In this document: piece after piece, positions 1 to 64,000 of the stretch
Layout: every line of letters begins with the position of its first letter
Numbering within the stretch: position 1 is the stretch's first letter
Assembly (NCBI RefSeq): GCF_000184345.1
Contig: NC_017583.1
Span: 62,001-126,000 of the forward strand
From: Spirochaeta thermophila DSM 6578
Lineage (GTDB): Bacteria > Spirochaetota > Spirochaetia > Winmispirales > Winmispiraceae
Direction: 5' to 3'
DNA length: 64,000 bases
Translations under genes and position numbers: made by a program
Notes under the pieces: generated by a model
Told to the model about the DNA's origin: nothing
The model's database searches: none
The model's input: only the letters and a program-made list of their open reading frames with translations

Positions 1-1
1 G

Positions 2-1492
2 AGAAGGGGGCTCAGGGTGGCCCTCCTCGATCTCGATCCTCTCGCCAATCTCCATGTGGTTCTGGACATACCCCTCACCGAACTCTCGGGGGTACGGTAT
101 CCGAATGGCGGGAGTGGACTGGATGATGCGTCCTACCGGTATCTTCCGAGGTTTCATCTCCTCTTTCCGCCTTCCTCCTCCAGGCCTGCGCCGGACAGGC
201 TCGCCGACCTGGTCTTCCGTTCGTTGTGGCACGAGGTCGAAGCCCGCTATGACGTGGTGATCGTGGATTTCCCGCCGGGTATCTCGCAGGAGGAGAGCCT
301 CACCTTCCTCCCTTGTCTCTCACACGTCCTGGTGGTGACCACCTCGGAGCCTACCTCCCATGTCTCCACCGGGGGCTACCTGAGGGCGCTCTTCGATGTG
401 CAGTCTTCTGCGAAGGCCATGCTCTGGTTCAACCGGTACAGTCCGTCGGTCTGGGATGGTTTCCTCCCGGACGATGTGGTGGGGACCTACAACCGCTTCG
501 CTCCAGAGGAGATGCGTCTCTCGCCCTCCGAGCGGGAGCGTATCCTCACCGTGGCCCGTGTGCCGTACGACGCCACGCTCGACCTCCTCAAGGCCGAACC
601 ATCGCTCGATGTGGTGCTCGATGCTCGTCTGGGGGAGACCCTCGAGGTGCTCTCCCGCAGACTCCTGGATCTGTGGGCTGTGCGTCTCTCCCTCCCCTCC
701 CATGTGACGTCGCTGTGGACGAAGTGGCTTCACGAACACCCCGATCTGGGTGCCGGGGATGCGACGCGCTCCTTCCTTTCGAGCATGGAGAGGCTTCTCG
801 GGGTGGAGGAGATGGAACGGCTCGTCGAGGGGAAAGCCGAGCTCGTGCGGTTCGCGGAGATGCTCGCAAGGACGTCGCTGTGGAAGGCACTCTGCCGGGT
901 GAGGGGGCTCCTCGATGCACGGGTGGAGGGTCGGAAGGTTCCGGATCGGCTACTCTACGAACATGTGAGGGATGTGCTCACCCTCCTCCTCCCCTACGGG
1001 ATGAAGGATGGGTTCCTGAGAAACCTGGGGGGGATGCTCCTGGCTTCCCTTGCGCTCCACATGTTGGCGGGCAACCCCTCTGTGGACCGGCTGATCGGGG
1101 GTTTCGTCCCGGTGAAGAAGGAGGGCGGGCGTATCCGGCGGGACAGGGCGGCTCAGATCAGGTATCTCGTCTCGAAGGACGCCCTCTACCACGAGAAGTA
1201 CGTCGATCTCGTGGGCAGACTCTTTCCTCCCTTCATGGAGCAGATCTCGAGGCTCGTCCAACGATGGGGGTTCCAGCGATTCCTGTTCCGAGTGTCAGGA
1301 GGGGAGCCGCACAAGGCCGCCTATGTGAAGCTCCTGAGCAACGTGCTCCACGATGCCCTGCACGCCGGACTGGGGGTGTTCTTCGCCTTCAAGTACAGTC
1401 CCGCGGGTGAGGAGATACGGGAAGGGGCGGAGCGGATCCTCCGGGTGATGACAGGGGGGAGGAGTCTCGCGACGGGAGGAAGGGCCGGATGA
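2..1492 (+). CDS. ParA/MinD-like P-loop ATPase with extra C-terminal domain (5' truncated)
   Basis: The frame is open to the left edge, and the first visible residues (GLRVALLDLDPLANL, using a GTG as an internal Val) match the stretch just after the Walker A motif of ParA/MinD/SRPI-type ATPases. The Walker A lysine motif therefore lies upstream of the window. The segment YDVVIVDFPPGIS fits the Walker B/switch region and VLVVTTSEPTSHVST the next core strand. About 240 residues follow the ATPase core and are not recognised; they look mostly helical and soluble. The family uses ATP-driven dimerisation to position cargo such as chromosomes, flagella or envelope machines; the cargo here cannot be told. 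The stop overlaps the next start (ATGA), so the membrane enzyme gene downstream is translationally coupled. Confidence 0.7.
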   Translation, partial: RRGLRVALLDLDPLANLHVVLDIPLTELSGVRYPNGGSGLDDASYRYLPRFHLLFPPSSSRPAPDRLADLVFRSLWHEVEARYDVVIVDFPPGISQEESLTFLPCLSHVLVVTTSEPTSHVSTGGYLRALFDVQSSAKAMLWFNRYSPSVWDGFLPDDVVGTYNRFAPEEMRLSPSERERILTVARVPYDATLDLLKAEPSLDVVLDARLGETLEVLSRRLLDLWAVRLSLPSHVTSLWTKWLHEHPDLGAGDATRSFLSSMERLLGVEEMERLVEGKAELVRFAEMLARTSLWKALCRVRGLLDARVEGRKVPDRLLYEHVRDVLTLLLPYGMKDGFLRNLGGMLLASLALHMLAGNPSVDRLIGGFVPVKKEGGRIRRDRAAQIRYLVSKDALYHEKYVDLVGRLFPPFMEQISRLVQRWGFQRFLFRVSGGEPHKAAYVKLLSNVLHDALHAGLGVFFAFKYSPAGEEIREGAERILRVMTGGRSLATGGRAG

Positions 1493-2205
1493 CTGTGGAT
1501 CGTGGAAAGGGGGGCGGCCGAATGTCGGTACAGGATCATGGGCGTTCATTCCTCCTCGGGTGGTGGAGTCGTGTCCACCCTCTCCTGTCCTCGAAAAGGT
1601 ATCTGGGGGATCTCCTCGCCTCAGGGAGCCTGCTCTTCTTTCTCGTACGGGTGGTGTACCTGGAGTGGCTCCGGGAGTATCTCGCCGCCCTGCCTCCCAA
1701 CCCCATCCCCGACAGGATCCTCGAGCTCGTAGGCCCCTACAACCTCGATTTCTTCGTCTCCACGTACATCGTGCTCATGGGTACGCTCCTCGTACTCCAC
1801 GTGGTGCTCACCTGTCCCGAACGGCTGCCTTTCTACCTCAAGGTCTATTCCCTGCTCTACGCTCTCAAGTTCGCCGGGCTTCCCACCACCGCCCTCACGG
1901 CACCCGCCGATGCGATCTTCGACACCTTCGATCCCATAGAGAACGACCTGTTCTTCTCGGGGCACACGGCGTTCATGTTTCTCTCATTCCTCCTTGTGAG
2001 ACGCTCGTCCCGTCCCCTCTCCTGGGCATTCCTCGGCTCCGCGTTCCTCGAGGCGGCCTGCGTCCTGCTCATGCACATGCACTACACCATCGATGTGTAT
2101 GCCGCTCCGTTCTTCGCCTATGGAGCCTACCGGATCTCGTTCCTCCTCTTCGGGAGGAACGCGGTCGCCTACGAGGCCCTGCGTACGGCTAGAGGAGGTG
2201 GGTGA
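1489..2205 (+). CDS. PAP2_C / sphingomyelin-synthase-like membrane phosphatase or phosphotransferase
   Basis: A 238-residue polytopic membrane protein with about six hydrophobic segments. Two motifs define the family: DLFFSGHTAF (catalytic SGHT with its His) and MHYTIDVYAA (HYTxDV with the second His and Asp), the C2/C3 motifs of the PAP2_C group that includes sphingomyelin synthases. Expected chemistry is transfer or hydrolysis of a lipid phosphate head group at the outer face of the inner membrane; the lipid substrate cannot be inferred. The start is the ATG overlapping the stop of the ParA-like gene, with GGAGG nine bases upstream. An ATG at 1522 is an alternative. Confidence 0.75.
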   Translation: MTVDRGKGGGRMSVQDHGRSFLLGWWSRVHPLLSSKRYLGDLLASGSLLFFLVRVVYLEWLREYLAALPPNPIPDRILELVGPYNLDFFVSTYIVLMGTLLVLHVVLTCPERLPFYLKVYSLLYALKFAGLPTTALTAPADAIFDTFDPIENDLFFSGHTAFMFLSFLLVRRSSRPLSWAFLGSAFLEAACVLLMHMHYTIDVYAAPFFAYGAYRISFLLFGRNAVAYEALRTARGGG

Positions 2206-2752
2206 GGAGGATACGGATCCCTACGGCCCACAGGACGAGTCCGCCGGCCATCTCTGCATAGCGTTCGATGAAGGTGGCGAGGAACTTGCCTGCGAGCCCG
2301 GAGAGGAAGCTCAGCCCGAGGGTGACGAGGCCGATGAGCAGTACGGGAAGGAGGAAGGCGCGGGAGAGGAAGCCCAGGGTGAGTCCCACGGCGAGGGCGT
2401 CGAGGCTGGTGGCCACCGAGAGCGAGAGCACCTTCCACGGACTCGGAGGGTCGGCGTCCCTGCACGCCCCTTCCTCCCGGTAGAGGAGTCCTTCGCGGAT
2501 CATCTTGCTCCCCGTGACGGCGAGGAGGAGGAAGGCGATCCAGTGGTCCCACTGCTGGATGAGGTGCATGAAGGAGGAAGCGGTGAAGATGCCCAGGAAG
2601 GTCATGCCAGACTGAAAGATCCCGAACGAGAGGGAAATGAGAAGGAGGATCCGCTTCTTGAGGCCGGGATGAGAACAGGCGAGGGAGGCTGCGGCCGCAC
2701 ACGCGTCGATCGCGAGGCTCACGGCGAGTCCTGTGACCATGAAAAGAGGCAT
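2189..2752 (-). CDS. mntP: MntP-family manganese efflux pump
   Basis: 187 residues, the usual MntP length, with six predicted membrane helices arranged as an internal repeat. The two conserved Asp-bearing helices are visible as GLAVSLAIDA near the N terminus and SVATSLDALAVG in the second half, together with the FQSGMTFLG helix. The family exports Mn2+ from the cytoplasm. I start the protein at the ATG at 2752 (MPLFMVTG) rather than the in-frame ATG at 2821, because it gives the family's normal length and sits 7 nt after a good -10 hexamer; no Shine-Dalgarno is present, which suggests a leaderless message. Its 3' end runs 17 bp into the convergent PAP2_C gene. No Mn riboswitch (yybP-ykoY) is visible. 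Confidence 0.88.
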   Translation of the reverse strand: MPLFMVTGLAVSLAIDACAAAASLACSHPGLKKRILLLISLSFGIFQSGMTFLGIFTASSFMHLIQQWDHWIAFLLLAVTGSKMIREGLLYREEGACRDADPPSPWKVLSLSVATSLDALAVGLTLGFLSRAFLLPVLLIGLVTLGLSFLSGLAGKFLATFIERYAEMAGGLVLWAVGIRILLTHLL

Positions 2753-2759
2753 GGAGTGC

Positions 2760-2788
2760 ACTATACTGACCAGGGGCGAGGGTGTCCA
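2760..2788 (-). promoter_or_regulatory. mntP promoter, apparently leaderless
   Basis: On the minus strand, TGGACA (2783-2788), a 17-bp spacer and TATAGT (2760-2765) are followed by only 7 nt before the mntP ATG. The -10 is part of the symmetric sequence ACTATACT, which also reads as TATACT on the plus strand toward the diguanylate cyclase gene. Confidence 0.65.
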
Positions 2789-2805
2789 TACGACGAGGAG
2801 GAGAG

Positions 2806-3702
2806 ATGAGACTGCGAACATACCATGCGGTCGTGGTGCTCGTGGCGACCATGGTTGCGGAGGCCCTGGTCTTCTGGGTGAGTTTCCCGTTTGAAGTGCC
2901 GTACTGGGATGTGTGGATGTTCTTCAGGGTGGCGATGCTCGTCATCGCCCTCACGTGGTTCGTACTCCTCAGGAAGGAGTTCGTGCAGCTCCGGTATATG
3001 CTCACCCTCTTCCTGGGGATCTGGGCCCTCGTGGTGGCGGTGTGGGGGGAGCTCCTCGCCGCGGTTTTCTGGACAGGACCCGTGGTCGTCGCGGTGCTCA
3101 ATGGCTTCTACGTGGTGGCTCTCACGGGAGTCACCATCGGTGTGATGCTCCTCATCAGGATGTATCGGATGACGATCTCGGAGCTCTCCGAGAAACAGCG
3201 GAGGCTGATCGAGCTTTCCATCACCGACGACCTCACCGGGCTCTACAACGCCCGCTACTTCTACCGGAGGCTGGAGGAGGAGATCGCGCGGAGTCGTCGC
3301 TACGGGAGGCCGCTTTCACTCCTGTTCATCGATCTCGACGATTTCAAGCGGTTCAACGACACCTACGGACACCTCGCAGGAGACAGGGTGCTGCGTAAGG
3401 TGGCACGGGTGCTCAGGGAGTCGCTCAGGGAGAACGACTCGGCCTACAGGTACGGGGGTGAGGAGTTCGTGATCATCCTTCCCGAGACCGGTGCCGAGGA
3501 GGGGAGGGTCGCGGCCGAGCGTGTGAGGAGGCGCATAGAGGAGTGCTCGTTCCGTGGGGAGGAGAAGGTGAAGGTGACGGCGAGTGTGGGGGTGGTGGAG
3601 TACCGCGAGGGGGATGCGATAGAGGACTTCGTCCGTCGGGCCGACCAGGCCATGTACAGGGCGAAAGCGGAGGGGAAGAACCGGGTCTTCCTCGTGGACT
3701 AG
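2806..3702 (+). CDS. Membrane diguanylate cyclase (GGDEF)
   Basis: 298 residues. Four hydrophobic helices span roughly residues 6-118, then a GGDEF domain covers about 135-298. Seen directly: TDDLTGLYN at the domain start, IDLDDFKRFND (metal site), the catalytic loop GGEEF at 217-221, and an intact RxxD inhibitory site (R208-D211) exactly five residues before it, so product inhibition by c-di-GMP is expected. No EAL or HD-GYP domain. The start is the ATG at 2806, which directly follows GAGGAGGAGAG. The gene is convergent with the DUF4015 gene and the two stop codons share the same CTA/TAG bases. Confidence 0.92.
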   Translation: MRLRTYHAVVVLVATMVAEALVFWVSFPFEVPYWDVWMFFRVAMLVIALTWFVLLRKEFVQLRYMLTLFLGIWALVVAVWGELLAAVFWTGPVVVAVLNGFYVVALTGVTIGVMLLIRMYRMTISELSEKQRRLIELSITDDLTGLYNARYFYRRLEEEIARSRRYGRPLSLLFIDLDDFKRFNDTYGHLAGDRVLRKVARVLRESLRENDSAYRYGGEEFVIILPETGAEEGRVAAERVRRRIEECSFRGEEKVKVTASVGVVEYREGDAIEDFVRRADQAMYRAKAEGKNRVFLVD

Positions 3703-5462
3703 TCGAGTCGGGCGGCCGATGCGGATTCAGGAGGCCGGAGGGTGAAGTCGGGGGGGATCATGTAGTAGTTGCCCGAGGCGTTCCAGCAGGTGAACCCGCC
3801 GGCCTGCGCCTCGATGAGTCCCTGGATCTGGAGCCTGAAGTAGGTGTAGTAGGTCTCCTCCTCGAAGTTCCGCTCCCCTCCGATGAGGAATGTCTGGACG
3901 TAGGGCCTGATGAGGATCTGGCCCTCGGTCATCTCGCGGGCCCTGAGGGTGCTCTCCCGGTAGATCCACCTCGCCCTTTCGAGGTAGGAGAGGTGTGGGA
4001 GGAAGGCCCTGCTGTAGTGGGAGGGGTAGTACATGGGGCAGAGCACGTCGATGTAGGGCCAGAGTCGGGTGATGTCCTGTCCGAGGTAGCTCATCCTGCT
4101 GGTGGCGTTGAATCCGAAGACGTCGAGGCTGATGGGTACGGAGATCCTTTCCCTCACCTCGGAGAGAAAGGCGATCAAGGCGTCGGTGGGTGTCTCCTGC
4201 GGCCGTTTGTAGCGGGAGGTGAGGGTGGAGGTGTCCCCGTCGGAGGGAAACCTGATGTAGTCGAACTGGATTTCGTCCACTCCGAGGGAGGCCACCTCCT
4301 CGGCGATGGCGGCGTTGTACGCGCGTACCTCCTCGTTGTATGGATCGACCCAGAACTCCACCTGCTCGGTTCTCGTCTCGCCCGTCTTCTCGTCGGTGTA
4401 GGTGCGGAACACGCCCCAGGGTTTTCCTGTCTTCCTGTCGAGGAAGGCATAGGTGCCGCCGTCGTAGAGGGCGAGGGCCTTGTCCTTGAACACGGGGAGC
4501 CGTGCGATCACGTAGATGCCGTGGGCGTGGAGGGTCTCGATGAGCGTGCGGGCGTCGAAGAGGGGGCGCACCGCACCCATGGCACGCGCGAGGGGGATGG
4601 AGCTCTCGTAGCGAAGGGAGCCGTTCTCGTCCTTGAAGTCTATGACCACGGCGTTGAAGCCGTGTCTCTCGAGGAGCTCGATGTAGCGGGGGAGGTGTTC
4701 GGGGGTGGCGAGAGGGGACCGGAGATAGATGGCGTGCTTGCCCGAGGCCTTTTCCGTGCGTCGTGTGCGCTGCGGGTCTTTTCCCTCGGTCCGCACGACG
4801 GGGGTGATGAGGGTCTCATCGGGAAGGATGAGGACCTCGCCCTGGATGAGGATCTTCTGGAGGTCGAGACCCCACTCGGGGAACCGCCGTTCGATGGGGA
4901 CGGGATTGGGGATGGGGCGGGGTGACGGGGGGCCCGAGGGGAGGAGATAGGCTCCCTTCCCGAATCCGAGGAGGATGGCGATGCCGTCCTCGAGGGGGGC
5001 GATGCCCGCCACTTCCTCGTGGAATCCGCCTCCCAGGTAGAAGGGAAGTTCCTCCGGGAGGGGTACTTCCTCCCAGGTGAGTCCGCCGTCGCGGCTTCGG
5101 AAGAGGCCGTCGAAGGAGGTGCCTGCGAGGAGGGTGGATGACCCAGTGAGCGCGAGGGCGCGGATGTGGGTGGAGGCGTTGAGGGGGCCGCGGAGGTCGA
5201 GGGTCTTCCAGGTGAGACCTGCATCCCGTGTGAGGAGGAGCTCGTGCTGGGTGGCGAGGATGAGGGTGTGGGGGTCGGTGCGGTCCCAGGTGAGGGTGGT
5301 GAGGGGATAGAGGTGGGCGGGGAGGGGGTGTTCCTGCCAGGCGGCGCCTCCGTCGAGTGAGGTGAAGAGGGTGGTGGGGGTGAGGCGGTAGCGGGGGGCC
5401 TCTTGGGGGAACGCGGGGAAGACGACGAGGATGAACCAGAGGACGGAGACGAATCTGCGCAC
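3699..5462 (-). CDS. Secreted DUF4015-type putative glycoside hydrolase with N-terminal Asp-box repeats
   Basis: 587 residues beginning with a signal peptide (hydrophobic run ending FPAFPQ). The N-terminal third carries three Asp-box motifs of the S/TxDxGxxW type (SLDGGAAW, TRDAGLTW, SRDGGLTW), as in BNR/sialidase-like propellers. From about residue 245 the protein matches the DUF4015 putative glycosyl hydrolase domain: AIYLRSPLA, FNAVVIDFKDENG, HGIYVIARLPVFKD, and EIQFDYIRFP with the acidic residues expected of a TIM-barrel active site. Substrate unknown; this family is often cell-wall or matrix associated. GTG start with AGGAGG four bases upstream. It is convergent with the GGDEF gene and divergent from the lipoprotein at 5561. 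Confidence 0.8.
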   Translation of the reverse strand: MRRFVSVLWFILVVFPAFPQEAPRYRLTPTTLFTSLDGGAAWQEHPLPAHLYPLTTLTWDRTDPHTLILATQHELLLTRDAGLTWKTLDLRGPLNASTHIRALALTGSSTLLAGTSFDGLFRSRDGGLTWEEVPLPEELPFYLGGGFHEEVAGIAPLEDGIAILLGFGKGAYLLPSGPPSPRPIPNPVPIERRFPEWGLDLQKILIQGEVLILPDETLITPVVRTEGKDPQRTRRTEKASGKHAIYLRSPLATPEHLPRYIELLERHGFNAVVIDFKDENGSLRYESSIPLARAMGAVRPLFDARTLIETLHAHGIYVIARLPVFKDKALALYDGGTYAFLDRKTGKPWGVFRTYTDEKTGETRTEQVEFWVDPYNEEVRAYNAAIAEEVASLGVDEIQFDYIRFPSDGDTSTLTSRYKRPQETPTDALIAFLSEVRERISVPISLDVFGFNATSRMSYLGQDITRLWPYIDVLCPMYYPSHYSRAFLPHLSYLERARWIYRESTLRAREMTEGQILIRPYVQTFLIGGERNFEEETYYTYFRLQIQGLIEAQAGGFTCWNASGNYYMIPPDFTLRPPESASAARLD

Positions 5463-5525
5463 GATACCTCCTGTACGTTCGGCGTGGCTATAGTAGTAGC
5501 AGAAAGAGCCGAAGAAAAGAAGGGT

Positions 5526-5560
5526 TTGAACTCTCCCTCCTTTTGGTGTATGTTTTTCCT
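5526..5560 (+). promoter_or_regulatory. Promoter of the 5561 lipoprotein operon, apparently leaderless
   Basis: TTGAAC (5526-5531), 17-bp spacer, TATGTT (5549-5554), then 6 nt to the GTG start at 5561. There is no Shine-Dalgarno sequence in front of that GTG. Confidence 0.6.
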
Positions 5561-6721
5561 GTGAAGCGTGTACCGTGGTGCGTGTTCCCGACGTTCCTGT
5601 TGCTCTCTTCGTGTGGATTCCTCCTTCCCGAGTTCAGCAACCCTCTCGACCCTTATGGAAAGAACGCCGACACCTTCGCCATAGAGTTGCTCAACGAGGA
5701 CAGCATACCTCAGGATCTTGGGGTCTCCATCTCCACACCTCTCGCCGCTGCGTGGACCGGAGGGGAGGCCGTGGTGGCGTGGGTTGATGCTGCGGAGGTG
5801 CGTGCGTGTGCGGTCTCCGGAGAGGGAACGTCTCTCGCAGGGGGGACGTCGATCTATGCAGGGACGTCGCCTGCGGGTGTGAGGATGGGGGGTGGGGACG
5901 GCTCGTGTGCGTTGGTGGTGGAGGACGGGGGGGAGGTGTGGGTGGGGGTGGTGGAGGTTTCGGACGGAAACCTCCAGGTGGACGCGGCCTTCCAGTCTTC
6001 GGGATGGGGGGTGGCCGGGCTGGCTGCGGTGAGCGAGCCGGTGTGGGTGGACCAGGAGAGGTGGGTGGTAGGGTACGTGGACGGGACGGGGGATATCCAC
6101 CTGGTCCTCCTGGACAGCTCGAGCGATCCTGCGGTGGTGGTGCAGGACCTGGATCTGGGACCCGGGAGCGGGACTGTGGTGAGCCTCTCCGCGGCAGGTG
6201 ATGGCACGGGCGGCGGGCTGCTCGTGGTGTGGGACGACGATGGGGTCACTGCCACGGTGATCTACGGTATCTCCTTCTCCCTCTCCCAGGATACGCTGGA
6301 GTTAGGAAGCGGAGGGGGCTTCGGTGCGACGTTGTCCGGCATAGGGGCGCTTCCCGTGGCGTTCAGTGAGGGGGCGGGGGCGTACCTCCTCCTGTCCACG
6401 GACGGAAGCGACCTCCAGGGGATCTCGGTGACAGAGGATCAAGCCGAATGGACGAAGGGATGGGATCTCCCTTTTGCGACCGGTGTCTATGGGCTGTGGG
6501 GTGAGCCGGACGGATGGGGACTCCTCTACGAGGAGGCGGGCGTGCTCAGGATGGCGCGCAAGGACCTCTCCTTCACCTCGGACAAGGTGGGAAGCCCCTA
6601 CCCGGTGTACACTTACACCACGGGAGTGGAGGCTGCGGCTGTGTCCACGGGCGAGAAGTACCTCGTGTTCTACGCCGATACCGATGGAGTGACTCCGGGG
6701 ACGCTCTTTGTACGGGAGTGA
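5561..6721 (+). CDS. Lipoprotein of unknown function, beta-rich
   Basis: 386 residues. Starting at GTG 5561 gives a short lipoprotein signal (KRVPWCVFPTFLLLSSC, lipobox LSSC), which is why I prefer it to upstream in-frame TTG/GTG codons. The mature part is a series of short beta-strand blocks with Gly/Val-rich segments, resembling a propeller built from degenerate repeats, but I recognise no named domain. It is the first gene of a three-gene set of envelope proteins; the next start is 3 bp after its stop. It is comparable in size and style with the lipoproteins at 56313 and 58426. Confidence 0.75.
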   Translation: MKRVPWCVFPTFLLLSSCGFLLPEFSNPLDPYGKNADTFAIELLNEDSIPQDLGVSISTPLAAAWTGGEAVVAWVDAAEVRACAVSGEGTSLAGGTSIYAGTSPAGVRMGGGDGSCALVVEDGGEVWVGVVEVSDGNLQVDAAFQSSGWGVAGLAAVSEPVWVDQERWVVGYVDGTGDIHLVLLDSSSDPAVVVQDLDLGPGSGTVVSLSAAGDGTGGGLLVVWDDDGVTATVIYGISFSLSQDTLELGSGGGFGATLSGIGALPVAFSEGAGAYLLLSTDGSDLQGISVTEDQAEWTKGWDLPFATGVYGLWGEPDGWGLLYEEAGVLRMARKDLSFTSDKVGSPYPVYTYTTGVEAAAVSTGEKYLVFYADTDGVTPGTLFVRE

Positions 6722-6724
6722 TAC

Positions 6725-8356
6725 ATGAGGAAGGTGTTTCCCCTCGTTCTTTCGATCCTCGTTGCGGCAACCCTTTGCGCTGCGCCAGTGAGGGTAGGAG
6801 TGGTCCCCTACGATCTCTCCGGAGGGGAAGTGCAGGCCCGGGCAGTGAAGGAGACCTTTCTCCGTGCCCTCGTGTGTAATCTCGCGATACTCGAGGAGAC
6901 CGAACCGGTAGTAGTGGAGGTCGACGATGCGGAGAGGGATGTACGGGAGGTGGGGCGTGAGTACAGGCTGGAGCGCCTCCTCAGACTCTCGTTCAGCGAG
7001 GGGGCCGATGGCTACCGCCTGAGCATCCTCGTGTACGACACGAAGGGAGGTACGGCCATCGGAGGTCCTTCGGTGAGGATCTCCCGAGGAGCGGCCCTCT
7101 TCGAGGCCCTCGTCGCTCCCATGGGACAGGTGCTCACGATCCTTCTGGGACGGGAGGTGTCTCTGGGCCGGCTCGTGGTCCAGAACCTGGGGGAGCCCGG
7201 TCGTTTCCAGCTTGAGGTGGACGGCGTGGATCTCGGAGACCGTCTCAAGGTCCTCGCTCCCCTGGTCACCGGCACGCACTCGTGGACGGTGCGCCAGAGG
7301 CGTTTCGGCCGGATCGTGGAGATCCAGAGCGGCACGGTGGACGTGGCTGCCTCGGATACGGGGAAGATCATCGTGAGCATTCCGCGTCTTCTCCCCGAGG
7401 AGGAACGGCGTATCCAGGGCCTCGAGGATCGGATAAAAGGTGCCGCCCTCGAGGGTCGGAGGGATCGGCTTGAGGCCCTCCTCGCCGAGTGGGAGGCCCT
7501 CTTCGGCGACGTCTCCTTCGCCCCTTCGATGGCAGGCTACAGGGAGAGGGTGAAGGCCTTCAGGTCTCTCGTCCAAGTGGGGGATCTTCGCAGGGAGGTG
7601 GAAGGCCGGGTGCTGGACCCCGATCCCTTCTTTTTCCAGCGGATCAGGGCCCTCGAGGGGGCTCTTCCGGAGGAGGTGAGGTCCGATCCGGCGGTGGAGG
7701 ATGCGCTCGCAGTCTGTGCAGAGGAGGCCCTCCTCTCCCAGGTGTACCACGTGTTCCGACTCTTCCGGGAGTCCCGGTTCGGGGAGGCGATGGCCCGGTA
7801 TTCTTCCCTCAGACCTCTCCTGGTCTTCGTGAGGGATCCGTGGAGGATCTGGTACGAGAGGCTCTGGTTCCACATGAGCAGGATGGACGAGCGGTACCTC
7901 CGCGAAGGGGTGAGAGGGCGAGACCTCGTGCTGCCGATACTCGAGACGGCGTTGGGGGTCTCGCTCGACATCGTTGCGGTCTACCTGTTCTATACCGACG
8001 ACAGCGCGCAGTTGCTCGCGGAAGCCTATGAACGCTATCCCGACTATCTTGCGGCGGATACACCCGAGGAGGCCGCCCGTCTCCATCGCGAGATAGAGGA
8101 CCGCATACGGAAGGCGAACAACCATACATTCGCAGAGTGGGGATGTGCCTTCGGGGGATTGTTCTTATCGATCGTAGGACCCATTCACCTCTACCGCGCG
8201 GTGCGTGCTCCTGCGGTGCGGGCGTGGGAGGAACTCTCCCTCCTGTTCCCCCGGGAGACCGCGGCCTCGGAGGTGTTGTTCACGCTCCCGGCCTACAGGA
8301 TCGACGAGTGGATCCGGGAGCAACACGAGGATATGGTGTCAAGGCTAGGCTCGTGA
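6725..8356 (+). CDS. Secreted PEGA-like protein with C-terminal membrane segment, unknown function
   Basis: 543 residues with a clear signal peptide (MRKVFPLVLSILVAATLCAA). Residues about 20-150 (VRVGVVPYDLSG...) resemble the TolB-N/CsgG-like domains that precede PEGA domains in spirochaete envelope proteins. Residues about 155-220 (GRFQLEVDG... GTHSWTVRQR) look like one PEGA-type beta domain. A long helical region follows, and a hydrophobic stretch near residue 475-490 (GCAFGGLFLSIVGPIHLY) may be a membrane anchor. No catalytic motif. GGGAG lies 6 nt before the ATG. Placed between two lipoprotein genes, it is probably part of the same envelope assembly. Confidence 0.7.
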   Translation: MRKVFPLVLSILVAATLCAAPVRVGVVPYDLSGGEVQARAVKETFLRALVCNLAILEETEPVVVEVDDAERDVREVGREYRLERLLRLSFSEGADGYRLSILVYDTKGGTAIGGPSVRISRGAALFEALVAPMGQVLTILLGREVSLGRLVVQNLGEPGRFQLEVDGVDLGDRLKVLAPLVTGTHSWTVRQRRFGRIVEIQSGTVDVAASDTGKIIVSIPRLLPEEERRIQGLEDRIKGAALEGRRDRLEALLAEWEALFGDVSFAPSMAGYRERVKAFRSLVQVGDLRREVEGRVLDPDPFFFQRIRALEGALPEEVRSDPAVEDALAVCAEEALLSQVYHVFRLFRESRFGEAMARYSSLRPLLVFVRDPWRIWYERLWFHMSRMDERYLREGVRGRDLVLPILETALGVSLDIVAVYLFYTDDSAQLLAEAYERYPDYLAADTPEEAARLHREIEDRIRKANNHTFAEWGCAFGGLFLSIVGPIHLYRAVRAPAVRAWEELSLLFPRETAASEVLFTLPAYRIDEWIREQHEDMVSRLGS

Positions 8357-8386
8357 ATGCCGGATCTTCAAGGCAAGGAGGTGACG

Positions 8387-9502
8387 ATGAAACGGTGGTA
8401 CCATGTGTGCGTGGCGGTCTTATTGGTAGTGACGGGCTGTACGACCCCACCTGCAGAGAGGACGGAGTCGACCGCTCCTCCTACGGTCTCTGCGGAGGAC
8501 GAGATCGAGGCGATGATGGGCCGTGCTTCTTCCCTGCTCGACGAGGGGGCGTTCTCCGAGGGGCTTTCGCTCATGGCGAGGGTCTTGTCCCGGGCCGAGG
8601 CCGAGGGAAGGAGGGATCTTGCGGCCCGTGTGAGGGAGAGACTCGAGAGGCTGGAAGACCAGCTCGTGCTCGAGCCCTCGACCCCGTGGTTGGAGGAGGG
8701 GCTCACGCAGCGGACGGCTTCCACGCTCAGGGTCGAGCTCCAACCCGAGGTGATCCTCTCCTACACCGGTTCGGGCGGCAAGGTGGTGGTGCCGGACGTG
8801 CCGGTCGTGTTCTCCTTCGTGAGCGGCGGGGGGAGGGTTTCACAGCGTGTGGTACGCACGAATGAATACGGGCAGGCAGGGACGGTGATCCTCTCGTTCG
8901 ACGATCCCAAGGAGGAACAGATCGTGGAGGCCCGGGTGGTGGTCGAGGAAGGAGATTCCCGCCTGGCCTTCGACCGGCTCGTGGTGCGTTTCGTCTATCG
9001 AGCGCCGTCCCGGAAGGTGGTGCTCCTTCCCTTGGTGCGGCCGGGGGAAGAGGAGGGAACGATCGCCGAGGTCCTGAAGGAGGCGCTCGCGGGTATTCCC
9101 TATGTGGTGCAGTTGTACGAGGGTGACCTCTCATCCGGGCTCTTCATTCAGGCCTTCCGGGGGGAGCGGGATGCCCTGGAGCAGGTGAAGCAGACGGAGG
9201 ATACCGCCTATGCCCTGCTGGTGCTCGTGGAGTCGACGGGGGTCTTCCCTCTGGAGCTGGGGGGGAGAACCTACAAGCTCTACGTAGCCGAGGGGAGGGC
9301 GGATGTCCGGCTCGTGCGCATCGAAGATGGCGCCCTCCTCTACGAGAAGGTGCTGGAGCGGAACAGGGAGGCGGGCACGCATGGTCAGGGGCCGACCGAG
9401 GATCGTGCCGCCCTGGATGTGGTGAGGGGCCTCGTGGAGGATGTACGGGTCTTTTTCAGGGAGCATGGGACGGAGCTGGTGGAGGGGCTCACGGGGGAGT
9501 GA
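8387..9502 (+). CDS. Lipoprotein with Ig-like (Big_1-like) and CsgG/LPP20-like regions
   Basis: 371 residues. The start at 8387 is fixed by AAGGAGGTGACG directly upstream; the lipobox is VVTGC. Residues about 30-90 are helical and charged. Residues about 100-200 read as an Ig-like domain (VPVVFSFVSGGGRVSQRVV...TNEYGQAGTVILSF, typical of Big_1/invasin domains). The C-terminal 170 residues (KVVLLPLVRPGEE... YALLVLVESTG... DGALLYEKVLERN) resemble the LPP20/CsgG-type periplasmic fold. Last gene of the 5561-9502 operon; an inverted repeat follows the stop. Function unknown. Confidence 0.7.
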   Translation: MKRWYHVCVAVLLVVTGCTTPPAERTESTAPPTVSAEDEIEAMMGRASSLLDEGAFSEGLSLMARVLSRAEAEGRRDLAARVRERLERLEDQLVLEPSTPWLEEGLTQRTASTLRVELQPEVILSYTGSGGKVVVPDVPVVFSFVSGGGRVSQRVVRTNEYGQAGTVILSFDDPKEEQIVEARVVVEEGDSRLAFDRLVVRFVYRAPSRKVVLLPLVRPGEEEGTIAEVLKEALAGIPYVVQLYEGDLSSGLFIQAFRGERDALEQVKQTEDTAYALLVLVESTGVFPLELGGRTYKLYVAEGRADVRLVRIEDGALLYEKVLERNREAGTHGQGPTEDRAALDVVRGLVEDVRVFFREHGTELVEGLTGE

Positions 9503-9522
9503 AGAGGGGGACGGTCATGCCG

Positions 9523-9545
9523 GGATGTGCAGATTCTGCACATCC
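9523..9545 (+). terminator. Inverted repeat, probable terminator of the lipoprotein operon
   Basis: GGATGTGCA (9523-9531) pairs with TGCACATCC (9537-9545) around a 5-nt loop, followed by TTT. It lies 20 bp after the 9502 stop and 70 bp before addB. The U tract is short, so termination may be partial. Confidence 0.5.
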
Positions 9546-9616
9546 TTTCGTGTAGAGTCTACGTACACGGGCCTCGTGAAGGACGTGGACCATGATGTGC
9601 TCGAAAGGAGTCTTCG

Positions 9617-12217
9617 ATGAAGGTAGAGGTGTGCGACCGACCCGAGGAGGTGTCCGAACGGGTGGGTCGTCTTCTCGATGAGGGGTGGTGCGTGGTCTTT
9701 CCCTCGGAGGTGGTGCGGCGTTCGTTCCTGGTGACGTTCGCCCGCCGCTGGGGGGGGATCGATGCGGGACGGCTCTACACGTGGGACCGTTTCGTGAGGG
9801 ATCGGTTCGTCGGTCAGGGGAGGCTCCCTGCAGGTCCTCTCCACAGGGTGTGGGCAGCAGGGGTGCTCCTCTCCCGGGAAGAGGCTTCGTCGTATCTCGG
9901 GCCGGTCTTCGGCGAGGTGTGGGAGCGGGGGGGGCTCGAGGGGTTCCTCGCCTCCGTGCTTCCGGAGGTCCTCCTCCTGGATCTCGGTGGGCGGGGCGAT
10001 GCCCCTTGGGATCGGGCACTCTCCTGGCTCGCGGAGGGATACAGGAAGGTGCTCGAGGAGGCAGGGCTCTACGAGGCCGAGGACGAGGTGAAGCGGGCGG
10101 CGAGGGAGGGGAGGGCGCCCGAAGCGCGGGTGGCGGTGGTGTATCCCGAGCTCTACACCGCGGTGGGGGTCCCCTGGGAGGACCTGGGGGCTTCCTGGCT
10201 GGGGCTCTCGCTGCGTGCGTGTGTTCCGGAGGATGCCCCGGTCCTCGTCTGCTATCCGGATGCGGTGAGCGAGGTGCGGGCTGCGCTCATGGAGGTGAGG
10301 GAGGCGCTCAAGGAGGGGGAGGAGGTGGATCTCGTGGTTGCGGACAGGGGGCTCGTGGGGCTCCTTTCGGAGGAGGCCGATCTCCTCGGTATCCCCCTTT
10401 CGCCGGAGGTGGGGAGGGCCTTGCGGGAGGTGTCGGGGGTGCGCGTACTCTTCCTCCTGGACGAGGCCCGGAGGGCGGGATGGGACTTCGACTCGGTGCG
10501 GGACCTGTTCCTCGCCGGAGACGTGCCCTGGAGGGAGGGGTGGGGTGAGGCGGTGAGGGAGGCGGTGGAGGGGAAGGTGTGGAACTGTGAGGCGTGGGAG
10601 CGGGTGGGGAGGGTGGGTGAATTCCTCAGGGACGCGCGAGGTGTGATGGAGACGGAATCGTTCGGTGCGCTTCGGGAGGCCCTGGACTCGTGGGTGCGGA
10701 GGTGGTTGGAAGAGTGGGCGGACGATGCGGAGCGACGGGCGTGGGGGTTTGCGAGGGGGCTCCTCGTCCAGCTGTCCTTGCTCGAGGGCAGGACCGGCGT
10801 AAGGGTGAAGAGGCCGTGGGAGGTGTGGATCGAGGCCCTGAAGGCGGTTCCGTATGTGCCCGGGGGAGGTGAGGGTGTGCCGGTGTATCCCTACCGCGTG
10901 AGTGCAGGGGCGGTGGGCGGGCGGCGGTGGGTGTTGGGGGCCTCGGCAGAGGGGGTGGAGGTGGCCTCGATCCCTGTGGAGTTCCTGCCCGAAGACGAGC
11001 GGGGGCGGCTCGGGGTCTCCACCCGTCGCTTCACGGAGTCGTTCGTGTACGCGTACCTGAGGAGCGGGGCGAGGATGAGCATGCACCGGGTGCAGGGGGA
11101 TATGACCCACGAGGTGCCTTCGGTGTTCCTCCTGGAGGGGACCGTGGAGGAGCGGGGGATGGTCGAGGACCACCCCCTTGCGGTGGAGCAGAGGGTGTGG
11201 AGAGGGGAGGTGGTGGAGGTGCGGCCGGTGCAGGCGATGGTGGATGGATTCCGGCGGGCGGCTGAGGTGCGGGGATGGTGGGGGAAAGGGGCGGAGCCTC
11301 TCGGAGGGGTGGCGAGGGAACTTCTGGAGCGGCACGGGATGCGGAGGGGGAATGAACTCCTCCTCTCCCCTACGGTGGTGCAGGGTTTCTACGAGTGCGG
11401 GCTCAGGGCGTGGTATGAGCGGGTGGGAGGCCTGGAGGAGGCTTCGTTCCGTCCCGGGTTCGTGGATCGTCGAAGCCTCGGGATCGTGTACCACGCGTTG
11501 CTGGAGGAGGTCTTCTCTCCCTATGTGGGGAGGCTCCTCTCCGAGGTGAGGCTTCCCGGGGACTTCCGGGCCAGAGTGAAGGAGGTCCTCGATGCCCACG
11601 GGGCGGTGGTTGAGGAGTTCATCGAGATCGTCGCGGATCGGGTCACTGCACGGCTCGAGGGCGTGATCGAACGGCTCAAGGGGCTCTTTCCAGGTACGGG
11701 CGCCAAGGTGGGGCGGATCGAAGGGTGGGAACGATCGCCGATCGCGGAGGGGCTTGCCTTGAGGGGGAGGCTCGACCTCCTCGTGGAGGACGGTGCGGGC
11801 AACCCGGTGCTCTTCGATTTCAAGTATACGAACGTCCCCTCCTTCCCCCATTCGGACAAACTCGAAGCGGGGCGACGGTTCGAGATGCAGCTTCTCCTCT
11901 ACGCCCTGCTCCTCAAGAAGCAGGAGGACAGGCTCGTGGAGGATGCCCTCTATGTGGCAGTGGAAAAGGACGACTTGCTTTCCCTGAGGAAGCGGCTGGG
12001 TAACAGGGGAAACAAAAATACGCAAGTGTATCGGGATGACGAGGGACTTGAGGGCCTCTTCGAGCGCCTCGAGCGAACGCTTGTGGAAATCGGGCAAAGG
12101 ATGGAGGGGGGAGAGATCTCCTATGCGGAGGACCGCAATGTCTGTACCACAGGAGGAGGGGGATGCCCGTTCCGTCGGGTATGTAGGGTTCGGTATACCG
12201 TGAGGGAGGCGGAATGA
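9617..12217 (+). CDS. addB: AddB-like subunit: inactivated-helicase/PD-(D/E)XK nuclease with Fe-S cysteines
   Basis: 866 residues. The C-terminal 280 residues form a RecB-type nuclease: GRLDLLVEDGAGNPVLFDFKY carries the D...DxK metal-binding core. Four cysteines are placed as in the AddB iron-sulfur staple: one early (FYECGLRAWYER) and three near the C terminus (CTTGGGGCPFRRVC). The N-terminal part is helicase-like but has no Walker A motif, as in AddB. With AddA it would process double-strand DNA ends for RecA loading. Start ATG follows AAAGGAG. The stop overlaps the addA start (ATGA). A PD-(D/E)XK exonuclease of another subfamily is the only realistic alternative. Confidence 0.82.
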   Translation: MKVEVCDRPEEVSERVGRLLDEGWCVVFPSEVVRRSFLVTFARRWGGIDAGRLYTWDRFVRDRFVGQGRLPAGPLHRVWAAGVLLSREEASSYLGPVFGEVWERGGLEGFLASVLPEVLLLDLGGRGDAPWDRALSWLAEGYRKVLEEAGLYEAEDEVKRAAREGRAPEARVAVVYPELYTAVGVPWEDLGASWLGLSLRACVPEDAPVLVCYPDAVSEVRAALMEVREALKEGEEVDLVVADRGLVGLLSEEADLLGIPLSPEVGRALREVSGVRVLFLLDEARRAGWDFDSVRDLFLAGDVPWREGWGEAVREAVEGKVWNCEAWERVGRVGEFLRDARGVMETESFGALREALDSWVRRWLEEWADDAERRAWGFARGLLVQLSLLEGRTGVRVKRPWEVWIEALKAVPYVPGGGEGVPVYPYRVSAGAVGGRRWVLGASAEGVEVASIPVEFLPEDERGRLGVSTRRFTESFVYAYLRSGARMSMHRVQGDMTHEVPSVFLLEGTVEERGMVEDHPLAVEQRVWRGEVVEVRPVQAMVDGFRRAAEVRGWWGKGAEPLGGVARELLERHGMRRGNELLLSPTVVQGFYECGLRAWYERVGGLEEASFRPGFVDRRSLGIVYHALLEEVFSPYVGRLLSEVRLPGDFRARVKEVLDAHGAVVEEFIEIVADRVTARLEGVIERLKGLFPGTGAKVGRIEGWERSPIAEGLALRGRLDLLVEDGAGNPVLFDFKYTNVPSFPHSDKLEAGRRFEMQLLLYALLLKKQEDRLVEDALYVAVEKDDLLSLRKRLGNRGNKNTQVYRDDEGLEGLFERLERTLVEIGQRMEGGEISYAEDRNVCTTGGGGCPFRRVCRVRYTVREAE

Positions 12218-15200
12218 ACCTGAACGAGGATCAGAGACGAGCAGTGGAGACGGAGAAGACCGCGGTGGTGATCGCGGGAGCGGGCTCGGGGAAGACCCGG
12301 GTCCTCACCGAGCGGTACCTCAGGCTGGTGAAGAACGGGATGCAGCCTTCCCGGATACTCGCCCTCACCTTCACGCGAAAGGCTGCGGCGGAGATGCACG
12401 AGCGGATTTCCCGGGGGATCCGTGGGCTCGCCCGTTCGAGTCCCGGGCTGTTGGAAGATTTCGAGAACGCGCACATCTCCACGCTCGACAGCTTCTGCGC
12501 CCTCGTCTTGCGGCCCCATGCCCTTGGGTTTGGGATACGACCGGATTTCGGGATGTGTGCGGCGGAGGATCTGGAGGGACTCGAGAGCAGGGCCCTCTCG
12601 TTCCTCGGTTCGAAGAAGGGGCTTTCCGGGGTGAGCCGGCTTATCCACTCCTGGGGGCTCGATCGGGTGGTGAACGACTTCCTATGCCACTACGGGAGGA
12701 ACCACGCCATAGTAGGGGCTACCCCGGATCCGGAGGAGTGGGAGGAGTGGTACCAGGAGAAGCTGGAGGAAGTCTTCACTTCGGTGGATGAGGGGATGGA
12801 GAGGTGTGGGGATCTCGTGCGGGAGTGCGCAGGTGAGGCCGCCATTCTCGAAGCGGAGAGGAAACGCGAGAAGAGGAAGGTGAGTGAGAGTATCGGGAAG
12901 CTCATAGATGCCGGCACGATGTGGGAGGATGTGGAGGAGGCGTGGGCCCGGGTGAGGTCCCGGTGGGATGAGGGGGGCGGGCGGGCTCCGGTTCCAGAGG
13001 TGGTGAGAGAATGGCGTAGTGCCCTGGATGAGGTGGTCTCCAAAGTCGGAGACCGTGTCAGTGTGAAAGAATTGGGCGATACGATAGACACTCTCAAGCA
13101 AGAGCTTGGAGTGGGGAAGAAACCTCCTTCGTCTTCGCTCGGCACTCTCTCCAAGGATCTCGTCGCGCTCCTGGAGCGGAGGGAGGAGACCTCCTCGCTC
13201 TTTGGGGTGCTCGCGGAGTGGCACAGGGAGGTGGAGCGGTTCAAGAAGGAGCGGAACCTGCTCACCTTCGGGGATGTGATGCACCTGGTCCTCACGCTGC
13301 TCAAGGAGGAGAAGGGGGTGCGGGAGTTCTACAAGGGCCGGTTCGACGCCATCCTGGTGGACGAGTTCCAGGACAACAACGGCCTTCAGAGGGATCTCCT
13401 CTACCTGCTCGCGGAACGCAAGGGGCGGTGTGCCGACGGGGTTCCTTCGTTCGAGGATCTCGAGCCGGGCAAGCTCTTCGTGGTGGGGGACGAGAAGCAG
13501 TCGATCTATCTCTTCAGGGGGGCGGATGTGGGCGTGTTCCTCGATCTCAAAGAGAGGGCAAACAAGTCCTCCCATGGCGAGGTGATAAGGCTTCCGCACA
13601 ACTACAGGTCGGAGCCGGGTCTCCTCGAGGCCGTGAACAGGATGGCAGGGGCCTTTCCGGAGGAGATGAGGGGGGGGATCGAGTTTCTCCCTGCCGAGGC
13701 GGGGAGGGAAGGTGCGGGTTTCACGCCCCGGATCGAGGCCGGCGTGTACGTGAAAGGGGAGGAGGAAGCGAGGGCGGAGGGACGGGATCTCGTGGATGCG
13801 GGGACTGCGGAGGCGTGGTGGGTGGCCGGTCGGATCCGGAGGTGGGTGGAGGAAGGAGCCCTCATGGTGAGGGATGGGGAGGGGGTGCGGCCGGTGCGGT
13901 ACGGGGATGTCGCGGTGCTCATGCGTACGGGGACCAACCAGCTCGCCTTCGAGCGGGCCTTCAGGGCGCACGGGATACCCTACACGGCCTCCTACAGCAG
14001 GAATCTCTTCCTCGAAGGGCCTGCGAACGATCTTTTTTCCTGGCTCTTCATCGCGGTGTACCCGCACGATCTCCTCTCGTATGCCGCGGTGTTGAGGGGA
14101 CCGCTCGTGGGGCTCTCGGATGCCGGTATCCTCAGGCTCATCGAGCGGGAGGAGGGGTGTTTTTCCCTTCCTCCGGAGGAGGCAAGAGGTGTGCTGGGGG
14201 ATGAGGCCGAACGGTATGAGCGGGCGCGGGAGATATACCACTGGTTGGCTTCGCACAGGGACAGGGTGGTGCACGAGCGTCTCCTCAGGTACCTGTGGGT
14301 CGACTGCGGGTATCGTATGGTCCTCCTCGGCCAAGAACATCTCCACCCCTTTCTCAGGTTCTACGACGAGCTCGTCGCGTTCGTGCGGAGGTGGGAGGAG
14401 AGGCCGCTTGCGAGGTGTCTCGACGAGGTGAAAGAGCAGCTCGGTCGTTACGGCCGCGTGGATGTGGAGGAGGGGGGGGGAGGAGATGCGGTGCGGATCA
14501 TGACGATCCATGCCGCGAAGGGACTCGAGTTTCCCGTGGTGGTGCTCGCCTCGTGTGGGGCCGAGAGCCGCCGGGAAGGGGAGGGGAAGATGCCGTACTT
14601 CATGGTGGAGGGGGCGCCTGTCTTCGGGTTCGAGGGGGATGATGGGGGGAAGAAGGAGAACCCCCTCTACAGGCGGGCCGCAGAGGAGGTGAAGAGGAGG
14701 GAAGGAGAGGAGATGCTTCGGCTCCTCTATGTGGCTCTCACGAGGGCCGAATGTCATCTTCTCGTCACCGGTGAGTGGAGGGGTGCGGTGGGGAAGAAGA
14801 AGGGGAATGGGTCGGAGGACGGGTCGAAGAAAACGGTCCTTTCGTTCATGTCGCTTCTCTTCGAGATGACGGAGGAGGAGCCTGAGGTGCGGTTCCGGGC
14901 CGATCGGGAGGGAATCGAAGGGGTGGAGTGGCGCGATCCGGAGAGGATTCCGGGGATCACCGAGGAGGATCTGCGGAAGCGGATCGGTTCGGGGAGTCGG
15001 GGGGGGCGATGGGAGGAGGCGGCGCGGTGGTATGAGGAGGTGGACGAGGGGGTGGGGAGGGTGAGGCCGGGTGCGGTGAGTGTGAGCGTGCTCGCGGGGG
15101 AGTGGGAGGCGGAGCGGAGGGGGGAGGCGACGGGGAAGGGGGCGGTGTTCGGGAGCCTGGTGCACCGGGGGATGGTGTTGTGGGCGCGGTTGGGGGACGA

Positions 15201-15663
15201 GGGGCGGGTGAGGGAGGCGTTGAGGGGGGAGGCGCTGGCGTGGGGGGGGGATGGTGAGTGGGGAGAGGTGGACAGGGCGTGTGAGGAGGCGACCGCGCTG
15301 GTGCGGAGGTGGGCGGGGAGTGAGGTGGGGAGGGAGGTGCTGGGGAATGGTGCGGGGTGGGAGGTGGAGTGTGCGGCGGAGTGGGAGGGGTGGGTGGTGC
15401 ATGGGGTGATGGATGCGGTGTGGGTGGGGGATGGGGTGGTGCGGATCTACGAGTGGAAGACCGAGGAGGAGCCGGATGTGGAGCGCTACCGGGCCCAGCT
15501 CTTCCTGTACGGGCTCATCGCGAGCAGGGTATGGCCGGGGAGACGGGTGGAGTGTGTGCTGGGGGTGCCGGGGGGTGGGGTGTGGCGGGGGGAGTGGGGG
15601 ATGGGGGGGGAGTGGGAGGAGGTGGCGGGATGGGTGCGGGGGAGGCTTGGGATCACCAGGTGA
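12214..15663 (+). CDS. addA: AddA-like ATP-dependent helicase/nuclease (UvrD superfamily)
   Basis: 1149 residues. Superfamily 1 helicase motifs are all present: I AGAGSGKT (about residues 21-28), Ia ALTFTRKAAAEM, II ILVDEFQD, III GDEKQSIYLFRGAD, IV/V MTIHAAKGLEFPVVVL, VI LYVALTRAECHLLV. The C-terminal domain has the RecB nuclease core, MDAVW...VVRIYEWKT (D...ExK). It forms the AddAB-type end-resection complex with the overlapping upstream gene. The last 600 bp are extremely G-rich on the coding strand. The 3' end overlaps convergent fabH by 11 bp. Confidence 0.9.
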   Translation: MNLNEDQRRAVETEKTAVVIAGAGSGKTRVLTERYLRLVKNGMQPSRILALTFTRKAAAEMHERISRGIRGLARSSPGLLEDFENAHISTLDSFCALVLRPHALGFGIRPDFGMCAAEDLEGLESRALSFLGSKKGLSGVSRLIHSWGLDRVVNDFLCHYGRNHAIVGATPDPEEWEEWYQEKLEEVFTSVDEGMERCGDLVRECAGEAAILEAERKREKRKVSESIGKLIDAGTMWEDVEEAWARVRSRWDEGGGRAPVPEVVREWRSALDEVVSKVGDRVSVKELGDTIDTLKQELGVGKKPPSSSLGTLSKDLVALLERREETSSLFGVLAEWHREVERFKKERNLLTFGDVMHLVLTLLKEEKGVREFYKGRFDAILVDEFQDNNGLQRDLLYLLAERKGRCADGVPSFEDLEPGKLFVVGDEKQSIYLFRGADVGVFLDLKERANKSSHGEVIRLPHNYRSEPGLLEAVNRMAGAFPEEMRGGIEFLPAEAGREGAGFTPRIEAGVYVKGEEEARAEGRDLVDAGTAEAWWVAGRIRRWVEEGALMVRDGEGVRPVRYGDVAVLMRTGTNQLAFERAFRAHGIPYTASYSRNLFLEGPANDLFSWLFIAVYPHDLLSYAAVLRGPLVGLSDAGILRLIEREEGCFSLPPEEARGVLGDEAERYERAREIYHWLASHRDRVVHERLLRYLWVDCGYRMVLLGQEHLHPFLRFYDELVAFVRRWEERPLARCLDEVKEQLGRYGRVDVEEGGGGDAVRIMTIHAAKGLEFPVVVLASCGAESRREGEGKMPYFMVEGAPVFGFEGDDGGKKENPLYRRAAEEVKRREGEEMLRLLYVALTRAECHLLVTGEWRGAVGKKKGNGSEDGSKKTVLSFMSLLFEMTEEEPEVRFRADREGIEGVEWRDPERIPGITEEDLRKRIGSGSRGGRWEEAARWYEEVDEGVGRVRPGAVSVSVLAGEWEAERRGEATGKGAVFGSLVHRGMVLWARLGDEGRVREALRGEALAWGGDGEWGEVDRACEEATALVRRWAGSEVGREVLGNGAGWEVECAAEWEGWVVHGVMDAVWVGDGVVRIYEWKTEEEPDVERYRAQLFLYGLIASRVWPGRRVECVLGVPGGGVWRGEWGMGGEWEEVAGWVRGRLGITR

Positions 15664-16639
15664 TGAGGTTGCCTCCGTAGGTGAGCCCGGCACCGAATCC
15701 CACGGTGAGGATGCGATCCCCCCGTGAGAGGAGCCTTTTCCTGTTCATCTCGTCGAGGGCGAGGGGGATGGAGGCCGCGGAGGTGTTCGCGTACTCCTCC
15801 AGGTTGAGGTAGAACTTTTCCATGGGTATACCCAGGCGCTGGGAGCAGGACTGGATGATGCGGACGTTGGCCTGATGGGGGACGATGTAGGCGATGTCGT
15901 CGATCGTGAGACCGTTCCGTCGTAAGAGTTTCTCGATGATCTTGCCCATGGCGCTCACTGCGAACAGGTAGACCTTTTTGCCGTTCATCTGTACATAGAA
16001 GTCCTTTTCTTCCTCAGGGGTGAAGGTGAGGGGGTGGCGGGATCCTCCCTTGGGTCTCAGGAGGGCGAGGGCGTCGTTTCCGAGGGAGCGGAGCACGCTG
16101 TCAATCACGCGACTCTTTCCATCAGGAGAGGGACCTACGAGTACGGCCCCGGCGGCATCGCCGAAGAGGACACAGGTGTTGCGGTCGTTCCAGTTGAGGA
16201 TCCTGCTGTTCACCTCGGTCCCTATCACGAGGACGTAGCGTGCCCGCCCGGCCTTGATGTAGCAGGCAGCGGTCTCAAGGCCGTAGACGAAGCCGGTGCA
16301 CGCGGCGGTGATGTCCATGGCCGCGGCCCGTGTGCAGGAGAGGTTGTCCTGGATGATACAGGCGGTGGCCGGATAGCTCAGGTAGTCGGGGGTGGAGGTG
16401 GCCACGAGGACCATGTCCACCTCTTCGGGAGCGATGCCTGCGCTCTCAAGGGCCCGGGATGCAGCGATGGTGCCGAGATCGGAGGCTGCCTCGTGATCTG
16501 CGGCGATGTGTCTGGCCCTGATCCCGGTGTGGGAGTGGATCCACTCGTCGGAGGTGTCCACCATGGTGGCGAGTTCTTCGTTCGTGAGCCGCCGGGGGGG
16601 AGCGTAGGATCCGGTGGAGAGGATGGCAGGCTGCGTCAT
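15653..16639 (-). CDS. fabH: 3-oxoacyl-[acyl-carrier-protein] synthase III
   Basis: 328 residues, the family's normal length. The catalytic triad is visible: Cys114 in TAACTGFVYG, His255 in IVPHQANVR and Asn285 in YANTSAAS. It condenses acetyl-CoA (or a branched acyl-CoA) with malonyl-ACP to start fatty-acid synthesis. I choose the ATG at 16639 because GAAGGAG ends 8 nt upstream; a GTG at 16642 directly precedes it. Monocistronic, not in a fab cluster, so paralogues elsewhere are possible. Confidence 0.95.
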   Translation of the reverse strand: MTQPAILSTGSYAPPRRLTNEELATMVDTSDEWIHSHTGIRARHIAADHEAASDLGTIAASRALESAGIAPEEVDMVLVATSTPDYLSYPATACIIQDNLSCTRAAAMDITAACTGFVYGLETAACYIKAGRARYVLVIGTEVNSRILNWNDRNTCVLFGDAAGAVLVGPSPDGKSRVIDSVLRSLGNDALALLRPKGGSRHPLTFTPEEEKDFYVQMNGKKVYLFAVSAMGKIIEKLLRRNGLTIDDIAYIVPHQANVRIIQSCSQRLGIPMEKFYLNLEEYANTSAASIPLALDEMNRKRLLSRGDRILTVGFGAGLTYGGNLITW

Positions 16640-16670
16640 CACATGTACTCCTTCGGGGAATATGTGAGCA

Positions 16671-16699
16671 AAGATAAAGGAGAGTCGTTATTCGGTCAA
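16671..16699 (-). promoter_or_regulatory. fabH promoter
   Basis: Minus-strand TTGACC (16694-16699), 17-bp spacer, TATCTT (16671-16676). No FapR-like palindrome was noticed between it and the start. Confidence 0.55.
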
Positions 16700-16716
16700 T
16701 GGCCGAAAAAAGGGAA

Positions 16717-16745
16717 TTGACGCCGTTCCTGAGGGGCACTAGACT
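16717..16745 (+). promoter_or_regulatory. Promoter of the alpha-2-macroglobulin/pbpC operon
   Basis: TTGACG (16717-16722), 17-bp spacer, TAGACT (16740-16745). It is followed by GGAGGAAGG just before the GTG start at 16781. The -35 regions of this promoter and the divergent fabH promoter are about 20 bp apart. Confidence 0.6.
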
Positions 16746-16780
16746 GAAAAGAGGAGTTCTTTTCGAAAAAGGAGGAAGGT

Positions 16781-19700
16781 GTGAGAGACAAGCGGTCGAT
16801 CCCCTGGATCCTTGGCATGTGGCTCTTCGTCTTGCTGTCGGCACTTGCTGCCTGTGGAGGAGAGAAAAAGGAACGTGCCGTGGTGGCGGCATCCCGTTGG
16901 ATCTCCGCCTATACCACAGGGGAGATCTCCAGAAAGAGTTCCATCACCGTGGAATTCTCTCAGGAGATCCTCCCGGGGGTGGAACACGGCGCGGTGGTGA
17001 AGGATGGAATTCTCTCCATTTCCCCTGCGGTTAAGGGCTCGCTCAGGAAGGTGGACGAGTTCACGCTCCGGTTCGAACCGGAGGGCGACTGGGAATCGGG
17101 CGAGACCTACCGGTGCAAGGTGAACTTCGCCCGGCTTTTCCCCAAGGACGAGGAGGTGCCGGAAGCGTTCGAGTTCTCGTTTTCGATCGTACCCCTCGAT
17201 GCATCATTCGAGGAGGTGGTGCTGAGGGCGGGAGGAGATATCAAAGAGGTGGATATCACCGGGAGGCTCGACTCGTCGGATGTCGTCGCCGATGATGTCC
17301 TCGAGAAGAGTTTTTCCGTGCAGGGAGTCTCGTTCAGGAGGATCGAGTGGGAGCACGAGGGTAAGGAGCACCGTTTCAGGATCACGGGGATACCCAGGGG
17401 GGAGACGGGGGCACGGGCACGGTTGAAGGTGGACCTCTCCGTGCTGGGGGGAGAGGGCTCGGTGGAGAAGGTGGTGGAGATACCGAACGAGAGCGAGTTC
17501 AAGGTCCTCTCCTCCAGGGTGGATCGGAATGCGAGGAGGGTGGATGTGGTCTTCTCCCTCCCCCTCGATCCGGATCAATCCCTCGAAGGGTTCGTCCGGA
17601 TCGAAGGGGCTGAGCCTCTCCGTCTCGTCCGTCAGGACAACATCCTCTCGATCTACTTCCCTCAGGTCCAGGCGGGAAAATACACCGTACGGATCTCGAA
17701 GGATCTCCGTTCGAGTCTGGGAAGCGCGCTGGGCAGGGTCTACGTGCAAGAGGTGGTCTTTCAGGTTCCCGCGCCCGAGGTGGAACTCCTCTCCCCGGGC
17801 GGTATCGTACCAGGGGTGGAGGAGGCCTACTTCCCCTTCAAGGCGAGGGGCCTCAGGGCCGTGGACGTGACCGTGGTGGAGGTGCATCCCGGCAACATCG
17901 TACACTTCTTCCACACGCATGCGGGGTTCCGGGACAAGGAAGAGTGGTGGGAAGATCCTCTCGCCTATGTGGGCAAGGTGGTTGCCTGTACTACGGTGAG
18001 GTTGGACGATGATCCTTCGTTCGATCCCTTCGAGTGGGCCACCTTCAGGCTTCCTCTCACGCGCTTGGTGGAGCTCACACCCGGGGCGGTGTATCGGGTG
18101 GCGGTCAATTTCAGACCTTCCCACTTCGTGGGGTTTACCGAGGAAGAGGTTGCCCAGATGGATGATCCCCTCATGGTTCCTGAGTACGGGGGTCCCACCA
18201 AGGGGGAGTACCGTGAAGGCATGCCCGATTACCTGGAGTACGACTGGCGCCGCAGGGAAGATCCCTACCAGAGGGCTTACTACGGACGAAGGAGGGAGAA
18301 ATCCGCATTCGTGTTCGTCTCGAACATCGGTTTCGTGGCCTTGCGGTCCAAGGAGGAAGTCGTTGCGTTCGTGACCGATATTCGAACAGGGTTGCCGCTT
18401 CAGAACGTGGAGGTGGAGGCCTACGACTTTCAGGGTGAGCCGTGCGGCACGGGGAAGACCGACGAGACGGGGGTGGTGCGGATCCCCTGCTCGTCGTCTC
18501 CCTACCTCCTGGTGGGAAGGATCGGGGAAGAGGTGGGGTACCTGATCCTCAGGGGTGATACCGCGTTGGACGTCTCCGCCTTCGAGGTGGATGGGATCTC
18601 CTCTTCCGAGGGACTCAAAGGATTCATCTATGCCGAACGCGGTGTGTGGCGTCCTGGAGATGTTATCCCGCTCTTCTTCATCCTCGAGGACAGGGAGAAG
18701 ACCCTTCCCGACGACTATCCGGTGGTGTGTGTCTTCAAGGATCCCGAGGCTAAGGTGAGGAAGCGTCTCGTCGTCAGGGAGCACGAGGGGAGGATGTACC
18801 GGTTCGACCTCTCGACGAGGCCCGAAGATCCCACCGGGGTATGGTCGGTGGAGGTGGAGGTGGGCGGGAGGAGGTTCTACAAGTCCATCAGGGTGGAGAC
18901 CGTGAAGCCCAACAGGCTCAGGACGGTCCTCACCTTTCCCTCGCAGACCCTCTCCCTTGGCAAGGGGGTCGTGCCAGTCTCGGCCCAGGTTTCTTGGCTC
19001 CACGGTGCCCCCGGGAAGGGCTTGAGACTCCAGGTGGAGCGGATCCTCTCCTCCGTGACCACCAGGTTCGAGGGGTTTCCCAATTTCAGCTTCGATGATC
19101 CCACCGTCGATTTCCACGCGCAGAAGGAGGCGGTGTTCGACGGCCGGGTGGACGCCGAGGGAAAGGCTTCCTTCGAGATGGGGCTGAAGGGAGATCTCGA
19201 GGCGCCGGGCATGCTCCGGGCGCTCTTCGTGAGTCGGGCCTATGAGGAGGGAGGGGATTTCAGCATCAACACCACCTCGGTGAGGGTCTCGCCGTATACA
19301 TCGTACGTGGGGGTGGACGTGCAGGGGGAGACGGAGAACAAGTGGAGGGAGTACGAGGCGAACAAGGAGTATGCCCTCCAGGTGGCCTCGGTGAGCGAGG
19401 ATGGGACTCCTGTCTCGAGGGACGGCATCCACGTGCTCCTCTACCGCCTCGACTGGCAGTGGTGGTGGGAGCGGACGTCGGACGAGAGGGGGAACTTCCT
19501 CTCACGCTACCATGCACAGAGGATCAAGGATTGGAAGGTCTCCACAGGGAAGGACGGGAGGGGCTACGTGAAGATGTCGTTTCCCAGGTGGGGGAGGTAC
19601 CTCATCCTCGCGGAGGATCCCGTCTCCGGACACCGTGCGGGGAAGATCGTGTACGTGTGGTGGAGCTGGGGGGAGGAGGTCCCCTCCGAGGTGGGTCCTG

Positions 19701-22300
19701 CCCTTCTCTTCTTCGAACCCGAGGAGCAGAGCTACACGGTGGGGGAAGAGGTTCGTTTCAGCATCCCCTCTTCACCAGAGGCCCACCTCTATGTCTTTCT
19801 CTCCTCGGGGAGCAGGGTGCTGAAGACCATGGAACTGAAAGGGTCGGGGGAGAAGACCGAGGTGTCGTTCACGGTGACCAAGGAGATGGCCCCCACGGTG
19901 TACATCCATGTCTTCCTCGTGCAGCCCTACGGACAGGTATCGAACGACAGGCCGCTCAGGCTCTACGGCGTGCAGTACGTCTCGGTGGTGGATCCCCAGA
20001 CCGTGCTCGAACCACAGATCGCGTGCGACGACTACTTCCTTCCCGAGCAGGATGCCACGATCGTGATCTCCGAACGGTCGGGCAAGCCCATGGTCTACTC
20101 CCTCGCCCTCGTGGATGAGGGGCTCCTCGATCTCACGAACTTCGAGACTCCCGATCCCCACTCCTACTTCTACGGGAAGGAGGCCCTTCTCCTGAGGTTG
20201 TGGGACGTGTATGGGGAGGTGGTGGCCTCGGAGCTCCTCAAGCGGGGGAGGATTCTGCGTCCCGGTGGCGGAGAGGGGATGGAGGAGGTGCCCAAGCAAC
20301 GGGCGAACCGGTTCCCTCCGGTGGTCATGGTGGAAGGCCCGTTCTTCCTGGAAGGAGGGGCCACGCGCCGCCACACGCTCAGGATGCCCCAGTACGTGGG
20401 GTCGGTGAGGGTGATGGTGGTCTCGGCGTACGAAGGGGCGTATGGTGCGGCCGGGAAGGCGGTGCCGGTGAAGGCCCCGCTCATGGTGCTCTCCACCCTC
20501 CCGAGGGTTGCGAAGATGGGCGATCGGTTCTCCATGCCCCTCCAGATCATGGTGGACGAGGAGGCGGTGGGGAAGGTGGAGGTTCGCGTGGAGACGGAAG
20601 GCACCCTCGCGCTCGAAGGGGAGGGGCGGAAGGTGGTGGATGCGACCGAGCCGGGTGAGTATCTCGTCTCGTACCCTCTCAGGGCGGATCGCCTGGGGGT
20701 CGGCCGGGTGGATGCCGTCGTGACCTCCGGGCGCTTCTCCATGAGGAGCACGGTGGAAATGGATGTGGTGCCGCCCTCACCGCTTCGTACCGTGGTGCAG
20801 AAGGCCCTCCTCGAGAAGGGAGGTGCCCACTCGTTCTCCCTTGAACGTGTGGGTATCCCGGGGACGACCTCTCATGTACTCGAGCTCTCCCGTCTCCCCT
20901 CCCTCAACCTGGAGCAGAGGGTCTCCTATCTCATACGCTATCCCTATGGGTGTGCCGAGCAGACCACCTCTCGGGCCTTTGCCCAGCTCCACTTGCCGGA
21001 GCTCGTGGACCTCACGGAGGAGCGGCAGCGCGAGATCCAGGAGAACGTGAACGGGGCCATCTTGCGTCTCGCCTCGTTCCAGACGAGTGAGGGCGGATTT
21101 GCGTTCTGGCCCGGTGGGGATCCGCACCCATGGATCTCTTCCTACGTGGGGCACTTCCTCATCGAGGCAAGGAGGAAGGGCTACCACGTGCCCGAGGAGA
21201 TGTGGCAGGACTGGCTCTCCTACCAGAAGAAGGCCGCAGGGGCCTGGAACGAAGAGGGTGAGACCAGGGAGTTCATCCAGGCCTACAGGCTCTTCACCCT
21301 CGCGGCGGCCGGCTCTCCGCACACCGGGGCGATGAACAGGCTCGCCCAGCGGGAGAGGCTCTCCAACCGAACGGCGTGGCGTCTCGCCGCGGCATACGCG
21401 ACCCTCAGACAGATGGATATGGCCAGGTCGCTGGTGGAACGGGCTTCCGGCTACCTCGATGTGCGGGGACGGTACTATGACTGGGAGACGTACGGGACCC
21501 CTCTGCGGGATCGGGCCATGGCCCTCGAGGCGCTCGTGCTCTTGGGGGATGGGGTGGAGGCCTTCAAGGTGCTCGAGGAGATCGCAAAGGATATGGGAAC
21601 GGGAAGGTGGCTCAGCACCCAGACGATCGCGTACTCGCTCGCGGCGATCGCGGGGTACGTGGAGTCCTTCGGTGCCTCGGGGAAGCTCTCGCGGGTGGAG
21701 GTGTTGTGGAACGGAGAGGGTATGGATGTGGTGAGCGAGAAGGTCGTGGCATCGATTCCCTTGCAGGGTGAGGATGGATCTCTGGAGGTGAAGAACGGGG
21801 AGGAGGGATCGCTCTACGTCCGGGTGATCTCTTCGGGGTATCCTCCTGCAGAGGAGAGGGAGGGGTTCTTCCGGGATCTCGAGGTGCGTGCGTCTTTCCT
21901 GGACACGGAGGGGCGTCCCCTCGATGTGGGAAGCCTCCCTCAGGGCACCGATGTGATCGTCAAGGTGACGGTGAAGAACCCCGACACCTCCAGGGTGTAT
22001 CGCGATGTGGCGCTCACGGTCACGATGCCGGCAGGGTGGGAGCTCATCAACAGGAGGCTCTTCGGTCTCCCCGTGGCCGAGGGGACTTCCACCGGCGACT
22101 ACCAGGACTACAGGGACGACAGGGTGCACACCTTCTTCGATCTCGGTCCCGGGGCGGAGAAGACCTTCGTCTTTCTCGCGAACGCCGCCTACGAGGGCCG
22201 CTACTTCCTGCCGGGGGTGCATTGCGAGCTGATGTATGAGGCGGAGATCCAGGCCGAGACGGCCTCGCGGTTCGTGGATGTGGTCAAGGCCGCTCGATAG
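16781..22300 (+). CDS. Bacterial alpha-2-macroglobulin lipoprotein with intact thioester
   Basis: 1839 residues, within the usual 1500-1900 for bacterial A2M (YfhM type). N-terminal lipoprotein signal with lipobox LAAC. Successive macroglobulin beta domains fill the first two thirds. The thioester motif is present: Cys1391-Ala-Glu-Gln1394 in PYGCAEQTTS, followed by the alpha-helical thioester domain (LEQRVSYLIRYPYG..., GGFAFWPGGDPHPWISSYVGHFL). Known role of the family: periplasmic protease trap working with PBP1C to protect and repair a breached envelope. The pbpC gene follows directly. GTG start with GGAGGAAGG upstream. Confidence 0.92.
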   Translation: MRDKRSIPWILGMWLFVLLSALAACGGEKKERAVVAASRWISAYTTGEISRKSSITVEFSQEILPGVEHGAVVKDGILSISPAVKGSLRKVDEFTLRFEPEGDWESGETYRCKVNFARLFPKDEEVPEAFEFSFSIVPLDASFEEVVLRAGGDIKEVDITGRLDSSDVVADDVLEKSFSVQGVSFRRIEWEHEGKEHRFRITGIPRGETGARARLKVDLSVLGGEGSVEKVVEIPNESEFKVLSSRVDRNARRVDVVFSLPLDPDQSLEGFVRIEGAEPLRLVRQDNILSIYFPQVQAGKYTVRISKDLRSSLGSALGRVYVQEVVFQVPAPEVELLSPGGIVPGVEEAYFPFKARGLRAVDVTVVEVHPGNIVHFFHTHAGFRDKEEWWEDPLAYVGKVVACTTVRLDDDPSFDPFEWATFRLPLTRLVELTPGAVYRVAVNFRPSHFVGFTEEEVAQMDDPLMVPEYGGPTKGEYREGMPDYLEYDWRRREDPYQRAYYGRRREKSAFVFVSNIGFVALRSKEEVVAFVTDIRTGLPLQNVEVEAYDFQGEPCGTGKTDETGVVRIPCSSSPYLLVGRIGEEVGYLILRGDTALDVSAFEVDGISSSEGLKGFIYAERGVWRPGDVIPLFFILEDREKTLPDDYPVVCVFKDPEAKVRKRLVVREHEGRMYRFDLSTRPEDPTGVWSVEVEVGGRRFYKSIRVETVKPNRLRTVLTFPSQTLSLGKGVVPVSAQVSWLHGAPGKGLRLQVERILSSVTTRFEGFPNFSFDDPTVDFHAQKEAVFDGRVDAEGKASFEMGLKGDLEAPGMLRALFVSRAYEEGGDFSINTTSVRVSPYTSYVGVDVQGETENKWREYEANKEYALQVASVSEDGTPVSRDGIHVLLYRLDWQWWWERTSDERGNFLSRYHAQRIKDWKVSTGKDGRGYVKMSFPRWGRYLILAEDPVSGHRAGKIVYVWWSWGEEVPSEVGPALLFFEPEEQSYTVGEEVRFSIPSSPEAHLYVFLSSGSRVLKTMELKGSGEKTEVSFTVTKEMAPTVYIHVFLVQPYGQVSNDRPLRLYGVQYVSVVDPQTVLEPQIACDDYFLPEQDATIVISERSGKPMVYSLALVDEGLLDLTNFETPDPHSYFYGKEALLLRLWDVYGEVVASELLKRGRILRPGGGEGMEEVPKQRANRFPPVVMVEGPFFLEGGATRRHTLRMPQYVGSVRVMVVSAYEGAYGAAGKAVPVKAPLMVLSTLPRVAKMGDRFSMPLQIMVDEEAVGKVEVRVETEGTLALEGEGRKVVDATEPGEYLVSYPLRADRLGVGRVDAVVTSGRFSMRSTVEMDVVPPSPLRTVVQKALLEKGGAHSFSLERVGIPGTTSHVLELSRLPSLNLEQRVSYLIRYPYGCAEQTTSRAFAQLHLPELVDLTEERQREIQENVNGAILRLASFQTSEGGFAFWPGGDPHPWISSYVGHFLIEARRKGYHVPEEMWQDWLSYQKKAAGAWNEEGETREFIQAYRLFTLAAAGSPHTGAMNRLAQRERLSNRTAWRLAAAYATLRQMDMARSLVERASGYLDVRGRYYDWETYGTPLRDRAMALEALVLLGDGVEAFKVLEEIAKDMGTGRWLSTQTIAYSLAAIAGYVESFGASGKLSRVEVLWNGEGMDVVSEKVVASIPLQGEDGSLEVKNGEEGSLYVRVISSGYPPAEEREGFFRDLEVRASFLDTEGRPLDVGSLPQGTDVIVKVTVKNPDTSRVYRDVALTVTMPAGWELINRRLFGLPVAEGTSTGDYQDYRDDRVHTFFDLGPGAEKTFVFLANAAYEGRYFLPGVHCELMYEAEIQAETASRFVDVVKAAR

Positions 22301-22301
22301 G

Positions 22302-24857
22302 GTGAGGAGGTGGGGGGAGGCGCTCCGCGCCGAGCTCCCTGCGGCGGATGAACGGACCCTGCGGCGAAGCACGGGGCTCATCCTGGGAGGGGCGGTGCTC
22401 CTCGTCTTCCTCCTCGTGCTCATCCCGCTCCCGGAGCCCCTCTTCTCCGATCCCTACTGCACGGTCCTCAGGGACAGGGAGGGGAGGCTCCTCCACGTGC
22501 GTATCGCCGACGACCATCAGTGGCGGTTCCCCCCGCCGGATCGTCTGCCCGAGAGCTATGTCCAGGCGGTGCTCGCCTACGAGGACAGGCGGTTCTTCCT
22601 TCACGGTGGAGTCGACCCGCTGGCACTCGTGCGGGCCGCATGGCTCAACCTGAGGGAAGGTCGCGTCGTGAGCGGAGGGAGTACCATCACCATGCAGCTC
22701 GCCCGCCTCATTCGGAAGCCCGATACCCGTACGCTTCCGGACAAGGTGATAGAGATCTGGTACGCGCTCCGTCTCGAGTGGCGGTATACCAAGGCGGAGA
22801 TCCTCAGGCTATATGCCGCGCACGCGCCCTTCGGCGGTAACATCGTGGGCATAGAGGCGGCGTGCTGGCGGTATTTCGGCCACGAGCTTGGAGACCTCTC
22901 ATGGGCGGAGGCCGCCTTTCTCGCCGTGCTTCCCCGCGACCCCGCAGACGCCTTCACTCCCCAGGGTCGCGAGGAGGTGCGGACGCGACGGAATCAGCTC
23001 CTCCTGCGGCTCTCCGAGGCCGGGCACATCCCTCCCCCCCTCCTCCAGGTCTCCCTCGCCGAACCCCTTCCGTCGGGCCTCCACCCCTTTCCCTCCGAGG
23101 CCCCGCACCTCCTCCTCCGGGCCCTCTCCGAGGGACATGCCGGAGAGAGCCTCCTCACCACGGTGGACCTCTCGTTCCAGCGCAAGGCGGCACGCGTGGT
23201 GACCCTGCACCACCACCGGCTTGCCCCCCGGGGGATCCACAATGCGGCCGTGCTCGTGGTGCACCTTCCCTCCGGCGAGGTGAGGGCCTATGTGGGCAAC
23301 ACGCCTGAGCCCGATCCCGAGTACGGCCCGGAGGTGGATTGCGTCTCGGCCCTGCGGAGCCCCGGGAGTACCCTCAAACCCTTCCTCTACGGGCTCATGA
23401 TGACCGAGGGCCTGCTCCTTCCCCACCAGTTGGTCTCCGACGTCCCGGTGTCCTACGGCGGGTTCTCGCCCCGCAACTTCCACCGTACGTACTACGGAGT
23501 GGTGCCCGCGGATCAGGCCCTCATCGAGTCGCTCAACGTGCCGTTCACCATCCTCCTCGCCCGGTATGGGTACCGCATCTTCTACGGGATGCTCGAACGT
23601 CTCGGCCTCCGGTTTCCCCATCCTCCGGAGCACTACGGCCTCTCCCTCATCCTTGGAGGGATCGACCTCTCCCTCTGGGACCTCGCCGAGCTCTACGGTG
23701 GACTCGGGAGGATCGCCCTGGGGGAAGGGGACAGGGCCTTCGTGAGGCACCGGTACCTTCTTGGGGAGGAGGAAGCGTTGAGGGCCCGTTCTCCCACCCA
23801 GATCCTGGATCCTGCGGCCGTGTGGTACGTGATCGAGGCCATGACCCACCTGGTACGGCCGGAGAACGAGTCGGGGTGGGAGCACTTCGTGGAAGGACGT
23901 CGGGTGGCCTGGAAGACCGGCACGAGTTGGGGGCAGCGGGATGCGTGGGCCGTGGGGATCACCCCGGAGTATCTGGTGGCCGTGTGGGTGGGCAACGCCG
24001 ACGGCAGGGGCAATCCCCATCTCCTCGGAGCGAGGGTGGCGGGGCCCCTCCTCTTCGACGTGTTGAGAGAGCTGCCGCTTCCAGACGTCTGGTTCGAACG
24101 GCCCGTGGATCGGATGGTCCCGGTCGCCGTCTGTGCCACCTCAGGGATGCGTGCAGGTCCCCATTGCCCGGAGGTGCGTGTGGAGATGCTCCCGTACGCC
24201 TCACGAAGGGCCTCTCTCTGTACGTACCACAGGCTCCTCCACCTGGATGCAGAAGGCGAACACCAGGTGGACAGCAGCACCTATCCTGTGGGCAAGATGC
24301 GCCACGAAGAGTGGTTCGTGCTCCCTCCCCTCGAGGCCTGGTACTACAAGCGATCGGGTCACGTCTACAGGGAGCCGCCTCCGCCGCTCTCCAGTTCGCG
24401 GCCGGCACTCACCCTCGCCTATCCATCGGACGGGGCTGTCGTCTACATACCTGTCGATCTCGACGAGAGGAGGGAGGCGATGGTGTGCGAGGCGGTGCAC
24501 ACCAGGGAGCAGGCCGTGCTGTACTGGCACCTCGACGGGGAACTCGTGGCCGTCACCCGGGCGCCCCACCAGATCGCCATAGCCCCTCCTGCCGGGTGGC
24601 ATACCCTCTACGTGATGGACGAGGAGGGATTCGGGGTCTCCGCCCGGTTTCGGGTGGAGGAGTCCGGTATCCGCTCGAGAGAAGGGGGGATGAATACCGG
24701 TTTCTCTCCTCCGCCATGCTCCTCTACCGAGCCCCGGAGGGAAATGTCCTCATTGAATATAATACAAGGTAAAATAAGAAAAAAAGACATGGTGTCGATC
24801 TTCCGAATCAGGAGTAGCGATGCCTCTGGGAATAAGAGGTATCGTTTTTTTGCTTGA
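22302..24857 (+). CDS. pbpC: Penicillin-binding protein 1C (bifunctional glycosyltransferase/transpeptidase)
   Basis: About 851 residues from the GTG one base after the upstream stop; ATGs at 22236 and 22278 are alternatives and no start has a strong RBS, so translational coupling is likely. One membrane anchor ([15 protein letters not shown]), then a GT51 transglycosylase ([25 protein letters not shown]) and a transpeptidase with SxxK (Ser356, STLK), SLN and KTGT (Lys538). A C-terminal BiPBP_C domain ends near residue 795 ([16 protein letters not shown]). The remaining roughly 60 residues run into AT-rich DNA and resemble no PBP tail; see findings for a possible lost stop at a G6 tract. Partner of the alpha-2-macroglobulin gene. 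Confidence 0.9.
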
Positions 24858-24881
24858 CAGGAGATCAGAATATGTTATCAT
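24854..24881 (+). promoter_or_regulatory. Promoter of the mannan uptake/phosphorylase operon
   Basis: TTGACA (24854-24859), 16-bp spacer, TATCAT (24876-24881), inside an AT-rich stretch (about 24760-24920). The -35 overlaps the apparent stop codon of pbpC. Confidence 0.65.
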
Positions 24882-24915
24882 GGGACCAGATACGAGTATT
24901 TTTTTGTTCGAATGA

Positions 24916-24927
24916 GAAACCGGTTTC
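24916..24927 (+). promoter_or_regulatory. Operator palindrome GAAACCGGTTTC (LacI-type)
   Basis: Perfect 12-bp palindrome centred on CCGG, between the promoter and the AAGGAG ribosome site of the GH130 gene. A central CpG is typical of LacI-family operators. GAAACCGGTTT recurs at 35195 in front of the epimerase operon, and a lacI-family gene lies between the two operons. Confidence 0.7.
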
Positions 24928-24940
24928 AGAAGGAGCAGCG

Positions 24941-25942
24941 ATGAGTACGAGATACACCGTTGTCGCAGATCCCCTCCCCCACATCCCCTGGGAGGATCGT
25001 CCCCCTGGCTCCCGGGAGGTGGTCTGGCGATATTCGGGTAATCCCATCGTCACCAGGGACCATGCGAAGGGGGCGAACAGCATCTTCAACAGCGCGGTGG
25101 TACCCTTCAAGGAAGGGTTCGCGGGCGTCTTCAGGGTGGACGATACGGCCCGCCGCATGGATCTCAGACGCGGGTTCAGCGAGGACGGCATCCACTGGGA
25201 GATCGACGACAAGCCCATTCGCTTCACCCCCGAACACCGCGATCTCCCCCAAAGCGAGTTCAAGTACGACCCCCGCGTGGTACGGCTGGGCTCCCGGTAC
25301 TACATCACGTGGTGCAACGGGTACCACGGTCCGGGGATAGGGCTGGGCTACACCGACGACTTTGAGACCTTTGTCCAGATGGAGAGCCCCTTCATGCCCT
25401 ACAACCGCAACGGCGTGCTCTTCCCCCGGAAGATAGGCGACAACTACGCCCTCCTCCACAGGCCGAGCGACGCAGGCCACACCGCCTTCGGCGACATCTT
25501 CTACAGCGAATCCCCTGATCTCAAGTACTGGGGGAGGCACCGCCATGTGATGGGTCCCCGCGGGGTGGAGAGCCTCTGGCAGCACACCAAGATAGGGGCG
25601 GGGCCCGCTCCCATCGAGACGAGCGAGGGCTGGCTCCTCCTCTACCACGGGGTGCTCACCTCGTGCAACGGGTTCGTCTACAGCATGGGGGCCGCCCTCC
25701 TCGACCTTGACGAACCCTGGAAGGTGCGCTACCGGAGCGCACACTACCTGCTCTCGCCTCGTGCGTACTACGAGTGTGTGGGCGATGTGCCGAACGTGGT
25801 CTTCCCCTGCGCGGTGCTCTGCGACGGGGAGACCGGGAGGCTCGCCGTCTACTACGGCGGGGCGGACACCGTGGTGGCGCTCGCCTTCGCGTATGTGGAC
25901 GAGCTCATCGAGTTCATCAAGGCGACCGATCTCGGGGCGTAG
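24941..25942 (+). CDS. GH130 family phosphorylase, probable beta-1,4-mannooligosaccharide phosphorylase
   Basis: 333 residues forming a five-bladed propeller typical of GH130. Seen: [19 protein letters not shown] near the N terminus, KYDPRVV with the conserved Asp of the active centre, and [13 protein letters not shown]...YYGGADT near the C terminus. The [15 protein letters not shown] version matches the subfamily-2-like enzymes that phosphorolyse mannooligosaccharides to mannose-1-phosphate; a mannosyl-N-acetylglucosamine phosphorylase is the main alternative. The start is ATG 24941 after AAGGAG; the frame also opens upstream inside the promoter, which I exclude. First gene of the mannan operon. 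No signal peptide, so cytoplasmic. Confidence 0.85.
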
Positions 25943-25947
25943 CCCCG
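25933..25947 (+). other. Small hairpin over the GH130 stop codon
   Basis: CGGGGC (25933-25938), 3-nt loop, GCCCCG (25942-25947), enclosing the TAG stop. It sits just before the binding-protein ribosome site and may affect mRNA processing or coupling. Confidence 0.35.
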
Positions 25948-25975
25948 GGCACACCATACATAAAGGAGAGAAGCC

Positions 25976-27253
25976 ATGAAACGATGTGTGCTGTTGAGCG
26001 TGCTGTTCCTCATGGCCGCTTCCTTCCTCTGGGCGGGGGCCCAGCAGGAGCAGGGAGGCGGTGCAGGGGGCCAGGTGACCATCCGGTACACCCGGTGGGC
26101 GGGCACCCAGGAGGCCAAGGACTTCCAGGCCCTGGTCGACACCTTCATGAAGGCCCACCCGGAGATCAAGGTGGAGACCGAGTTCCTCCCCTGGGGCGCG
26201 TACTGGGAGAAGGTGCGCACCACCGTGGTGAGCGGTGATGCGGCCGACGTGCTCTCCATGTCGCACCAGAGCTCGTCGCCGTACGTGACCAAGGGGGCCT
26301 TCCTCGCGCTCGACGACCTTCCCGGTGCCAAGGAGTTGCTCGACGAGATGCAGCCCGGCACCAGGGCCGCGGTGGTCTACCAGGGCAAGATCTACGGGAT
26401 GCCCATCGGTGTGGGTGTACGGGCCCTCATCTACAACAAGAAGCTGCTCGATGAGGCGGGTGTGCCGTATCCCGATCCCGAGAAGCCCATGACCTGGGAT
26501 GAGTTCATCAGGACCTACAAGGTGCTCACCAAGAAGAACGCCCAGGGTGAGATCGTGCAGGCCGCGGTGCACTTCCACTGGCTGGAGATGTGGCAGGCCC
26601 TCGTGGCCCAGATGGGGGGCAAGATCCTCGATGACGACATCAGGCCCACTCGGGTGATGCTCAACTCTCCGGAAGGGATCGCCGCCCTCAAGCTCGCGAA
26701 GCGGGCTTTCCAGGAAGAGCTCGAACCTCCCTACAGCACCGAATGGGCGGGGCCGTGGGGCACCCCGGATTCGGCCGTGGCGACCGGCAAGGTGGCCTTC
26801 ATGCACACCGGCGGGTGGGGACTGCCGCCTCTCAGGGATGCGGGGATCGACTTCGGGACCGCACCGCTCCCCTATCCCGCAGGCAAGCAGCGGGCCACGA
26901 GGGGATATGTGAACTTCCTCAGCATCTACCGGGGGAGCCAGAAGGTCGATGCCGCCTGGACCTTCGTGAAGTGGATGTGCGGTGAGGGCCAGCCCGAGTT
27001 CGCCAAGACCGGCGACCTGCCGGCGAACGCGAAGTACCTCGAGGTCGTCAAGAAGACCGCTCCCGACTACATGAAGGCCTTCTTCTCCGACCTGCCCTAC
27101 GTGATCACCGGGCCCATGCTGCCCACGGACGAGTTTGGCAGTCTCCTCGAGGCCACGATGACCGACTTCTTCCAGGACAGGATCTCCGCCGAGGAGGCGG
27201 TGCGGATCATCGAGGAAGAGGGCAACAAGATCATAAAGAAGATCTACGGCTGA
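25976..27253 (+). CDS. ABC transporter sugar-binding protein (cluster B/CUT1 type)
   Basis: 425 residues with a signal peptide cleaved near AGA-QQ and no lipobox cysteine, so a periplasmic rather than lipid-anchored protein. Standard family-1 extracellular binding-protein features: TIRYTRWAGTQEAKDFQALVDTF, HPEIKVETEFLPWGAYWEKV, YGMPIGVGVRALIYNKKLLDEAG, VAFMHTGGWGLPPL. Context points to manno- or glucomanno-oligosaccharides. RBS AAGGAGAG. A strong hairpin follows the gene. Confidence 0.93.
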   Translation: MKRCVLLSVLFLMAASFLWAGAQQEQGGGAGGQVTIRYTRWAGTQEAKDFQALVDTFMKAHPEIKVETEFLPWGAYWEKVRTTVVSGDAADVLSMSHQSSSPYVTKGAFLALDDLPGAKELLDEMQPGTRAAVVYQGKIYGMPIGVGVRALIYNKKLLDEAGVPYPDPEKPMTWDEFIRTYKVLTKKNAQGEIVQAAVHFHWLEMWQALVAQMGGKILDDDIRPTRVMLNSPEGIAALKLAKRAFQEELEPPYSTEWAGPWGTPDSAVATGKVAFMHTGGWGLPPLRDAGIDFGTAPLPYPAGKQRATRGYVNFLSIYRGSQKVDAAWTFVKWMCGEGQPEFAKTGDLPANAKYLEVVKKTAPDYMKAFFSDLPYVITGPMLPTDEFGSLLEATMTDFFQDRISAEEAVRIIEEEGNKIIKKIYG

Positions 27254-27263
27254 AGGAGATCTC

Positions 27264-27289
27264 GCGGGGAGAGGAGCCCCTCTCCCCGC
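27264..27289 (+). other. Intergenic stem-loop between binding protein and permease genes
   Basis: An 11-bp stem: GCGGGGAGAGG (27264-27274) pairs with CCTCTCCCCGC (27279-27289), loop AGCC. No T run follows, so it is more likely an mRNA-stabilising or attenuating element that favours binding-protein expression over permeases than a full terminator. Confidence 0.6.
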
Positions 27290-27309
27290 CTCTTCAAGGA
27301 GTGGACTGC

Positions 27310-28239
27310 ATGAGACGTACAGATACGGTATCGAGGCTTCTCACCAGGCGGAACAGGATGGGTTACCTCTACATCCTCCCCTGGGTGATAGGGTTCCTCT
27401 TCCTCCAGGTGTTCCCCATAGCCTACTCTTTCTACATAAGTCTCACGAAATGGGACCTGTTGGGTACCCCCAGTTTCGTGGGCTGGGAGAACTTCAGGGG
27501 GCTCCTCGAGGACGAGATCTTCTTCCTGGCCCTCAGGAACAATCTCCTCTTCATGGTCTTCGGCGTGGGAGGAGGGCTTCTCCTCTCCCTGTTCATGGCG
27601 GCCCTCATAAGCGAGCCTGCAGTCCCCGGACGGGGGTTCTTCCGGGTGCTCTTCTTCCTCCCTTCCCTCGTGATGCCGGTGGCCCTCGGGCTCATGATGG
27701 CACCCATCTTCGGCACTGAGAACTACGGGCTCATCAACCTCGTCCTCAAGAAGCTGGGGCTCGGTCAGGTCGAGTGGCTGGGGGATCCCGGACTCGCCAT
27801 CTGGACCGTGGTCATCGTGAACTTCTGGACCGTGGGAGCCAGCATGATCATCTTCCTGGCAGGGATCACCAACCTCCCCCGATCCTACTATGAGGCGGCG
27901 GCCATAGACGGGGCCGGGTGGTGGACGCGGCTCTTCAGGATCACGGTGCCCCTCCTCTCTCCGGTGCTCCTCTTCCAGCTCATAAGCGGGCTCATCTACG
28001 GACTGAGGATCTTCGACCTCCCCGCCGCCCTTGCCAACATAGGCGGCTCCCGGTCGGTGATGATGGGGAAGGACAATTCCCTCGCCTTCCTCGTCTTCTA
28101 CCTCTACACCAAGGCCTTCCGGTACTGGGAGATGGGGTCGGCCGCGGCCATAGGATGGGTGGTCTTCCTGGTGGGTTTCGCCCTCACCGTGGTGATCATC
28201 AGGTACATGAGAGGATCGAGTCAGGAAGGAGGTGTGTGA
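27310..28239 (+). CDS. ABC sugar permease, MalF/UgpA type
   Basis: 309 residues with six membrane helices. The ATPase-docking EAA loop reads YYEAAAIDGAGWWTRLFRITVP. I start at ATG 27310, eight bases after AAGGAG; the in-frame GTG at 27301 would lie inside the ribosome site. The stop overlaps the next permease start (TGATG). Forms a heterodimer with that protein. No ATPase gene is in the operon. Confidence 0.93.
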   Translation: MRRTDTVSRLLTRRNRMGYLYILPWVIGFLFLQVFPIAYSFYISLTKWDLLGTPSFVGWENFRGLLEDEIFFLALRNNLLFMVFGVGGGLLLSLFMAALISEPAVPGRGFFRVLFFLPSLVMPVALGLMMAPIFGTENYGLINLVLKKLGLGQVEWLGDPGLAIWTVVIVNFWTVGASMIIFLAGITNLPRSYYEAAAIDGAGWWTRLFRITVPLLSPVLLFQLISGLIYGLRIFDLPAALANIGGSRSVMMGKDNSLAFLVFYLYTKAFRYWEMGSAAAIGWVVFLVGFALTVVIIRYMRGSSQEGGV

Positions 28240-29096
28240 TGCAGGTCTCCTCGTATGGATTCTTGCGGAACGAGCGCATCCTCCTCAGGTGGGGAGGGTT
28301 CCTCTTCCTGGGCATCCTCGCCGTGCTCGTGCTCATTCCCTTTGCATGGCTCTTCGCTTCGTCCCTCAAGGACATGGGACAGTACTTTTCCACGGACTTC
28401 AGGATCATCTGGTTCCCCTCGCCTCTCCACTGGGAGAACTACGTGAAGGCCTTCACCTATGTCCCCCTCCTCAGGTATATCTTCAACAGCTTCTGGCTCG
28501 GGGCGGTGCAGACCGTGCTCCAGGTGACCTCCTCGGCGTTCGTGGCCTATGGGTTCGCCCGGTTCGACTTCAGGCTGCGCGGGCCGCTGTTCATCGTGCT
28601 CCTGAGCACCATGCTCCTTCCCACAGAGGTCACCATGATCCCGCTCTTCATCTTCTACCGGGCCATCGGATGGACCAACAGCTACAACCCTCTCATCGTT
28701 CCCAACCTCTTCGGCGGGGCCTGGAGCATCTTCCTCATCAGGCAACTCATGGTGGGGATTCCCCGGGAGATGGACGAAGCGGCCTTCATCGACGGCGCCG
28801 GGACCTTCAGGATCTGGCGGTCGATCCTGCTCCCACAGGTGAAGCCGGCCCTCTTCGTGGCCGGGCTCTACTGCTTCCTCTGGAGCTGGAAGGATTTCCT
28901 GGGGCCGCTCATCTACCTCAACAAGAAGGAGCTCTACACCCTTCCCCTCGGGATCATGTTCTTCGAGAGTCCCACCGAGGTGCAGTACACCGTGCAGCTC
29001 GCGGCGGTGGTGATCGCGCTCATCCCCACGCTCCTCATCTTCGGGGTCGGACAGCGCTACTTCGAGCGTGGGATCAACATAGGTGAGCTCAAATAA
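28239..29096 (+). CDS. ABC sugar permease, MalG/UgpE type
   Basis: 285 residues, six membrane helices, EAA loop EMDEAAFIDGAGTFRIWRSI. ATG 28239 shares bases with the previous stop and follows GGAAGGAGG. The C terminus (RYFERGINIGELK) is typical of MalG-like permeases of the CUT1 family. Partner of the preceding permease. Confidence 0.93.
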   Translation: MQVSSYGFLRNERILLRWGGFLFLGILAVLVLIPFAWLFASSLKDMGQYFSTDFRIIWFPSPLHWENYVKAFTYVPLLRYIFNSFWLGAVQTVLQVTSSAFVAYGFARFDFRLRGPLFIVLLSTMLLPTEVTMIPLFIFYRAIGWTNSYNPLIVPNLFGGAWSIFLIRQLMVGIPREMDEAAFIDGAGTFRIWRSILLPQVKPALFVAGLYCFLWSWKDFLGPLIYLNKKELYTLPLGIMFFESPTEVQYTVQLAAVVIALIPTLLIFGVGQRYFERGINIGELK

Positions 29097-29115
29097 CCTT
29101 TATCAGGAGGTCGGT

Positions 29116-29736
29116 ATGCAACGCATAATGATGATCGCAGGCGTTCTGGTGCTCCTGGTGGCGGGGTGCACGAGTGCGCCTCAGCCGGCCCAGGATGCCG
29201 GTATGGCCCAGGCCCAGCAGTCCATGGTGGTCTGGGAGGACTTCGAGACCAAGCCCTTCTGGTTCGCGGTGGCGAATGCCTGGAACGATGACGACTCCTC
29301 GCTCGAGACGCGGTGGAACCGGCAGGAGGCCACCCACGGCACGGCATCGCTCGAGGGTGTGTTCCGGATGAACGGGAAGAACGGGGCCACCTTCTACACC
29401 GAAGAGCCGGAGATGAACGATTTCAGCCCCTACAAGAACCTCGTGGTGGACTTCGTGAACAAGTCCGACAAGGATCTCGAGGTGGCCCTCGTGCTCTGTA
29501 CGGGTGCCGACTGGGTGTGGCACGAATCGGCGACCGTGGTACTCGCGCCGGGTGAGAACCGGGACGTCTACTTCGATCTCACCGGCTCGAACTGGAAGTG
29601 TGCGGCCTCCAACTGGCAGTTCACCGCACAGGTGGCCGACATCCAGAGCGTACGCCGGGTGGCCTTCAAGTTCTGGGGGCCGGAGGGCCTCGAGAGCTCG
29701 GTCCTGGTGGACAACGTGCGGCTGGAAAAGAAATGA
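29116..29736 (+). CDS. Small lipoprotein with a CBM-like jelly-roll domain
   Basis: 206 residues. ATG 29116 follows AGGAGGTCGGT; lipobox LVAGC. The rest is one beta-sandwich domain (WEDFETKPFWFAV, GTASLEGVFRMNGKNGATFY, YKNLVVDFVNKS, VRRVAFKFWGPEG, VLVDNVRLEKK) reminiscent of carbohydrate-binding modules of the CBM11/CIA30-like fold, with many exposed Trp and Phe. No catalytic residues evident. A surface glycan-binding role beside the mannanase lipoprotein is inferred from context; the exact CBM family is not assigned. Confidence 0.72.
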   Translation: MQRIMMIAGVLVLLVAGCTSAPQPAQDAGMAQAQQSMVVWEDFETKPFWFAVANAWNDDDSSLETRWNRQEATHGTASLEGVFRMNGKNGATFYTEEPEMNDFSPYKNLVVDFVNKSDKDLEVALVLCTGADWVWHESATVVLAPGENRDVYFDLTGSNWKCAASNWQFTAQVADIQSVRRVAFKFWGPEGLESSVLVDNVRLEKK

Positions 29737-29740
29737 AGTG

Positions 29741-29765
29741 GGTGCGGGCCTCGATCGCCCGCACC
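29741..29765 (+). other. Intergenic stem-loop before the GH5-like mannanase gene
   Basis: A 9-bp stem: GGTGCGGGC (29741-29749) pairs with GCCCGCACC (29757-29765), 7-nt loop. It lies between the CBM lipoprotein stop and the AGGAGGG ribosome site of the next gene. Confidence 0.5.
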
Positions 29766-29781
29766 TCTACAGGAGGGAACC

Positions 29782-31599
29782 ATGAGAAGGATATATCTGC
29801 TGCTTCTTGGTGCATTGCTCCTCCTCGCAGGGTGTGTGACGGGGAGCGGGGTGTCTGAGGGCGGGGTCGATCCACGCGCGCTCATACCCCATAACGGGAA
29901 GCAAATCTTCCTCAACGGGATGAACCTCGCATGGGTGAACTTCGCCAACGATCTTACACAGTTCGACGAGGCCCGTTTCACCCAGGCCGTCGAGGATGTG
30001 GCGAGCGCAGGGGGGAACGTCCTCAGGTGGTGGCTCCATGTGAACGGGAGCAAGACGCCCCTCTTCGACGAGAACGGCATGGTGGTGGGAATGCCGGAGG
30101 AGGCCCTCATCAACCTCAAGCGGGCCCTCGACATCTCCTTCTCGAGAGGGGTGGGGCTCATCCTCTGTCTCTGGTCCTTCGACATGCTCCAGCCGCAGTC
30201 GGGGGTGAATCAGGCGCGGAACCTCAGGCTCATCGAAGACGAAGCGGTGACGCGTTCCTACATCGAGAACGCCCTCGTCCCCATGGTGCGGATGGTGAAG
30301 CGACATCCCGGAGTGATCGCCTGGGAGGTCTTCAACGAGCCGGAGGGTATGCTCCCCGGAGGGGGATGGACGCCGAGGCGGACCGAGATGCAGTACATTC
30401 AGCGGTTCATCAACCTGGCAGCCGGCGCCATCCACCGGGAGGATCCGGATGCCCTCGTCACCTGCGGGAGCGGCATGGCCTACCAGACCGACGTGGGAGG
30501 GATGATCAATTACTATCGGGACGACAGGCTCATCGCAGCAGGGGGCGATCCGGAGGGGACCCTCGACTTCTACAGCGTGCACTTCTATCCCCAGCACATG
30601 GACGAGAGCGCCTCGCCGTTCCACCACCCTGCCTCGTACTGGAAGCTGGACAAGCCCATAGTGGTGGCGGAGTTCCCGGCCAAGGGGATCAGGGAGATAG
30701 GGTTCGGGTTCCGGCCCAAGACCAGCCTCACCACCGAGGAGGCGTACCTCTGGCTCGTCGAGAACGGGTATGCGGGCGCCCTCTCGTGGACCTGGACCGG
30801 ACACGACGGGTTCGGGAACATCTACGACGCCGCCCCGGGAATCTCGGCGGTGGCCATGAGGTATCCGGAGTACGTGCGACTCAACAGAGAGGGGCTTGAT
30901 CTGAGTCCCAAAGTGGTGAATCCCATATCCCATCTCATCCTCTCGGTCAATGAGGTGGGGGTGGCGAAGGAGCTCGATCTCAAAGAGGTCTTCGAGGACC
31001 AGGAGGACGGCGACGACCTTTCCTATGAGGTGAGGAAGGTGGGCGATCCGGCCCTGGTGGAGGTCTCGCTCACGAAGGAGGGGAAGGCCCTCGTGCGTCT
31101 CAAGGAGGCGAGGGTTGCGAGCTCCGATATCCTCATTGTGACGAAAGACTCGGGTATGAACGAGTCGGGGCTCTACTTCACGGTACACGCCCTGGATCCG
31201 GACAGAGGGAATATCGCGCTCTTCAAGCCCGTGGAGGCGAGCAGCGTGGAGGAGCCCAACCTTCCAGAGTACGTGAACGACGGTACCCTCAAGACCCGGT
31301 GGTCGAGCCTCTACGATGACGATGAGTACATCCAGATCGATCTCCAGGGGAGGTTCAGGATCGAGAGAGTCGTGCTCCACTGGGAGGTGGCCTACGGGAA
31401 GGACTATGACATACTCGGTTCTCTCGATGGGGATGCATGGTTCCCCATCGTTCAGGTGCGTGGAGGAGACGGCGATGTGGATGAGCTTTCATTCGAGCCA
31501 GTGGAAGTCTCCTACGTGCGCATGCACGGGATAAAGCGTGGTACGGAGTGGGGCTTCTCCCTCTGGGAGATGGAGATCCATGGAGAACGTGTGAGGTAA
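29782..31599 (+). CDS. Surface GH5-like (clan GH-A) mannanase lipoprotein with C-terminal F5/8 type C (CBM32-like) domain
   Basis: 605 residues. Lipobox LLAGC, so lipid-anchored. The catalytic TIM barrel spans about residues 35-360: NGMNLAWVNF, the acid/base Glu186 in FNEPE, and the nucleophile Glu297 in VVVAEFPAKG, 111 residues apart as in clan GH-A. A linker, then a discoidin-like domain (about 475-605: ALFKPVEASSVEEPN, YVNDGTLKTRW, IQIDLQGRFRIERVVL, MEIHGERVR) that would bind polysaccharide. Endo-beta-mannanase is inferred from the fold and from the mannan phosphorolysis genes around it; another beta-glycanase is possible. Last gene of the operon; a hairpin follows. Confidence 0.8.
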   Translation: MRRIYLLLLGALLLLAGCVTGSGVSEGGVDPRALIPHNGKQIFLNGMNLAWVNFANDLTQFDEARFTQAVEDVASAGGNVLRWWLHVNGSKTPLFDENGMVVGMPEEALINLKRALDISFSRGVGLILCLWSFDMLQPQSGVNQARNLRLIEDEAVTRSYIENALVPMVRMVKRHPGVIAWEVFNEPEGMLPGGGWTPRRTEMQYIQRFINLAAGAIHREDPDALVTCGSGMAYQTDVGGMINYYRDDRLIAAGGDPEGTLDFYSVHFYPQHMDESASPFHHPASYWKLDKPIVVAEFPAKGIREIGFGFRPKTSLTTEEAYLWLVENGYAGALSWTWTGHDGFGNIYDAAPGISAVAMRYPEYVRLNREGLDLSPKVVNPISHLILSVNEVGVAKELDLKEVFEDQEDGDDLSYEVRKVGDPALVEVSLTKEGKALVRLKEARVASSDILIVTKDSGMNESGLYFTVHALDPDRGNIALFKPVEASSVEEPNLPEYVNDGTLKTRWSSLYDDDEYIQIDLQGRFRIERVVLHWEVAYGKDYDILGSLDGDAWFPIVQVRGGDGDVDELSFEPVEVSYVRMHGIKRGTEWGFSLWEMEIHGERVR

Positions 31600-31623
31600 A
31601 CGGAGAGCTTCTTCATACGCATG

Positions 31624-31655
31624 GGAGCCTGAGGAACTCGTTCTCTTCAGGCTCC
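31624..31655. terminator. Hairpin between convergent operons
   Basis: GGAGCCTGA (31624-31632) pairs with TCAGGCTCC (31647-31655), 14-nt loop. It lies between the mannanase stop (31599) and the lacI-family stop (31662), so it can serve both strands. Neither side has a long T run. Confidence 0.5.
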
Positions 31656-31661
31656 AACCTC

Positions 31662-32675
31662 TTACCGTGGTCCCCTGGTGGACTCCCGTTCCACCAGGGT
31701 TGCGGGGAAGAGCTCCTCCTTTGCGGGGGGCTCTTTCTTTTTGAGGAGAGCCATGAGCATCTCCACCGCCTTCCGGCTCATCTTGCCCATGGGCTGGGCC
31801 ACTGCGGTGATGGGCGGTGAGGTATGATCGAGGTAACGGTAGTCGTCAAAGGTGAGAAAACCAACCTCAGGCGGGTGATGTCCCGTCTCTTTGAGGGCCT
31901 GGAGCACCTCGAGCATGAAGTCGCCGCCCGCCGCCACGATGAGGGCGTCCGGGGGAGGGGATTCGGAAAAGAGGGCGGCGAGGCGTTCGTGGACGAGGGG
32001 GTAGTTCTCATAGGGAAGGTAGAGGGTCCGGTGGTACGTCATCCCGTGGCGGCGAAGGGCCTCCTGGTAACCCTCGGCCCGCTGGAGGTTGTAGAAGTAG
32101 GATTCGGGACCCGCCACGAGGGCGATCCTCGTGTATTCCCGCCGGATGAGGTGGGATGTCGCCTCATAGGCGGCTTTTCTGTTGTCGATATCCACCGCGT
32201 AGTGGACGAACTCCGGGTTCCGTCCGAGCATCACGAATGGGATCCTGTGGTGGAGGAGCTCGCCGAGCCAGTACTTGTCGAGGAACTCGGACCCGATGAT
32301 GAGTCCGTCGACGATGCCTCGCTTGATCACGGCCTTGAAGATACTCTCGAGCCTCCCTTCCTCGTGGGGGAGGAGGAGCAACAGGTGATAGTCGTGTTCG
32401 GTGAGTGCTACGGTGATGCAGGATATGAACGTGGACCAGTAGGCCCCGCTCACCGAGTACTCGGGGGTGTGGGGGATGAGGAGTCCGATGTTTCCTGTGC
32501 GTTTGGAAGAGAGGGCCCGGGCAATGGTGTTGGGTTCGTACTGCATCTCCTCCACCACCCTGAGGACCCGCTCCCGGGTCTTCTGGTTGATGCCGGGATA
32601 ATCGTTGAGGACCTTCGATACCGTGGACTTGGAGACGTTGGCGAGACGTGCGATCTCGTTTATGGTGATCTTCAC
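31662..32675 (-). CDS. LacI-family transcriptional regulator of the mannan locus
   Basis: 337 residues. The N terminus is a canonical LacI helix-turn-helix (TINEIARLANVSKSTVSKVL) followed by the hinge (PNTIARALSSKRTGNIGLLIPH). The rest is a sugar-binding periplasmic-protein-like domain. The start is GTG 32675, preceded by GGAGG; a longer frame to 32768 would put residues into the promoter and hairpin. It sits between the two mannan operons, both of which carry a GAAACCGGTTT palindrome, so it is the likely repressor, with a manno-disaccharide or related sugar as inducer (inferred). Confidence 0.93.
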   Translation of the reverse strand: MKITINEIARLANVSKSTVSKVLNDYPGINQKTRERVLRVVEEMQYEPNTIARALSSKRTGNIGLLIPHTPEYSVSGAYWSTFISCITVALTEHDYHLLLLLPHEEGRLESIFKAVIKRGIVDGLIIGSEFLDKYWLGELLHHRIPFVMLGRNPEFVHYAVDIDNRKAAYEATSHLIRREYTRIALVAGPESYFYNLQRAEGYQEALRRHGMTYHRTLYLPYENYPLVHERLAALFSESPPPDALIVAAGGDFMLEVLQALKETGHHPPEVGFLTFDDYRYLDHTSPPITAVAQPMGKMSRKAVEMLMALLKKKEPPAKEELFPATLVERESTRGPR

Positions 32676-32713
32676 CAGAAACCTCCACCTCGAGGGATAC
32701 GTGTGTGCATACC

Positions 32714-32735
32714 GGCATCGGGGATACCCGATGCC
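32714..32735. promoter_or_regulatory. Inverted repeat at the transcription start of the lacI-family gene
   Basis: GGCATCGGG (32714-32722), GATA, CCCGATGCC (32727-32735): a perfect 9-bp inverted repeat beginning 3 bp downstream of the minus-strand -10. Either an operator (autoregulation or another regulator) or a leader hairpin. It lacks the central CpG of the GAAACCGGTTTC sites. Confidence 0.55.
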
Positions 32736-32738
32736 ATC

Positions 32739-32768
32739 ATTGTATATCGCAAGGTGAGAAAAGTACAA
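32739..32768 (-). promoter_or_regulatory. Promoter of the lacI-family gene
   Basis: Minus-strand TTGTAC (32763-32768), 18-bp spacer, TACAAT (32739-32744). Placed in the gap after the GH130 gene, so the regulator can be expressed independently of the operon upstream of it. Confidence 0.55.
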
Positions 32769-32780
32769 CAGCAGAGAAGA

Positions 32781-33962
32781 TCAGTGGGAGGACCGGAGAA
32801 GGCGACGGTTGTGGGCGATGAGCGAGAGGCGCTGCGTGGTGCACTCGTGGGTACGAAGGCCGTCCTCCGGTGTGTGGAGACAGTAGTCCACCATGCGTTC
32901 GATGGTGGTCTCGGCCACGTGGAGCCTCGTGTCGGAGGAGGCGTAGTAGATGAGGAGCCTGCCGTCCTCGTCCGCGATCATCCCGTTCGAGAAGACGACG
33001 TTGGAGACGTCGCCCACCCGCTCTTCCCCTTCCGGGGCGATGAGAAAGCCTCCCGGACGGGCGATCACCTTGGTGGGGTCTTCACGATCGGTGAGGAAGG
33101 CGTAGAGCACGTAACGGAGCCCGGCGGCCGTGCCTCGCACCCCATGGGCCACGTGGAGCCAGCCTGCGGGAGTCTTTACCGGTGGGGCCCCCGCGCCGTT
33201 CTTCACCTCCTTGATGGTGTGGTACACCTTGGAATCGAGGAGATGCTCCTCGTTCACCACCGGGTGTTCCATGGAATCGCAGAAGCCGTAGCAGATACCG
33301 GCGCCCGATCCTGTGTCGATGAAACCCTCCTGAGGCCTGGTGTAGAGGAGGTACTTCCCATTCACGAATTCGGGGTGGAGCACCACGTTGCGCTGTTGCG
33401 GTGAGGGGGTTACCAGATCGGGAAGACGTTCCCAGTGGACGAGGTCCTTGCTCCTCGCGATGCCGGCCCTGGCTACTGCCGAGGAGGTGTCGGTGGGTGG
33501 GGCATCGGGGTCCTTCCGTTCGGCGCAGAAGATGCCGTAGATCCAGCCGTCCTCGTGAAGGGTGAGCCGCATGTCGTAGAGGTTGGTCTCACCCGGCACG
33601 TCGGGGATGAGCACGGGTGTGGTGAAGGTGAAGTGTATGCCGTCGGAGCTCTCGGCGAGGGCGAAGAAGCTCTTCCGATCGTGTCCTTCAACCCGGCACA
33701 TGAGGTAGTAGGTGTCGTCGAACTTGATGGCCCCTGCGTTGAAGACCGCGTTTATCCCCAGCCTTTCCATGAAATAAGGGTTGGTCTCAGGGTTGTAGTC
33801 GTAGCGCCACGTGGGGGGCACGTGGTCCCCGGTGAGGATAGGATACCGGTAGCGTACGAAGATCCCGTTTCCGGGGAGGATCGGTTCGTTCCGACGAGAG
33901 ACAAGCCTCTCGTATTCCTCCTCCACGAGGGCCTTCCGCTGTGCAAAGGAAAGCTCGATCAT
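32781..33962 (-). CDS. GH130 subfamily 1: 4-O-beta-D-mannosyl-D-glucose phosphorylase
   Basis: 393 residues, the usual size. Diagnostic features: [65 protein letters not shown], and [13 protein letters not shown]...[14 protein letters not shown], the subfamily-1 signature that differs from the VPNVVFPC form of the other GH130 at 24941. Reaction: Man-beta-1,4-Glc plus phosphate gives mannose-1-phosphate and glucose. The start ATG 33962 overlaps the epimerase stop (ATGA) and lies after GAGGAACG. Working with the epimerase it would consume mannobiose. Cytoplasmic. Confidence 0.92.
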
Positions 33963-35179
33963 GTTCGTTCCTCCTCGAGGATGGCATCGATGCGGCGCAT
34001 GCCTTCGAGGCATGCCCTGCTGTTGTGATAGCTCGCCTTCCACATGCCTCCTTTTTCGTACCCCGCCAGAGGGGTTCCCTCGGGCGTGACGGCCCAGAAC
34101 CACTCTCCCCCTTCTCTGTCGACCAGGTGGTCCATGATGAACCGCCACACCGTGAGCGCATGTTCGAGGTAGCGTGCCTCACCGAAGACCTGGTAGGCGT
34201 TGAGGAATCCCACGAAGGCCTCGGCCTGGACCCACCAGACGCGCGCCCGGTCGAAGGAACCGTCTTCCCGCTGTTCGTTGGGAAGGCTTCCCCCGTGGGC
34301 CTCGAGGGCCTGTGCGGTCTCTTCCACCATGGGGCGTATCCACGAGAGGAACCAGTCGGGGAGAGGATGGCCGTAGAGGAGTTCGACCGCCTCGGCAAGG
34401 AGCCACGTGGCCTCTATGTCGTGGCCGAAGGAGATGCCCCCTCCCATGGGACTCCAGTCTTCGGTGAAGTAGAGGCCGAGGTGCTCGGAGGAGGCGATGT
34501 GGGTGCGGAAGATCCGGATGAGGTGCTCCATGGCCTCCCTTACCGTGGGCTCGCGATCGATACGTGAGAAGGCGCTGTACGCCTCGAGGATGTGGAGGTG
34601 GGTGTTCATGGTCTTGGGCGCAGGGGTCTCGCCCTCTCCGAGAGGCTCCGGGAGGGGGGTGGACCAGTCCTCGGTGAAGGCCTCGTAGTAGCCGCCGTGT
34701 GTCCTGTCGCGGCCGCGGGTCTCTACCAGGTCGAAGGTCTCCCGGGCAATCCTGAGGGCATCCTGGTCTCCTGTGGCCTCGTAGTAGAGAGAGAGGGCGT
34801 ATATCGCGAAGGCGTTGCCGTAGAGTTTTTTCACCCTGGAGAGGGGGGCTCCATCGGGGTGCACGCTCCAGAAGAAGCCCCGGTGTGTGGCATCGTAGAA
34901 GGCATGGGTGAGGAACCGATAGGCGTTCCCCGCGGCCTCCAGGTAGGCGGGATTCGGACGGGAGAGGAAGGCCTGTGAGAAGGTCCAGAGGTGACGGGCG
35001 GTCATGACCAGGCCTTTGGGGGCGCCGGGGTCGGGTGTGGTGGTGATGCTTCCGTAGAAGCCGCCGTGGTGCGGGTCCTGCTGGGCGAGCCAGAAGGGGA
35101 GAATGTGGTCGAAGAGCTGGGATGCCAGCTCGCTACGGATCTGTCTGAGGGTGGATCGTAGGGAACGCGAAGACGGCAT
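33959..35179 (-). CDS. AGE-family 2-epimerase (cellobiose/mannobiose 2-epimerase)
   Basis: 406 residues, an (alpha/alpha)6-barrel of the N-acylglucosamine/cellobiose 2-epimerase family. Visible conserved blocks: [36 protein letters not shown] (His cluster), [47 protein letters not shown]. In known mannan pathways this enzyme converts beta-1,4-mannobiose to mannosyl-glucose, the substrate of the GH130 subfamily-1 enzyme whose gene overlaps this one. Start ATG 35179 with AGGAGG. First gene of its operon; an operator covers its presumed transcription start. Confidence 0.9.
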
Positions 35180-35194
35180 GGAGTACTGCCTCCT

Positions 35195-35206
35195 GAAACC
35201 GGTTTA
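35195..35206 (-). promoter_or_regulatory. Operator GAAACCGGTTTA in front of the epimerase operon
   Basis: The core AAACCGGTTT is palindromic and shares GAAACCGGTTT with the site at 24916-24927. It overlaps the predicted +1 of the minus-strand promoter, an ideal place for repression. Confidence 0.7.
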
Positions 35207-35211
35207 TATAC

Positions 35212-35240
35212 GTTGTACTTCATTTGGCTTGATCGTGCAA
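35212..35240 (-). promoter_or_regulatory. Promoter of the epimerase/mannosylglucose phosphorylase operon
   Basis: Minus-strand TTGCAC (35235-35240), 17-bp spacer, TACAAC (35212-35217). The operator lies directly downstream. Confidence 0.5.
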
Positions 35241-35245
35241 GGGGA

Positions 35246-35276
35246 TTGGAAATAGGGGTGGAGGGTGGGCTATACT
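35246..35276 (+). promoter_or_regulatory. Promoter of the giant repeat protein, apparently leaderless
   Basis: TATACT (35271-35276) is followed by 7 nt and then the GTG start at 35284, with no ribosome site. A weak TTGGAA (35246-35251) at 19-bp spacing may be the -35. It shares the intergenic region with the divergent epimerase promoter. Confidence 0.5.
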
Positions 35277-35283
35277 GGTACTG

Positions 35284-38200
35284 GTGAGAGTACTACGTGC
35301 GTTCCTCGATGGATTCCGCCGAAAAGGGCTTTTCTGTCTCCTCCTGCTGATGGGGTTCGGCAGTGGGACGCTCTTCGGCCAGAGCGCCATCCCGGCCCAG
35401 AGCGGGAACTATTTGCAGGTCACGGGTACTCCCCAGAATGGGGATGAGGACCCCTACATGGTGCTCTTCTACGAGGTGCCGGATACCATCACGAGCACGC
35501 TCTACTTCGCGGTGGAGCATCCGGGCCTAAGCGGTGCAGCGCCCGACCAGGGGACGGGGGGGACGTGGGAGTTCTTCCTGGTGGGTGGGGCGGGGGCCCT
35601 CACCCAGTCGAGGATGCTCAACTTCGCGAACGATACCGAGGTGCTCGCCGGGACCGTGCTCTCCACCATCCAGGCCACGAACGAGACCGGATGGGTCTAC
35701 TTCGACGGTGTGCTCCCCTCCCAGGGGGAACACATCGGCAACAGGTACTACTTCAAGATCGTGGCGAAAGCTCCGAATGGAAACAAGAACGGCTTCAGGT
35801 GTGATGTGTCGTATTCCAATTCCGGCACCCCCACGGGGGATTCGAGTATCAGGGCCTTTGCCTATGTGTGGACCCTGGCCCTGCTCGACAACGTGGGTAG
35901 GCTCTGGGACCTTTACCCCTTTGTGCCGGACAGCGCAGGCCCCACCGATACCATCGACTACAAGAACTGGGACATGGACGGGGGGGCCGATACCCTGGCC
36001 GCGTGGGACAAGAGCGGGAATCCCCTCACCGCGCCTACTCCCTCCGGGGATGGCGCTACCTGGCCCGATGATGTGGCGACCACCTCGTACACCATAGGCT
36101 CGGAGACGAACGGGACCTGGCATCTCCAGATCACGGAGGGGAATGGAGGGGAGCCCGCTATCAACACCTCGCTCTTCTGGTTCACCCTCAACGACACCAC
36201 GGCCGACGACACCGACGTGCCCTTGAGGGCCTACTCGGCGCCTTATACCCCCCCGGCCCCCGACCACGTGGTGATCTCGCCAGACGCTCAGACCGTCCAG
36301 ACAGGGCAGACGGCGTCGCTCACCCTCCAGATCGTCGATGCCTCCGGTAGCCCGGTGCCCTACGTGCGGAACCTCTACGTCACGGTCTCGGGGAGCGCGA
36401 CCATTTCACCCGACAACAACGGTACACCCCAGACCGAGCTCCTTACCACCTCATCCGACGGGATCGCCACCTTCACCGTGACCGATGGGAGTGCGGAGAC
36501 CGTCACGGTGACGGTCTACTGGGACGGTACCGGTGGTTCGGATTCGTTCGGCACCTCATCGTATGCCACGGCGACGGTGGATGTGGCGGCCTCGCTCCCG
36601 CCGGTGATCTCGAGTGCCGCGAACACCACCATACCCATCGGTACAGGCCCCTATGCCCTCGCCGATGTGACGGTCACCGATGTGAGCGGGGGGCAGGTGA
36701 CCGCAGCGAATGGGATACGGATACGGCTCGGGGGAGGGCTCTCGGCCCAGTTCGATGCCGCGGTGGTAAGCCTTACTACGAGCGGGACTGCGGTCTCCAA
36801 CGGGAGGGTGGCGAATCCGGTGACCCCTACCTATGAGTCCGGGAACACGGTGGTGTTCATTCCTGTGCTGGTCGATTTTTCGGCAGGGGAGTCTGTGACC
36901 ATCTCGGGCCTCGCCCTGGACAGCGCGACCCTCTCGCCTTCTTCGGGGTACCTGGAGCTCTCGGTGGACGGGGGGACGACCTGGGTGAGTGTGGACGACA
37001 AGGTGATCGTGCTCCAGGGGAGCTCCTATGTCTGGGACGGGGATACGAGCACCTCCTGGACCGACGGCAACAACTGGCAGGGAGGAGTGGCCCCTCCTGA
37101 TGACGGAACCGCTGAGATCACCCTTCCGGCCGGGTGCACGTACTACCCCCAGCTCGTCTCGGGCGAGAGTCACACCGTGGCCCAGGTGGTGGTGACGACT
37201 GGCGGGAGCCTCACCCTGGATGCAGGCTCGAGCCTCGCGGTGAACGGGGGCCTCCAGGACGACGGTGCGGTGACGGTTTCAGGAACGCTCACGGTGAGCG
37301 GCCTTCTCACGGTGACGGGGAGCCTGGAGGTGCAGGGTGGTGGATCGGTCAGTGCCGGCACGGTCTCCTCTGGTGGCACGATCCAGAGCGCGGGCGACAT
37401 CACCACAGGAGACTTCACGAGCACGGGGAGTTTCACGAGTACGGGGGTGAACACCATCACCGCCTCCGGGGATGTCTCGATAAGCGGGACCTTCTCGGAT
37501 CCTTCGGCCCGGTGCACCCTCACCATGTCGGGCCCGTCGACGAGCCTCACCTCCTCGCAAGCTCTGGGGAACCTCGTCCTCTCGGGGACCGCCTCGGTGG
37601 GCCTGGGCTCTTCCCTCTCGCTCGCGGGGGGCCTTTCGGTGCCCCCAGGCACCACGCTGGATGCGGCGGGGTTCGATGTGGATGTGGCGGGCACTGTTAC
37701 GGTGGGAGGGATGTTCGATGCTTTGGGGATCACGCTCACCGTGGGCGGTGATCTCTCGGTCACCGGCACGCTCACCCTCACCGGTGCGACATGCGTACTC
37801 GACGGTGCCGGATCTCAGGACGTGACCCTGGGCGGGGCACAGCCTGCCACGCTTCGGGTGGCGAACACGGGTGGAGTGGTGCGGTTCACGGATGCGGTGA
37901 CCACGGACACCCTCCAGGTGGTGAGTGCAGGAAGTGTCACCTTTGAAGGTGACCTCACGGTGAATACGAGCGCCTCTCTTGCAGCAGCCGGGTACGACCT
38001 GGCCTTCAATGCGGGTGCGGGGGGGCAGACCACCTCTTTCCCCGGGGGGATCACCTTCCCCCACACGGGGAGCCTGGGCCTGGGGAATGCGGCGGCCGAT
38101 TCGTTCCAGGCGGCAGGTATCCTCACCGCCACGGCCTGCTCCTCCGTCCAGCTGGGGGGCACGGTCTCCACGGCCGGAGCCGGGGGGGACGTCTCTCTGG

Positions 38201-41200
38201 GCGACGCCGACACCCCGGTCACGCTCGCGGCCGACACCACGGTGGATGCCGGGACGGGGGGGGTGACCCTGGGCGGGACGGTGGACGGGGGGTATGTGCT
38301 GACGGTGAGTGCGGGTGGTGCGGTGAGTTTTGGAGGGGTGGTGGGGGGAGTGACGGCGCTTGCGGGATTGGATGCAAGTGGGGGGAGCATTGTGGTTGGT
38401 GGGGATGTGGTGGCGACGGGTGATGTGGTGATGGGTGGGCCTGTGGTGTTGGGGGCGGATGTGGTGGTGGACACGAGTGGGGGGAGTGGAGATGTGGTGT
38501 TTTCCTCCACGGTGGACGGGGGGTATGTGCTGACGGTGAGAGCAGGTGGTGCGGTGAGTTTTGGAGGGGCGGTGGGGGGAGTGACGGCGCTTGCGGGATT
38601 GGATGCAAGTGGAGGGAGCATAGCAGTTGGTGGGGATGTGGTGGCGACGGGGGATGTGGTGATGGGTGGGCCTGTGGTGCTGGGGGCGGATGTGGTGGTG
38701 GACACGAGTGGGGGGAGTGGAGATGTGGTGTTTTCCTCCACGGTGGACGGCACATGGGCCCTCACGGTGCAGGGGGGTACGGGGAATATTGTCTTCTCCG
38801 GCGACATAGGAGGTACCACTCCATTAGGCGCGCTTACCATTGTCTCGGGAGCACAGGTCGATCTTGGCGGATCCGTCTATACCAGTGATGCCGATCTCTC
38901 CATCGCTCCTCCTGTACGGCTTACTTCGGCTGCAACAGATGTATGGATAGAACCCGGTACGGGAAACATCACGTTTGGGACTACTGTGGAGGACTCTGGA
39001 TCGGGTGCGCACAACCTCATCCTCGTAGGAGGGGGGAATCTCACCTTCTCGGGCGATGTGGGGGCTACGAACGAGCCGGCCTACCTCATCCTCGACATTG
39101 CGGGGGACATCACCATCTCGGGGAACGTCCGGGCAGGGAACTTCGTGCTCTACAACGGGACCGTGTTCCTCAACGGGAACACCATAGAGACCACCACGGG
39201 CGATGTGGTGCTCTTCGGCCCGGCCTACGGTGAGGACGACCCCGAGACCACCCCTGTGGACACCAACTTCCGCTATCCTGACATGGCGGGCCTTGCGGCC
39301 GTCTACGACCCGGGCTCCTACGACGGGACCTTCGACGCCGCCTCCCTGGGCGGAAGCACCATCGACGTGGGACAGAATTTCTACGCGAACGGGGTGGATC
39401 TTAGCGCCTCCTCGGCCTGGACCCTCGACATACCCGACAACTCCGCCTCGCAGAGGATCGCCTATCCGGTGCCGGGCGGAGCCTACGGCACAGGATCGGG
39501 CACGTATGCGGTGGCCTACAACTGCACGGTCGCTTACAGCAACGCCGGACCCGGTGTGGTCTCCGCCTCGACGGGGAACGGGAATACCGACGGGGGAAAC
39601 AACTCGGGGTGGGACTTCACCCCGCCTGCCATTGGAGCGACGGTGGAAACATTGAGTGACAACGTGCTCCACGTGACCTTCTCGGAGGATCTCGAGAACA
39701 GCAACGGCGAGATCACCGCTGCGGTGCAGGCCGGGCTCATACGCTTCCACGACGGGAGCGGCACCTACACCTTCGACGAGGTGTACCAGGATGCAGCCTG
39801 CACCATCCCCCTTCCTCCAGGTGACACGGATGAGTTCTACCTCAAGGCGACAGGGCCGAACGAGGCCTGGAACACCGACGCCACGGGAGCTGATCCCGGA
39901 GATGCCGACTCCACCGATACGGGTGGCACCCACCGCACCCTCGTTCCTCGTCTCTACATCGAGAAGGGGGCGCTCTTCGATGCCGGGAAGAACCCCATAG
40001 GTCCTTATGGCATAAACGGGGGGGGCCCCGACACCTCGGCCGTGGACAAGGCCCCGCCCGTGCTCTACAAGGTGGAGTACGGCAGGGCGGATCCTGCAGC
40101 CGCGGCAAATACTGATTACCACGGCCACAACTTCTTCCACCTCTACTACTCGGAGCAGGTGACGATAGGGACTCTTGGGACAGGTGCGGCCAATGAGCGC
40201 AGTGAAGACAGCATCACCAACAAGGGCGGCGATATAGAGGACGACGGTGGCACGCATCTCGTCGTCGAGGGATACTTCAGTATCGATTTCGGTGCCCCTG
40301 TCTCCATGGAGCGTGGGGTGCGGCCGGGTACGCCGGGTGGGAACAGCTCGAACGCCCTCTACCGCACCCTCCCGGGCCTCATCACCAGCCCCGACCACGA
40401 GGTGGTGATCTTCCTCTCGGGCTACCACGACGGCACAGGCTGGCCCGGCTGGCACCGCAACGTCCCCGACCCCGCAGGCGGCACGATCGATGAGGTCTAC
40501 GATCTCGGTGGACAAATAGAGGATAATTCTCCCGCAAATAATCCCCTCGATACGAGCGTGCTCCCTACCTTTGTCCTCTCGAGTACCGGCTCTTTCGACC
40601 TGGACTGGGACGTGGACCCGCCCGCACTCGCGCCGTACACCCTGGCAGCGGGGAGGTACGAGGGCGTCACCATAGATTCCGACTGGAACGGGCGGATCGA
40701 CAGGATAGACTTCCACTTCCTCGACGACGGTTCGGCTCCCTGGGACTCCTCTACGGATCACCCCGACAGCCAGGGCGGTATACGGGACATCCTCCTCAAC
40801 TACCCGGGAGATTCCCTCAACGAGCTGGAGGCCTTCATGGTGGGCGAGACCGGCGGGGGGAGTTTCGTCTCCACGTACAACCAGGCGTACGGTACGGGAG
40901 TGGACAACAGCCTGTTCGGCGGCAGTATCAGCATTTCTGACGACCCCTACTTCTCCCTCTCGCTCTCCTCCTCTGCGCCATGGGGTCTTCTCACCGACAT
41001 CTCGGTACGGTACGATCACACCAAGGCCTATCTCACCGATCTCGCGGGTAATCTCCTCGAGGACATCGATCCAGAGGTGCCGATCATAGAAAGGGTGCCT
41101 CCCAGGATCGTGTTCTCGCTCGCGCGGGCCGGGGACGACAAGGTGTACCTCAGGTTCTCGGAGCCCGTGTTCGGAGACACCGCGGCCTCCGTGGAGATAG

Positions 41201-42213
41201 ACGCGGCCGATTTCACCGTCACGGGTGCTACTGGGGTCCTCACGGTGACAGGTCTGCAGATCCTCACGCGGTGGCCGGCAAACACCACCGGGGCATGGGA
41301 GGCGTACCTCCTCCTCGCTCAGCCGCTCACCGCCGACGACGTGGTGCAGGGTACAGTGCGGGCCAATGCCAACGCGGTCTACGATCCCTCCGGCAATGCC
41401 ATGGATCCGGCCGATATCTTCCGGATCACGAACGTGGGTTTGGGTGTGGTATCGCCGCTCTGGGCCACCGACGGGGTGCACGCCGACGAGGTGGGGGGCT
41501 CGTCCCTCAGGGGCTTCGACGGGTCGGGGGCTCTTCTCCCCAGGGATATCACCCTGCAGGCCAGGATACTCGCCCCGTCGATCTCCGGGGATGCCATGCT
41601 CCTGGTCTACGACGTGGATCCCGATGCCTCGTACTACATGACCACCGACGAGTACAACCGTACCACGTTCCCTGATATGTGGTGGCCGGTGAGCCTTCCC
41701 GGGCTCAAGAACACCGCCAACACCGAGGCGAGGACCGTCTCGCCCTTCTCCTCCCAGGGGGCGCTCCGCACTTTCCTCATCCCGGGAACCGATCCCGAGA
41801 TGAGGGAAGGAGGCACGGTCGAGTTCCTCTTCTATATCGACAACCTCTACTGTGCCCGGCTCACCGACGAGGACGACCCTCGCACCATCGCGCCCTGGTC
41901 GTTCGGCCTCTCAGGCCTCAAGGAACAGCGGGCAGGGGTGACCATCCTCAACAACGTGATCAACCCCACACAGGGCGAGGTGACGGTGGTGAACTACCGG
42001 CTCTCGCGGGCCGGCATGGTCACCATCCAGGTCTTCGCCCTGGACGGGTCGCTCGTGCGAACCCTGCAGCGGGGAGTCCAGGGACCGGGTGCGTATACCG
42101 TGGCGTGGGACGGTCGAAACGGGAGCGGCCGGGTGGTGGCACGGGGTCTCTACTTCATCCGGGTGGTGGGGCCCGGCATCGACGAGTACCGCAAGGTGAT
42201 GGTGGTGAAGTGA
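35284..42213 (+). CDS. Giant secreted repeat protein (putative surface adhesin/matrix protein)
   Basis: 2309 residues with a signal peptide ending LFGQ. Order: an unrecognised N-terminal region (about 40-320); an invasin/Big_1-like Ig domain (about 325-435, PDHVVISPDAQTVQTGQTAS); a long Gly/Ser/Thr/Val-rich parallel-beta-helix-type repeat region (about 600-1300); further beta domains with potential Ca-binding Asp-rich loops; and a final 85-residue FlgD-Ig/sorting-domain-like module (YRLSRAGMVTIQVFALDGS, AYTVAWDGRNGSGRVVARG). Two 77-residue blocks at residues 1000-1153 are nearly identical. Probably a cell-surface filament or adhesin; the ligand is unknown. It is next to the mannan locus but has its own promoter. 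Confidence 0.82.
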   Translation: MRVLRAFLDGFRRKGLFCLLLLMGFGSGTLFGQSAIPAQSGNYLQVTGTPQNGDEDPYMVLFYEVPDTITSTLYFAVEHPGLSGAAPDQGTGGTWEFFLVGGAGALTQSRMLNFANDTEVLAGTVLSTIQATNETGWVYFDGVLPSQGEHIGNRYYFKIVAKAPNGNKNGFRCDVSYSNSGTPTGDSSIRAFAYVWTLALLDNVGRLWDLYPFVPDSAGPTDTIDYKNWDMDGGADTLAAWDKSGNPLTAPTPSGDGATWPDDVATTSYTIGSETNGTWHLQITEGNGGEPAINTSLFWFTLNDTTADDTDVPLRAYSAPYTPPAPDHVVISPDAQTVQTGQTASLTLQIVDASGSPVPYVRNLYVTVSGSATISPDNNGTPQTELLTTSSDGIATFTVTDGSAETVTVTVYWDGTGGSDSFGTSSYATATVDVAASLPPVISSAANTTIPIGTGPYALADVTVTDVSGGQVTAANGIRIRLGGGLSAQFDAAVVSLTTSGTAVSNGRVANPVTPTYESGNTVVFIPVLVDFSAGESVTISGLALDSATLSPSSGYLELSVDGGTTWVSVDDKVIVLQGSSYVWDGDTSTSWTDGNNWQGGVAPPDDGTAEITLPAGCTYYPQLVSGESHTVAQVVVTTGGSLTLDAGSSLAVNGGLQDDGAVTVSGTLTVSGLLTVTGSLEVQGGGSVSAGTVSSGGTIQSAGDITTGDFTSTGSFTSTGVNTITASGDVSISGTFSDPSARCTLTMSGPSTSLTSSQALGNLVLSGTASVGLGSSLSLAGGLSVPPGTTLDAAGFDVDVAGTVTVGGMFDALGITLTVGGDLSVTGTLTLTGATCVLDGAGSQDVTLGGAQPATLRVANTGGVVRFTDAVTTDTLQVVSAGSVTFEGDLTVNTSASLAAAGYDLAFNAGAGGQTTSFPGGITFPHTGSLGLGNAAADSFQAAGILTATACSSVQLGGTVSTAGAGGDVSLGDADTPVTLAADTTVDAGTGGVTLGGTVDGGYVLTVSAGGAVSFGGVVGGVTALAGLDASGGSIVVGGDVVATGDVVMGGPVVLGADVVVDTSGGSGDVVFSSTVDGGYVLTVRAGGAVSFGGAVGGVTALAGLDASGGSIAVGGDVVATGDVVMGGPVVLGADVVVDTSGGSGDVVFSSTVDGTWALTVQGGTGNIVFSGDIGGTTPLGALTIVSGAQVDLGGSVYTSDADLSIAPPVRLTSAATDVWIEPGTGNITFGTTVEDSGSGAHNLILVGGGNLTFSGDVGATNEPAYLILDIAGDITISGNVRAGNFVLYNGTVFLNGNTIETTTGDVVLFGPAYGEDDPETTPVDTNFRYPDMAGLAAVYDPGSYDGTFDAASLGGSTIDVGQNFYANGVDLSASSAWTLDIPDNSASQRIAYPVPGGAYGTGSGTYAVAYNCTVAYSNAGPGVVSASTGNGNTDGGNNSGWDFTPPAIGATVETLSDNVLHVTFSEDLENSNGEITAAVQAGLIRFHDGSGTYTFDEVYQDAACTIPLPPGDTDEFYLKATGPNEAWNTDATGADPGDADSTDTGGTHRTLVPRLYIEKGALFDAGKNPIGPYGINGGGPDTSAVDKAPPVLYKVEYGRADPAAAANTDYHGHNFFHLYYSEQVTIGTLGTGAANERSEDSITNKGGDIEDDGGTHLVVEGYFSIDFGAPVSMERGVRPGTPGGNSSNALYRTLPGLITSPDHEVVIFLSGYHDGTGWPGWHRNVPDPAGGTIDEVYDLGGQIEDNSPANNPLDTSVLPTFVLSSTGSFDLDWDVDPPALAPYTLAAGRYEGVTIDSDWNGRIDRIDFHFLDDGSAPWDSSTDHPDSQGGIRDILLNYPGDSLNELEAFMVGETGGGSFVSTYNQAYGTGVDNSLFGGSISISDDPYFSLSLSSSAPWGLLTDISVRYDHTKAYLTDLAGNLLEDIDPEVPIIERVPPRIVFSLARAGDDKVYLRFSEPVFGDTAASVEIDAADFTVTGATGVLTVTGLQILTRWPANTTGAWEAYLLLAQPLTADDVVQGTVRANANAVYDPSGNAMDPADIFRITNVGLGVVSPLWATDGVHADEVGGSSLRGFDGSGALLPRDITLQARILAPSISGDAMLLVYDVDPDASYYMTTDEYNRTTFPDMWWPVSLPGLKNTANTEARTVSPFSSQGALRTFLIPGTDPEMREGGTVEFLFYIDNLYCARLTDEDDPRTIAPWSFGLSGLKEQRAGVTILNNVINPTQGEVTVVNYRLSRAGMVTIQVFALDGSLVRTLQRGVQGPGAYTVAWDGRNGSGRVVARGLYFIRVVGPGIDEYRKVMVVK
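38281..38742 (+). repeat. Two tandem 231-bp coding repeats
   Basis: Copies at 38281-38511 and 38512-38742, each 77 codons, nearly identical at the DNA level, with a third copy beginning (GTGGACGG) at 38743 before diverging. Codon use inside the block is shifted (many GTG, GGG, GAT, AGT) relative to the C-ending codons around it. Confidence 0.9.
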
Positions 42214-42238
42214 GGGCCGCCCGGGGAGAGCGACTTCC

Positions 42239-43363
42239 CTAGTCCCGCACCAGCTCGAGTCGTGGGCGGGCGACGAGGATGCTGCCCGCGTCCATGGTGA
42301 GGGGGGAGGAGGGGTCCGAGGCCGAGATGCAGATCTGGAGCACCGGGTCGTCCGGGTCTGTGGGAGATATGGTGAGGTGCTCCTCCACCGAGACCTCGAC
42401 CCAGCCTGTATCCCAGCTCGGCTCGGCGGGGACGGCGTGGATATACCCGTTGTCGATGAAGGTGCCGGTCTGGGGGTCGTAGAGGGTGTTGATGCGCACC
42501 GCGATCCTGGAGGCGGGGAAGACGTTGTCGGTGCCGGCCTCCGGGTCCTGCCGGACCATGAACGAGAGGCGGTAGGTGCCGGAGACGAGGTCGAGCGGGG
42601 TGTCCCCCGAGGCCCTGAGGGAGAGGCGGGCCCGGATGGGTGGATCGTCGAACCTGAGGATCTTGAAGTCGTCTATGAGGATGGTGGCGGCGTTCGAGTT
42701 CTGGGACAAGCTCCCTATGAGTATACGGTGGGAGGTGAACGAAGGATCCCGCTGGAAGAGGTTGTCCTGGTTGTCGGGATCCCCGGCATCGGGGAAGGAG
42801 TTCGTGATCCCGGAGGAGGACACGAAGGTCGTGAAGCGTCGGGGCGAGTCCACCGTGTCGTTGTACTCCACGGGGAAGTTTGAGCCTGGAACCTGATAGA
42901 GAAAACGCAAGAGGTAGCTTCCTTCTGCAAAGGCGTCGGAAAGCACAGCCGTTGCATCGATGTATGCATAGTCGGTCGAGGGATCCGATATGTCCACTTT
43001 GAGGGACCCCGTGCCGTTGAGGGGGGTGGTGTCCTCTCTCGTGAGCCCGACGCTGCCGCCGTTCGACCACGGCGAGACCCCCGAGGGAACATCCTCGAAG
43101 TCGCCGTTGGACAGGAGGTTGCAGGTGCGGAGCCTGTAGGCGTTCTCCCCTTCGTACTGGACCGTGGGCTCTTCCTCCCACCGCATATAGGTCCCTGTGC
43201 CATCATCGGCGGCCCACTCAGAGAAGGGGATACTCTCCAAGAGGTTGACCCCCTCATAGGGAGCGAGGTAGTCCTGGAGCGAACAGGAACTCAGCCCCAC
43301 GAGCAGGGCTGCCCACATCAGGAGGGAAAGTTGTGACACCGGAGCATGTCTCACCCTATTCAT
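42239..43363 (-). CDS. Lipoprotein with CBM-like beta-sandwich regions, unknown function
   Basis: 374 residues; lipobox LSSC after a long hydrophobic signal. The mature protein has two jelly-roll-like segments (LLSNGDFEDVPSGVSPWSNGG...; RARLSLRASGDTPLDLVSGTYRLSFMVRQ) of the type found in carbohydrate-binding or surface proteins, and ends in VARPRLELVRD. No enzyme motif. It begins one base after the bcp stop, so the two are probably co-transcribed. It is convergent with the giant repeat protein gene. Confidence 0.7.
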   Translation of the reverse strand: MNRVRHAPVSQLSLLMWAALLVGLSSCSLQDYLAPYEGVNLLESIPFSEWAADDGTGTYMRWEEEPTVQYEGENAYRLRTCNLLSNGDFEDVPSGVSPWSNGGSVGLTREDTTPLNGTGSLKVDISDPSTDYAYIDATAVLSDAFAEGSYLLRFLYQVPGSNFPVEYNDTVDSPRRFTTFVSSSGITNSFPDAGDPDNQDNLFQRDPSFTSHRILIGSLSQNSNAATILIDDFKILRFDDPPIRARLSLRASGDTPLDLVSGTYRLSFMVRQDPEAGTDNVFPASRIAVRINTLYDPQTGTFIDNGYIHAVPAEPSWDTGWVEVSVEEHLTISPTDPDDPVLQICISASDPSSPLTMDAGSILVARPRLELVRD

Positions 43364-43364
43364 T

Positions 43365-43829
43365 CTACTCCATCCGGGAGAGGATCTCCAACACCTCGCG
43401 CGCGTGCTCCTCGGGCCGCACGTCGGGGAACACCGCCCTGATCACGTCGTGCTCGTCGATGATATACGTACACCGTCGCACTCGTGCTTTCTCCTCGCCC
43501 TTCACCTTTCGGGTCGTGAGGGCTTCGTAGGCCCGGATCACCTTTTTCTCCGGATCGCTCAGGAGGAAGAAAGGAAGGTCGTACTTGGTCTTGAACGAGG
43601 CGTGGGAGCGTACCGAATCGGGGCTTATCCCTATGACGATGGCCCCTGTGGCGAGAATGGTCTCGTACGTGTCCCTGAAGCCGCACGCCTCCTCGGTGCA
43701 GCCCGGGGTGTTGTCTTTGGGATAGAAGTAGATCACCTTCTTCTTGCCGGTAAAATCGGAGAGACGCCGCACCTCCCCATTGTCGTCGGGAAGGGCGAAG
43801 TCGGGGGCTTTCTCTCCCTCTCGTAGCAT
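43365..43829 (-). CDS. bcp: Thioredoxin-dependent peroxiredoxin (Bcp/PrxQ)
   Basis: 154 residues, family length. Peroxidatic Cys44 in DNTPGCTEEAC and resolving Cys49 five residues later, the alpha-type PrxQ arrangement; Arg and Pro of the active site are present. Reduces hydrogen and organic peroxides using thioredoxin. ATG 43829 follows GAGGAGG. Confidence 0.95.
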   Translation of the reverse strand: MLREGEKAPDFALPDDNGEVRRLSDFTGKKKVIYFYPKDNTPGCTEEACGFRDTYETILATGAIVIGISPDSVRSHASFKTKYDLPFFLLSDPEKKVIRAYEALTTRKVKGEEKARVRRCTYIIDEHDVIRAVFPDVRPEEHAREVLEILSRME

Positions 43830-43892
43830 GGTATCCTCCTCATATAAGGATATCGGTTTTTTCCTGAAAAAACAAACCGACGAGGCACAGCC
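43830..43892. promoter_or_regulatory. Divergent promoter region between bcp and the thioesterase gene
   Basis: A 63-bp AT-rich gap holding an imperfect inverted repeat (TCGGTTTTTT ... AAAAAAC-AA-ACCGA, about 43852-43882) between the two start regions. The dyad may be an operator; I cannot place -35/-10 elements with confidence. Confidence 0.35.
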
Positions 43893-44600
43893 ATGAAGTA
43901 TGCGGAGCGGTTCGTGGTGCGTTCGTACGAATCCTGCGGAAAGGGGTTCCTCAGACCTGACGCCCTCGCAGGTTACTTCCAGGAGACCGCGTGGAAGAGT
44001 GCGGAAGAGCTCGGGTTCGGTTACCGCGCCGTGGTGGAGCACGGGTGGGCGTGGGTTCTTTCGCGCCTCCTCGTGCGTTACGAGCGAGTCCCCCGGTGGG
44101 GGGAAGAGGTGGTGGTGACGACCTGGCCGCGCCCCTCTGAGGGGATCTTCGCCTGCAGGGACTACCTGGTGGAGGATGGAGAGGGTCGCGTGTGTGTGAG
44201 GGCCACGAGCCGCTGGCTGCTCCTGGATGCCGCTTCCCGTAGACCGGTCCGCCCTGAACGGCTGGTGAGAATGGGGCTTCTGGAAGAGGCTGCGGTCGAG
44301 GAGGCGCCACGCAAACTGGGAGCAGAGGAAGGCCTCAAGGAAGCAGCGATGGTGATCGCAGGATATGTGGATGTGGACCCCAACGGCCACGTGAACAACA
44401 CCCGCTACATCGGTTGGTGTACGACGGGGTTGGTGCGTGAAGGGGAGCGGCCTGAAGCATGGAGAGAATTCCACGTGAACTTCGTGGGCGAGGCCCACGA
44501 GGGGGATGCGTGCGCAATATGGGTCGGCGATGGAGCTGCGGAGATCAGAAAGGGGGAGGTGGCGCTCGCGAGGATGAGGGTGGAACGCGGATCGCCGTGA
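43893..44600 (+). CDS. Acyl-ACP thioesterase (FatA/FatB-like)
   Basis: 235 residues with two hotdog folds. N-terminal hotdog: QETAWKSAEELGFGYRAV, WVLSRLLVRYERVPRWGEEVVVTTWP. C-terminal hotdog has the family signature VDVDPNGHVNNTRYIGW containing the catalytic Asp/Asn/His. Releases free fatty acids from acyl-ACP. Start ATG 43893 with GAGG upstream. Stands alone. Confidence 0.9.
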   Translation: MKYAERFVVRSYESCGKGFLRPDALAGYFQETAWKSAEELGFGYRAVVEHGWAWVLSRLLVRYERVPRWGEEVVVTTWPRPSEGIFACRDYLVEDGEGRVCVRATSRWLLLDAASRRPVRPERLVRMGLLEEAAVEEAPRKLGAEEGLKEAAMVIAGYVDVDPNGHVNNTRYIGWCTTGLVREGERPEAWREFHVNFVGEAHEGDACAIWVGDGAAEIRKGEVALARMRVERGSP

Positions 44601-44762
44601 GGAATGTGGGCGGGTTTCCTGCAGTGCGTGAATTTTCCTGTAGAATATAGTATTCTTTATGTGTTCGCTTCGACGGAAGGATATGACCCGATCGCAAGGG
44701 AGGCTTCCATTGAGGTTGATCCAATGACGAGAGAATTCGACCACTTGGTGAGGTGACGGAAG

Positions 44763-46658
44763 ATGCGATTACGTACCACGCTCCTCTTCATCATCGGGGC
44801 GCTCCTCGCGGGGAGCATCCTTTCCATCTTCATCTTCCGGGCGGGGATGCGGCGTCTCGAGGACGCCTCCGGGTTCGGTATCCAGATGGAACGGGCCGTC
44901 GGCCAGTTCTACCAGTACAGCAACGCCGTGAGAATGACGATGAGCCAGGAGGCGGGAAGCACCACGCTCGTACAACTCATGTCACTCTGGGATCTCGCGG
45001 AGAACTCGTTCGAGCGGGAGCTTTCGCTCCTCACCGGTCATCCTGGAAAGGCCCTCATGGACGAATCCCTACGGAGCAAGGTCGAGGGCTCGTACGGGCT
45101 CTGGAAGAACACCGTGGAGCGGATGCGCCCCACCAAGGAGACGGTGCGCACGCTCTCGAAAGATCCCTCCCTCCCCGCCCAGTACAAGCGGGGGCTCTAC
45201 GTGCTCTACGCCCGTCTCATCCTCGAAGAGGGGCAGGATGCCCGGGTTGCCGAGCTCCACGACATCATCACCGAACTCCAGGACAACCTCAGGACCCTCG
45301 ACAACCAATTGGGGGCCGAGCTGCAGAACCTCTCGAAAGAAGTGCAGGACAAGGTGGCGCTCCTCGTACGACAGACCCAGATCTCGGTGATCGTGTCCAT
45401 AGGATTCGTCCTTCTTCTCGTGAGTCTGCTCATCGCCCGGATCCTGGTGGTCCTCTCCCGCCGCATCCGCCGGGTGGAGCACGTGCTCAACCAGGTGAAC
45501 AACAGGGACCTCACGGTCCGGGCCGACCTCAGGGGAAGGGACGAGTTCGCCGAAATGGCCTCCTACATCAACACCGTGCTGGATGCCCTGCAGGGTTTCT
45601 TCTCCTCGGTTCGGGCGACGGTGGCCCATCTGAACGAGCTCCGACTCGCCTTTGCGCATACCTCGAGCCAGACCGTGGCCGCGGTGACCGAGATCAATCG
45701 GAACCTCGATTCCCTGAGCACCGCCTTCCGTCGCGTGCTCGACGAACAGGCCGGTCCGGCGGTGGAGGAGGTCGAGAAGATCCACCGGGCCATCGCCGAC
45801 CTCTCGCAGGTGGTCTCCCACCAGCGTGAGAACGTGGAGACCATCACGAGTTCCATCGAGGAAGTGAACGCCTCGATCCAGAGCGTCACCCGACTCCTCG
45901 AGGAGCGGGTGGCCCGTTTCGACCAGGTGAGAGAGATGGTGCACCGCGGAGGGGCCTTCCTCTCCTCGGCGAACGATGCGGTCGAGGAGATAGGGACGGC
46001 CATCTCCAACGTCATGGAGATCATCGGGATCATCAACACCGTGGCAGCCCAGACCAACCTTCTCTCTCTCAACGCCGCCATCGAGAGCGCCCACGCAGGC
46101 GACGCGGGGCGCGGTTTCGCGGTGGTCGCGGAGGAGATCAGGAAACTGGCCGAGGCCACGGCGGGGCACGCCTCGAGGATCACCGCCACCCTCAGAGAGA
46201 TGCACGAGAAGGTGGACACCGCCACTCGCACGAGTCGTGAGAGCGTGCAGGTCTTCGACTCGGTGGTGAAGGAGATCGACGAGTCCGTGCTCGCCCTCAA
46301 CGAGGTGGTGGCGAACGTCACGGAGATGGCGAAGGGGGGTGCACAGGTCCTCGGGGGAAGCCAGGAGGTGTCCCGGGACGCCCGCCTCATCGACGAGCGG
46401 ATGAAGGACGTCTCGCGTGGTGCCGACGTACTGCGGGGCTCCATCCAATCGGTGTACAGCCTCTCGGAGGACGTCCTTCGAGGGCTCACCGAGATAGAAG
46501 GAGGGGCGCGCGAGATACTCCAGGGCGCCTCGGAGATCGAACGGCTTGCCCGGGGTACGTCCGAGTACGTGGAACGTCTCTCCGGCATGCTGGGCGAGTA
46601 CGTGCTCGAGGGGAGCGGGGACGATGCCTCTGGTGAGCGTGGTCATCCCGGTCCATAA
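44763..46658 (+). CDS. Methyl-accepting chemotaxis protein, periplasmic helical sensor
   Basis: 631 residues. Membrane helices at about 6-28 and 205-228 enclose a mostly helical periplasmic domain of about 175 residues (no Cache motif, 4-helix-bundle-like). A HAMP region follows ([24 protein letters not shown]), then the cytoplasmic signalling domain with the conserved tip ([22 protein letters not shown]...[14 protein letters not shown]). RBS GAGGTGACGG. The 160 bp upstream hold only an AT-rich promoter-like patch near 44638-44660. The 3' end overlaps the GT2 gene by 35 bp. Confidence 0.93.
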
Positions 46659-47508
46659 CAGGGCTTCCTTGCTGGAGGAGGCCCTCGCCTCCGTGGTACG
46701 CCAGACCTGGCGCGATCTGGAGGTGATCGTGGTCGACGACGGGTCCGAGGACGGGAGCGCCGAGGTGGGGGAGCGCCGGGGGGCCCGAGTGGTGAGGATG
46801 GCGCACTGCGGCCGGCCGGGGAAGGTGAGGAACGTGGGGGTGGAACATGCGAGGGGGGATCTCGTCGCCTTTCTCGACTCCGACGACCTGTGGGAACCCG
46901 AGAAGCTCTCACGTCAGATGGCGGTCTGGGAAGGGCGCGCGGGTGAGGGTATCCCTCTCGTCCATGCCCGCGAGGTGTGGATGAGGAAGGGACGGATCGT
47001 CTCCCAGGCCGGGCAGGTGCACAGACGGGAGGGGGATGTATTCCCCTGGGCCGTGAGGAAGTGCATCATCGGCCCTTCCACGGTCCTGATGGAACGACGC
47101 GTCTTCGAGGACCTGGGCGGTTTCCGGGAAGACCTGGAGATCGCCGAGGACTACGAGTTCTGGCTCAGGCTCACCGACAGGTATCCCGTGGCCTACCTCG
47201 ACGAGCCTGTGGTGGTGAAGCGGGCGGGAGACTGGGAACAGCTTTCGGAGAAGTACGGGCACATCGAGGTCTTCAGGATCATGGCCCTCAAGCCCCTCGT
47301 GGATGAGGACGTGTTCCTCCCCGAACACAGGGGGGTGGCCCGGGAGGAGCTCCTACGGAAGTGCGAGGTGCACGCCCGGGGGGCTCGCAAGCGGGGGAGG
47401 ATGGAGGAGGCGGAGCGTTTCCTCTCGTGCGTCGAGGCCTACAGGAGGGGAGAGAAGAGGGCCCCGGATCCCTGGTCAGGTCTTGTCGAGGAATCCGACG
47501 TGCCGTGA
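46624..47508 (+). CDS. Family 2 glycosyltransferase
   Basis: 294 residues. GT-A fold motifs: [45 protein letters not shown] (DxD), and the acceptor-side [10 protein letters not shown]. No membrane helix, so cytoplasmic or peripheral. Probable role in surface polysaccharide, lipid or flagellin glycosylation. ATG 46624 lies inside the end of the receptor gene; GAGGGGAGCGGGG precedes it. Its 3' end overlaps galU by 33 bp in convergent orientation. Confidence 0.85.
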
Positions 47509-48330
47509 GATCCACCGTCTCAAGGGTTCCCGAAGGTCGTCCCGGGTGAGGGCGTAGTCGAGGATCGCCTCGAGGTAGCCGGACGGTTCCCCGGTGTCGA
47601 TTCGTTTCCCTTCCACGCGTTTGTGAACGACCTTTCCCTGGGCCATGAGGCGCCGCAGGGCGTAGAGGTGGTAGTATTCACCTCCGGTGTGCGTCTTCCA
47701 TCCCTCTTCGAGGAGGGGGAACACGTCGGGCGTGAAGAGGTACCTTCCGATGGAGATCTCGCGACTCGGTTCCGTGCCGGGTGCGGGTTTCTCCACCATG
47801 TCTTCCACGTGAAGACCGTCTGATGCAAGTTTGAGCACGCCGTACCGGGAGAGGTCGGGAGGGTCGTGTATGCTCGCAAGGACACAGCAGCCCGTCTCCC
47901 GGTAGGTCTTGATGAGCTGGGCGGTGAGGGGTGGGTTCCCGAAGTGGAGGTCGTCGGGGTAGGCCACCACGAAGGGCTCGTCACCGATGAAGGGTCTGGC
48001 ACAGAGCAGGGCGTGACCCGTGCCCCTCATCTCCTGCTGGCGCACGATGAAGACGTGGGCTCGGGGTGGGGCGATGCGGTCGAGGAGGCCCGGCTTCCCT
48101 GCCCGTTCCAGAGCGAGCTCGAGCTCGATTTCCCTGTCCAGGTAGTCTTCGAGGGCCTTTTTCCTGCGCGAGGAGATGACGAGGATCTCGTCGACCCCGG
48201 ATGCGGTGAACTCGTCTATGATGAACTGGAGGGAGGGGATGTCGACGAGAGGGAGGAGCTCCTTGGGCACGGTCTTGGTGGCGGGAAGGAAACGGGTGCC
48301 GTAGCCGGCCGCGACGATGACGCCTTTCAT
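47476..48330 (-). CDS. galU: UTP-glucose-1-phosphate uridylyltransferase
   Basis: 284 residues. Nucleotidyltransferase motifs: AAGYGTRFLPATKTVPKELL (nucleotide loop with Arg/Lys), DEILVISSRRKKALEDY, VAYPDDLHFGNPP, DMVEKPAPGT, IGRYLFTPDVF. Makes UDP-glucose for glycosyltransferases, and the GT2 gene is next door on the other strand. Leaderless-type promoter: the -10 ends 6 nt before the ATG. Confidence 0.93.
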   Translation of the reverse strand: MKGVIVAAGYGTRFLPATKTVPKELLPLVDIPSLQFIIDEFTASGVDEILVISSRRKKALEDYLDREIELELALERAGKPGLLDRIAPPRAHVFIVRQQEMRGTGHALLCARPFIGDEPFVVAYPDDLHFGNPPLTAQLIKTYRETGCCVLASIHDPPDLSRYGVLKLASDGLHVEDMVEKPAPGTEPSREISIGRYLFTPDVFPLLEEGWKTHTGGEYYHLYALRRLMAQGKVVHKRVEGKRIDTGEPSGYLEAILDYALTRDDLREPLRRWISRHVGFLDKT

Positions 48331-48336
48331 GATGTG

Positions 48337-48365
48337 GTTATACCAGGTTGGACCGGGGGACGCAA
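48337..48365 (-). promoter_or_regulatory. galU promoter, apparently leaderless
   Basis: Minus-strand TTGCGT (48360-48365), 17-bp spacer, TATAAC (48337-48342), then 6 nt to the ATG at 48330. No ribosome site. Confidence 0.65.
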
Positions 48366-48457
48366 GTGCGTGTGGGAAATGGGGATGGAAAACTGGAAAG
48401 GGATCATGGGGTGTACTAGAATGGTGATAGTATACTGTCTCGACAAGGAGCCTTGCG

Positions 48458-49558
48458 GTGTCAGAGGGACGCATAATGGTGGTGGAGGACGATATCCTCA
48501 CGCTCTCGTTCCTCGTGAAGCTCTTCGAGCGGCGGGGGTTCGAGGTGGAAGGGGTGCCTTCGGGGGGAGAGGCGGTCCGTCGGGTGGAGGAACTCGGGGA
48601 GTTCGATCTCGTGCTCCTCGATATCGTGATGCCGGGCTTGAGCGGGGTGGAGGTGTGCGAGCTCATCAGGGAGCGGTATCCCATGTTCAGGTTACCCGTT
48701 CTCTTCCTCACGGCCCTGGCTCAGCCGTCCGAGGTGGCACGGGCCCTCGAGGCCGGCGGGAACGACTACATCGTGAAACCGCCGCAGGAGGACGAGCTCT
48801 TCGCCCGGGTGCGGAACCTCATCCGGCTCAAACGGGCGGTGGAGGAGAACGAAGAACTCCAGGAGCTCCTGAGACTCAAGGAACGGCTCTTCAACCTGGT
48901 GGCTCACGACGTGAAGGTTCCCGCCTCGAGCATCCTCCAGGCGGCAGCCCTGCTCAGGGAAGGGGTTCCGGCGGGGCTGGAGCGGTATCTCTCGGGGATA
49001 GAGGAGGCGGCGGGTCGGATCCTGGGTCTGGTGAAGGGGTTTCTGGGGTATGCGCGGGTGCGGCGTCTCGTGGATCTGGAGAGAGGAGCGCCGGTGGACC
49101 TTTCGGTGCTCCTCCTCCAGGTGGTCCAGCGATGGAAGGATCGGGCGAGGGCGAAGGGGGTGGGCGTGGCCTATGGGTTCGACCGGGGGCGCCCCTGGAC
49201 GGTGCGGGGCGACCCCCTGCTCCTCGAGGAGCTCATGGACAACCTGGTGGGCAACGCGGTGAAGTACACGTATCCCGACACCCTGGTGCGGGTGATGCTG
49301 GAGGAGCGGGACGGCAGGGTGCGATTCGCGGTGGCCGACGAGGGGCCGGGGGTGAAGGAGACCGACAGGGAGCGGATATTCCAGGAGTTCGTGTCGCTCT
49401 CGAGGGAGGGAGGAATGGGGCTCGGGCTCGCGCTGGTGCGGGAGGTGGCACGGCTGCACGGGGCGAGGGTGGGGGTGGAGGATGCGGAGGGGGGTGGGGC
49501 GGTCTTCTGGGTGGAGTTCGAAGGGACGGTTGAGCGGGACCGAGAGGATGGGCTATGA
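48458..49558 (+). CDS. Response regulator-histidine kinase hybrid (REC-HisKA-HATPase)
   Basis: 366 residues, no membrane segment. An N-terminal receiver (MVVEDD, phospho-acceptor Asp55 in LLDIVMPG, Lys in IVKPP) is fused to a kinase: His150 in LVAHDVKVPASS, N-box ELMDNLVGNAVKY, G1 VADEGPGV, G2 GGMGLGLAL. A receiver placed before the kinase suggests phosphorelay-controlled kinase activity in the cytoplasm. The start GTG follows AAGGAG; a TATACT (48431-48436) is a likely -10. The next gene starts 21 bp after the stop. Confidence 0.92.
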   Translation: MSEGRIMVVEDDILTLSFLVKLFERRGFEVEGVPSGGEAVRRVEELGEFDLVLLDIVMPGLSGVEVCELIRERYPMFRLPVLFLTALAQPSEVARALEAGGNDYIVKPPQEDELFARVRNLIRLKRAVEENEELQELLRLKERLFNLVAHDVKVPASSILQAAALLREGVPAGLERYLSGIEEAAGRILGLVKGFLGYARVRRLVDLERGAPVDLSVLLLQVVQRWKDRARAKGVGVAYGFDRGRPWTVRGDPLLLEELMDNLVGNAVKYTYPDTLVRVMLEERDGRVRFAVADEGPGVKETDRERIFQEFVSLSREGGMGLGLALVREVARLHGARVGVEDAEGGGAVFWVEFEGTVERDREDGL

Positions 49559-49579
49559 TCAGGGGAAGGAGGTGGCGGT

Positions 49580-50260
49580 GTGAAGAAGGTGCTGGGTCTC
49601 GTGATGCTCGGGGGGATGCTCGCCCTCGGAGGGTGCAGGGTGGAGGTGGATCTGGTGCTGGGGGGCCAGGGGGCGCGGGGGGTGGGGAGGGTGGTGGTGG
49701 ATCCCATACTCCTCGCCTACTGGAAGGACCTCCAGGTGGAGGAGGCCCCCCTCTTCGACCTCGCACGTCTGCAGTCCACGGCCGCACGGTATCCGGGGTT
49801 TCGGTTCGTCTCGCTCGATCCCGAAGGGGAAGGGGTGCTCTCCTTCTCCTTCGAAGTGGAGGAGGTGCGCAGGTTCCTCGCCTCTCTGGAGAGGGATGAG
49901 GTGGCGGGGTCGGCCATGGACAGGGGGTTGAAGATCAAGGCGGACAGGGATCTGTTCGTCTGGATCTTCTCGCTCGTACTGGGAGACGAGGAGACCGCCG
50001 AGCGGCTCCTCCCGCCTCCCGCGCTTTCGCCTGAGGACATGCGGGCCTACTTCCACTGGGTCTTCGAGGAGTATGCCACGCCGCACGAGGTGAATCTCAT
50101 GTTGGACGGAGCCGCACTCGTGCTCAGGGTGAGTGCAGATGCCCCTGTGGCAGCGGTGAAGGGGGGCGTTCGAGAGGGACAGGATGCCGCGGTCTTCACG
50201 ATTCCCTTTTTCCCCCTTCTCGCAGGGGAGGAGAGGGAGTACGAAATCTCCTGGGAGTGA
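49580..50260 (+). CDS. Lipoprotein of unknown function
   Basis: 226 residues; lipobox LGGC. The mature part begins RVEVDLVLGGQGARGVGRVVVDP and mixes beta and helical stretches; no domain recognised. GTG start with AAGGAGG upstream. Co-directional and 21 bp from the REC-kinase gene, so probably one transcript; it may be an accessory or output of that system. Confidence 0.7.
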   Translation: MKKVLGLVMLGGMLALGGCRVEVDLVLGGQGARGVGRVVVDPILLAYWKDLQVEEAPLFDLARLQSTAARYPGFRFVSLDPEGEGVLSFSFEVEEVRRFLASLERDEVAGSAMDRGLKIKADRDLFVWIFSLVLGDEETAERLLPPPALSPEDMRAYFHWVFEEYATPHEVNLMLDGAALVLRVSADAPVAAVKGGVREGQDAAVFTIPFFPLLAGEEREYEISWE

Positions 50261-50271
50261 CGTGCCGCCTG

Positions 50272-51276
50272 TCACTTCTCTTCGTGGACGATCTCTTCCG
50301 GATGCCGTTCGAAGTACGCGGATAGCAGGCGTTCCATCTCCGTGAGGGAATCGGCCTTGAGGAGCTCGGAGAGGAGCGTGTGCCCGAAGAAGAGGTTCCT
50401 CGTGTAGTACCTGAAGAATCTCCTCGCCCTGGAGAGGTGGAACTCGGGGGGTTGGTGGCGGGAGAGAAGCTCCAGGAAGGAACGGGCGGTCTCCTCGAGA
50501 TTCACGGTGAACGGTCCTCCCCCTCCTCGTTCCCGCGACCTGAGGTAGGCGAAGAACCACGGGGCCTCCACGGCCTTCCGTCCGATCATGATGCCTGCGA
50601 GCCTCGGTAGCTCCTCCCTCTTCTTCCGGTACACATCGAGGGAGGTGATGTTCCCGTTTCCCACCACGGGTATCGGGATCTCCTCGAGGAGAGGAGGGAT
50701 GAGGTCCCAGCGCGCGGGTCGGTCGTGTTTCTCCTTGAGTCCCTTGGGGTGTACGGTGATGAAGGAAAGGCCCTGCTTCGCGAGCCTCTGAAGGAAGAGG
50801 ATGAATTCCTCGAGAGGGAGGGACTCCGGGATGCGGATCTTCACGGAGAGGGAGAGGTGAGGGGGGAGGAGCCTTCGGACTTCCCCCACGAGGCGTACGG
50901 CCTCTTCTCCTCTGAGGAGCCATCCCGCTCCGCCTCCCCGCTTGCGTATCTCGGGGGCGGCGCATCCCATGTTGATATCCACCCCCAGGATCGGGTGCTC
51001 CGCGAGGATCCCGGCCGCCTGTACGAGGGAGTCCATGTCGTACCCCACGAGCTGGACGATGGTACGCGACGGGTCCGGAGAGAAGTCGAGATAGAAACGT
51101 TCGTAGGGTCCCTTCGAGAGGAGCCCGGGAGCGCTTATCATCTCCGTGGCGTAGACACTGCAGCCCCCCCATGTATGGATGAGGGTCCTGAATCCGGAAT
51201 GGGTGAGCTCCGCCATGGGGGCGAGGAAGAGGGGGAATTCGCCATTAAGCGGGAACAGGGAAGGATTTGTTTGCAT
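50272..51276 (-). CDS. dus: tRNA-dihydrouridine synthase
   Basis: 334 residues, FMN-dependent TIM barrel. [14 protein letters not shown] near the N terminus, catalytic Cys in [51 protein letters not shown] and [15 protein letters not shown] are the family blocks. Reduces uridines in tRNA; subfamily not assigned. AGGGGG lies upstream of the ATG. Divergent from the receptor gene at 51330, whose -35 overlaps this start codon. Confidence 0.9.
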
Positions 51277-51299
51277 CTTGTCCCCCTTTCTGCTACTAT
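51271..51299 (+). promoter_or_regulatory. Promoter of the PBP-like chemotaxis receptor/adenylate cyclase operon
   Basis: TTGCAT (51271-51276), 17-bp spacer, TACTAT (51294-51299). The message has a leader of about 25 nt with AAGGAGAAGGG before ATG 51330. Confidence 0.5.
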
Positions 51300-51329
51300 A
51301 AGAATTGTGACTTTAGTAAGGAGAAGGGA

Positions 51330-53519
51330 ATGCTGCAAGTAGGGCTGCTCGTTGCCGGTATCGTGGTTGGAGGGGGGATGGCCTTCTTCCTGCTCAAGGG
51401 GAGGATGGGGAAAGGGGTAGGGAACACGATGCGTCTTCTCTCGGTGGTGGAGGATGCCCTGGAGGAGATCTCTCAGGGGAACCTCGAGACATCGATCCGA
51501 CTGTCGAGGGACGGAAATCTCAAGGCCACGCCCGGGCCTCTCAGGCCGATCCAGACCCGCCTCTTCAGGGTGGTCCGGGAGGTCAACAGGATCACCGGAG
51601 AGCCGCTCCACCGGGTCTTCTATGTGGGGAGCGATCTGTTCCTGGAGGGTATTACCTGCGCAGAGGACATCGGCGGCAGACTCGGCGGGAGAGGCAAGGT
51701 GGCCCTCTTCGCCCGTTCTCCCCGCCATGTGGGAAACATGCTCAGGGTCCAGGGGTTCCGGAACATCTCGGGCCTGAGGTTCCCCGATCTCGAGATCCTC
51801 GGTCCGTTCTTCACCGGAGGTACGGTGGAGGATGCCGTGAGGTCGGTTCGGGAGGTGCTTCGCGCTCATCCCGACGTGGCGGCCGTCTATTGCGCAGACG
51901 AGACGTCGCCCGAGGGTGTGTGCAGGGCCGTGAAGGAGTCGGGGAGGAAGGATCTCTATCTGGTGGTACACGAACTCCGGGATGCCCTCATCCCCTATTT
52001 CGAAGACGGGACCCTCGACGTGGCCATGGACCAGGATCTCTTCTTCCAGGGCTACAATACGGCGGTGCACCTCTTCAACTACGTGGTCCATTCCTGGAGG
52101 CCCGCCTCTTCGCACATCCCCACCACGGTGGACCGGGTGACGAAGGAGAACTTCAGAGACTTCTGGGAACCCGGCAAGGGGGTGAGGATCTCAAAGGAAC
52201 GTCTCGCACGGAGGGCCGAGCCCCTGGGGCCGTCGGACAGACCGGTGAAAATCCTGTTCATAGGAGACGAGCGGTACGAGGTCTTCGAGCAGATCAAACA
52301 GGGGGTCTCCCAGGTGGCCGGGGTCCTCTCCGGTTACAACGCAGAGGTGGAGTGGGCGTGTCCTCCCGCCCACCGGGTGAGGGGAGGGAAGATGCTCTCC
52401 GCATACGAACTCATCCCCTACATCAAGGAAAAGATCGCCGAGACCTCTCCCGACGCCCTCGCGGTCACCGTGAAGGACCGCAGGATCTTTCCCTTCCTCA
52501 ACCACCTGGCGCATGAGGGGCTCCCCATCGCCACGTACAACACCGAGCCCCTCACGGTTCGAGGACTGCTCTACGGTATCTCCGAGACCGCACAGGATCT
52601 CTTCGGTCTCAGCACGGTGCTCGCCCAGGGAACGGAGGAGTCGGATCTCGCCATGAGGGAGATCCAGAGCGCCATCACCGAGGTCGCCGAGAGCGTGGAG
52701 TCGCAGCAATCCACGGTGCAGAAGGGTGCCGAGGCGGTCTCGCACCTCATGGGGTCCATCCAGCGTGTGAGGGAGGGCGTGGACAGACAGGTGGAGGCGG
52801 TGGATGCCTCCAGCGCCCTGCGCGGGGACCTGCGGGATGCGGTGCGCACCCTCGGCCACCAGGTGGACAGACTCACCCACGTGCGGGAGAAGATGAGCGA
52901 AGTGGTGGGGAGGATGGAGGAACTGGGCGGGTTCTCGCAGACCATAGGAGAGGTGGTGGCTTCCATAGAGAACGTGGCGGTGCGTACGAACCTGCTCGCC
53001 CTCAATGCAGCCATCGAGGCCGCACATGCGGGGGAAGCGGGGAAGGGCTTCGCCGTGGTGGCGGAAGAGGTGAGAAAACTCGCCCAGCAGTCGGGGGTGG
53101 AGAGTTCAAGGATCGCGCAGATCGTTGCCCAGATACAGGAGCAGGTGGGCCTCACCGCAGCCTCCATGGAGGAACTCTCCGGCGAGATACAGGAGCAGAT
53201 GGGGAGCCTCTCGTCGCTCATGGAGAGCTTTCAGGTCCTCATCGGGAAGTTCCTCGATTCGGTGGAGCGGGTCTCCGAAGTGATAGAGGAGAACAAACGG
53301 CAGGCCGACCTCATGGATCGGGACGCCCAACAGGTGAACACCATGATAGACGAGGTGGTGGCGGTGAGCGAGCAGAACCGGGCCGCCACGGAGGAGGTCT
53401 CGGCCGCCATCCGGGAGCTCTTCGCCCAGATGGGGAGTATCCGGGACATGGCCCGTCAGCTCGCCGGTACGGCGCAAGCTCTGAAGGGTGCCATCGTCCA
53501 GTTCATGTCCTGGAGGTAG
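51330..53519 (+). CDS. Chemotaxis-type receptor with permuted sugar-binding-protein sensor on the cytoplasmic side
   Basis: 729 residues. One N-terminal membrane helix (3-22) followed by positive residues, then a helical linker (30-90). Residues about 94-279 ([12 protein letters not shown] ... [10 protein letters not shown] ... [17 protein letters not shown] ... [22 protein letters not shown] ... DRVTKENF) match the second half of a type-I sugar-binding protein. Residues 306-409 ([21 protein letters not shown] ... [11 protein letters not shown] ... [12 protein letters not shown]) match the first half, so the order is reversed. The MCP signalling domain follows ([34 protein letters not shown]) with no second membrane helix, so sensor and signalling parts lie on the same side. 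Start fixed by AAGGAGAAGGG. Adenylate cyclase gene 13 bp downstream. Confidence 0.85.
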
Positions 53520-53532
53520 GAGTGAGGTTCGC

Positions 53533-55194
53533 GTGAGCATACGGATAAAGGTGGTGCTCGTCATCATCCCCATCCTCGTGCTTTCGCTCTTGATGGCGGG
53601 GCTCTCTTCATACTTCTTCGCTACATCCGGTATCACCAGGATCGCGCGGGAGTTCCTCGGCTTCAAGGCCGAGGAGCTGGAGAAGTACATGCTCACACAG
53701 TGGCAGGTGCTTGTGGAGAGCGGACTCTCCGACAGGCCCGAGATGCGGTCTGCCACGCAGGAGGGGATGGCCTCGTTCGCCGCCACCCTCATAAGGAGCA
53801 CCACTGAGCTCATCCTCGCCGTCGACGGAGAGGGTGCGCTCGCCTTCTCCACTTCTCCGGTGGAGCTGGCTCCGGAAGACTGGGGGAAGATACGGGAGGT
53901 CTTCGAGGCCGGGAGGGCGGAAGGGTTCTTCACCCTCAGGCTGGGGGATACGGAACGCGTGGGAAGGGGATTCTTCTTCGAACCCTTTTCCTGGTATGTG
54001 GTCCTCACCGAGGCGCGGACTACCTTCTACCAGGATGTGGAGAAGATCACCACCCAGACGATCTACATCGTGGCGGGAAGTATCCTGTTCGCCTCGCTCC
54101 TCGTGTTCTTCTTCGTAGGGTATCTCCTGCGCCCCCTGTCCCGTGTGGTCTCCACCATGCAGGGGATCATCGCTTCCACCGATCTCTCCCAGCGGGTGCC
54201 GGTGGAATACCACGACGAGATAGGTGAGCTCTCACACACGTTCAACTTGATGGTGGAGGGACTCGATCGGGCCTATACGAGCATCAAGAACTATGCCATG
54301 GATGCGGTGGTCGCCAGACGCAACGAGATGAAGATTCGAAACATCTTCCAGAAGTACGTACCGCAGGACATCATCGATCAGTTCTTCGAACATCCCGAAT
54401 CCATGCTGGTGGGCGACAACCGGGTGCTCGCGGTGCTCTTTTCCGATATCAGGAGCTTCACCACCATCTCCGAGGGTATGCCCCCCGACGAGCTGGTCGA
54501 GGCCCTCAACCGCTACTTTGCGCTCATGGTGGACATCATCACCGCCCGCAACGGGATCGTGGACAAGTATATAGGCGATGCGATCATGGCCTTCTTCGGT
54601 GCCCCGGTGAAGCGGCCGGACGACGGATACAACGCCGTGCTGGCTGCGATAGAGATGACGGAAAAGGTGAAGGAGTTCAATCAGAGGCAGGTCGAGGAGG
54701 GGAAGCCCGAGTTCCGGATAGGGGTGGGTATCAACTACGGCCTCGTCACCGTGGGCAACATAGGGTGTGAGAAGAAGATGGACTACACGGTGATCGGGGA
54801 TATGGTGAACCTCGCCTCCCGCCTGGAAGGACTCACGAAGTACTATCATCAGGAGATCGTCATCTCGGAGAGTCTTTTCCGGAAGGTGGAGGGGAAGCTC
54901 CCGGTGAGGCTCCTCGACACCGTGGCGGTGAAGGGGAAGCACCGGGGGGTGCGCATCTACACGGTGAAGCGTGAGCTCTCACCACGGCAGGGGGAGATCT
55001 GGAAGCTGCACAACGAGGGGATGGAGCTCTACTATACCCGAAGGTTCGACGAGGCCGCGGTGCTCTTCCAGCGGATCCTCGAGCTCGATCCTCAGGACTA
55101 TCCCGCGCAGATGCTCTCCAAGCGGTGCAGGCTCTATGTCGTGGAACCGCCTCCTCCCGACTGGGACGGGGTGGAGAAGATGCTGGTGAAGTGA
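53533..55194 (+). CDS. Membrane class III adenylate cyclase with HAMP and C-terminal TPR-like region
   Basis: 553 residues. Two membrane helices (about 6-30 and 178-200) bracket a small periplasmic sensor; a HAMP segment follows (RPLSRVVSTMQGIIASTDLSQRV). Cyclase catalytic domain at about 285-480: FSDIRSFTTISEGM and KYIGDAIMAFFG hold the two metal Asp residues and the Lys of the adenine pocket; DYTVIGDMVNLASRLE holds the Asp and the Asn/Arg of the transition state. The Lys/Asp pair favours ATP over GTP. The C-terminal end (HNEGMELYYTRRFDEAAVLFQRIL) is a TPR-like helix pair. GTG start, 13 bp after the receptor stop; likely one operon. Confidence 0.93.
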   Translation: MSIRIKVVLVIIPILVLSLLMAGLSSYFFATSGITRIAREFLGFKAEELEKYMLTQWQVLVESGLSDRPEMRSATQEGMASFAATLIRSTTELILAVDGEGALAFSTSPVELAPEDWGKIREVFEAGRAEGFFTLRLGDTERVGRGFFFEPFSWYVVLTEARTTFYQDVEKITTQTIYIVAGSILFASLLVFFFVGYLLRPLSRVVSTMQGIIASTDLSQRVPVEYHDEIGELSHTFNLMVEGLDRAYTSIKNYAMDAVVARRNEMKIRNIFQKYVPQDIIDQFFEHPESMLVGDNRVLAVLFSDIRSFTTISEGMPPDELVEALNRYFALMVDIITARNGIVDKYIGDAIMAFFGAPVKRPDDGYNAVLAAIEMTEKVKEFNQRQVEEGKPEFRIGVGINYGLVTVGNIGCEKKMDYTVIGDMVNLASRLEGLTKYYHQEIVISESLFRKVEGKLPVRLLDTVAVKGKHRGVRIYTVKRELSPRQGEIWKLHNEGMELYYTRRFDEAAVLFQRILELDPQDYPAQMLSKRCRLYVVEPPPPDWDGVEKMLVK

Positions 55195-55219
55195 AAAATC
55201 CGCGAGGACGTACTATACT
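55191..55219 (+). promoter_or_regulatory. Promoter of the PEGA/lipoprotein operon, apparently leaderless
   Basis: GTGAAA (55191-55196, overlapping the cyclase stop), 17-bp spacer, TATACT (55214-55219). The GTG start at 55225 follows 5 nt later and an ATG at 55228 follows 8 nt later; no ribosome site. Confidence 0.5.
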
Positions 55220-55224
55220 TGAGT

Positions 55225-56319
55225 GTGATGGACATGCGTAAGGCCCTGCCGACGATAGTGGGGATGCTCTGGGGCGTGGCCGTCCTCTCCGCCGTGCCCC
55301 AGGTCAGGCTCGAAGACCCCGTGGTGGAGGATCTGGATTTATCCCCCGAACTCGTGGTGAAGGCCCTCGTCGCTTCGTTGGAGGCGAGAGAGGTGCTGGT
55401 GCAGGATGATGCGGGCTACGTGCTCACCACCAGGATGTGGGGCGGCGGGAGACGGGGCGTGGTCTCGCTCCGGCTCTACGTGGAAAAAGGAGAGACGAGG
55501 AGTCTCGTGGCGGCCGTGGTGGCCTCCTTCCCTCTCAACCTCTCCTTCTACGCCGAGGTGGACAGGGCCGTGGAGGACCTTCTGTCCCGGTGGCTGAGCC
55601 GGTTCCCGGAGGTGGCTGCCCCTGAGGATGCGGTCTTTCCGGTGGAGGTGAGGGGGCCGGACGAGGGAGCGGTGGTGAAGGTAGGGGATGTGGTGCTCGG
55701 CACCATCGAGGAGGGGGTGCTCGTGGGGGATCCGTTCAGGGTGGTGCTGGGAAGCAGGGTGAAGCTCACCGTGGAGAAGGAGGGCTACTTCCCGAGGGAT
55801 GTGGAGGTGGTGATCGAGGAGAGTCCCGTGGTGGTGGAGCTTCCGCCCCTTCCCAGACAACATCGCTTCGAGGTGGGGGTCTTCAGCACGCTTGGCCAAC
55901 TCAAGGGGGCGGGGGTGGAGGGACGATGGTACGCCCTGCCGGATCGGGTCTTCGCAGGGCTCAGGGACTACGTCTACGCCGAGGGGGGCGGCCGGTGGTG
56001 GATGCCTGAGGTGGTGGTTCGCAACCAGAGTGAGTTAGTAGTAGGGGCGTACCTCGTGGGAGGGGTGAGCTCGACCGTGCGGCTGTGGATGGAGAGTGGT
56101 ATCGGAGGGTACCTCTCGTTCGTGGAGGGCGTGCCGTTCGATCTCTACTACCACCTCATCGGGTTGGGGGTGGAGTGGGTGGTGGTGCCCGGGTGGACCC
56201 TGTATGCACGCACCGGGTACGACTATGCCGCGGGTACCGGTCTCCTCCCTCAGGGCTCGATCTCCCTGTATCCAGAGGGAGGACCCGCACTTTCATGTGG
56301 AGTGGGATACCGATGGTAG
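55225..56319 (+). CDS. PEGA-domain protein with C-terminal outer-membrane beta-barrel
   Basis: About 364 residues with a signal peptide (KALPTIVGMLWGVAVLSA). Residues about 20-130 are a TolB-N/CsgG-like alpha-beta region; about 135-210 a PEGA domain (FPVEVRGPDEGAVVKVGDVVLG, KLTVEKEGYFPRDVEVVIEES). The last 155 residues alternate short beta strands (VEVGVFSTLGQLKG, YLSFVEGVPFDLYYHLIG, LYARTGYDYAAG) and end in CGVGYRW, an aromatic C terminus typical of outer-membrane barrels. The start is GTG 55225 or ATG 55228. First of four genes arranged as two barrel-lipoprotein pairs. Confidence 0.72.
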   Translation: MMDMRKALPTIVGMLWGVAVLSAVPQVRLEDPVVEDLDLSPELVVKALVASLEAREVLVQDDAGYVLTTRMWGGGRRGVVSLRLYVEKGETRSLVAAVVASFPLNLSFYAEVDRAVEDLLSRWLSRFPEVAAPEDAVFPVEVRGPDEGAVVKVGDVVLGTIEEGVLVGDPFRVVLGSRVKLTVEKEGYFPRDVEVVIEESPVVVELPPLPRQHRFEVGVFSTLGQLKGAGVEGRWYALPDRVFAGLRDYVYAEGGGRWWMPEVVVRNQSELVVGAYLVGGVSSTVRLWMESGIGGYLSFVEGVPFDLYYHLIGLGVEWVVVPGWTLYARTGYDYAAGTGLLPQGSISLYPEGGPALSCGVGYRW

Positions 56320-57260
56320 GAATTGGACGTTCGTCTATGGTATGGGGACTCCTGGTCTCTTTCCTGCTCGTGACGGGGTGTTCGCTCTTCGAGCTTTCCC
56401 GTTTTCCGTTCTACGACCGGTGGGCCGAGGAGAGCACAGACCTCGGGGAGTATCTGGAAGACTTTGGTGCCACTCCGTTCTATGAACACTACGAGGCGGT
56501 CTTCGCGGTATCGGACGGGCCCTCTTCGAGGTATGTCGTGTTCGGGATACGGGAGAAGAATGGGATGAGGGGGAGACTCTTCGTGATGGACGGAGAGCTT
56601 GGCATAAAACGTGTCCTGGAGACCGAGGACTTCCAGGAGCCCGAGAGGCTCTACGACACGCCTTTCGTGGATGCCTCGAACAAGGTGGTGTTCGGGGATT
56701 ACTGGATCGATCCCGAGGGGAGCGGGGATCCCAAGCTGATCGAGGGAGGGAGGGGGTTCTGGGGGGAAGAGGGGGGAAGCCTCTACAACTACAGGCTGTG
56801 GGGGGACGAGGCCTCTCTCAACATAGAGGTAAGGGATCGCAACTGGGAGACTCTTACCACGTACACCCTGCCGTTCGAGTGGGACGTACGAGACGGATGG
56901 AGGGTGAAGGATCACGTGGTCTTGGAGTGCGGGAAAGAAGGTGCGCGCCGTTTCCTCTTACTGCCGTTCGATTCGTATCAATCATGGTCCACCCCTCTGT
57001 TCGACCACTATCCATGGTTTCCCCTTCCCTTCGAAAACTACGACAGCGTGGTCTCGGTGACCGAGGAGGGTATCCTCGTCTCGAAGTGGGAGGAGGACGT
57101 GCGCATCCACGAGCGGTACAACCTTGAAGGTGAGTTCGTGGACTCTACCGAGATGCCGTGGGACTACGAGGTGTTCTGGGCCTATGCCCCTGCGGGGGAT
57201 GCGCTCTACGTCTTCGATCCCGTGGTCGAGAAGGTCTTCCGGGGGCCGGTGTGGTGGTGA
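56313..57260 (+). CDS. Lipoprotein of unknown function (first of a pair)
   Basis: 315 residues from ATG 56313, which overlaps the previous gene by 7 bp; ATGs at 56295 and 56337 are alternatives. Lipobox LVTGC. The mature part is beta-rich with several Trp/Tyr motifs (FPFYDRWAEEST, YVVFGIREKNGMRG, DYWIDPEGSGD, LYVFDPVVEKVF) and may be a small propeller. It shares length, position and ending style (YVFDP... / LVYDP...) with the lipoprotein at 58426. No named domain. Confidence 0.7.
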   Translation: MVGIGRSSMVWGLLVSFLLVTGCSLFELSRFPFYDRWAEESTDLGEYLEDFGATPFYEHYEAVFAVSDGPSSRYVVFGIREKNGMRGRLFVMDGELGIKRVLETEDFQEPERLYDTPFVDASNKVVFGDYWIDPEGSGDPKLIEGGRGFWGEEGGSLYNYRLWGDEASLNIEVRDRNWETLTTYTLPFEWDVRDGWRVKDHVVLECGKEGARRFLLLPFDSYQSWSTPLFDHYPWFPLPFENYDSVVSVTEEGILVSKWEEDVRIHERYNLEGEFVDSTEMPWDYEVFWAYAPAGDALYVFDPVVEKVFRGPVWW

Positions 57261-58432
57261 GAAGCAGGCTTCGTCGGCTGGGTGCCGTGGCTCTCTTTTT
57301 CGTCCTGGGGAGCGGCATGTGGGCGCTGACGGTGCAGGTGGCCGTTTACATGGATCCTGAAGGGCACGAAGCCGCCATCTGGTATGAAGAGACACTCGCG
57401 CTTCTCACCTCCTACTCGTGGGTGGTGGTTGAGGAGGTCGGTTCTGTTCCTCCCGACTGGCGTGACGATGCGAAGCGACGGGGCGCCGCGGCGGCGCTCC
57501 TCATCACCGCGGAGGGTGGAGCCCTCCGGTACCGCGCCTACCGGTTCGACACAGAGGAGGAAGTGTTCGACTTTCGAGTGGATACGGCCGTTTCTTCGCC
57601 TCTGGTGGTGAAGGCCCGACTGTCTGCCCTCAAGGAAGCCCTGGAGAGGTTCGATGCCCGGTTCAGGGGTATGCGTGATCTGGCCACAAAGGGTGAGGGG
57701 AGACTCGTCGTGGAGGCGGTGCCGGGGACGCTCCTCGAGGGGATCTTCACCGATCCGGTGGAGGTGGGGGAGGAGGGGGTGATACGGTTCAGGTTGCCTG
57801 CTCCTTCCACCTACGTGGTGAGGGGGACGCGGGAGGGCTACACCACCGAGGAGATGGTGGCCGTGCTGCGGGTGGGGGAGGAGACGAAGGTACGGCTCCC
57901 GCAGGAGCGGGTCGTGGGGTTTGTCACCGGCGTGAACCTCCAGTACTTCCAGTTCCCCGGGTTCTCGGTCATGTACGAGGTGGTCCCCGACTGGTTCTCG
58001 GCGGGAGGGGGGGTGGACTGGTACGGCGCGGGGCTCTACCTCCCCGAGCGTCCGTGGGAGAGTGACCGGCAGGCGGGCTTCGTCTCCTTTGCCCTTATCG
58101 AGCCCTGGGTCGGCCTGCGGACCACCTTCATTCGATGGAGGAGCGGGATCTCCCTTTTCGGTACCATGCGCGTGTTCCTCCGGGTTGTGTACCCCGAGGG
58201 GCAGTGGGCGATCGATCCGGTGGCTCCGGGCGGTGTGGTCCTCGGAAGCGGGATCAGGTTGCCGCTTTCCCGAAGGTGGGCGATGGTGGTGGAAGGGGGT
58301 CTCACCGCCTACATGACGAAGAATCGACTGTTGTTCTACGAGATGTTGGGGGAAGAGGCGGAACGGGCGGAGGACATCGCCAGGAGTATCTTCCGGCCGG
58401 GGATGAAGGCAGGAGTGGAGGTGACATGGTGA
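57257..58432 (+). CDS. Second PEGA-like protein with C-terminal beta-barrel
   Basis: 391 residues from the GTG that overlaps the previous stop (GTGA). Signal peptide (RLGAVALFFVLGSGMWA). Residues about 20-130 form an alpha-beta region (LTVQVAVYMDPEGHEAAIWYEETL..., AALLITAEGGALRYRAY); about 140-210 a PEGA-like domain (GRLVVEAVPGTLLEGIF, YVVRGTREGYTTEEMVAVL). Then a barrel-like series (VTGVNLQYFQFPGFSVMYEV, GGGVDWYGAGLYLPER) ending GVEVTW. Same architecture as the protein at 55225, though weakly similar, so an old duplication is likely. Confidence 0.7.
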   Translation: MRSRLRRLGAVALFFVLGSGMWALTVQVAVYMDPEGHEAAIWYEETLALLTSYSWVVVEEVGSVPPDWRDDAKRRGAAAALLITAEGGALRYRAYRFDTEEEVFDFRVDTAVSSPLVVKARLSALKEALERFDARFRGMRDLATKGEGRLVVEAVPGTLLEGIFTDPVEVGEEGVIRFRLPAPSTYVVRGTREGYTTEEMVAVLRVGEETKVRLPQERVVGFVTGVNLQYFQFPGFSVMYEVVPDWFSAGGGVDWYGAGLYLPERPWESDRQAGFVSFALIEPWVGLRTTFIRWRSGISLFGTMRVFLRVVYPEGQWAIDPVAPGGVVLGSGIRLPLSRRWAMVVEGGLTAYMTKNRLLFYEMLGEEAERAEDIARSIFRPGMKAGVEVTW

Positions 58433-59460
58433 CAATGAGGTATAGGTTGTGGGTGGGCCTTTTCTCTCTGTCGGTGCTCACGGGATGTGTGCTTCCGCCG
58501 TACGACGAGAATCTCCTCCTCACCCTCTTCACCCTCGATGGAAGGCTGGAGAAGGTAGGGGAGACGGGGGTCGTGGGGGTCCCTTGGGATTCCTCCTACG
58601 AGAACCTCGCGTACTTTCCGGAACGGGATGCGATCGAGAGGGGGGTGGTCCTGATGAAGGGGCGCGACTATGCGCAGGTGAAGTGGATCTCTGGGGACAA
58701 AACTCTCATGGATCAGAGTGTGCATCCGGAAGTGACCCGGCTGGTGATGGGTTCCACCAGCGAGGAGCAGGCGGAGGCAGCCCTCCTCTACTACGATGGA
58801 GGAGGATGGTGGATCATGCCGGGAGAGAGGAACGGGGAGGCAGTCTCCTGGGGGACTCCCGGTTCCCTCTCTGATCTCTTCTCAGCCACAGGTTACACAG
58901 AGTACGGGGCGTTCCTCTCCTTCCAGGGGTCCCCTTCGGAACCGCTGTATGTGGCTCTCCTCTTCGGGGATGGGGCTGGTACCTACTACGAGTATGTGGC
59001 TGCCGGGAGTGCGTGGGGGCTTTATTCTTACGATGTGAACCTGGACTTGAGAGGGTTCGGTTCGTCGGATATATCCCTTTCAGGGGTGTCCGGACCAGGA
59101 GTCTACCTCTTCGATGTGTTTCGATATGAGAGCCTCTTCCGGGGGCCGGAAGATTCCTCTCTCCATGTGTGGTATGAGGAAGAAGGTGCTCTCCGTGAGG
59201 ATGATATCGGTGTGGAAGGTGTGCCGCTGGAGGTGACGCCTTCGGGGTACCTCCTCACCTATGAGGAATCGACCGGTGAGTTCCTCGTCTACGATCCCGC
59301 GTTCTCGCTCGAGGATCGCTTCTCGGCCGAACGTCTCACACCTGCGGGCTGGTACGAATGGGAGGGGAAAGAGGCGTTCTTCTTCTCCCTTCCCCACATC
59401 CTCAAGACGAAAGAGGGGAGTGCGGCCTTCTTCGAGGTATACGCCTATCCTCTTCGCTGA
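58426..59460 (+). CDS. Lipoprotein of unknown function (second of a pair)
   Basis: 344 residues from ATG 58426, directly after GGAGGTGAC and overlapping the previous stop; ATG 58435 is possible. Lipobox LTGC. Beta-rich mature region with aromatic repeats (YTEYGAFLSFQGSPSEPLYVALLFGDGAGTYYEY region, EFLVYDPAFSLEDRF). No recognised domain. Last gene of the four-gene set; convergent with the coiled-coil protein gene, 7 bp away. Confidence 0.7.
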   Translation: MVTMRYRLWVGLFSLSVLTGCVLPPYDENLLLTLFTLDGRLEKVGETGVVGVPWDSSYENLAYFPERDAIERGVVLMKGRDYAQVKWISGDKTLMDQSVHPEVTRLVMGSTSEEQAEAALLYYDGGGWWIMPGERNGEAVSWGTPGSLSDLFSATGYTEYGAFLSFQGSPSEPLYVALLFGDGAGTYYEYVAAGSAWGLYSYDVNLDLRGFGSSDISLSGVSGPGVYLFDVFRYESLFRGPEDSSLHVWYEEEGALREDDIGVEGVPLEVTPSGYLLTYEESTGEFLVYDPAFSLEDRFSAERLTPAGWYEWEGKEAFFFSLPHILKTKEGSAAFFEVYAYPLR

Positions 59461-59467
59461 TCCCTCA

Positions 59468-61804
59468 TCACTCCAAAATGAGTGTGAGCGCCTCGATGAT
59501 CTCTTCGAGGAGTGAGCCTTCCTCCGTTTCCCGGGCCTGCTCCTCCAGGAAACGCACCCTCGCCTCACGCGAGGGGAGCACGCTGAGTGCCTCCACCAGA
59601 TCGATCACCTCGAGAAGCGCCGCCTCCCTTCCCGCCTTCTCGAAGGCCCGGTCGTACTCCTTGATCCGGGCGAGGAGTCCCGGAAACGTGGCTTCCACCT
59701 CCGAAGACCCCAGGAAGGTGTCGAGATATGACTTTGCCTCCACCCTTCCCCGTTCGCCGTACCGGCTCAGGAGCTGGTCCTCGGTCCGGGCATAGGTTTC
59801 ATAGCCTTGACTCAGACTGCTGAGTCGAGCCTCGGCCTTTTCGAGAGTCTCGATTCTGGCCTTGAGGGATTCGAGTTCTTCGTCCGTGGTCGCAGGAGGA
59901 CGTGCTTCGAGCTCTTCCTGGGCCGCTGTGAGTTGTCGGGTCAGTTCCTGGATCCTCATGGTGAGAGCGTCGTTCTCCTGGGTGAGCCGCTCTATCTCCC
60001 TTCGGATTCGTGCTTCCTCCTCCGGCGGAAGGGTGCGCGTCTCCCGAGCCATGCGGTCGCGTTCTTCCTTGAGGCGGGCGTTTTCGGATCTGAGTGCTTC
60101 GAGCTGTTCCTCAAGGGACGAGATCTGCTCCGTGAACCGGGCGGCCTCTCTCTCGTGGGCAGTGTTCTCCTGTTCCACCTGCCTGTTGTACGCCCGCATG
60201 CTGCGGGTGAGACCCTCGAAGGCCTGCCTCCCCACAGGTGTCTGGGAGAGACGCGAGAGGATACGCGCATAGAATTCCATGGCCGAGGGATAGTCTCCCT
60301 CGGCCTCCCGGCTTCGGGCCTGGGCGAGGAGGGTGGATGCGGCATCCTCTCCTTCTCTCTCCACGCGGGAGAGGGCCGTGCGACCCCCTATGTCGAGGAG
60401 CGAGGATACGAGGGCCTCCCTCCGAGAGGCGGGAAGCGGGAGATAGGCGAGGGCTTCCCTGTAGGCTGCGAGTGCCTCCTGATGGGATCCCCGCCGGTAT
60501 GCGTCCTCCGCACGGGAGAGGGCGGTGGTGAGGGCCTCCCTCCGGCGGGTTTCTTCCTCTCTCACCATCTGGAGAAGATAGTCGTGACTCTCCTTGACGG
60601 CCGGAAGTGTGCTGAGTGCGGCGGTGTAGAGCTCTTCGGCCCTTGCCGTATCCCCGGAAGAGAGGGCCGTACGGGCTTGGTCGACGAGATTCTCGATCCT
60701 CGAGAGGAGACGGCTCTGGGCGAGGAGGGTTGCGGTATCGAGGCGGGTTTGCTGCTCCTGTTCGATGAGCCTGGAGAGGGTTTCCGTGATGAAGATGTCG
60801 ATCTGCCTTCTGCCCGAGAGGGGGGAGAGGGCGGCTACCCGGGGCTGATTCAGGAGGTCCTGGAGTGTGGTGAGGAACCGGCGGGCGCGTGTGTATTCCT
60901 CGTCCTGGATGGCCGATCGTATGTCCCGGTAGAGGCCCAGGATCTGGTTCTCCACGGCCCGCGCCTCCTCCTCCATGCGGGAGAGACGTCCGAGTTCGGC
61001 CCTGGCCTCCTCGAGTGCGGTCTGCGCCTCCCGCGTCTGGGCCTGGAGGGCTTCGGTCCTGGCCTCGTACTGCCTCCGCAATTCGGCCTCGTGCTGCTGG
61101 AACTCGGTCTGGAGGGCCTCACGCTCCTGCGTGAGGCGGGTGAGGGTACCCTCGTACTCCTGCTGGAGGCGGGTGATGGTCTCGAGGAGACGCTGCCGCT
61201 CCGCTTCCGCCTCCTCCCTGAAGCGAGCGAGTTCCTGGTCGAATTCCTGCTGCTTCTGGGCTTCGAACTCGGCGAGCCTGGTCTCTATCTGTTCCTGAGG
61301 TACACCGGCCTCCTGAAGCCGCTCCCGCTCTCGTTCCAGTTCGAGGGAGAGTTGCTCCCGGAGCTGGCTCTCTTTCTCCCTGATGCGTTCCTCCATCTCG
61401 CTCTGGAGCTGCTCCTGCTGGGCCTGCAGTTCCTGAAGCCGTTTCTGGATCGAAGCTATCTCCTGTTCCTTTGCCCTGAGCTTCTCCTGGGCTTCCCGCT
61501 GGATCTCCTGGATGAGCCTGGCCTCCACGGCGTTGATGGTTCCTCTGCCCGAGGCGATCTTCTCCTGCTCCTGTGTGGTGAGGTATCGGAAGCCGATGAA
61601 GGCGCCCGCGATGGCGAGGAGTGCCACACAATTGATGAGGAGCGGAAGGAGCACTCCTCTCTTTCTCGCAGTGATACGGAAGGTGGTCTCGTCGACCCGG
61701 AGACGCTCCTTTTCGACGATCTCCTCTATCTCTTCGAGGATTTCTTGCTCTTCCTCTTTATTGAGAGTTGAGCGTTTTGTCTCCGAAGGACCGGTTTCCT
61801 CCAT
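59468..61804 (-). CDS. Single-pass membrane protein with very long coiled coil
   Basis: About 778 residues. A short acidic N-terminal tail (residues 1-48), one membrane helix (VLLPLLINCVALLAIAGAFI, about 50-70), then a nearly unbroken Glu/Gln/Arg/Leu-rich coiled coil (about 75-330 and 500-660), with a helical-repeat middle part (about 335-500, ALSSGDTARAEELYTAALSTLP and similar TPR-like pairs). A conserved-looking C-terminal domain of 100 residues ends the protein. Start ATG 61804, with GGAAGGTGG 10 nt upstream; an upstream in-frame start at 61861 is less likely. Function unknown; a periplasmic spacer or scaffold is possible. Confidence 0.78.
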   Translation of the reverse strand: MEETGPSETKRSTLNKEEEQEILEEIEEIVEKERLRVDETTFRITARKRGVLLPLLINCVALLAIAGAFIGFRYLTTQEQEKIASGRGTINAVEARLIQEIQREAQEKLRAKEQEIASIQKRLQELQAQQEQLQSEMEERIREKESQLREQLSLELERERERLQEAGVPQEQIETRLAEFEAQKQQEFDQELARFREEAEAERQRLLETITRLQQEYEGTLTRLTQEREALQTEFQQHEAELRRQYEARTEALQAQTREAQTALEEARAELGRLSRMEEEARAVENQILGLYRDIRSAIQDEEYTRARRFLTTLQDLLNQPRVAALSPLSGRRQIDIFITETLSRLIEQEQQTRLDTATLLAQSRLLSRIENLVDQARTALSSGDTARAEELYTAALSTLPAVKESHDYLLQMVREEETRRREALTTALSRAEDAYRRGSHQEALAAYREALAYLPLPASRREALVSSLLDIGGRTALSRVEREGEDAASTLLAQARSREAEGDYPSAMEFYARILSRLSQTPVGRQAFEGLTRSMRAYNRQVEQENTAHEREAARFTEQISSLEEQLEALRSENARLKEERDRMARETRTLPPEEEARIRREIERLTQENDALTMRIQELTRQLTAAQEELEARPPATTDEELESLKARIETLEKAEARLSSLSQGYETYARTEDQLLSRYGERGRVEAKSYLDTFLGSSEVEATFPGLLARIKEYDRAFEKAGREAALLEVIDLVEALSVLPSREARVRFLEEQARETEEGSLLEEIIEALTLILE

Positions 61805-61861
61805 GATGATGAAGCCACCTTCCGCCCTATAACGTTTCGCCCGTTCGAGAAGCCCGCCCAC

Positions 61862-61983
61862 TTCCTACTCCCCTGTTTCCTCGTGGATTCCCTTCACTCA
61901 TTATGGTGAAGAGTAGTGGAGTTTCCCCTATTTTCATCGGGAGACAGCTCCTTATTCTTCAGTAGTGCTCAGCTTTCCTCCTC
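61862..61983. other. Intergenic region, no gene
   Basis: 122 bp between the receptor gene and the coiled-coil gene, both on the minus strand. Contains one weak dyad (CTTCAC...GTGAAG near 61894-61913 on the plus strand) and no clear terminator or promoter. Confidence 0.5.
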
Positions 61984-63585
61984 CTAGAAGTCTTTGAAGT
62001 CGTCGAGGGGGAGGGTTTCCTCGGGGCGTATGATCTCGACGTCCTTGTGGTCGTGGGGTTCCCTCGGTGGGGGTGTGGTCCGGGGCGGTGTCTTGGCGGG
62101 GGGGTGGTCCTTCTCCGCGTGGTGCCCGCCGTCCGCGTGGGTGGCGGCGGCGCGGGCGCCGTTCACGATGCGGTTGAGGACGACCACGACCTCACGGAGT
62201 TGTTCCACCTGGGAGAGGAGCTCCTCCCCTGCACTGGCGGTCTCCTCGGAGGAGGCGGCCGTCCCCTGTACCACGGTGTTGACCTGGGAGATGGCCTTGG
62301 TGACCTGGGAGACACCCCTGGACTGTTCCTTGAAGGCGGTGGTGATCTCGTCGAGGAGGACGTTGACCTTGCCGGCGAGGGTGCTCACCTTGAGGGCGCT
62401 CTCCTTGACGGTGGAGAGTTTCTCCTGGCCTGAGTCGATGCTGTCGACCACGGTCTCGATGAGCTCGGTGGTCTCCTTTGCGGCCTCGGCGCTCTTCTGG
62501 GCGAGGGACTTGACCTGCTCGGCGACGACGGCGAAACCCCTGCCGGCCTCACCGGCCCTGGCGGCCTCCACGGCGGCGTTGAGGGCGAGGATGCTCGTCT
62601 GGAAGGCGATGTCGTCGATGACCTTGTTGATCTTGACGATCTTCCTGGCGTTCTCGCTTATGAGGGTCATGGCGTTCTGGAGTTCCTCGGTCTGTTGGGT
62701 GGAGAGGCCGGCGCTCTCGTTGGTCTCTTTCATGAGGAGCTCGGCCTCGGTGACGGTCTTGGTGTTGGACTCGATGATGGACTGGAGTTCCTCCATGTTG
62801 CTGGTGATCTCCTCGACCGAGCTTGCGAGCTCGCTCGCGCCGCTGGAGAGTTCCTGGCTGGAGGAGGAGACCTGGGTGGCGGCCGATTCGAGCTGGTTGG
62901 AGGAGGCGAGGAGGTTGCTGCTCACGCTGGTGATGGGAAGGGAGATGCTCCGTGCCATGAGGATGGTGAGACCGAGGGCGATGGCCACGATGACGGTGAT
63001 GGAGATGAGGATGAGGTTGAAGAGGGCCCCGGTCTCGGCCTCCACGTCGTCGAGGTAGATCCCGCTCCCTATGATCCAGTTCCACGGCTTGAACAGCTTC
63101 ACGTACGAAATCTTGGGTACGGGCTTGTCGAAACCCGGTTTGGGCCACATGTAGTCCACGAACCCGGCGCCTGCCTCCTTACACACCTTCACCATCTCCA
63201 CGAAGAGCTTCTTGCCGTTGGGGTCCTCGTAGTCGGAGAGATCTGTGCCATCAAGCTCGGGTTTATAGGGGTGCATCACCATGTAAGGACGCATGTCGTT
63301 TATCCAGAAGTATTCTTCCTCCTCATATCTGAATGTCTTTATCTCTTCCTTTGCGAGGGTCTGGGCTTCTTCGAGGGAGAGGGAGCCTTCCTCCACCTTC
63401 TGCGCGTAGAACTCGAAGACGCTGTAGGCCACTTCGACCACGTGTCGGGTTTTGAGGTATTTCTCCGCGTAGAGGTCCTTCCTCACCTCCGGATAGACGT
63501 AGAGCAGCACAAAGAGCGAGTAGAGCACGATGATGATGAGGGCGATGAGGATGATCTTGTAGGACAGCCTCAGGTTCTTGAGCAT
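61984..63585 (-). CDS. Methyl-accepting chemotaxis protein with sCache_2 sensor
   Basis: 533 residues. Membrane helices at about 11-30 and 188-210 bracket a single-Cache domain of the sCache_2 type ([72 protein letters not shown]), a family that often binds small carboxylates or similar ligands. The signalling domain has the conserved tip ([41 protein letters not shown]). A Pro/His-rich linker leads to an acidic tail ending DDFKDF. RBS GGAGGAAA. Only 15 bp separate it from the next receptor gene upstream, so they form one transcript. Confidence 0.94.
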
Positions 63586-63600
63586 GGACGGTTTCCTCCC

Positions 63601-64000
63601 TCAGAAGTCCTTGAAGTCTTCGAGGGGGAGGGTCTCCTCGGGGCGTATGATCTCGACGTCCTTGTGGTTGTGGGGTTCCCTTGGTGGGGGTGTGGTCCGG
63701 GGCGGTGTCTTGGCGGGGGGACGGTCCTTTTCCGTGTGGTGTTCGCCGTCCGCGTGGGCGGCGGCGCGGGCGCCGTTCACGATGCGGTTGAGGACGACCA
63801 CGACCTCGCGGAGCTGTTCCACCTGGGAGAGGAGTTCCTCACCGGCGCTGGCCGTCTCCTCGGAGGAGGCGGCCGTCCCCTGTACCACGGTGTTGACCTG
63901 GGAGATGGCCTTGGTGACCTGGGAGACACCCCTGGACTGTTCCTTGAAGGCGGTGGTGATCTCGTCGAGGAGGACGTTGACCTTGCCGGCGAGGGTGCTC
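63601..64000 (-). CDS. Second methyl-accepting chemotaxis protein, 5' part outside the window
   Basis: The last 133 codons of a receptor gene; the frame is open to the window edge. Its sequence is almost the same at the DNA level as the 3' part of the neighbouring receptor gene (61984 onward), including the Pro/His-rich linker and the acidic tail ending EDFKDF; one Thr codon in the A/H-rich stretch is missing. The sensor domain is not visible. Confidence 0.9.
   Translation of the reverse strand, partial: STLAGKVNVLLDEITTAFKEQSRGVSQVTKAISQVNTVVQGTAASSEETASAGEELLSQVEQLREVVVVLNRIVNGARAAAHADGEHHTEKDRPPAKTPPRTTPPPREPHNHKDVEIIRPEETLPLEDFKDF

Follow-up and report, generated by a model that had tools for sequence, protein, structure and literature searches.

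The sensor of a chemoreceptor encoded in the window, i.e., the whole 64,000-nucleotide stretch of Spirochaeta thermophila DSM 6578 analyzed here (NC_017583.1, positions 62,001 to 126,000), is a circularly permuted type-I periplasmic binding protein (PBP) module whose chain was cut in the loop that separates N-lobe strands 4 and 5. We consider it probable that this membrane-anchored chemoreceptor uses the permuted module to detect a small molecule in the cytoplasm, with a sugar or sugar-like metabolite as the likeliest candidate. Neither permuted type-I binding proteins nor chemoreceptors with a cytoplasmic sensor are new in themselves; the receptor offers a testable case of how a permutation can connect a sensor of two lobes to a helical output, and suggests that chemotaxis may follow internal sugar or metabolite levels, above all in spirochaetes.

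Receptor layout and permuted order of the binding-protein halves

The receptor gene (51330..53519, + strand, as are all receptor features given below) starts at an ATG at 51330 preceded by the RBS-like sequence AAGGAGAAGGG, ends with a stop codon at 53517-53519, and encodes 729 amino acids arranged as membrane helix, HAMP-like region, permuted PBP module and MCP signalling domain. The single N-terminal membrane helix (residues 4-22; 51339..51395) was recognized by hydropathy, is followed by a K/R-rich stretch assigned to the inside, and falls within a helix spanning residues 2-48 in the full-length model. Next to it, residues 24-91 (51399..51602) form a HAMP-like linker; Pfam HAMP gave no match here, and a HAMP assignment by Pfam was dropped as unproven. 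Profile comparison nonetheless indicated a HAMP-like identity, to which we give moderate confidence: the weak PDB matches of the family profile were mostly HAMP structures, and hhalign against the HAMP regions of this genome gave a probability of 89% (E 2.5e-6). The PBP second half, placed first (residues 92-282; 51603..52175), comprises N-lobe strand 5, the whole C-lobe and the C-terminal crossover strand 6, and a linker of ~20 residues (283-302; 52176..52235), with 15-23 residues in the nine members measured, joins what were originally the C and N termini of the PBP. The PBP first half, placed second (residues 303-409; 52236..52556), contains N-lobe strands 1-4, located in the model at residues 306-311, 338-343, 376-379 and 400-403. 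The MCP signalling helices with their conserved hairpin tip occupy the remainder (52557..53504), as one helix at 410-725 in the model, with MCPsignal matched at residues 519-679 (PF00015, E 4.5e-32); this domain was found by Pfam in all 20 full-length members of the family, and its hairpin-tip residues are invariant or near-invariant in the family alignment.

Evidence for the permuted order was obtained from Pfam, from profile searches against solved structures and from rejoined sequences. Residues 95-247 correspond to positions 95-249 of the 258 in Peripla_BP_4 (E 2e-20), and since the match begins at profile position 95, the first half of the profile is absent in front of residue 95. Overall, residues 92-282 correspond to PBP positions ~95 to the C terminus, and residues 303-409, by family profile, to positions 1 to ~93. 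When searched alone, residues 303-415 of the window protein gave no Pfam match, its own N-half being too divergent to be recognized singly, whereas the equivalent region of four relatives matched Peripla_BP_4 1-93 (E 2.5e-8, 2e-6, 5.9e-6 and 9.2e-6). Rejoining the halves in canonical order, a check proposed in the first-pass annotation, produced a single continuous Pfam match in 4/4 relatives, with 99-121 bits (in L012, 121 bits across Peripla_BP_4 1-254); for the window protein, the score rose from 73.6 to 83.0 bits and the profile span was extended from 95-249 to 53-249. A caution follows for annotation: in the window protein, Pfam displays just one of the two sensor halves.

Family profiles led to the same arrangement. 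The second-half profile (residues 303-409 type), built from 20 sequences, matched residues 2-91 of solved glucose-binding proteins, including that of T. maritima, and of other sugar PBPs (E 7e-9). With the profile of the first half (residues 92-282 type), the match in these proteins was to residues 97-293 (E 2e-31). In ordinary PBPs of the phylum, the second-half profile scored up to 90 bits and always N-terminal to the other half, so that the two profiles match in tandem, a few residues apart, in the order opposite to that of the receptor. Fifty column-shuffled versions of the second-half profile reached a maximum of 6.3 bits, compared with up to 90 bits for the real one, ruling out chance as the origin of this similarity. 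Furthermore, when the receptor is aligned with canonical PBPs, the canonical C-terminal end VTKxN...W is followed by the ~20 linker residues and then by the canonical N-terminal strand. Both Peripla_BP_4 halves are thus present in the receptor, with the canonical order of N-half before C-half reversed in all 20 full-length members. The first-pass annotation had read residues 94-279 as the second half of a PBP and 306-409 as the first, in reversed order, and this reading is borne out by Pfam, the PDB profiles, the shuffled controls, the 20 members, the tree and the AlphaFold2 model.

Canonical CUT2-type sugar PBPs (Peripla_BP_4: T. maritima 2h3h, AraP 6sw4, RbsB) and the ABC-operon PBPs of spirochaetes such as L034 resemble the receptor in having the two halves, the main pocket positions and the VTKxN...W motif at the C-terminal end; they differ in having the N-half before the C-half, in being exported and in carrying no signalling domain.

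Predicted fold and comparison with TpMglB-2

AlphaFold2 modelling of residues 28-470 with 20 sequences gave a pLDDT of 86 and a pTM of 0.79, with most of the sensor at pLDDT 90-97. The strand series consisted of N-lobe strand 5, the C-lobe, strand 6, strands 1-4 and one long helix, and was the same in the full-length model; this is the order expected if the chain was cut after N-lobe strand 4 and before strand 5. The model is thus a confident PBP-like module. In a Foldseek search with it, in line with the structural check proposed earlier for this gene, most of the leading canonical PBPs fitted well over ~180-220 columns only, and some were extended further with a poor fit, while structures of the permuted Treponema protein TpMglB-2 aligned in sequence order over 386-393 columns (target TM 0.47-0.51), being the best order-preserving match to the window module. 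Residues 92-282 and 303-409 are accordingly modelled as closing into one two-lobed unit, a prediction resting on strand order, pLDDT/pTM and Foldseek, with an AlphaFold2 input of just 20 sequences.

An arrangement in which the halves pair crosswise between the two subunits of an MCP dimer, so that each dimer would have two pockets formed where its subunits meet, is improbable. MCPs are dimeric, the linker of 15-23 residues makes such an exchange geometrically possible, and the AlphaFold2 prediction was that of a monomer; however, a single chain was folded confidently, and TpMglB-2, a glucose binder with a comparable permutation, is monomeric in solution (PMC4990184).

TpMglB-2 (Tp0684) of Treponema pallidum, described as a 'Type Ic' ligand-binding protein (PDB 5jx2, 6bgc and 6bgd), is a permuted type-I glucose-binding protein and a periplasmic lipoprotein, in which the cut lies between N-lobe strands 3 and 4 and three N-lobe strands follow the C-half (PMC4990184). 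Like the module of the window receptor, it represents a natural circular permutation of a spirochaete type-I sugar-binding protein with the C-lobe first and N-lobe strands last. Nevertheless, its cut is one strand earlier (3/4 instead of 4/5, the receptor having four N-lobe strands after the C-half), and it is a free lipoprotein of an ABC transporter, whereas the window module is cytoplasmic and fused to an output domain. TpMglB-2 was absent from the 60 best PDB matches of the C-half profile, among which canonical PBPs dominate, and its absence there makes a separate permutation probable. In the open-access literature searched, no permuted or PBP-type cytoplasmic chemoreceptor was found, TpMglB-2 being the permuted precedent. 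Natural PBP permutation was thus found there only for free TpMglB-2 proteins, and the receptor appears as an independent-looking case with another cut, in another compartment and wired into a receptor. Separately, in the sugar-binding structure PDB 5er3 chain A, the C-half profile (positions 64-188) matched residues 31-157 and the N-half profile residues 183-260, and by these matches it looks like another permuted PBP, cut differently.

Distribution and origin of the receptor family

The family counts 20 full-length members including the window protein, with 22-99% identity to the window protein and the same permuted order and MCP domain in all. Whole-genome searches recovered full-length members with open frames of 720-824 amino acids, ranging from the window's own genus and family through further families of the class to a second class of the phylum, and well separated in score from ordinary PBPs (at least 290 bits versus <160). 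A scan of genome contigs with the window protein as query found no relative, while a profile scan with a subset alignment added members in Spirochaetales metagenome-assembled genomes (MAGs) and in one Acidobacteria-labelled MAG. The latter (G595; L068, L099, L101, L103, L104) holds four full-length receptor copies, and as no other genome among the 297 of that phylum has any, transfer or misbinning is suggested. The family is small, mostly found in spirochaetes, and apparently undescribed. In a Treponema MAG (G596:C135; L069, L100, L102), the permuted module is split across two adjacent open frames, as a decayed gene or a sequencing frameshift.

For a tree, 13 canonical PBPs chosen by their similarity to the family were combined with 21 modules, one from each of the 20 full-length members and one from the Acidobacteria-labelled MAG. 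The permuted modules formed one side of a branch with 99/98 support, nested among these canonical PBPs, and their neighbors were PBPs of ABC-transporter operons (L034 type) with the TFNSE hinge motif in common. Since the permuted modules constitute one clade, a single permutation event is likely, and the simplest history suggested by these sequences would be one permutation of an L034-type ABC-operon PBP. The nearest canonical PBPs (L071, L073 and L074) lie in ABC-transporter operons beside a gene of 416-422 amino acids that by eye resembles UroD-like methyltransferases, with two-component genes nearby.

Cellular location, putative ligand and signalling

According to hydropathy, members of the family carry one N-terminal membrane helix or, in many cases, a hairpin of two; basic residues follow. 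Between the module and the MCP domain no membrane helix was detected in the 20 members, except for one isolated hydropathy peak (1.7, residue 412 of L061). As MCP domains have to contact CheA and CheW in the cytoplasm, and no membrane segment follows the N terminus, the topology predicted from sequence places the sensor module on the cytoplasmic side of the membrane. This agrees with the first-pass annotation, which had described one N-terminal helix with none between the module and the MCP domain, and had assigned both the ligand and the signalling domain to the cytoplasm; hydropathy, the basic residues and the two-helix hairpins of many members uphold both points. There is next to no chance that the module is instead exported and senses a periplasmic sugar as other PBPs do. 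Its ancestors would have been exported PBPs of ABC operons, but the sequence contradicts this, with no membrane helix from module to MCP domain (one hydropathy peak of 1.7 in 1/20), basic residues after the membrane segment, and hairpins with both ends inside. The export to periplasm or cell surface that is usual in Peripla_BP_4 proteins is accordingly not found in the receptor family.

Other membrane-anchored chemoreceptors, such as the PAS receptor Aer, also combine an MCP output with a sensor located in the cytoplasm; they employ PAS/GAF or similar domains, whereas the window receptor has a permuted two-lobed PBP between the HAMP-like region and the signalling helices. The type-I PBP fold is used in the cytoplasm for sugar sensing by LacI/GalR regulators, which differ in being unpermuted and in having a DNA-binding output.

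For the binding pocket, we mapped the pocket residues of RbsB onto the window protein. The map was F16 to F319, D89 to N404, R141 to R139, F214 to H214, D215 to E215 and Q235 to Q235 (RbsB to window protein), with conservation of F/W319 and R139 in 20/20 members, H214 in 18/20 and N404 in 16/20. Taken as a set, pocket positions were more conserved than other positions (permutation p = 0.008; C-half 0.02, N-half 0.08), while the equivalents of RbsB 13, 64, 103 and 132 ranked low. The pocket is contributed by both halves, which argues for their closing on each other, and its conservation favours real ligand binding, with sugar as the likeliest, putative, ligand class. Position 235 is C, K, D or E in some members; a single ligand common to all is therefore unlikely, and this variation suggests that members bind different ligands. 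It is quite unlikely that the module no longer binds a ligand and has become a rigid spacer or a docking platform for proteins: the low-ranking equivalents of RbsB 13, 64, 103 and 132 and the substitutions at 235 would fit such a role, but Arg139 and the aromatic residue 319 are kept in every member, His214 in nearly all, and the pocket set stands above the rest in conservation.

Sequence and model together show how the receptor is built. A whole PBP was cut open in the 4/5 loop of its N-lobe, the ~20-residue linker closed the gap between its former termini, and the opened ring was placed in the cytoplasm, with the membrane/HAMP-like input helix ahead of it and the signalling helices of the MCP behind. 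From this layout, a signalling mechanism can be proposed. Both new ends bear conserved motifs (ITxxPxxR at 88-95 and NxEPxxxR at 404-411), and because these ends are neighbors in the uncut protein, the HAMP-side helix and the signalling helix are expected to begin next to each other at the hinge of the lobes. Ligand-driven closure of the lobes may then twist or slide one of these helices relative to the other and change CheA activity, so that through the permutation the hinge would become a step in the signal path. We tentatively propose that the permutation might itself be the signalling device, the opening of a PBP at its hinge loop having put lobe closing in series with the receptor helices, in chemoreceptors steering by intracellular sugar-like metabolites; if true, these receptors would be a natural counterpart of engineered permuted-PBP biosensors. 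The family probably lets cells steer by internal rather than external molecules.

A class III adenylate/guanylate cyclase gene (53533..55194, + strand; PF00211 6e-24, PF00672 6e-10) starts with GTG at 53533, 13 bp downstream of the receptor stop, and encodes membrane segments, HAMP, cyclase and a TPR-like end; the genome has three more cyclases of this kind. The two genes are probably co-transcribed in the window genome, and a functional link between their products would be a guess. Both genes also stand together elsewhere in the window's genus and in a second genus of the same family (58% identity for the MCP, 73% for the cyclase), and no cyclase homologue was located by synteny around any of the more distant members searched. 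The 13 bp spacing noted in the first-pass annotation stands. Cyclase coupling was rejected as a feature of the whole receptor family, since among the members searched the pair occurs only within the window's taxonomic family. That receptor and cyclase work together as a unit to connect intracellular sugar with motility and cAMP is unlikely: the short gap and the retention of the pair in two genera speak for it, but they are set against the lack of a cyclase homologue near distant members and a cyclase with its own membrane-flanked sensor region and HAMP. Elsewhere in the window, a response-regulator receiver is fused ahead of a histidine kinase at 48458-49558, and three adjacent genes with no Pfam match occupy 55219-58432, those at 55219 and 57158 looking by eye like related secreted proteins, possibly PEGA-type.

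Follow-up and report, generated by a model that had tools for sequence, protein, structure and literature searches.

A widely conserved and apparently undescribed spirochaete gene cluster that joins two predicted barrel/lipoprotein pairs to a membrane adenylate cyclase and a convergent TPR protein

The window analysed here is a 64,000-nucleotide stretch (bases 62001-126000) of the single-contig, 2.56 Mb genome of Spirochaeta thermophila DSM 6578, and all positions refer to it. Four genes on the same strand, designated A1, B1, A2 and B2, fill positions 55225-59460. They are preceded by a gene for a membrane adenylate cyclase (CYC) and faced by a gene for a long TPR protein (TPR). Just upstream is a gene for a chemoreceptor that includes a periplasmic-binding-protein-like region; this neighbour is not constant across loci. 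The features of the locus are as follows.

53533-55194, forward strand: CYC, membrane adenylate cyclase with a GTG start (Pfam, alignment and gene neighbourhood)
55225-56319, forward strand: A1, with signal peptide, TolB-N/LpoB-like domain, PEGA-like domain and predicted 8-strand barrel
55291-55602, forward strand: A1 residues 23-126, predicted alpha/beta domain with a TolB-N/CsgG/PelC/LpoB-like fold, periplasmic (VIA-align and profile)
55633-55839, forward strand: A1 residues 137-205, PEGA-like beta sandwich (profile-profile comparison and model strands)
55855-56316, forward strand: A1 residues 211-364, predicted 8-strand outer-membrane barrel with Trp end (VIA-align)
56313-56319, forward strand: 7-nt overlap of A1 and B1, ATGGTAG in the sequence
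56313-57260, forward strand: B1, lipoprotein (Cys23) with a beta-propeller model and the C-terminus RGPVWW (model and alignment)
57257-58432, forward strand: A2, paralogue of A1 with its regions in the same order (hhalign)
58426-59460, forward strand: B2, second lipoprotein (Cys21; sequence and alignment)
59468-61861, reverse strand: TPR, convergent, predicted inner-membrane protein with a long coiled coil and TPR-like repeats (read from the sequence)
59492-59884, reverse strand: TPR C-terminal domain, residues 660-790, occurring for the most part together with A1/A2

A1 is read from the GTG at 55225, with TTG 55219 and ATG 55228 as possible other starts. Successive genes overlap by 7 nt (A1/B1), 4 nt (B1/A2) and 7 nt (A2/B2, ATGGTGA), so both barrel/lipoprotein pairs have the overlapping stop and start described in the first-pass annotation. 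The 7-nt motifs ATGGTAG and ATGGTGA place the start of the lipoprotein gene inside the last Trp codon and the stop of the barrel gene. For a wider view of this junction we collected 64 distinct complete A1 genes, leaving out near-duplicates and those lacking a stop codon within the locus; 56 of them have a B ORF just downstream. The overlap is 7 nt at 34 of these 56 junctions, 4 nt at 11 and another length of 1-13 nt at five, and none was found at six. In total, 50/56 junctions overlap by 1-13 nt, which is more than chance, and Trp is the last residue in 38 of the 64 A1 genes. The overlaps suggest translational coupling of the A and B genes only and are silent on stoichiometry; the fixed stoichiometry that had been read from them earlier was an over-reading. 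A scan for promoters and terminators gave counts not above chance (2 promoter-like hits against 1.4 expected, 6 terminator-like hits against 5.8).

An inspection of related genomes indicated that the quartet belongs to something larger. Strong A1 matches (over 101 bits) number 64 and occur in 56 of the 297 genomes sampled from the class; this set differs from the 64 complete A1 genes above, the equal number being coincidental. Within 8 kb of the strong matches lie A2 in at least 51 cases, CYC in at least 42, TPR in at least 38 and any of the three in at least 61, some of the misses falling at contig ends. The count leaves out A1 matches below 101 bits, the last CYC matches (below 671 bits), several weak or second-part TPR matches, the A2 matches of G007, G032, G067, G189 (one part match) and G095 (one), and A2 matches below 49 bits. 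The best 80 CYC loci from species-representative genomes give the same picture at the level of gene order. We could class 79 of them, the exception being L133 with its cyclase in two pieces, and in 34 of them the sequence runs on for at least 8 kb after CYC. A1 stands directly behind CYC in 22 of these 34, and TPR is convergent in 21 of the 22. Rearranged forms occur as well: A1-B1-A2-B2 facing TPR-CYC (L106, L112), CYC facing TPR and then A1-A2 (L142, L145), a co-directional CYC-A1-B1-TPR (L135) and A1-B1-A2-CYC (L155). Two loci, L035 and L083, are without A2 and carry two B1-type lipoproteins each, B2 is undetectable in several loci, and CYC and TPR stand together without A/B in many.

It is therefore well supported that the barrel/lipoprotein pairs are part of a larger unit, CYC-A1-B1-A2-B2 with TPR convergent. 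The two pairs recognised in the first-pass annotation exist, and their pairing is kept in related genomes; the unit was drawn too small, CYC and the convergent TPR having been missed. The cluster is widely conserved in spirochaetes and apparently undescribed. A literature search, mostly at abstract level, found no publication describing it, in keeping with the earlier remark that no system of such composition was recognised, and found no outer-membrane partner for a spirochaete adenylate cyclase. The A1 profile finds matches at E ≤ 1e-10 in 47 genomes of a phylum sample of 315. Thirty-two of these lie outside the class Spirochaetia, and each of the 32 matches is limited to the N-terminal part of A1 (profile columns 1-197 of 409). 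The A1 N-domain is thus widespread, and in this sample the full-length A1 is restricted to the class.

CYC consists of an N-terminal region between two hydrophobic stretches, a HAMP domain, a class III cyclase domain and a C-terminal TPR-like repeat. Pfam recognises Guanylate_cyc (6.4e-24) and HAMP (5.8e-10), both of which are also found in 8/8 aligned relatives, whereas the N-terminus contains no known sensor domain in Pfam. The 8-sequence alignment shows no variation at D305, K345, D349, T419, N426 and R430, which we take to be the class III catalytic positions. CYC has retained the residues that class III adenylate cyclases conserve and is predicted to produce cAMP. The PycC models of PADLOC match its catalytic domain (best 4.3e-29). 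PADLOC has no defence model for A1, B1, A2 or B2, and TPR matches models of the coiled-coil type only. A Pycsar defence system was rejected because CYC is a membrane HAMP cyclase without an effector gene.

The products of the quartet fall in no family over the cut-off in Pfam, NCBIfam or PADLOC, and their architecture was approached through models and profiles. The AlphaFold2 model of A1 (mean pLDDT 85.6, pTM 0.61, alignment of 30 sequences) consists of a TolB-N-type domain at residues 23-126, a small beta sandwich at 137-205 and eight barrel strands at 215-363. The barrel aligns with the N-terminal barrel of OprF at a VIA Z of 17.3 (rmsd 2.2, 130 aligned) and with the OmpA TM domain at 16.3. 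Residues 23-126 align with 2iqi, TolB, PelC and CsgG at Z 10-11, and the A1 family profile reaches LpoB through sequence (E 2.5e-4). The C-terminal barrel and the TolB-N-like region noted earlier are both borne out for A1 by these results. An architecture of two periplasmic domains followed by a barrel is well supported for A1 by the model, and the signal peptide and C-terminal Trp predict its placement in the outer membrane.

The middle domain is of the PEGA kind. One passage of a published paper places the T. pallidum PEGA-domain protein TPANIC_0923 under known and predicted surface-exposed outer-membrane proteins (PMC10600179), and one passage of another names a 70-residue PEGA domain among the domains identified there (PMC2447325). 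Neither A1 nor A2 of the window matches any Pfam family at E ≤ 1, PEGA (PF08308) and TolB (PF04052) included. Pfam PEGA is matched by 2/13 A1 relatives (best E 5.6e-4). In profile-profile comparison with the genome's own PEGA domains the A1 family scores 94.5-96% and A2 scores 41-72%. These scores and the relatives' Pfam matches support the PEGA domain, claimed earlier for both proteins, in A1 and leave it weak in A2. The two proteins otherwise share one architecture, as had been proposed, with a profile-profile probability (hhalign) of 99.5% over the full length and 96.9% for the barrel parts. OMP_b-brl is matched by 1/10 A2 relatives, at 5e-4. By profile comparison A2 is a paralogue of A1, and its barrel is predicted by homology.

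Lipobox-type cysteines are present in B1 (Cys23) and B2 (Cys21), each invariant in its family alignment, which agrees with the annotation of a lipoprotein after each barrel gene. The B1 model is a beta-propeller (pLDDT 82.8, alignment of 27 sequences), in line with the beta-rich fold assigned earlier, a description that the model covers for B1 only. Its best match is an NHL propeller at VIA Z 14.9 (244 aligned) with an rmsd of 4.7, at which blade number and nearest family are not readable. B1 of L036 and L086 seems cut short or split in the draft genomes; L036 was in the first B1 alignment, and both are outside the alignment used for the model. That B1 is a lipoprotein with a predicted beta-propeller is well supported. 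B2 has no Pfam family over the cut-off, and its profile compares with that of B1 at 26.6%, confined to the signal-peptide end.

A barrel accompanied by a propeller lipoprotein recalls BamA/BamB, and the CsgG/PelC fold of the A1 N-domain points in a similar direction: A/B might be a small BamA/BamB-type or CsgG-type unit that aids outer-membrane export. We consider such an assembly or secretion accessory highly improbable, as the A1 barrel is eight-stranded and OmpA-like, without POTRA domains or an evident channel, no cargo gene was noticed as a regular companion, and the linkage to the cyclase would be left unexplained. The propeller itself raises the thought that the cluster serves sensing or uptake of a surface polymer or nutrient, with propellers binding the ligand, barrels as anchors and the cyclase reporting. 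B1 has the most divergent alignment (mean column identity 19%, against 30% for A1), as in ligand-binding surface proteins, and the chemoreceptor gene upstream would fit such a role. However, the chemoreceptor gene is not kept at all loci, a look by eye through the listed ORFs showed no carbohydrate enzyme or transporter that regularly accompanies the cluster, and eight-strand barrels rarely form substrate pores. This sensing or uptake role appears unlikely.

TPR offers a possible route across the envelope. Its N-terminus is short and is followed by a single hydrophobic stretch at about residues 71-93, behind a basic segment, from which most of the protein is predicted to be periplasmic. TPR is a long protein and probably bridges the cell envelope. 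Its C-terminal domain, for which a profile search of the PDB gave nothing under E 0.3, follows the presence of A. With duplicates included, the domain is present in 47/47 TPR proteins that have A1/A2 in the locus, and among the 19 without A it is absent in 15, strong in 2 and weak in 2. After removal of duplicates and short sequences, 56 proteins remain, of which 38 have both the domain and A, 14 neither and 4 the domain only; none has A only. A tree of these 56, which leaves out two short fragments, one protein without an N-terminal match and the duplicates of one contig, has four changes of A and three of the C-terminal domain, and co-loss amounts to about two independent events. On this tree, joint loss of A/B and the domain does not reach significance in an independent-pairs sign test, the events being too few.

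At the genome level, with a cut of at least 50 bits and among the TPR matches listed, the C-terminal domain occurs in 54/60 TPR genomes with A1/A2 and in 4/50 without (Fisher p 1.5e-19, a value that ignores relatedness). The exceptions among these matches are four genomes with the domain and without strong A1/A2, and six with A1/A2 and without the domain. One of the four, G275, has a weaker A1 match directly behind its CYC. Counting as A-positive the three genomes set aside as weak (G007, G032 and G067, A1/A2 at 61-75 bits) changes the figures to 54/63 and 4/47. The remaining 46 of the 110 TPR genomes, among the matches listed, lack A1/A2 and the C-terminal domain alike. Together with the many loci in which CYC stands beside TPR without A/B, this indicates that the inner pair can work alone. 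The frequency of CYC-TPR without A/B makes A/B look like a dispensable outer-membrane part added to a CYC-TPR core.

All the above can be read in two main ways. In our best explanation, to which we give a probability of roughly 35%, the A/B units report the state of the outer membrane via a TPR bridge to CYC, and it is the signalling that we infer. Lipoprotein B would dock on barrel protein A at the outer membrane, and TPR would cross the periplasm from the inner membrane, touching A/B through its C-terminal domain. A/B would read the state of the outer membrane or peptidoglycan, and this reading would reach CYC through its periplasmic part and alter its cAMP output. Such a relay would resemble other outer-to-inner-membrane relays in its working, without homology to them. 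The gene linkage with its persistence through rearrangements, the co-distribution of the TPR C-terminal domain with A1/A2 and the modelled folds speak for it; against it count the genomes and loci with the inner pair and no A/B, the small number of independent co-losses, the exceptional genomes and the CYC N-terminus with no sensor domain known to Pfam. Somewhat more tentatively, it may be a relay of the spirochaetes' own, built of barrel sensors with LpoB/TolB-N-like domains, propeller lipoproteins, docking by the TPR C-terminal domain and control of a cyclase.

The second reading, in which A, together with propeller lipoproteins and the coiled coil of TPR, simply joins the outer membrane, peptidoglycan and inner membrane, explains the cluster nearly as well as an envelope-spanning complex with cAMP output. 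The assembly would then do OmpA- or Tol-Pal-like structural work, with the cyclase merely co-transcribed or co-regulated. The OmpA-like barrel with periplasmic domains in the A1 model, the sequence match of the N-domain family to LpoB and the tracking of A/B by the TPR C-terminal domain are all in favour of a tether. So is the lack of matches to the TolB_N domain of Pfam in the window's genome (0 matches) and in its two nearest relatives. Nevertheless, five OmpA-family (PF00691) domains are encoded elsewhere in the genome, by which wall binding is already provided for, and CYC is linked to A1 in at least 42 of the 64 matches, a linkage kept through the rearrangements. We rate a purely structural role as slightly less probable than the relay. 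If the relay from A/B to CYC is true, spirochaetes have their own way of sensing the envelope, with TPR residues 660-790 as a candidate docking domain; even without it, an architecture and a conserved context are now available for four families that lack a Pfam or NCBIfam name.

The cluster shares single features with several known systems. A1 is similar to OmpA and OprF in combining an 8-strand barrel with a periplasmic part. In A1, however, that part lies at the N-terminal side and consists of an LpoB/TolB-N-type and a PEGA-type domain; the protein lacks an OmpA-family domain and is accompanied by a propeller lipoprotein and a cyclase. With the TolB/LpoB/CsgG/PelC N-domain superfamily it shares the fold of residues 23-126 and the sequence reach to LpoB, but here the domain is fused to an outer-membrane barrel. 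In contrast to TolB, the propeller is absent from A and is found in the model of the neighbouring lipoprotein B1. A "split TolB", with the TolB-N domain in A and the propeller in B, is suggestive and is kept as a comparison only, since the fold is common to LpoB, CsgG and PelC and TolB_N matches are weak or absent across all 60 relatives. The BamA/BamB pair likewise couples a barrel bearing periplasmic domains with a propeller lipoprotein; BamA has 16 strands, while the A1 model has 8 and no POTRA domain, and two paralogous pairs are present here. The likeness to Pycsar is confined to the catalytic domain of CYC with its PycC match, CYC being membrane-bound and HAMP-containing. In the RcsF-OmpA envelope-stress relay, an outer-membrane barrel and a lipoprotein report to an inner-membrane signalling protein. 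The proposed spirochaete relay would be like it in working only, and its output would be cAMP.

The gene lying directly upstream of CYC, the membrane HAMP adenylate cyclase, encodes a chemoreceptor:

51267-53519, + strand, chemoreceptor matching Peripla_BP_4, in a region that resembles periplasmic binding proteins, and MCPsignal

CYC starts 13 nt past the end of this gene, which is an inconstant neighbour of the cluster in relatives. Two further chemoreceptor sequences lie at the window end:

61984-63585, - strand, chemoreceptor
63601-63888, - strand, 95-aa ORF, a near-copy of the C-terminus of the preceding chemoreceptor

As the short ORF nearly repeats that C-terminus, the pair suggests a tandem duplication of a chemoreceptor gene, interrupted by the window end.

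The N-terminal domain of the barrel protein A1 (window 55291-55602) is contained by itself in many further ORFs across the phylum. Two A1-B1-A2-B2 clusters, L037 and L038, are carried by the single genome G013. L164 and L125 come from public MAG contigs whose titles give Borreliella garinii and Nitriliruptoria, and the CYC and A1 that they carry are of this spirochaete type. L164 is the same in length and gene coordinates as L040, a contig from a genome of the class, and therefore these titles look like misbinning or mislabelling.

At L131, L133, L134, L137 and L165, CYC and the coiled-coil protein TPR are paired divergently and A/B genes are absent nearby. These divergent pairs are a second, separate CYC/TPR lineage.
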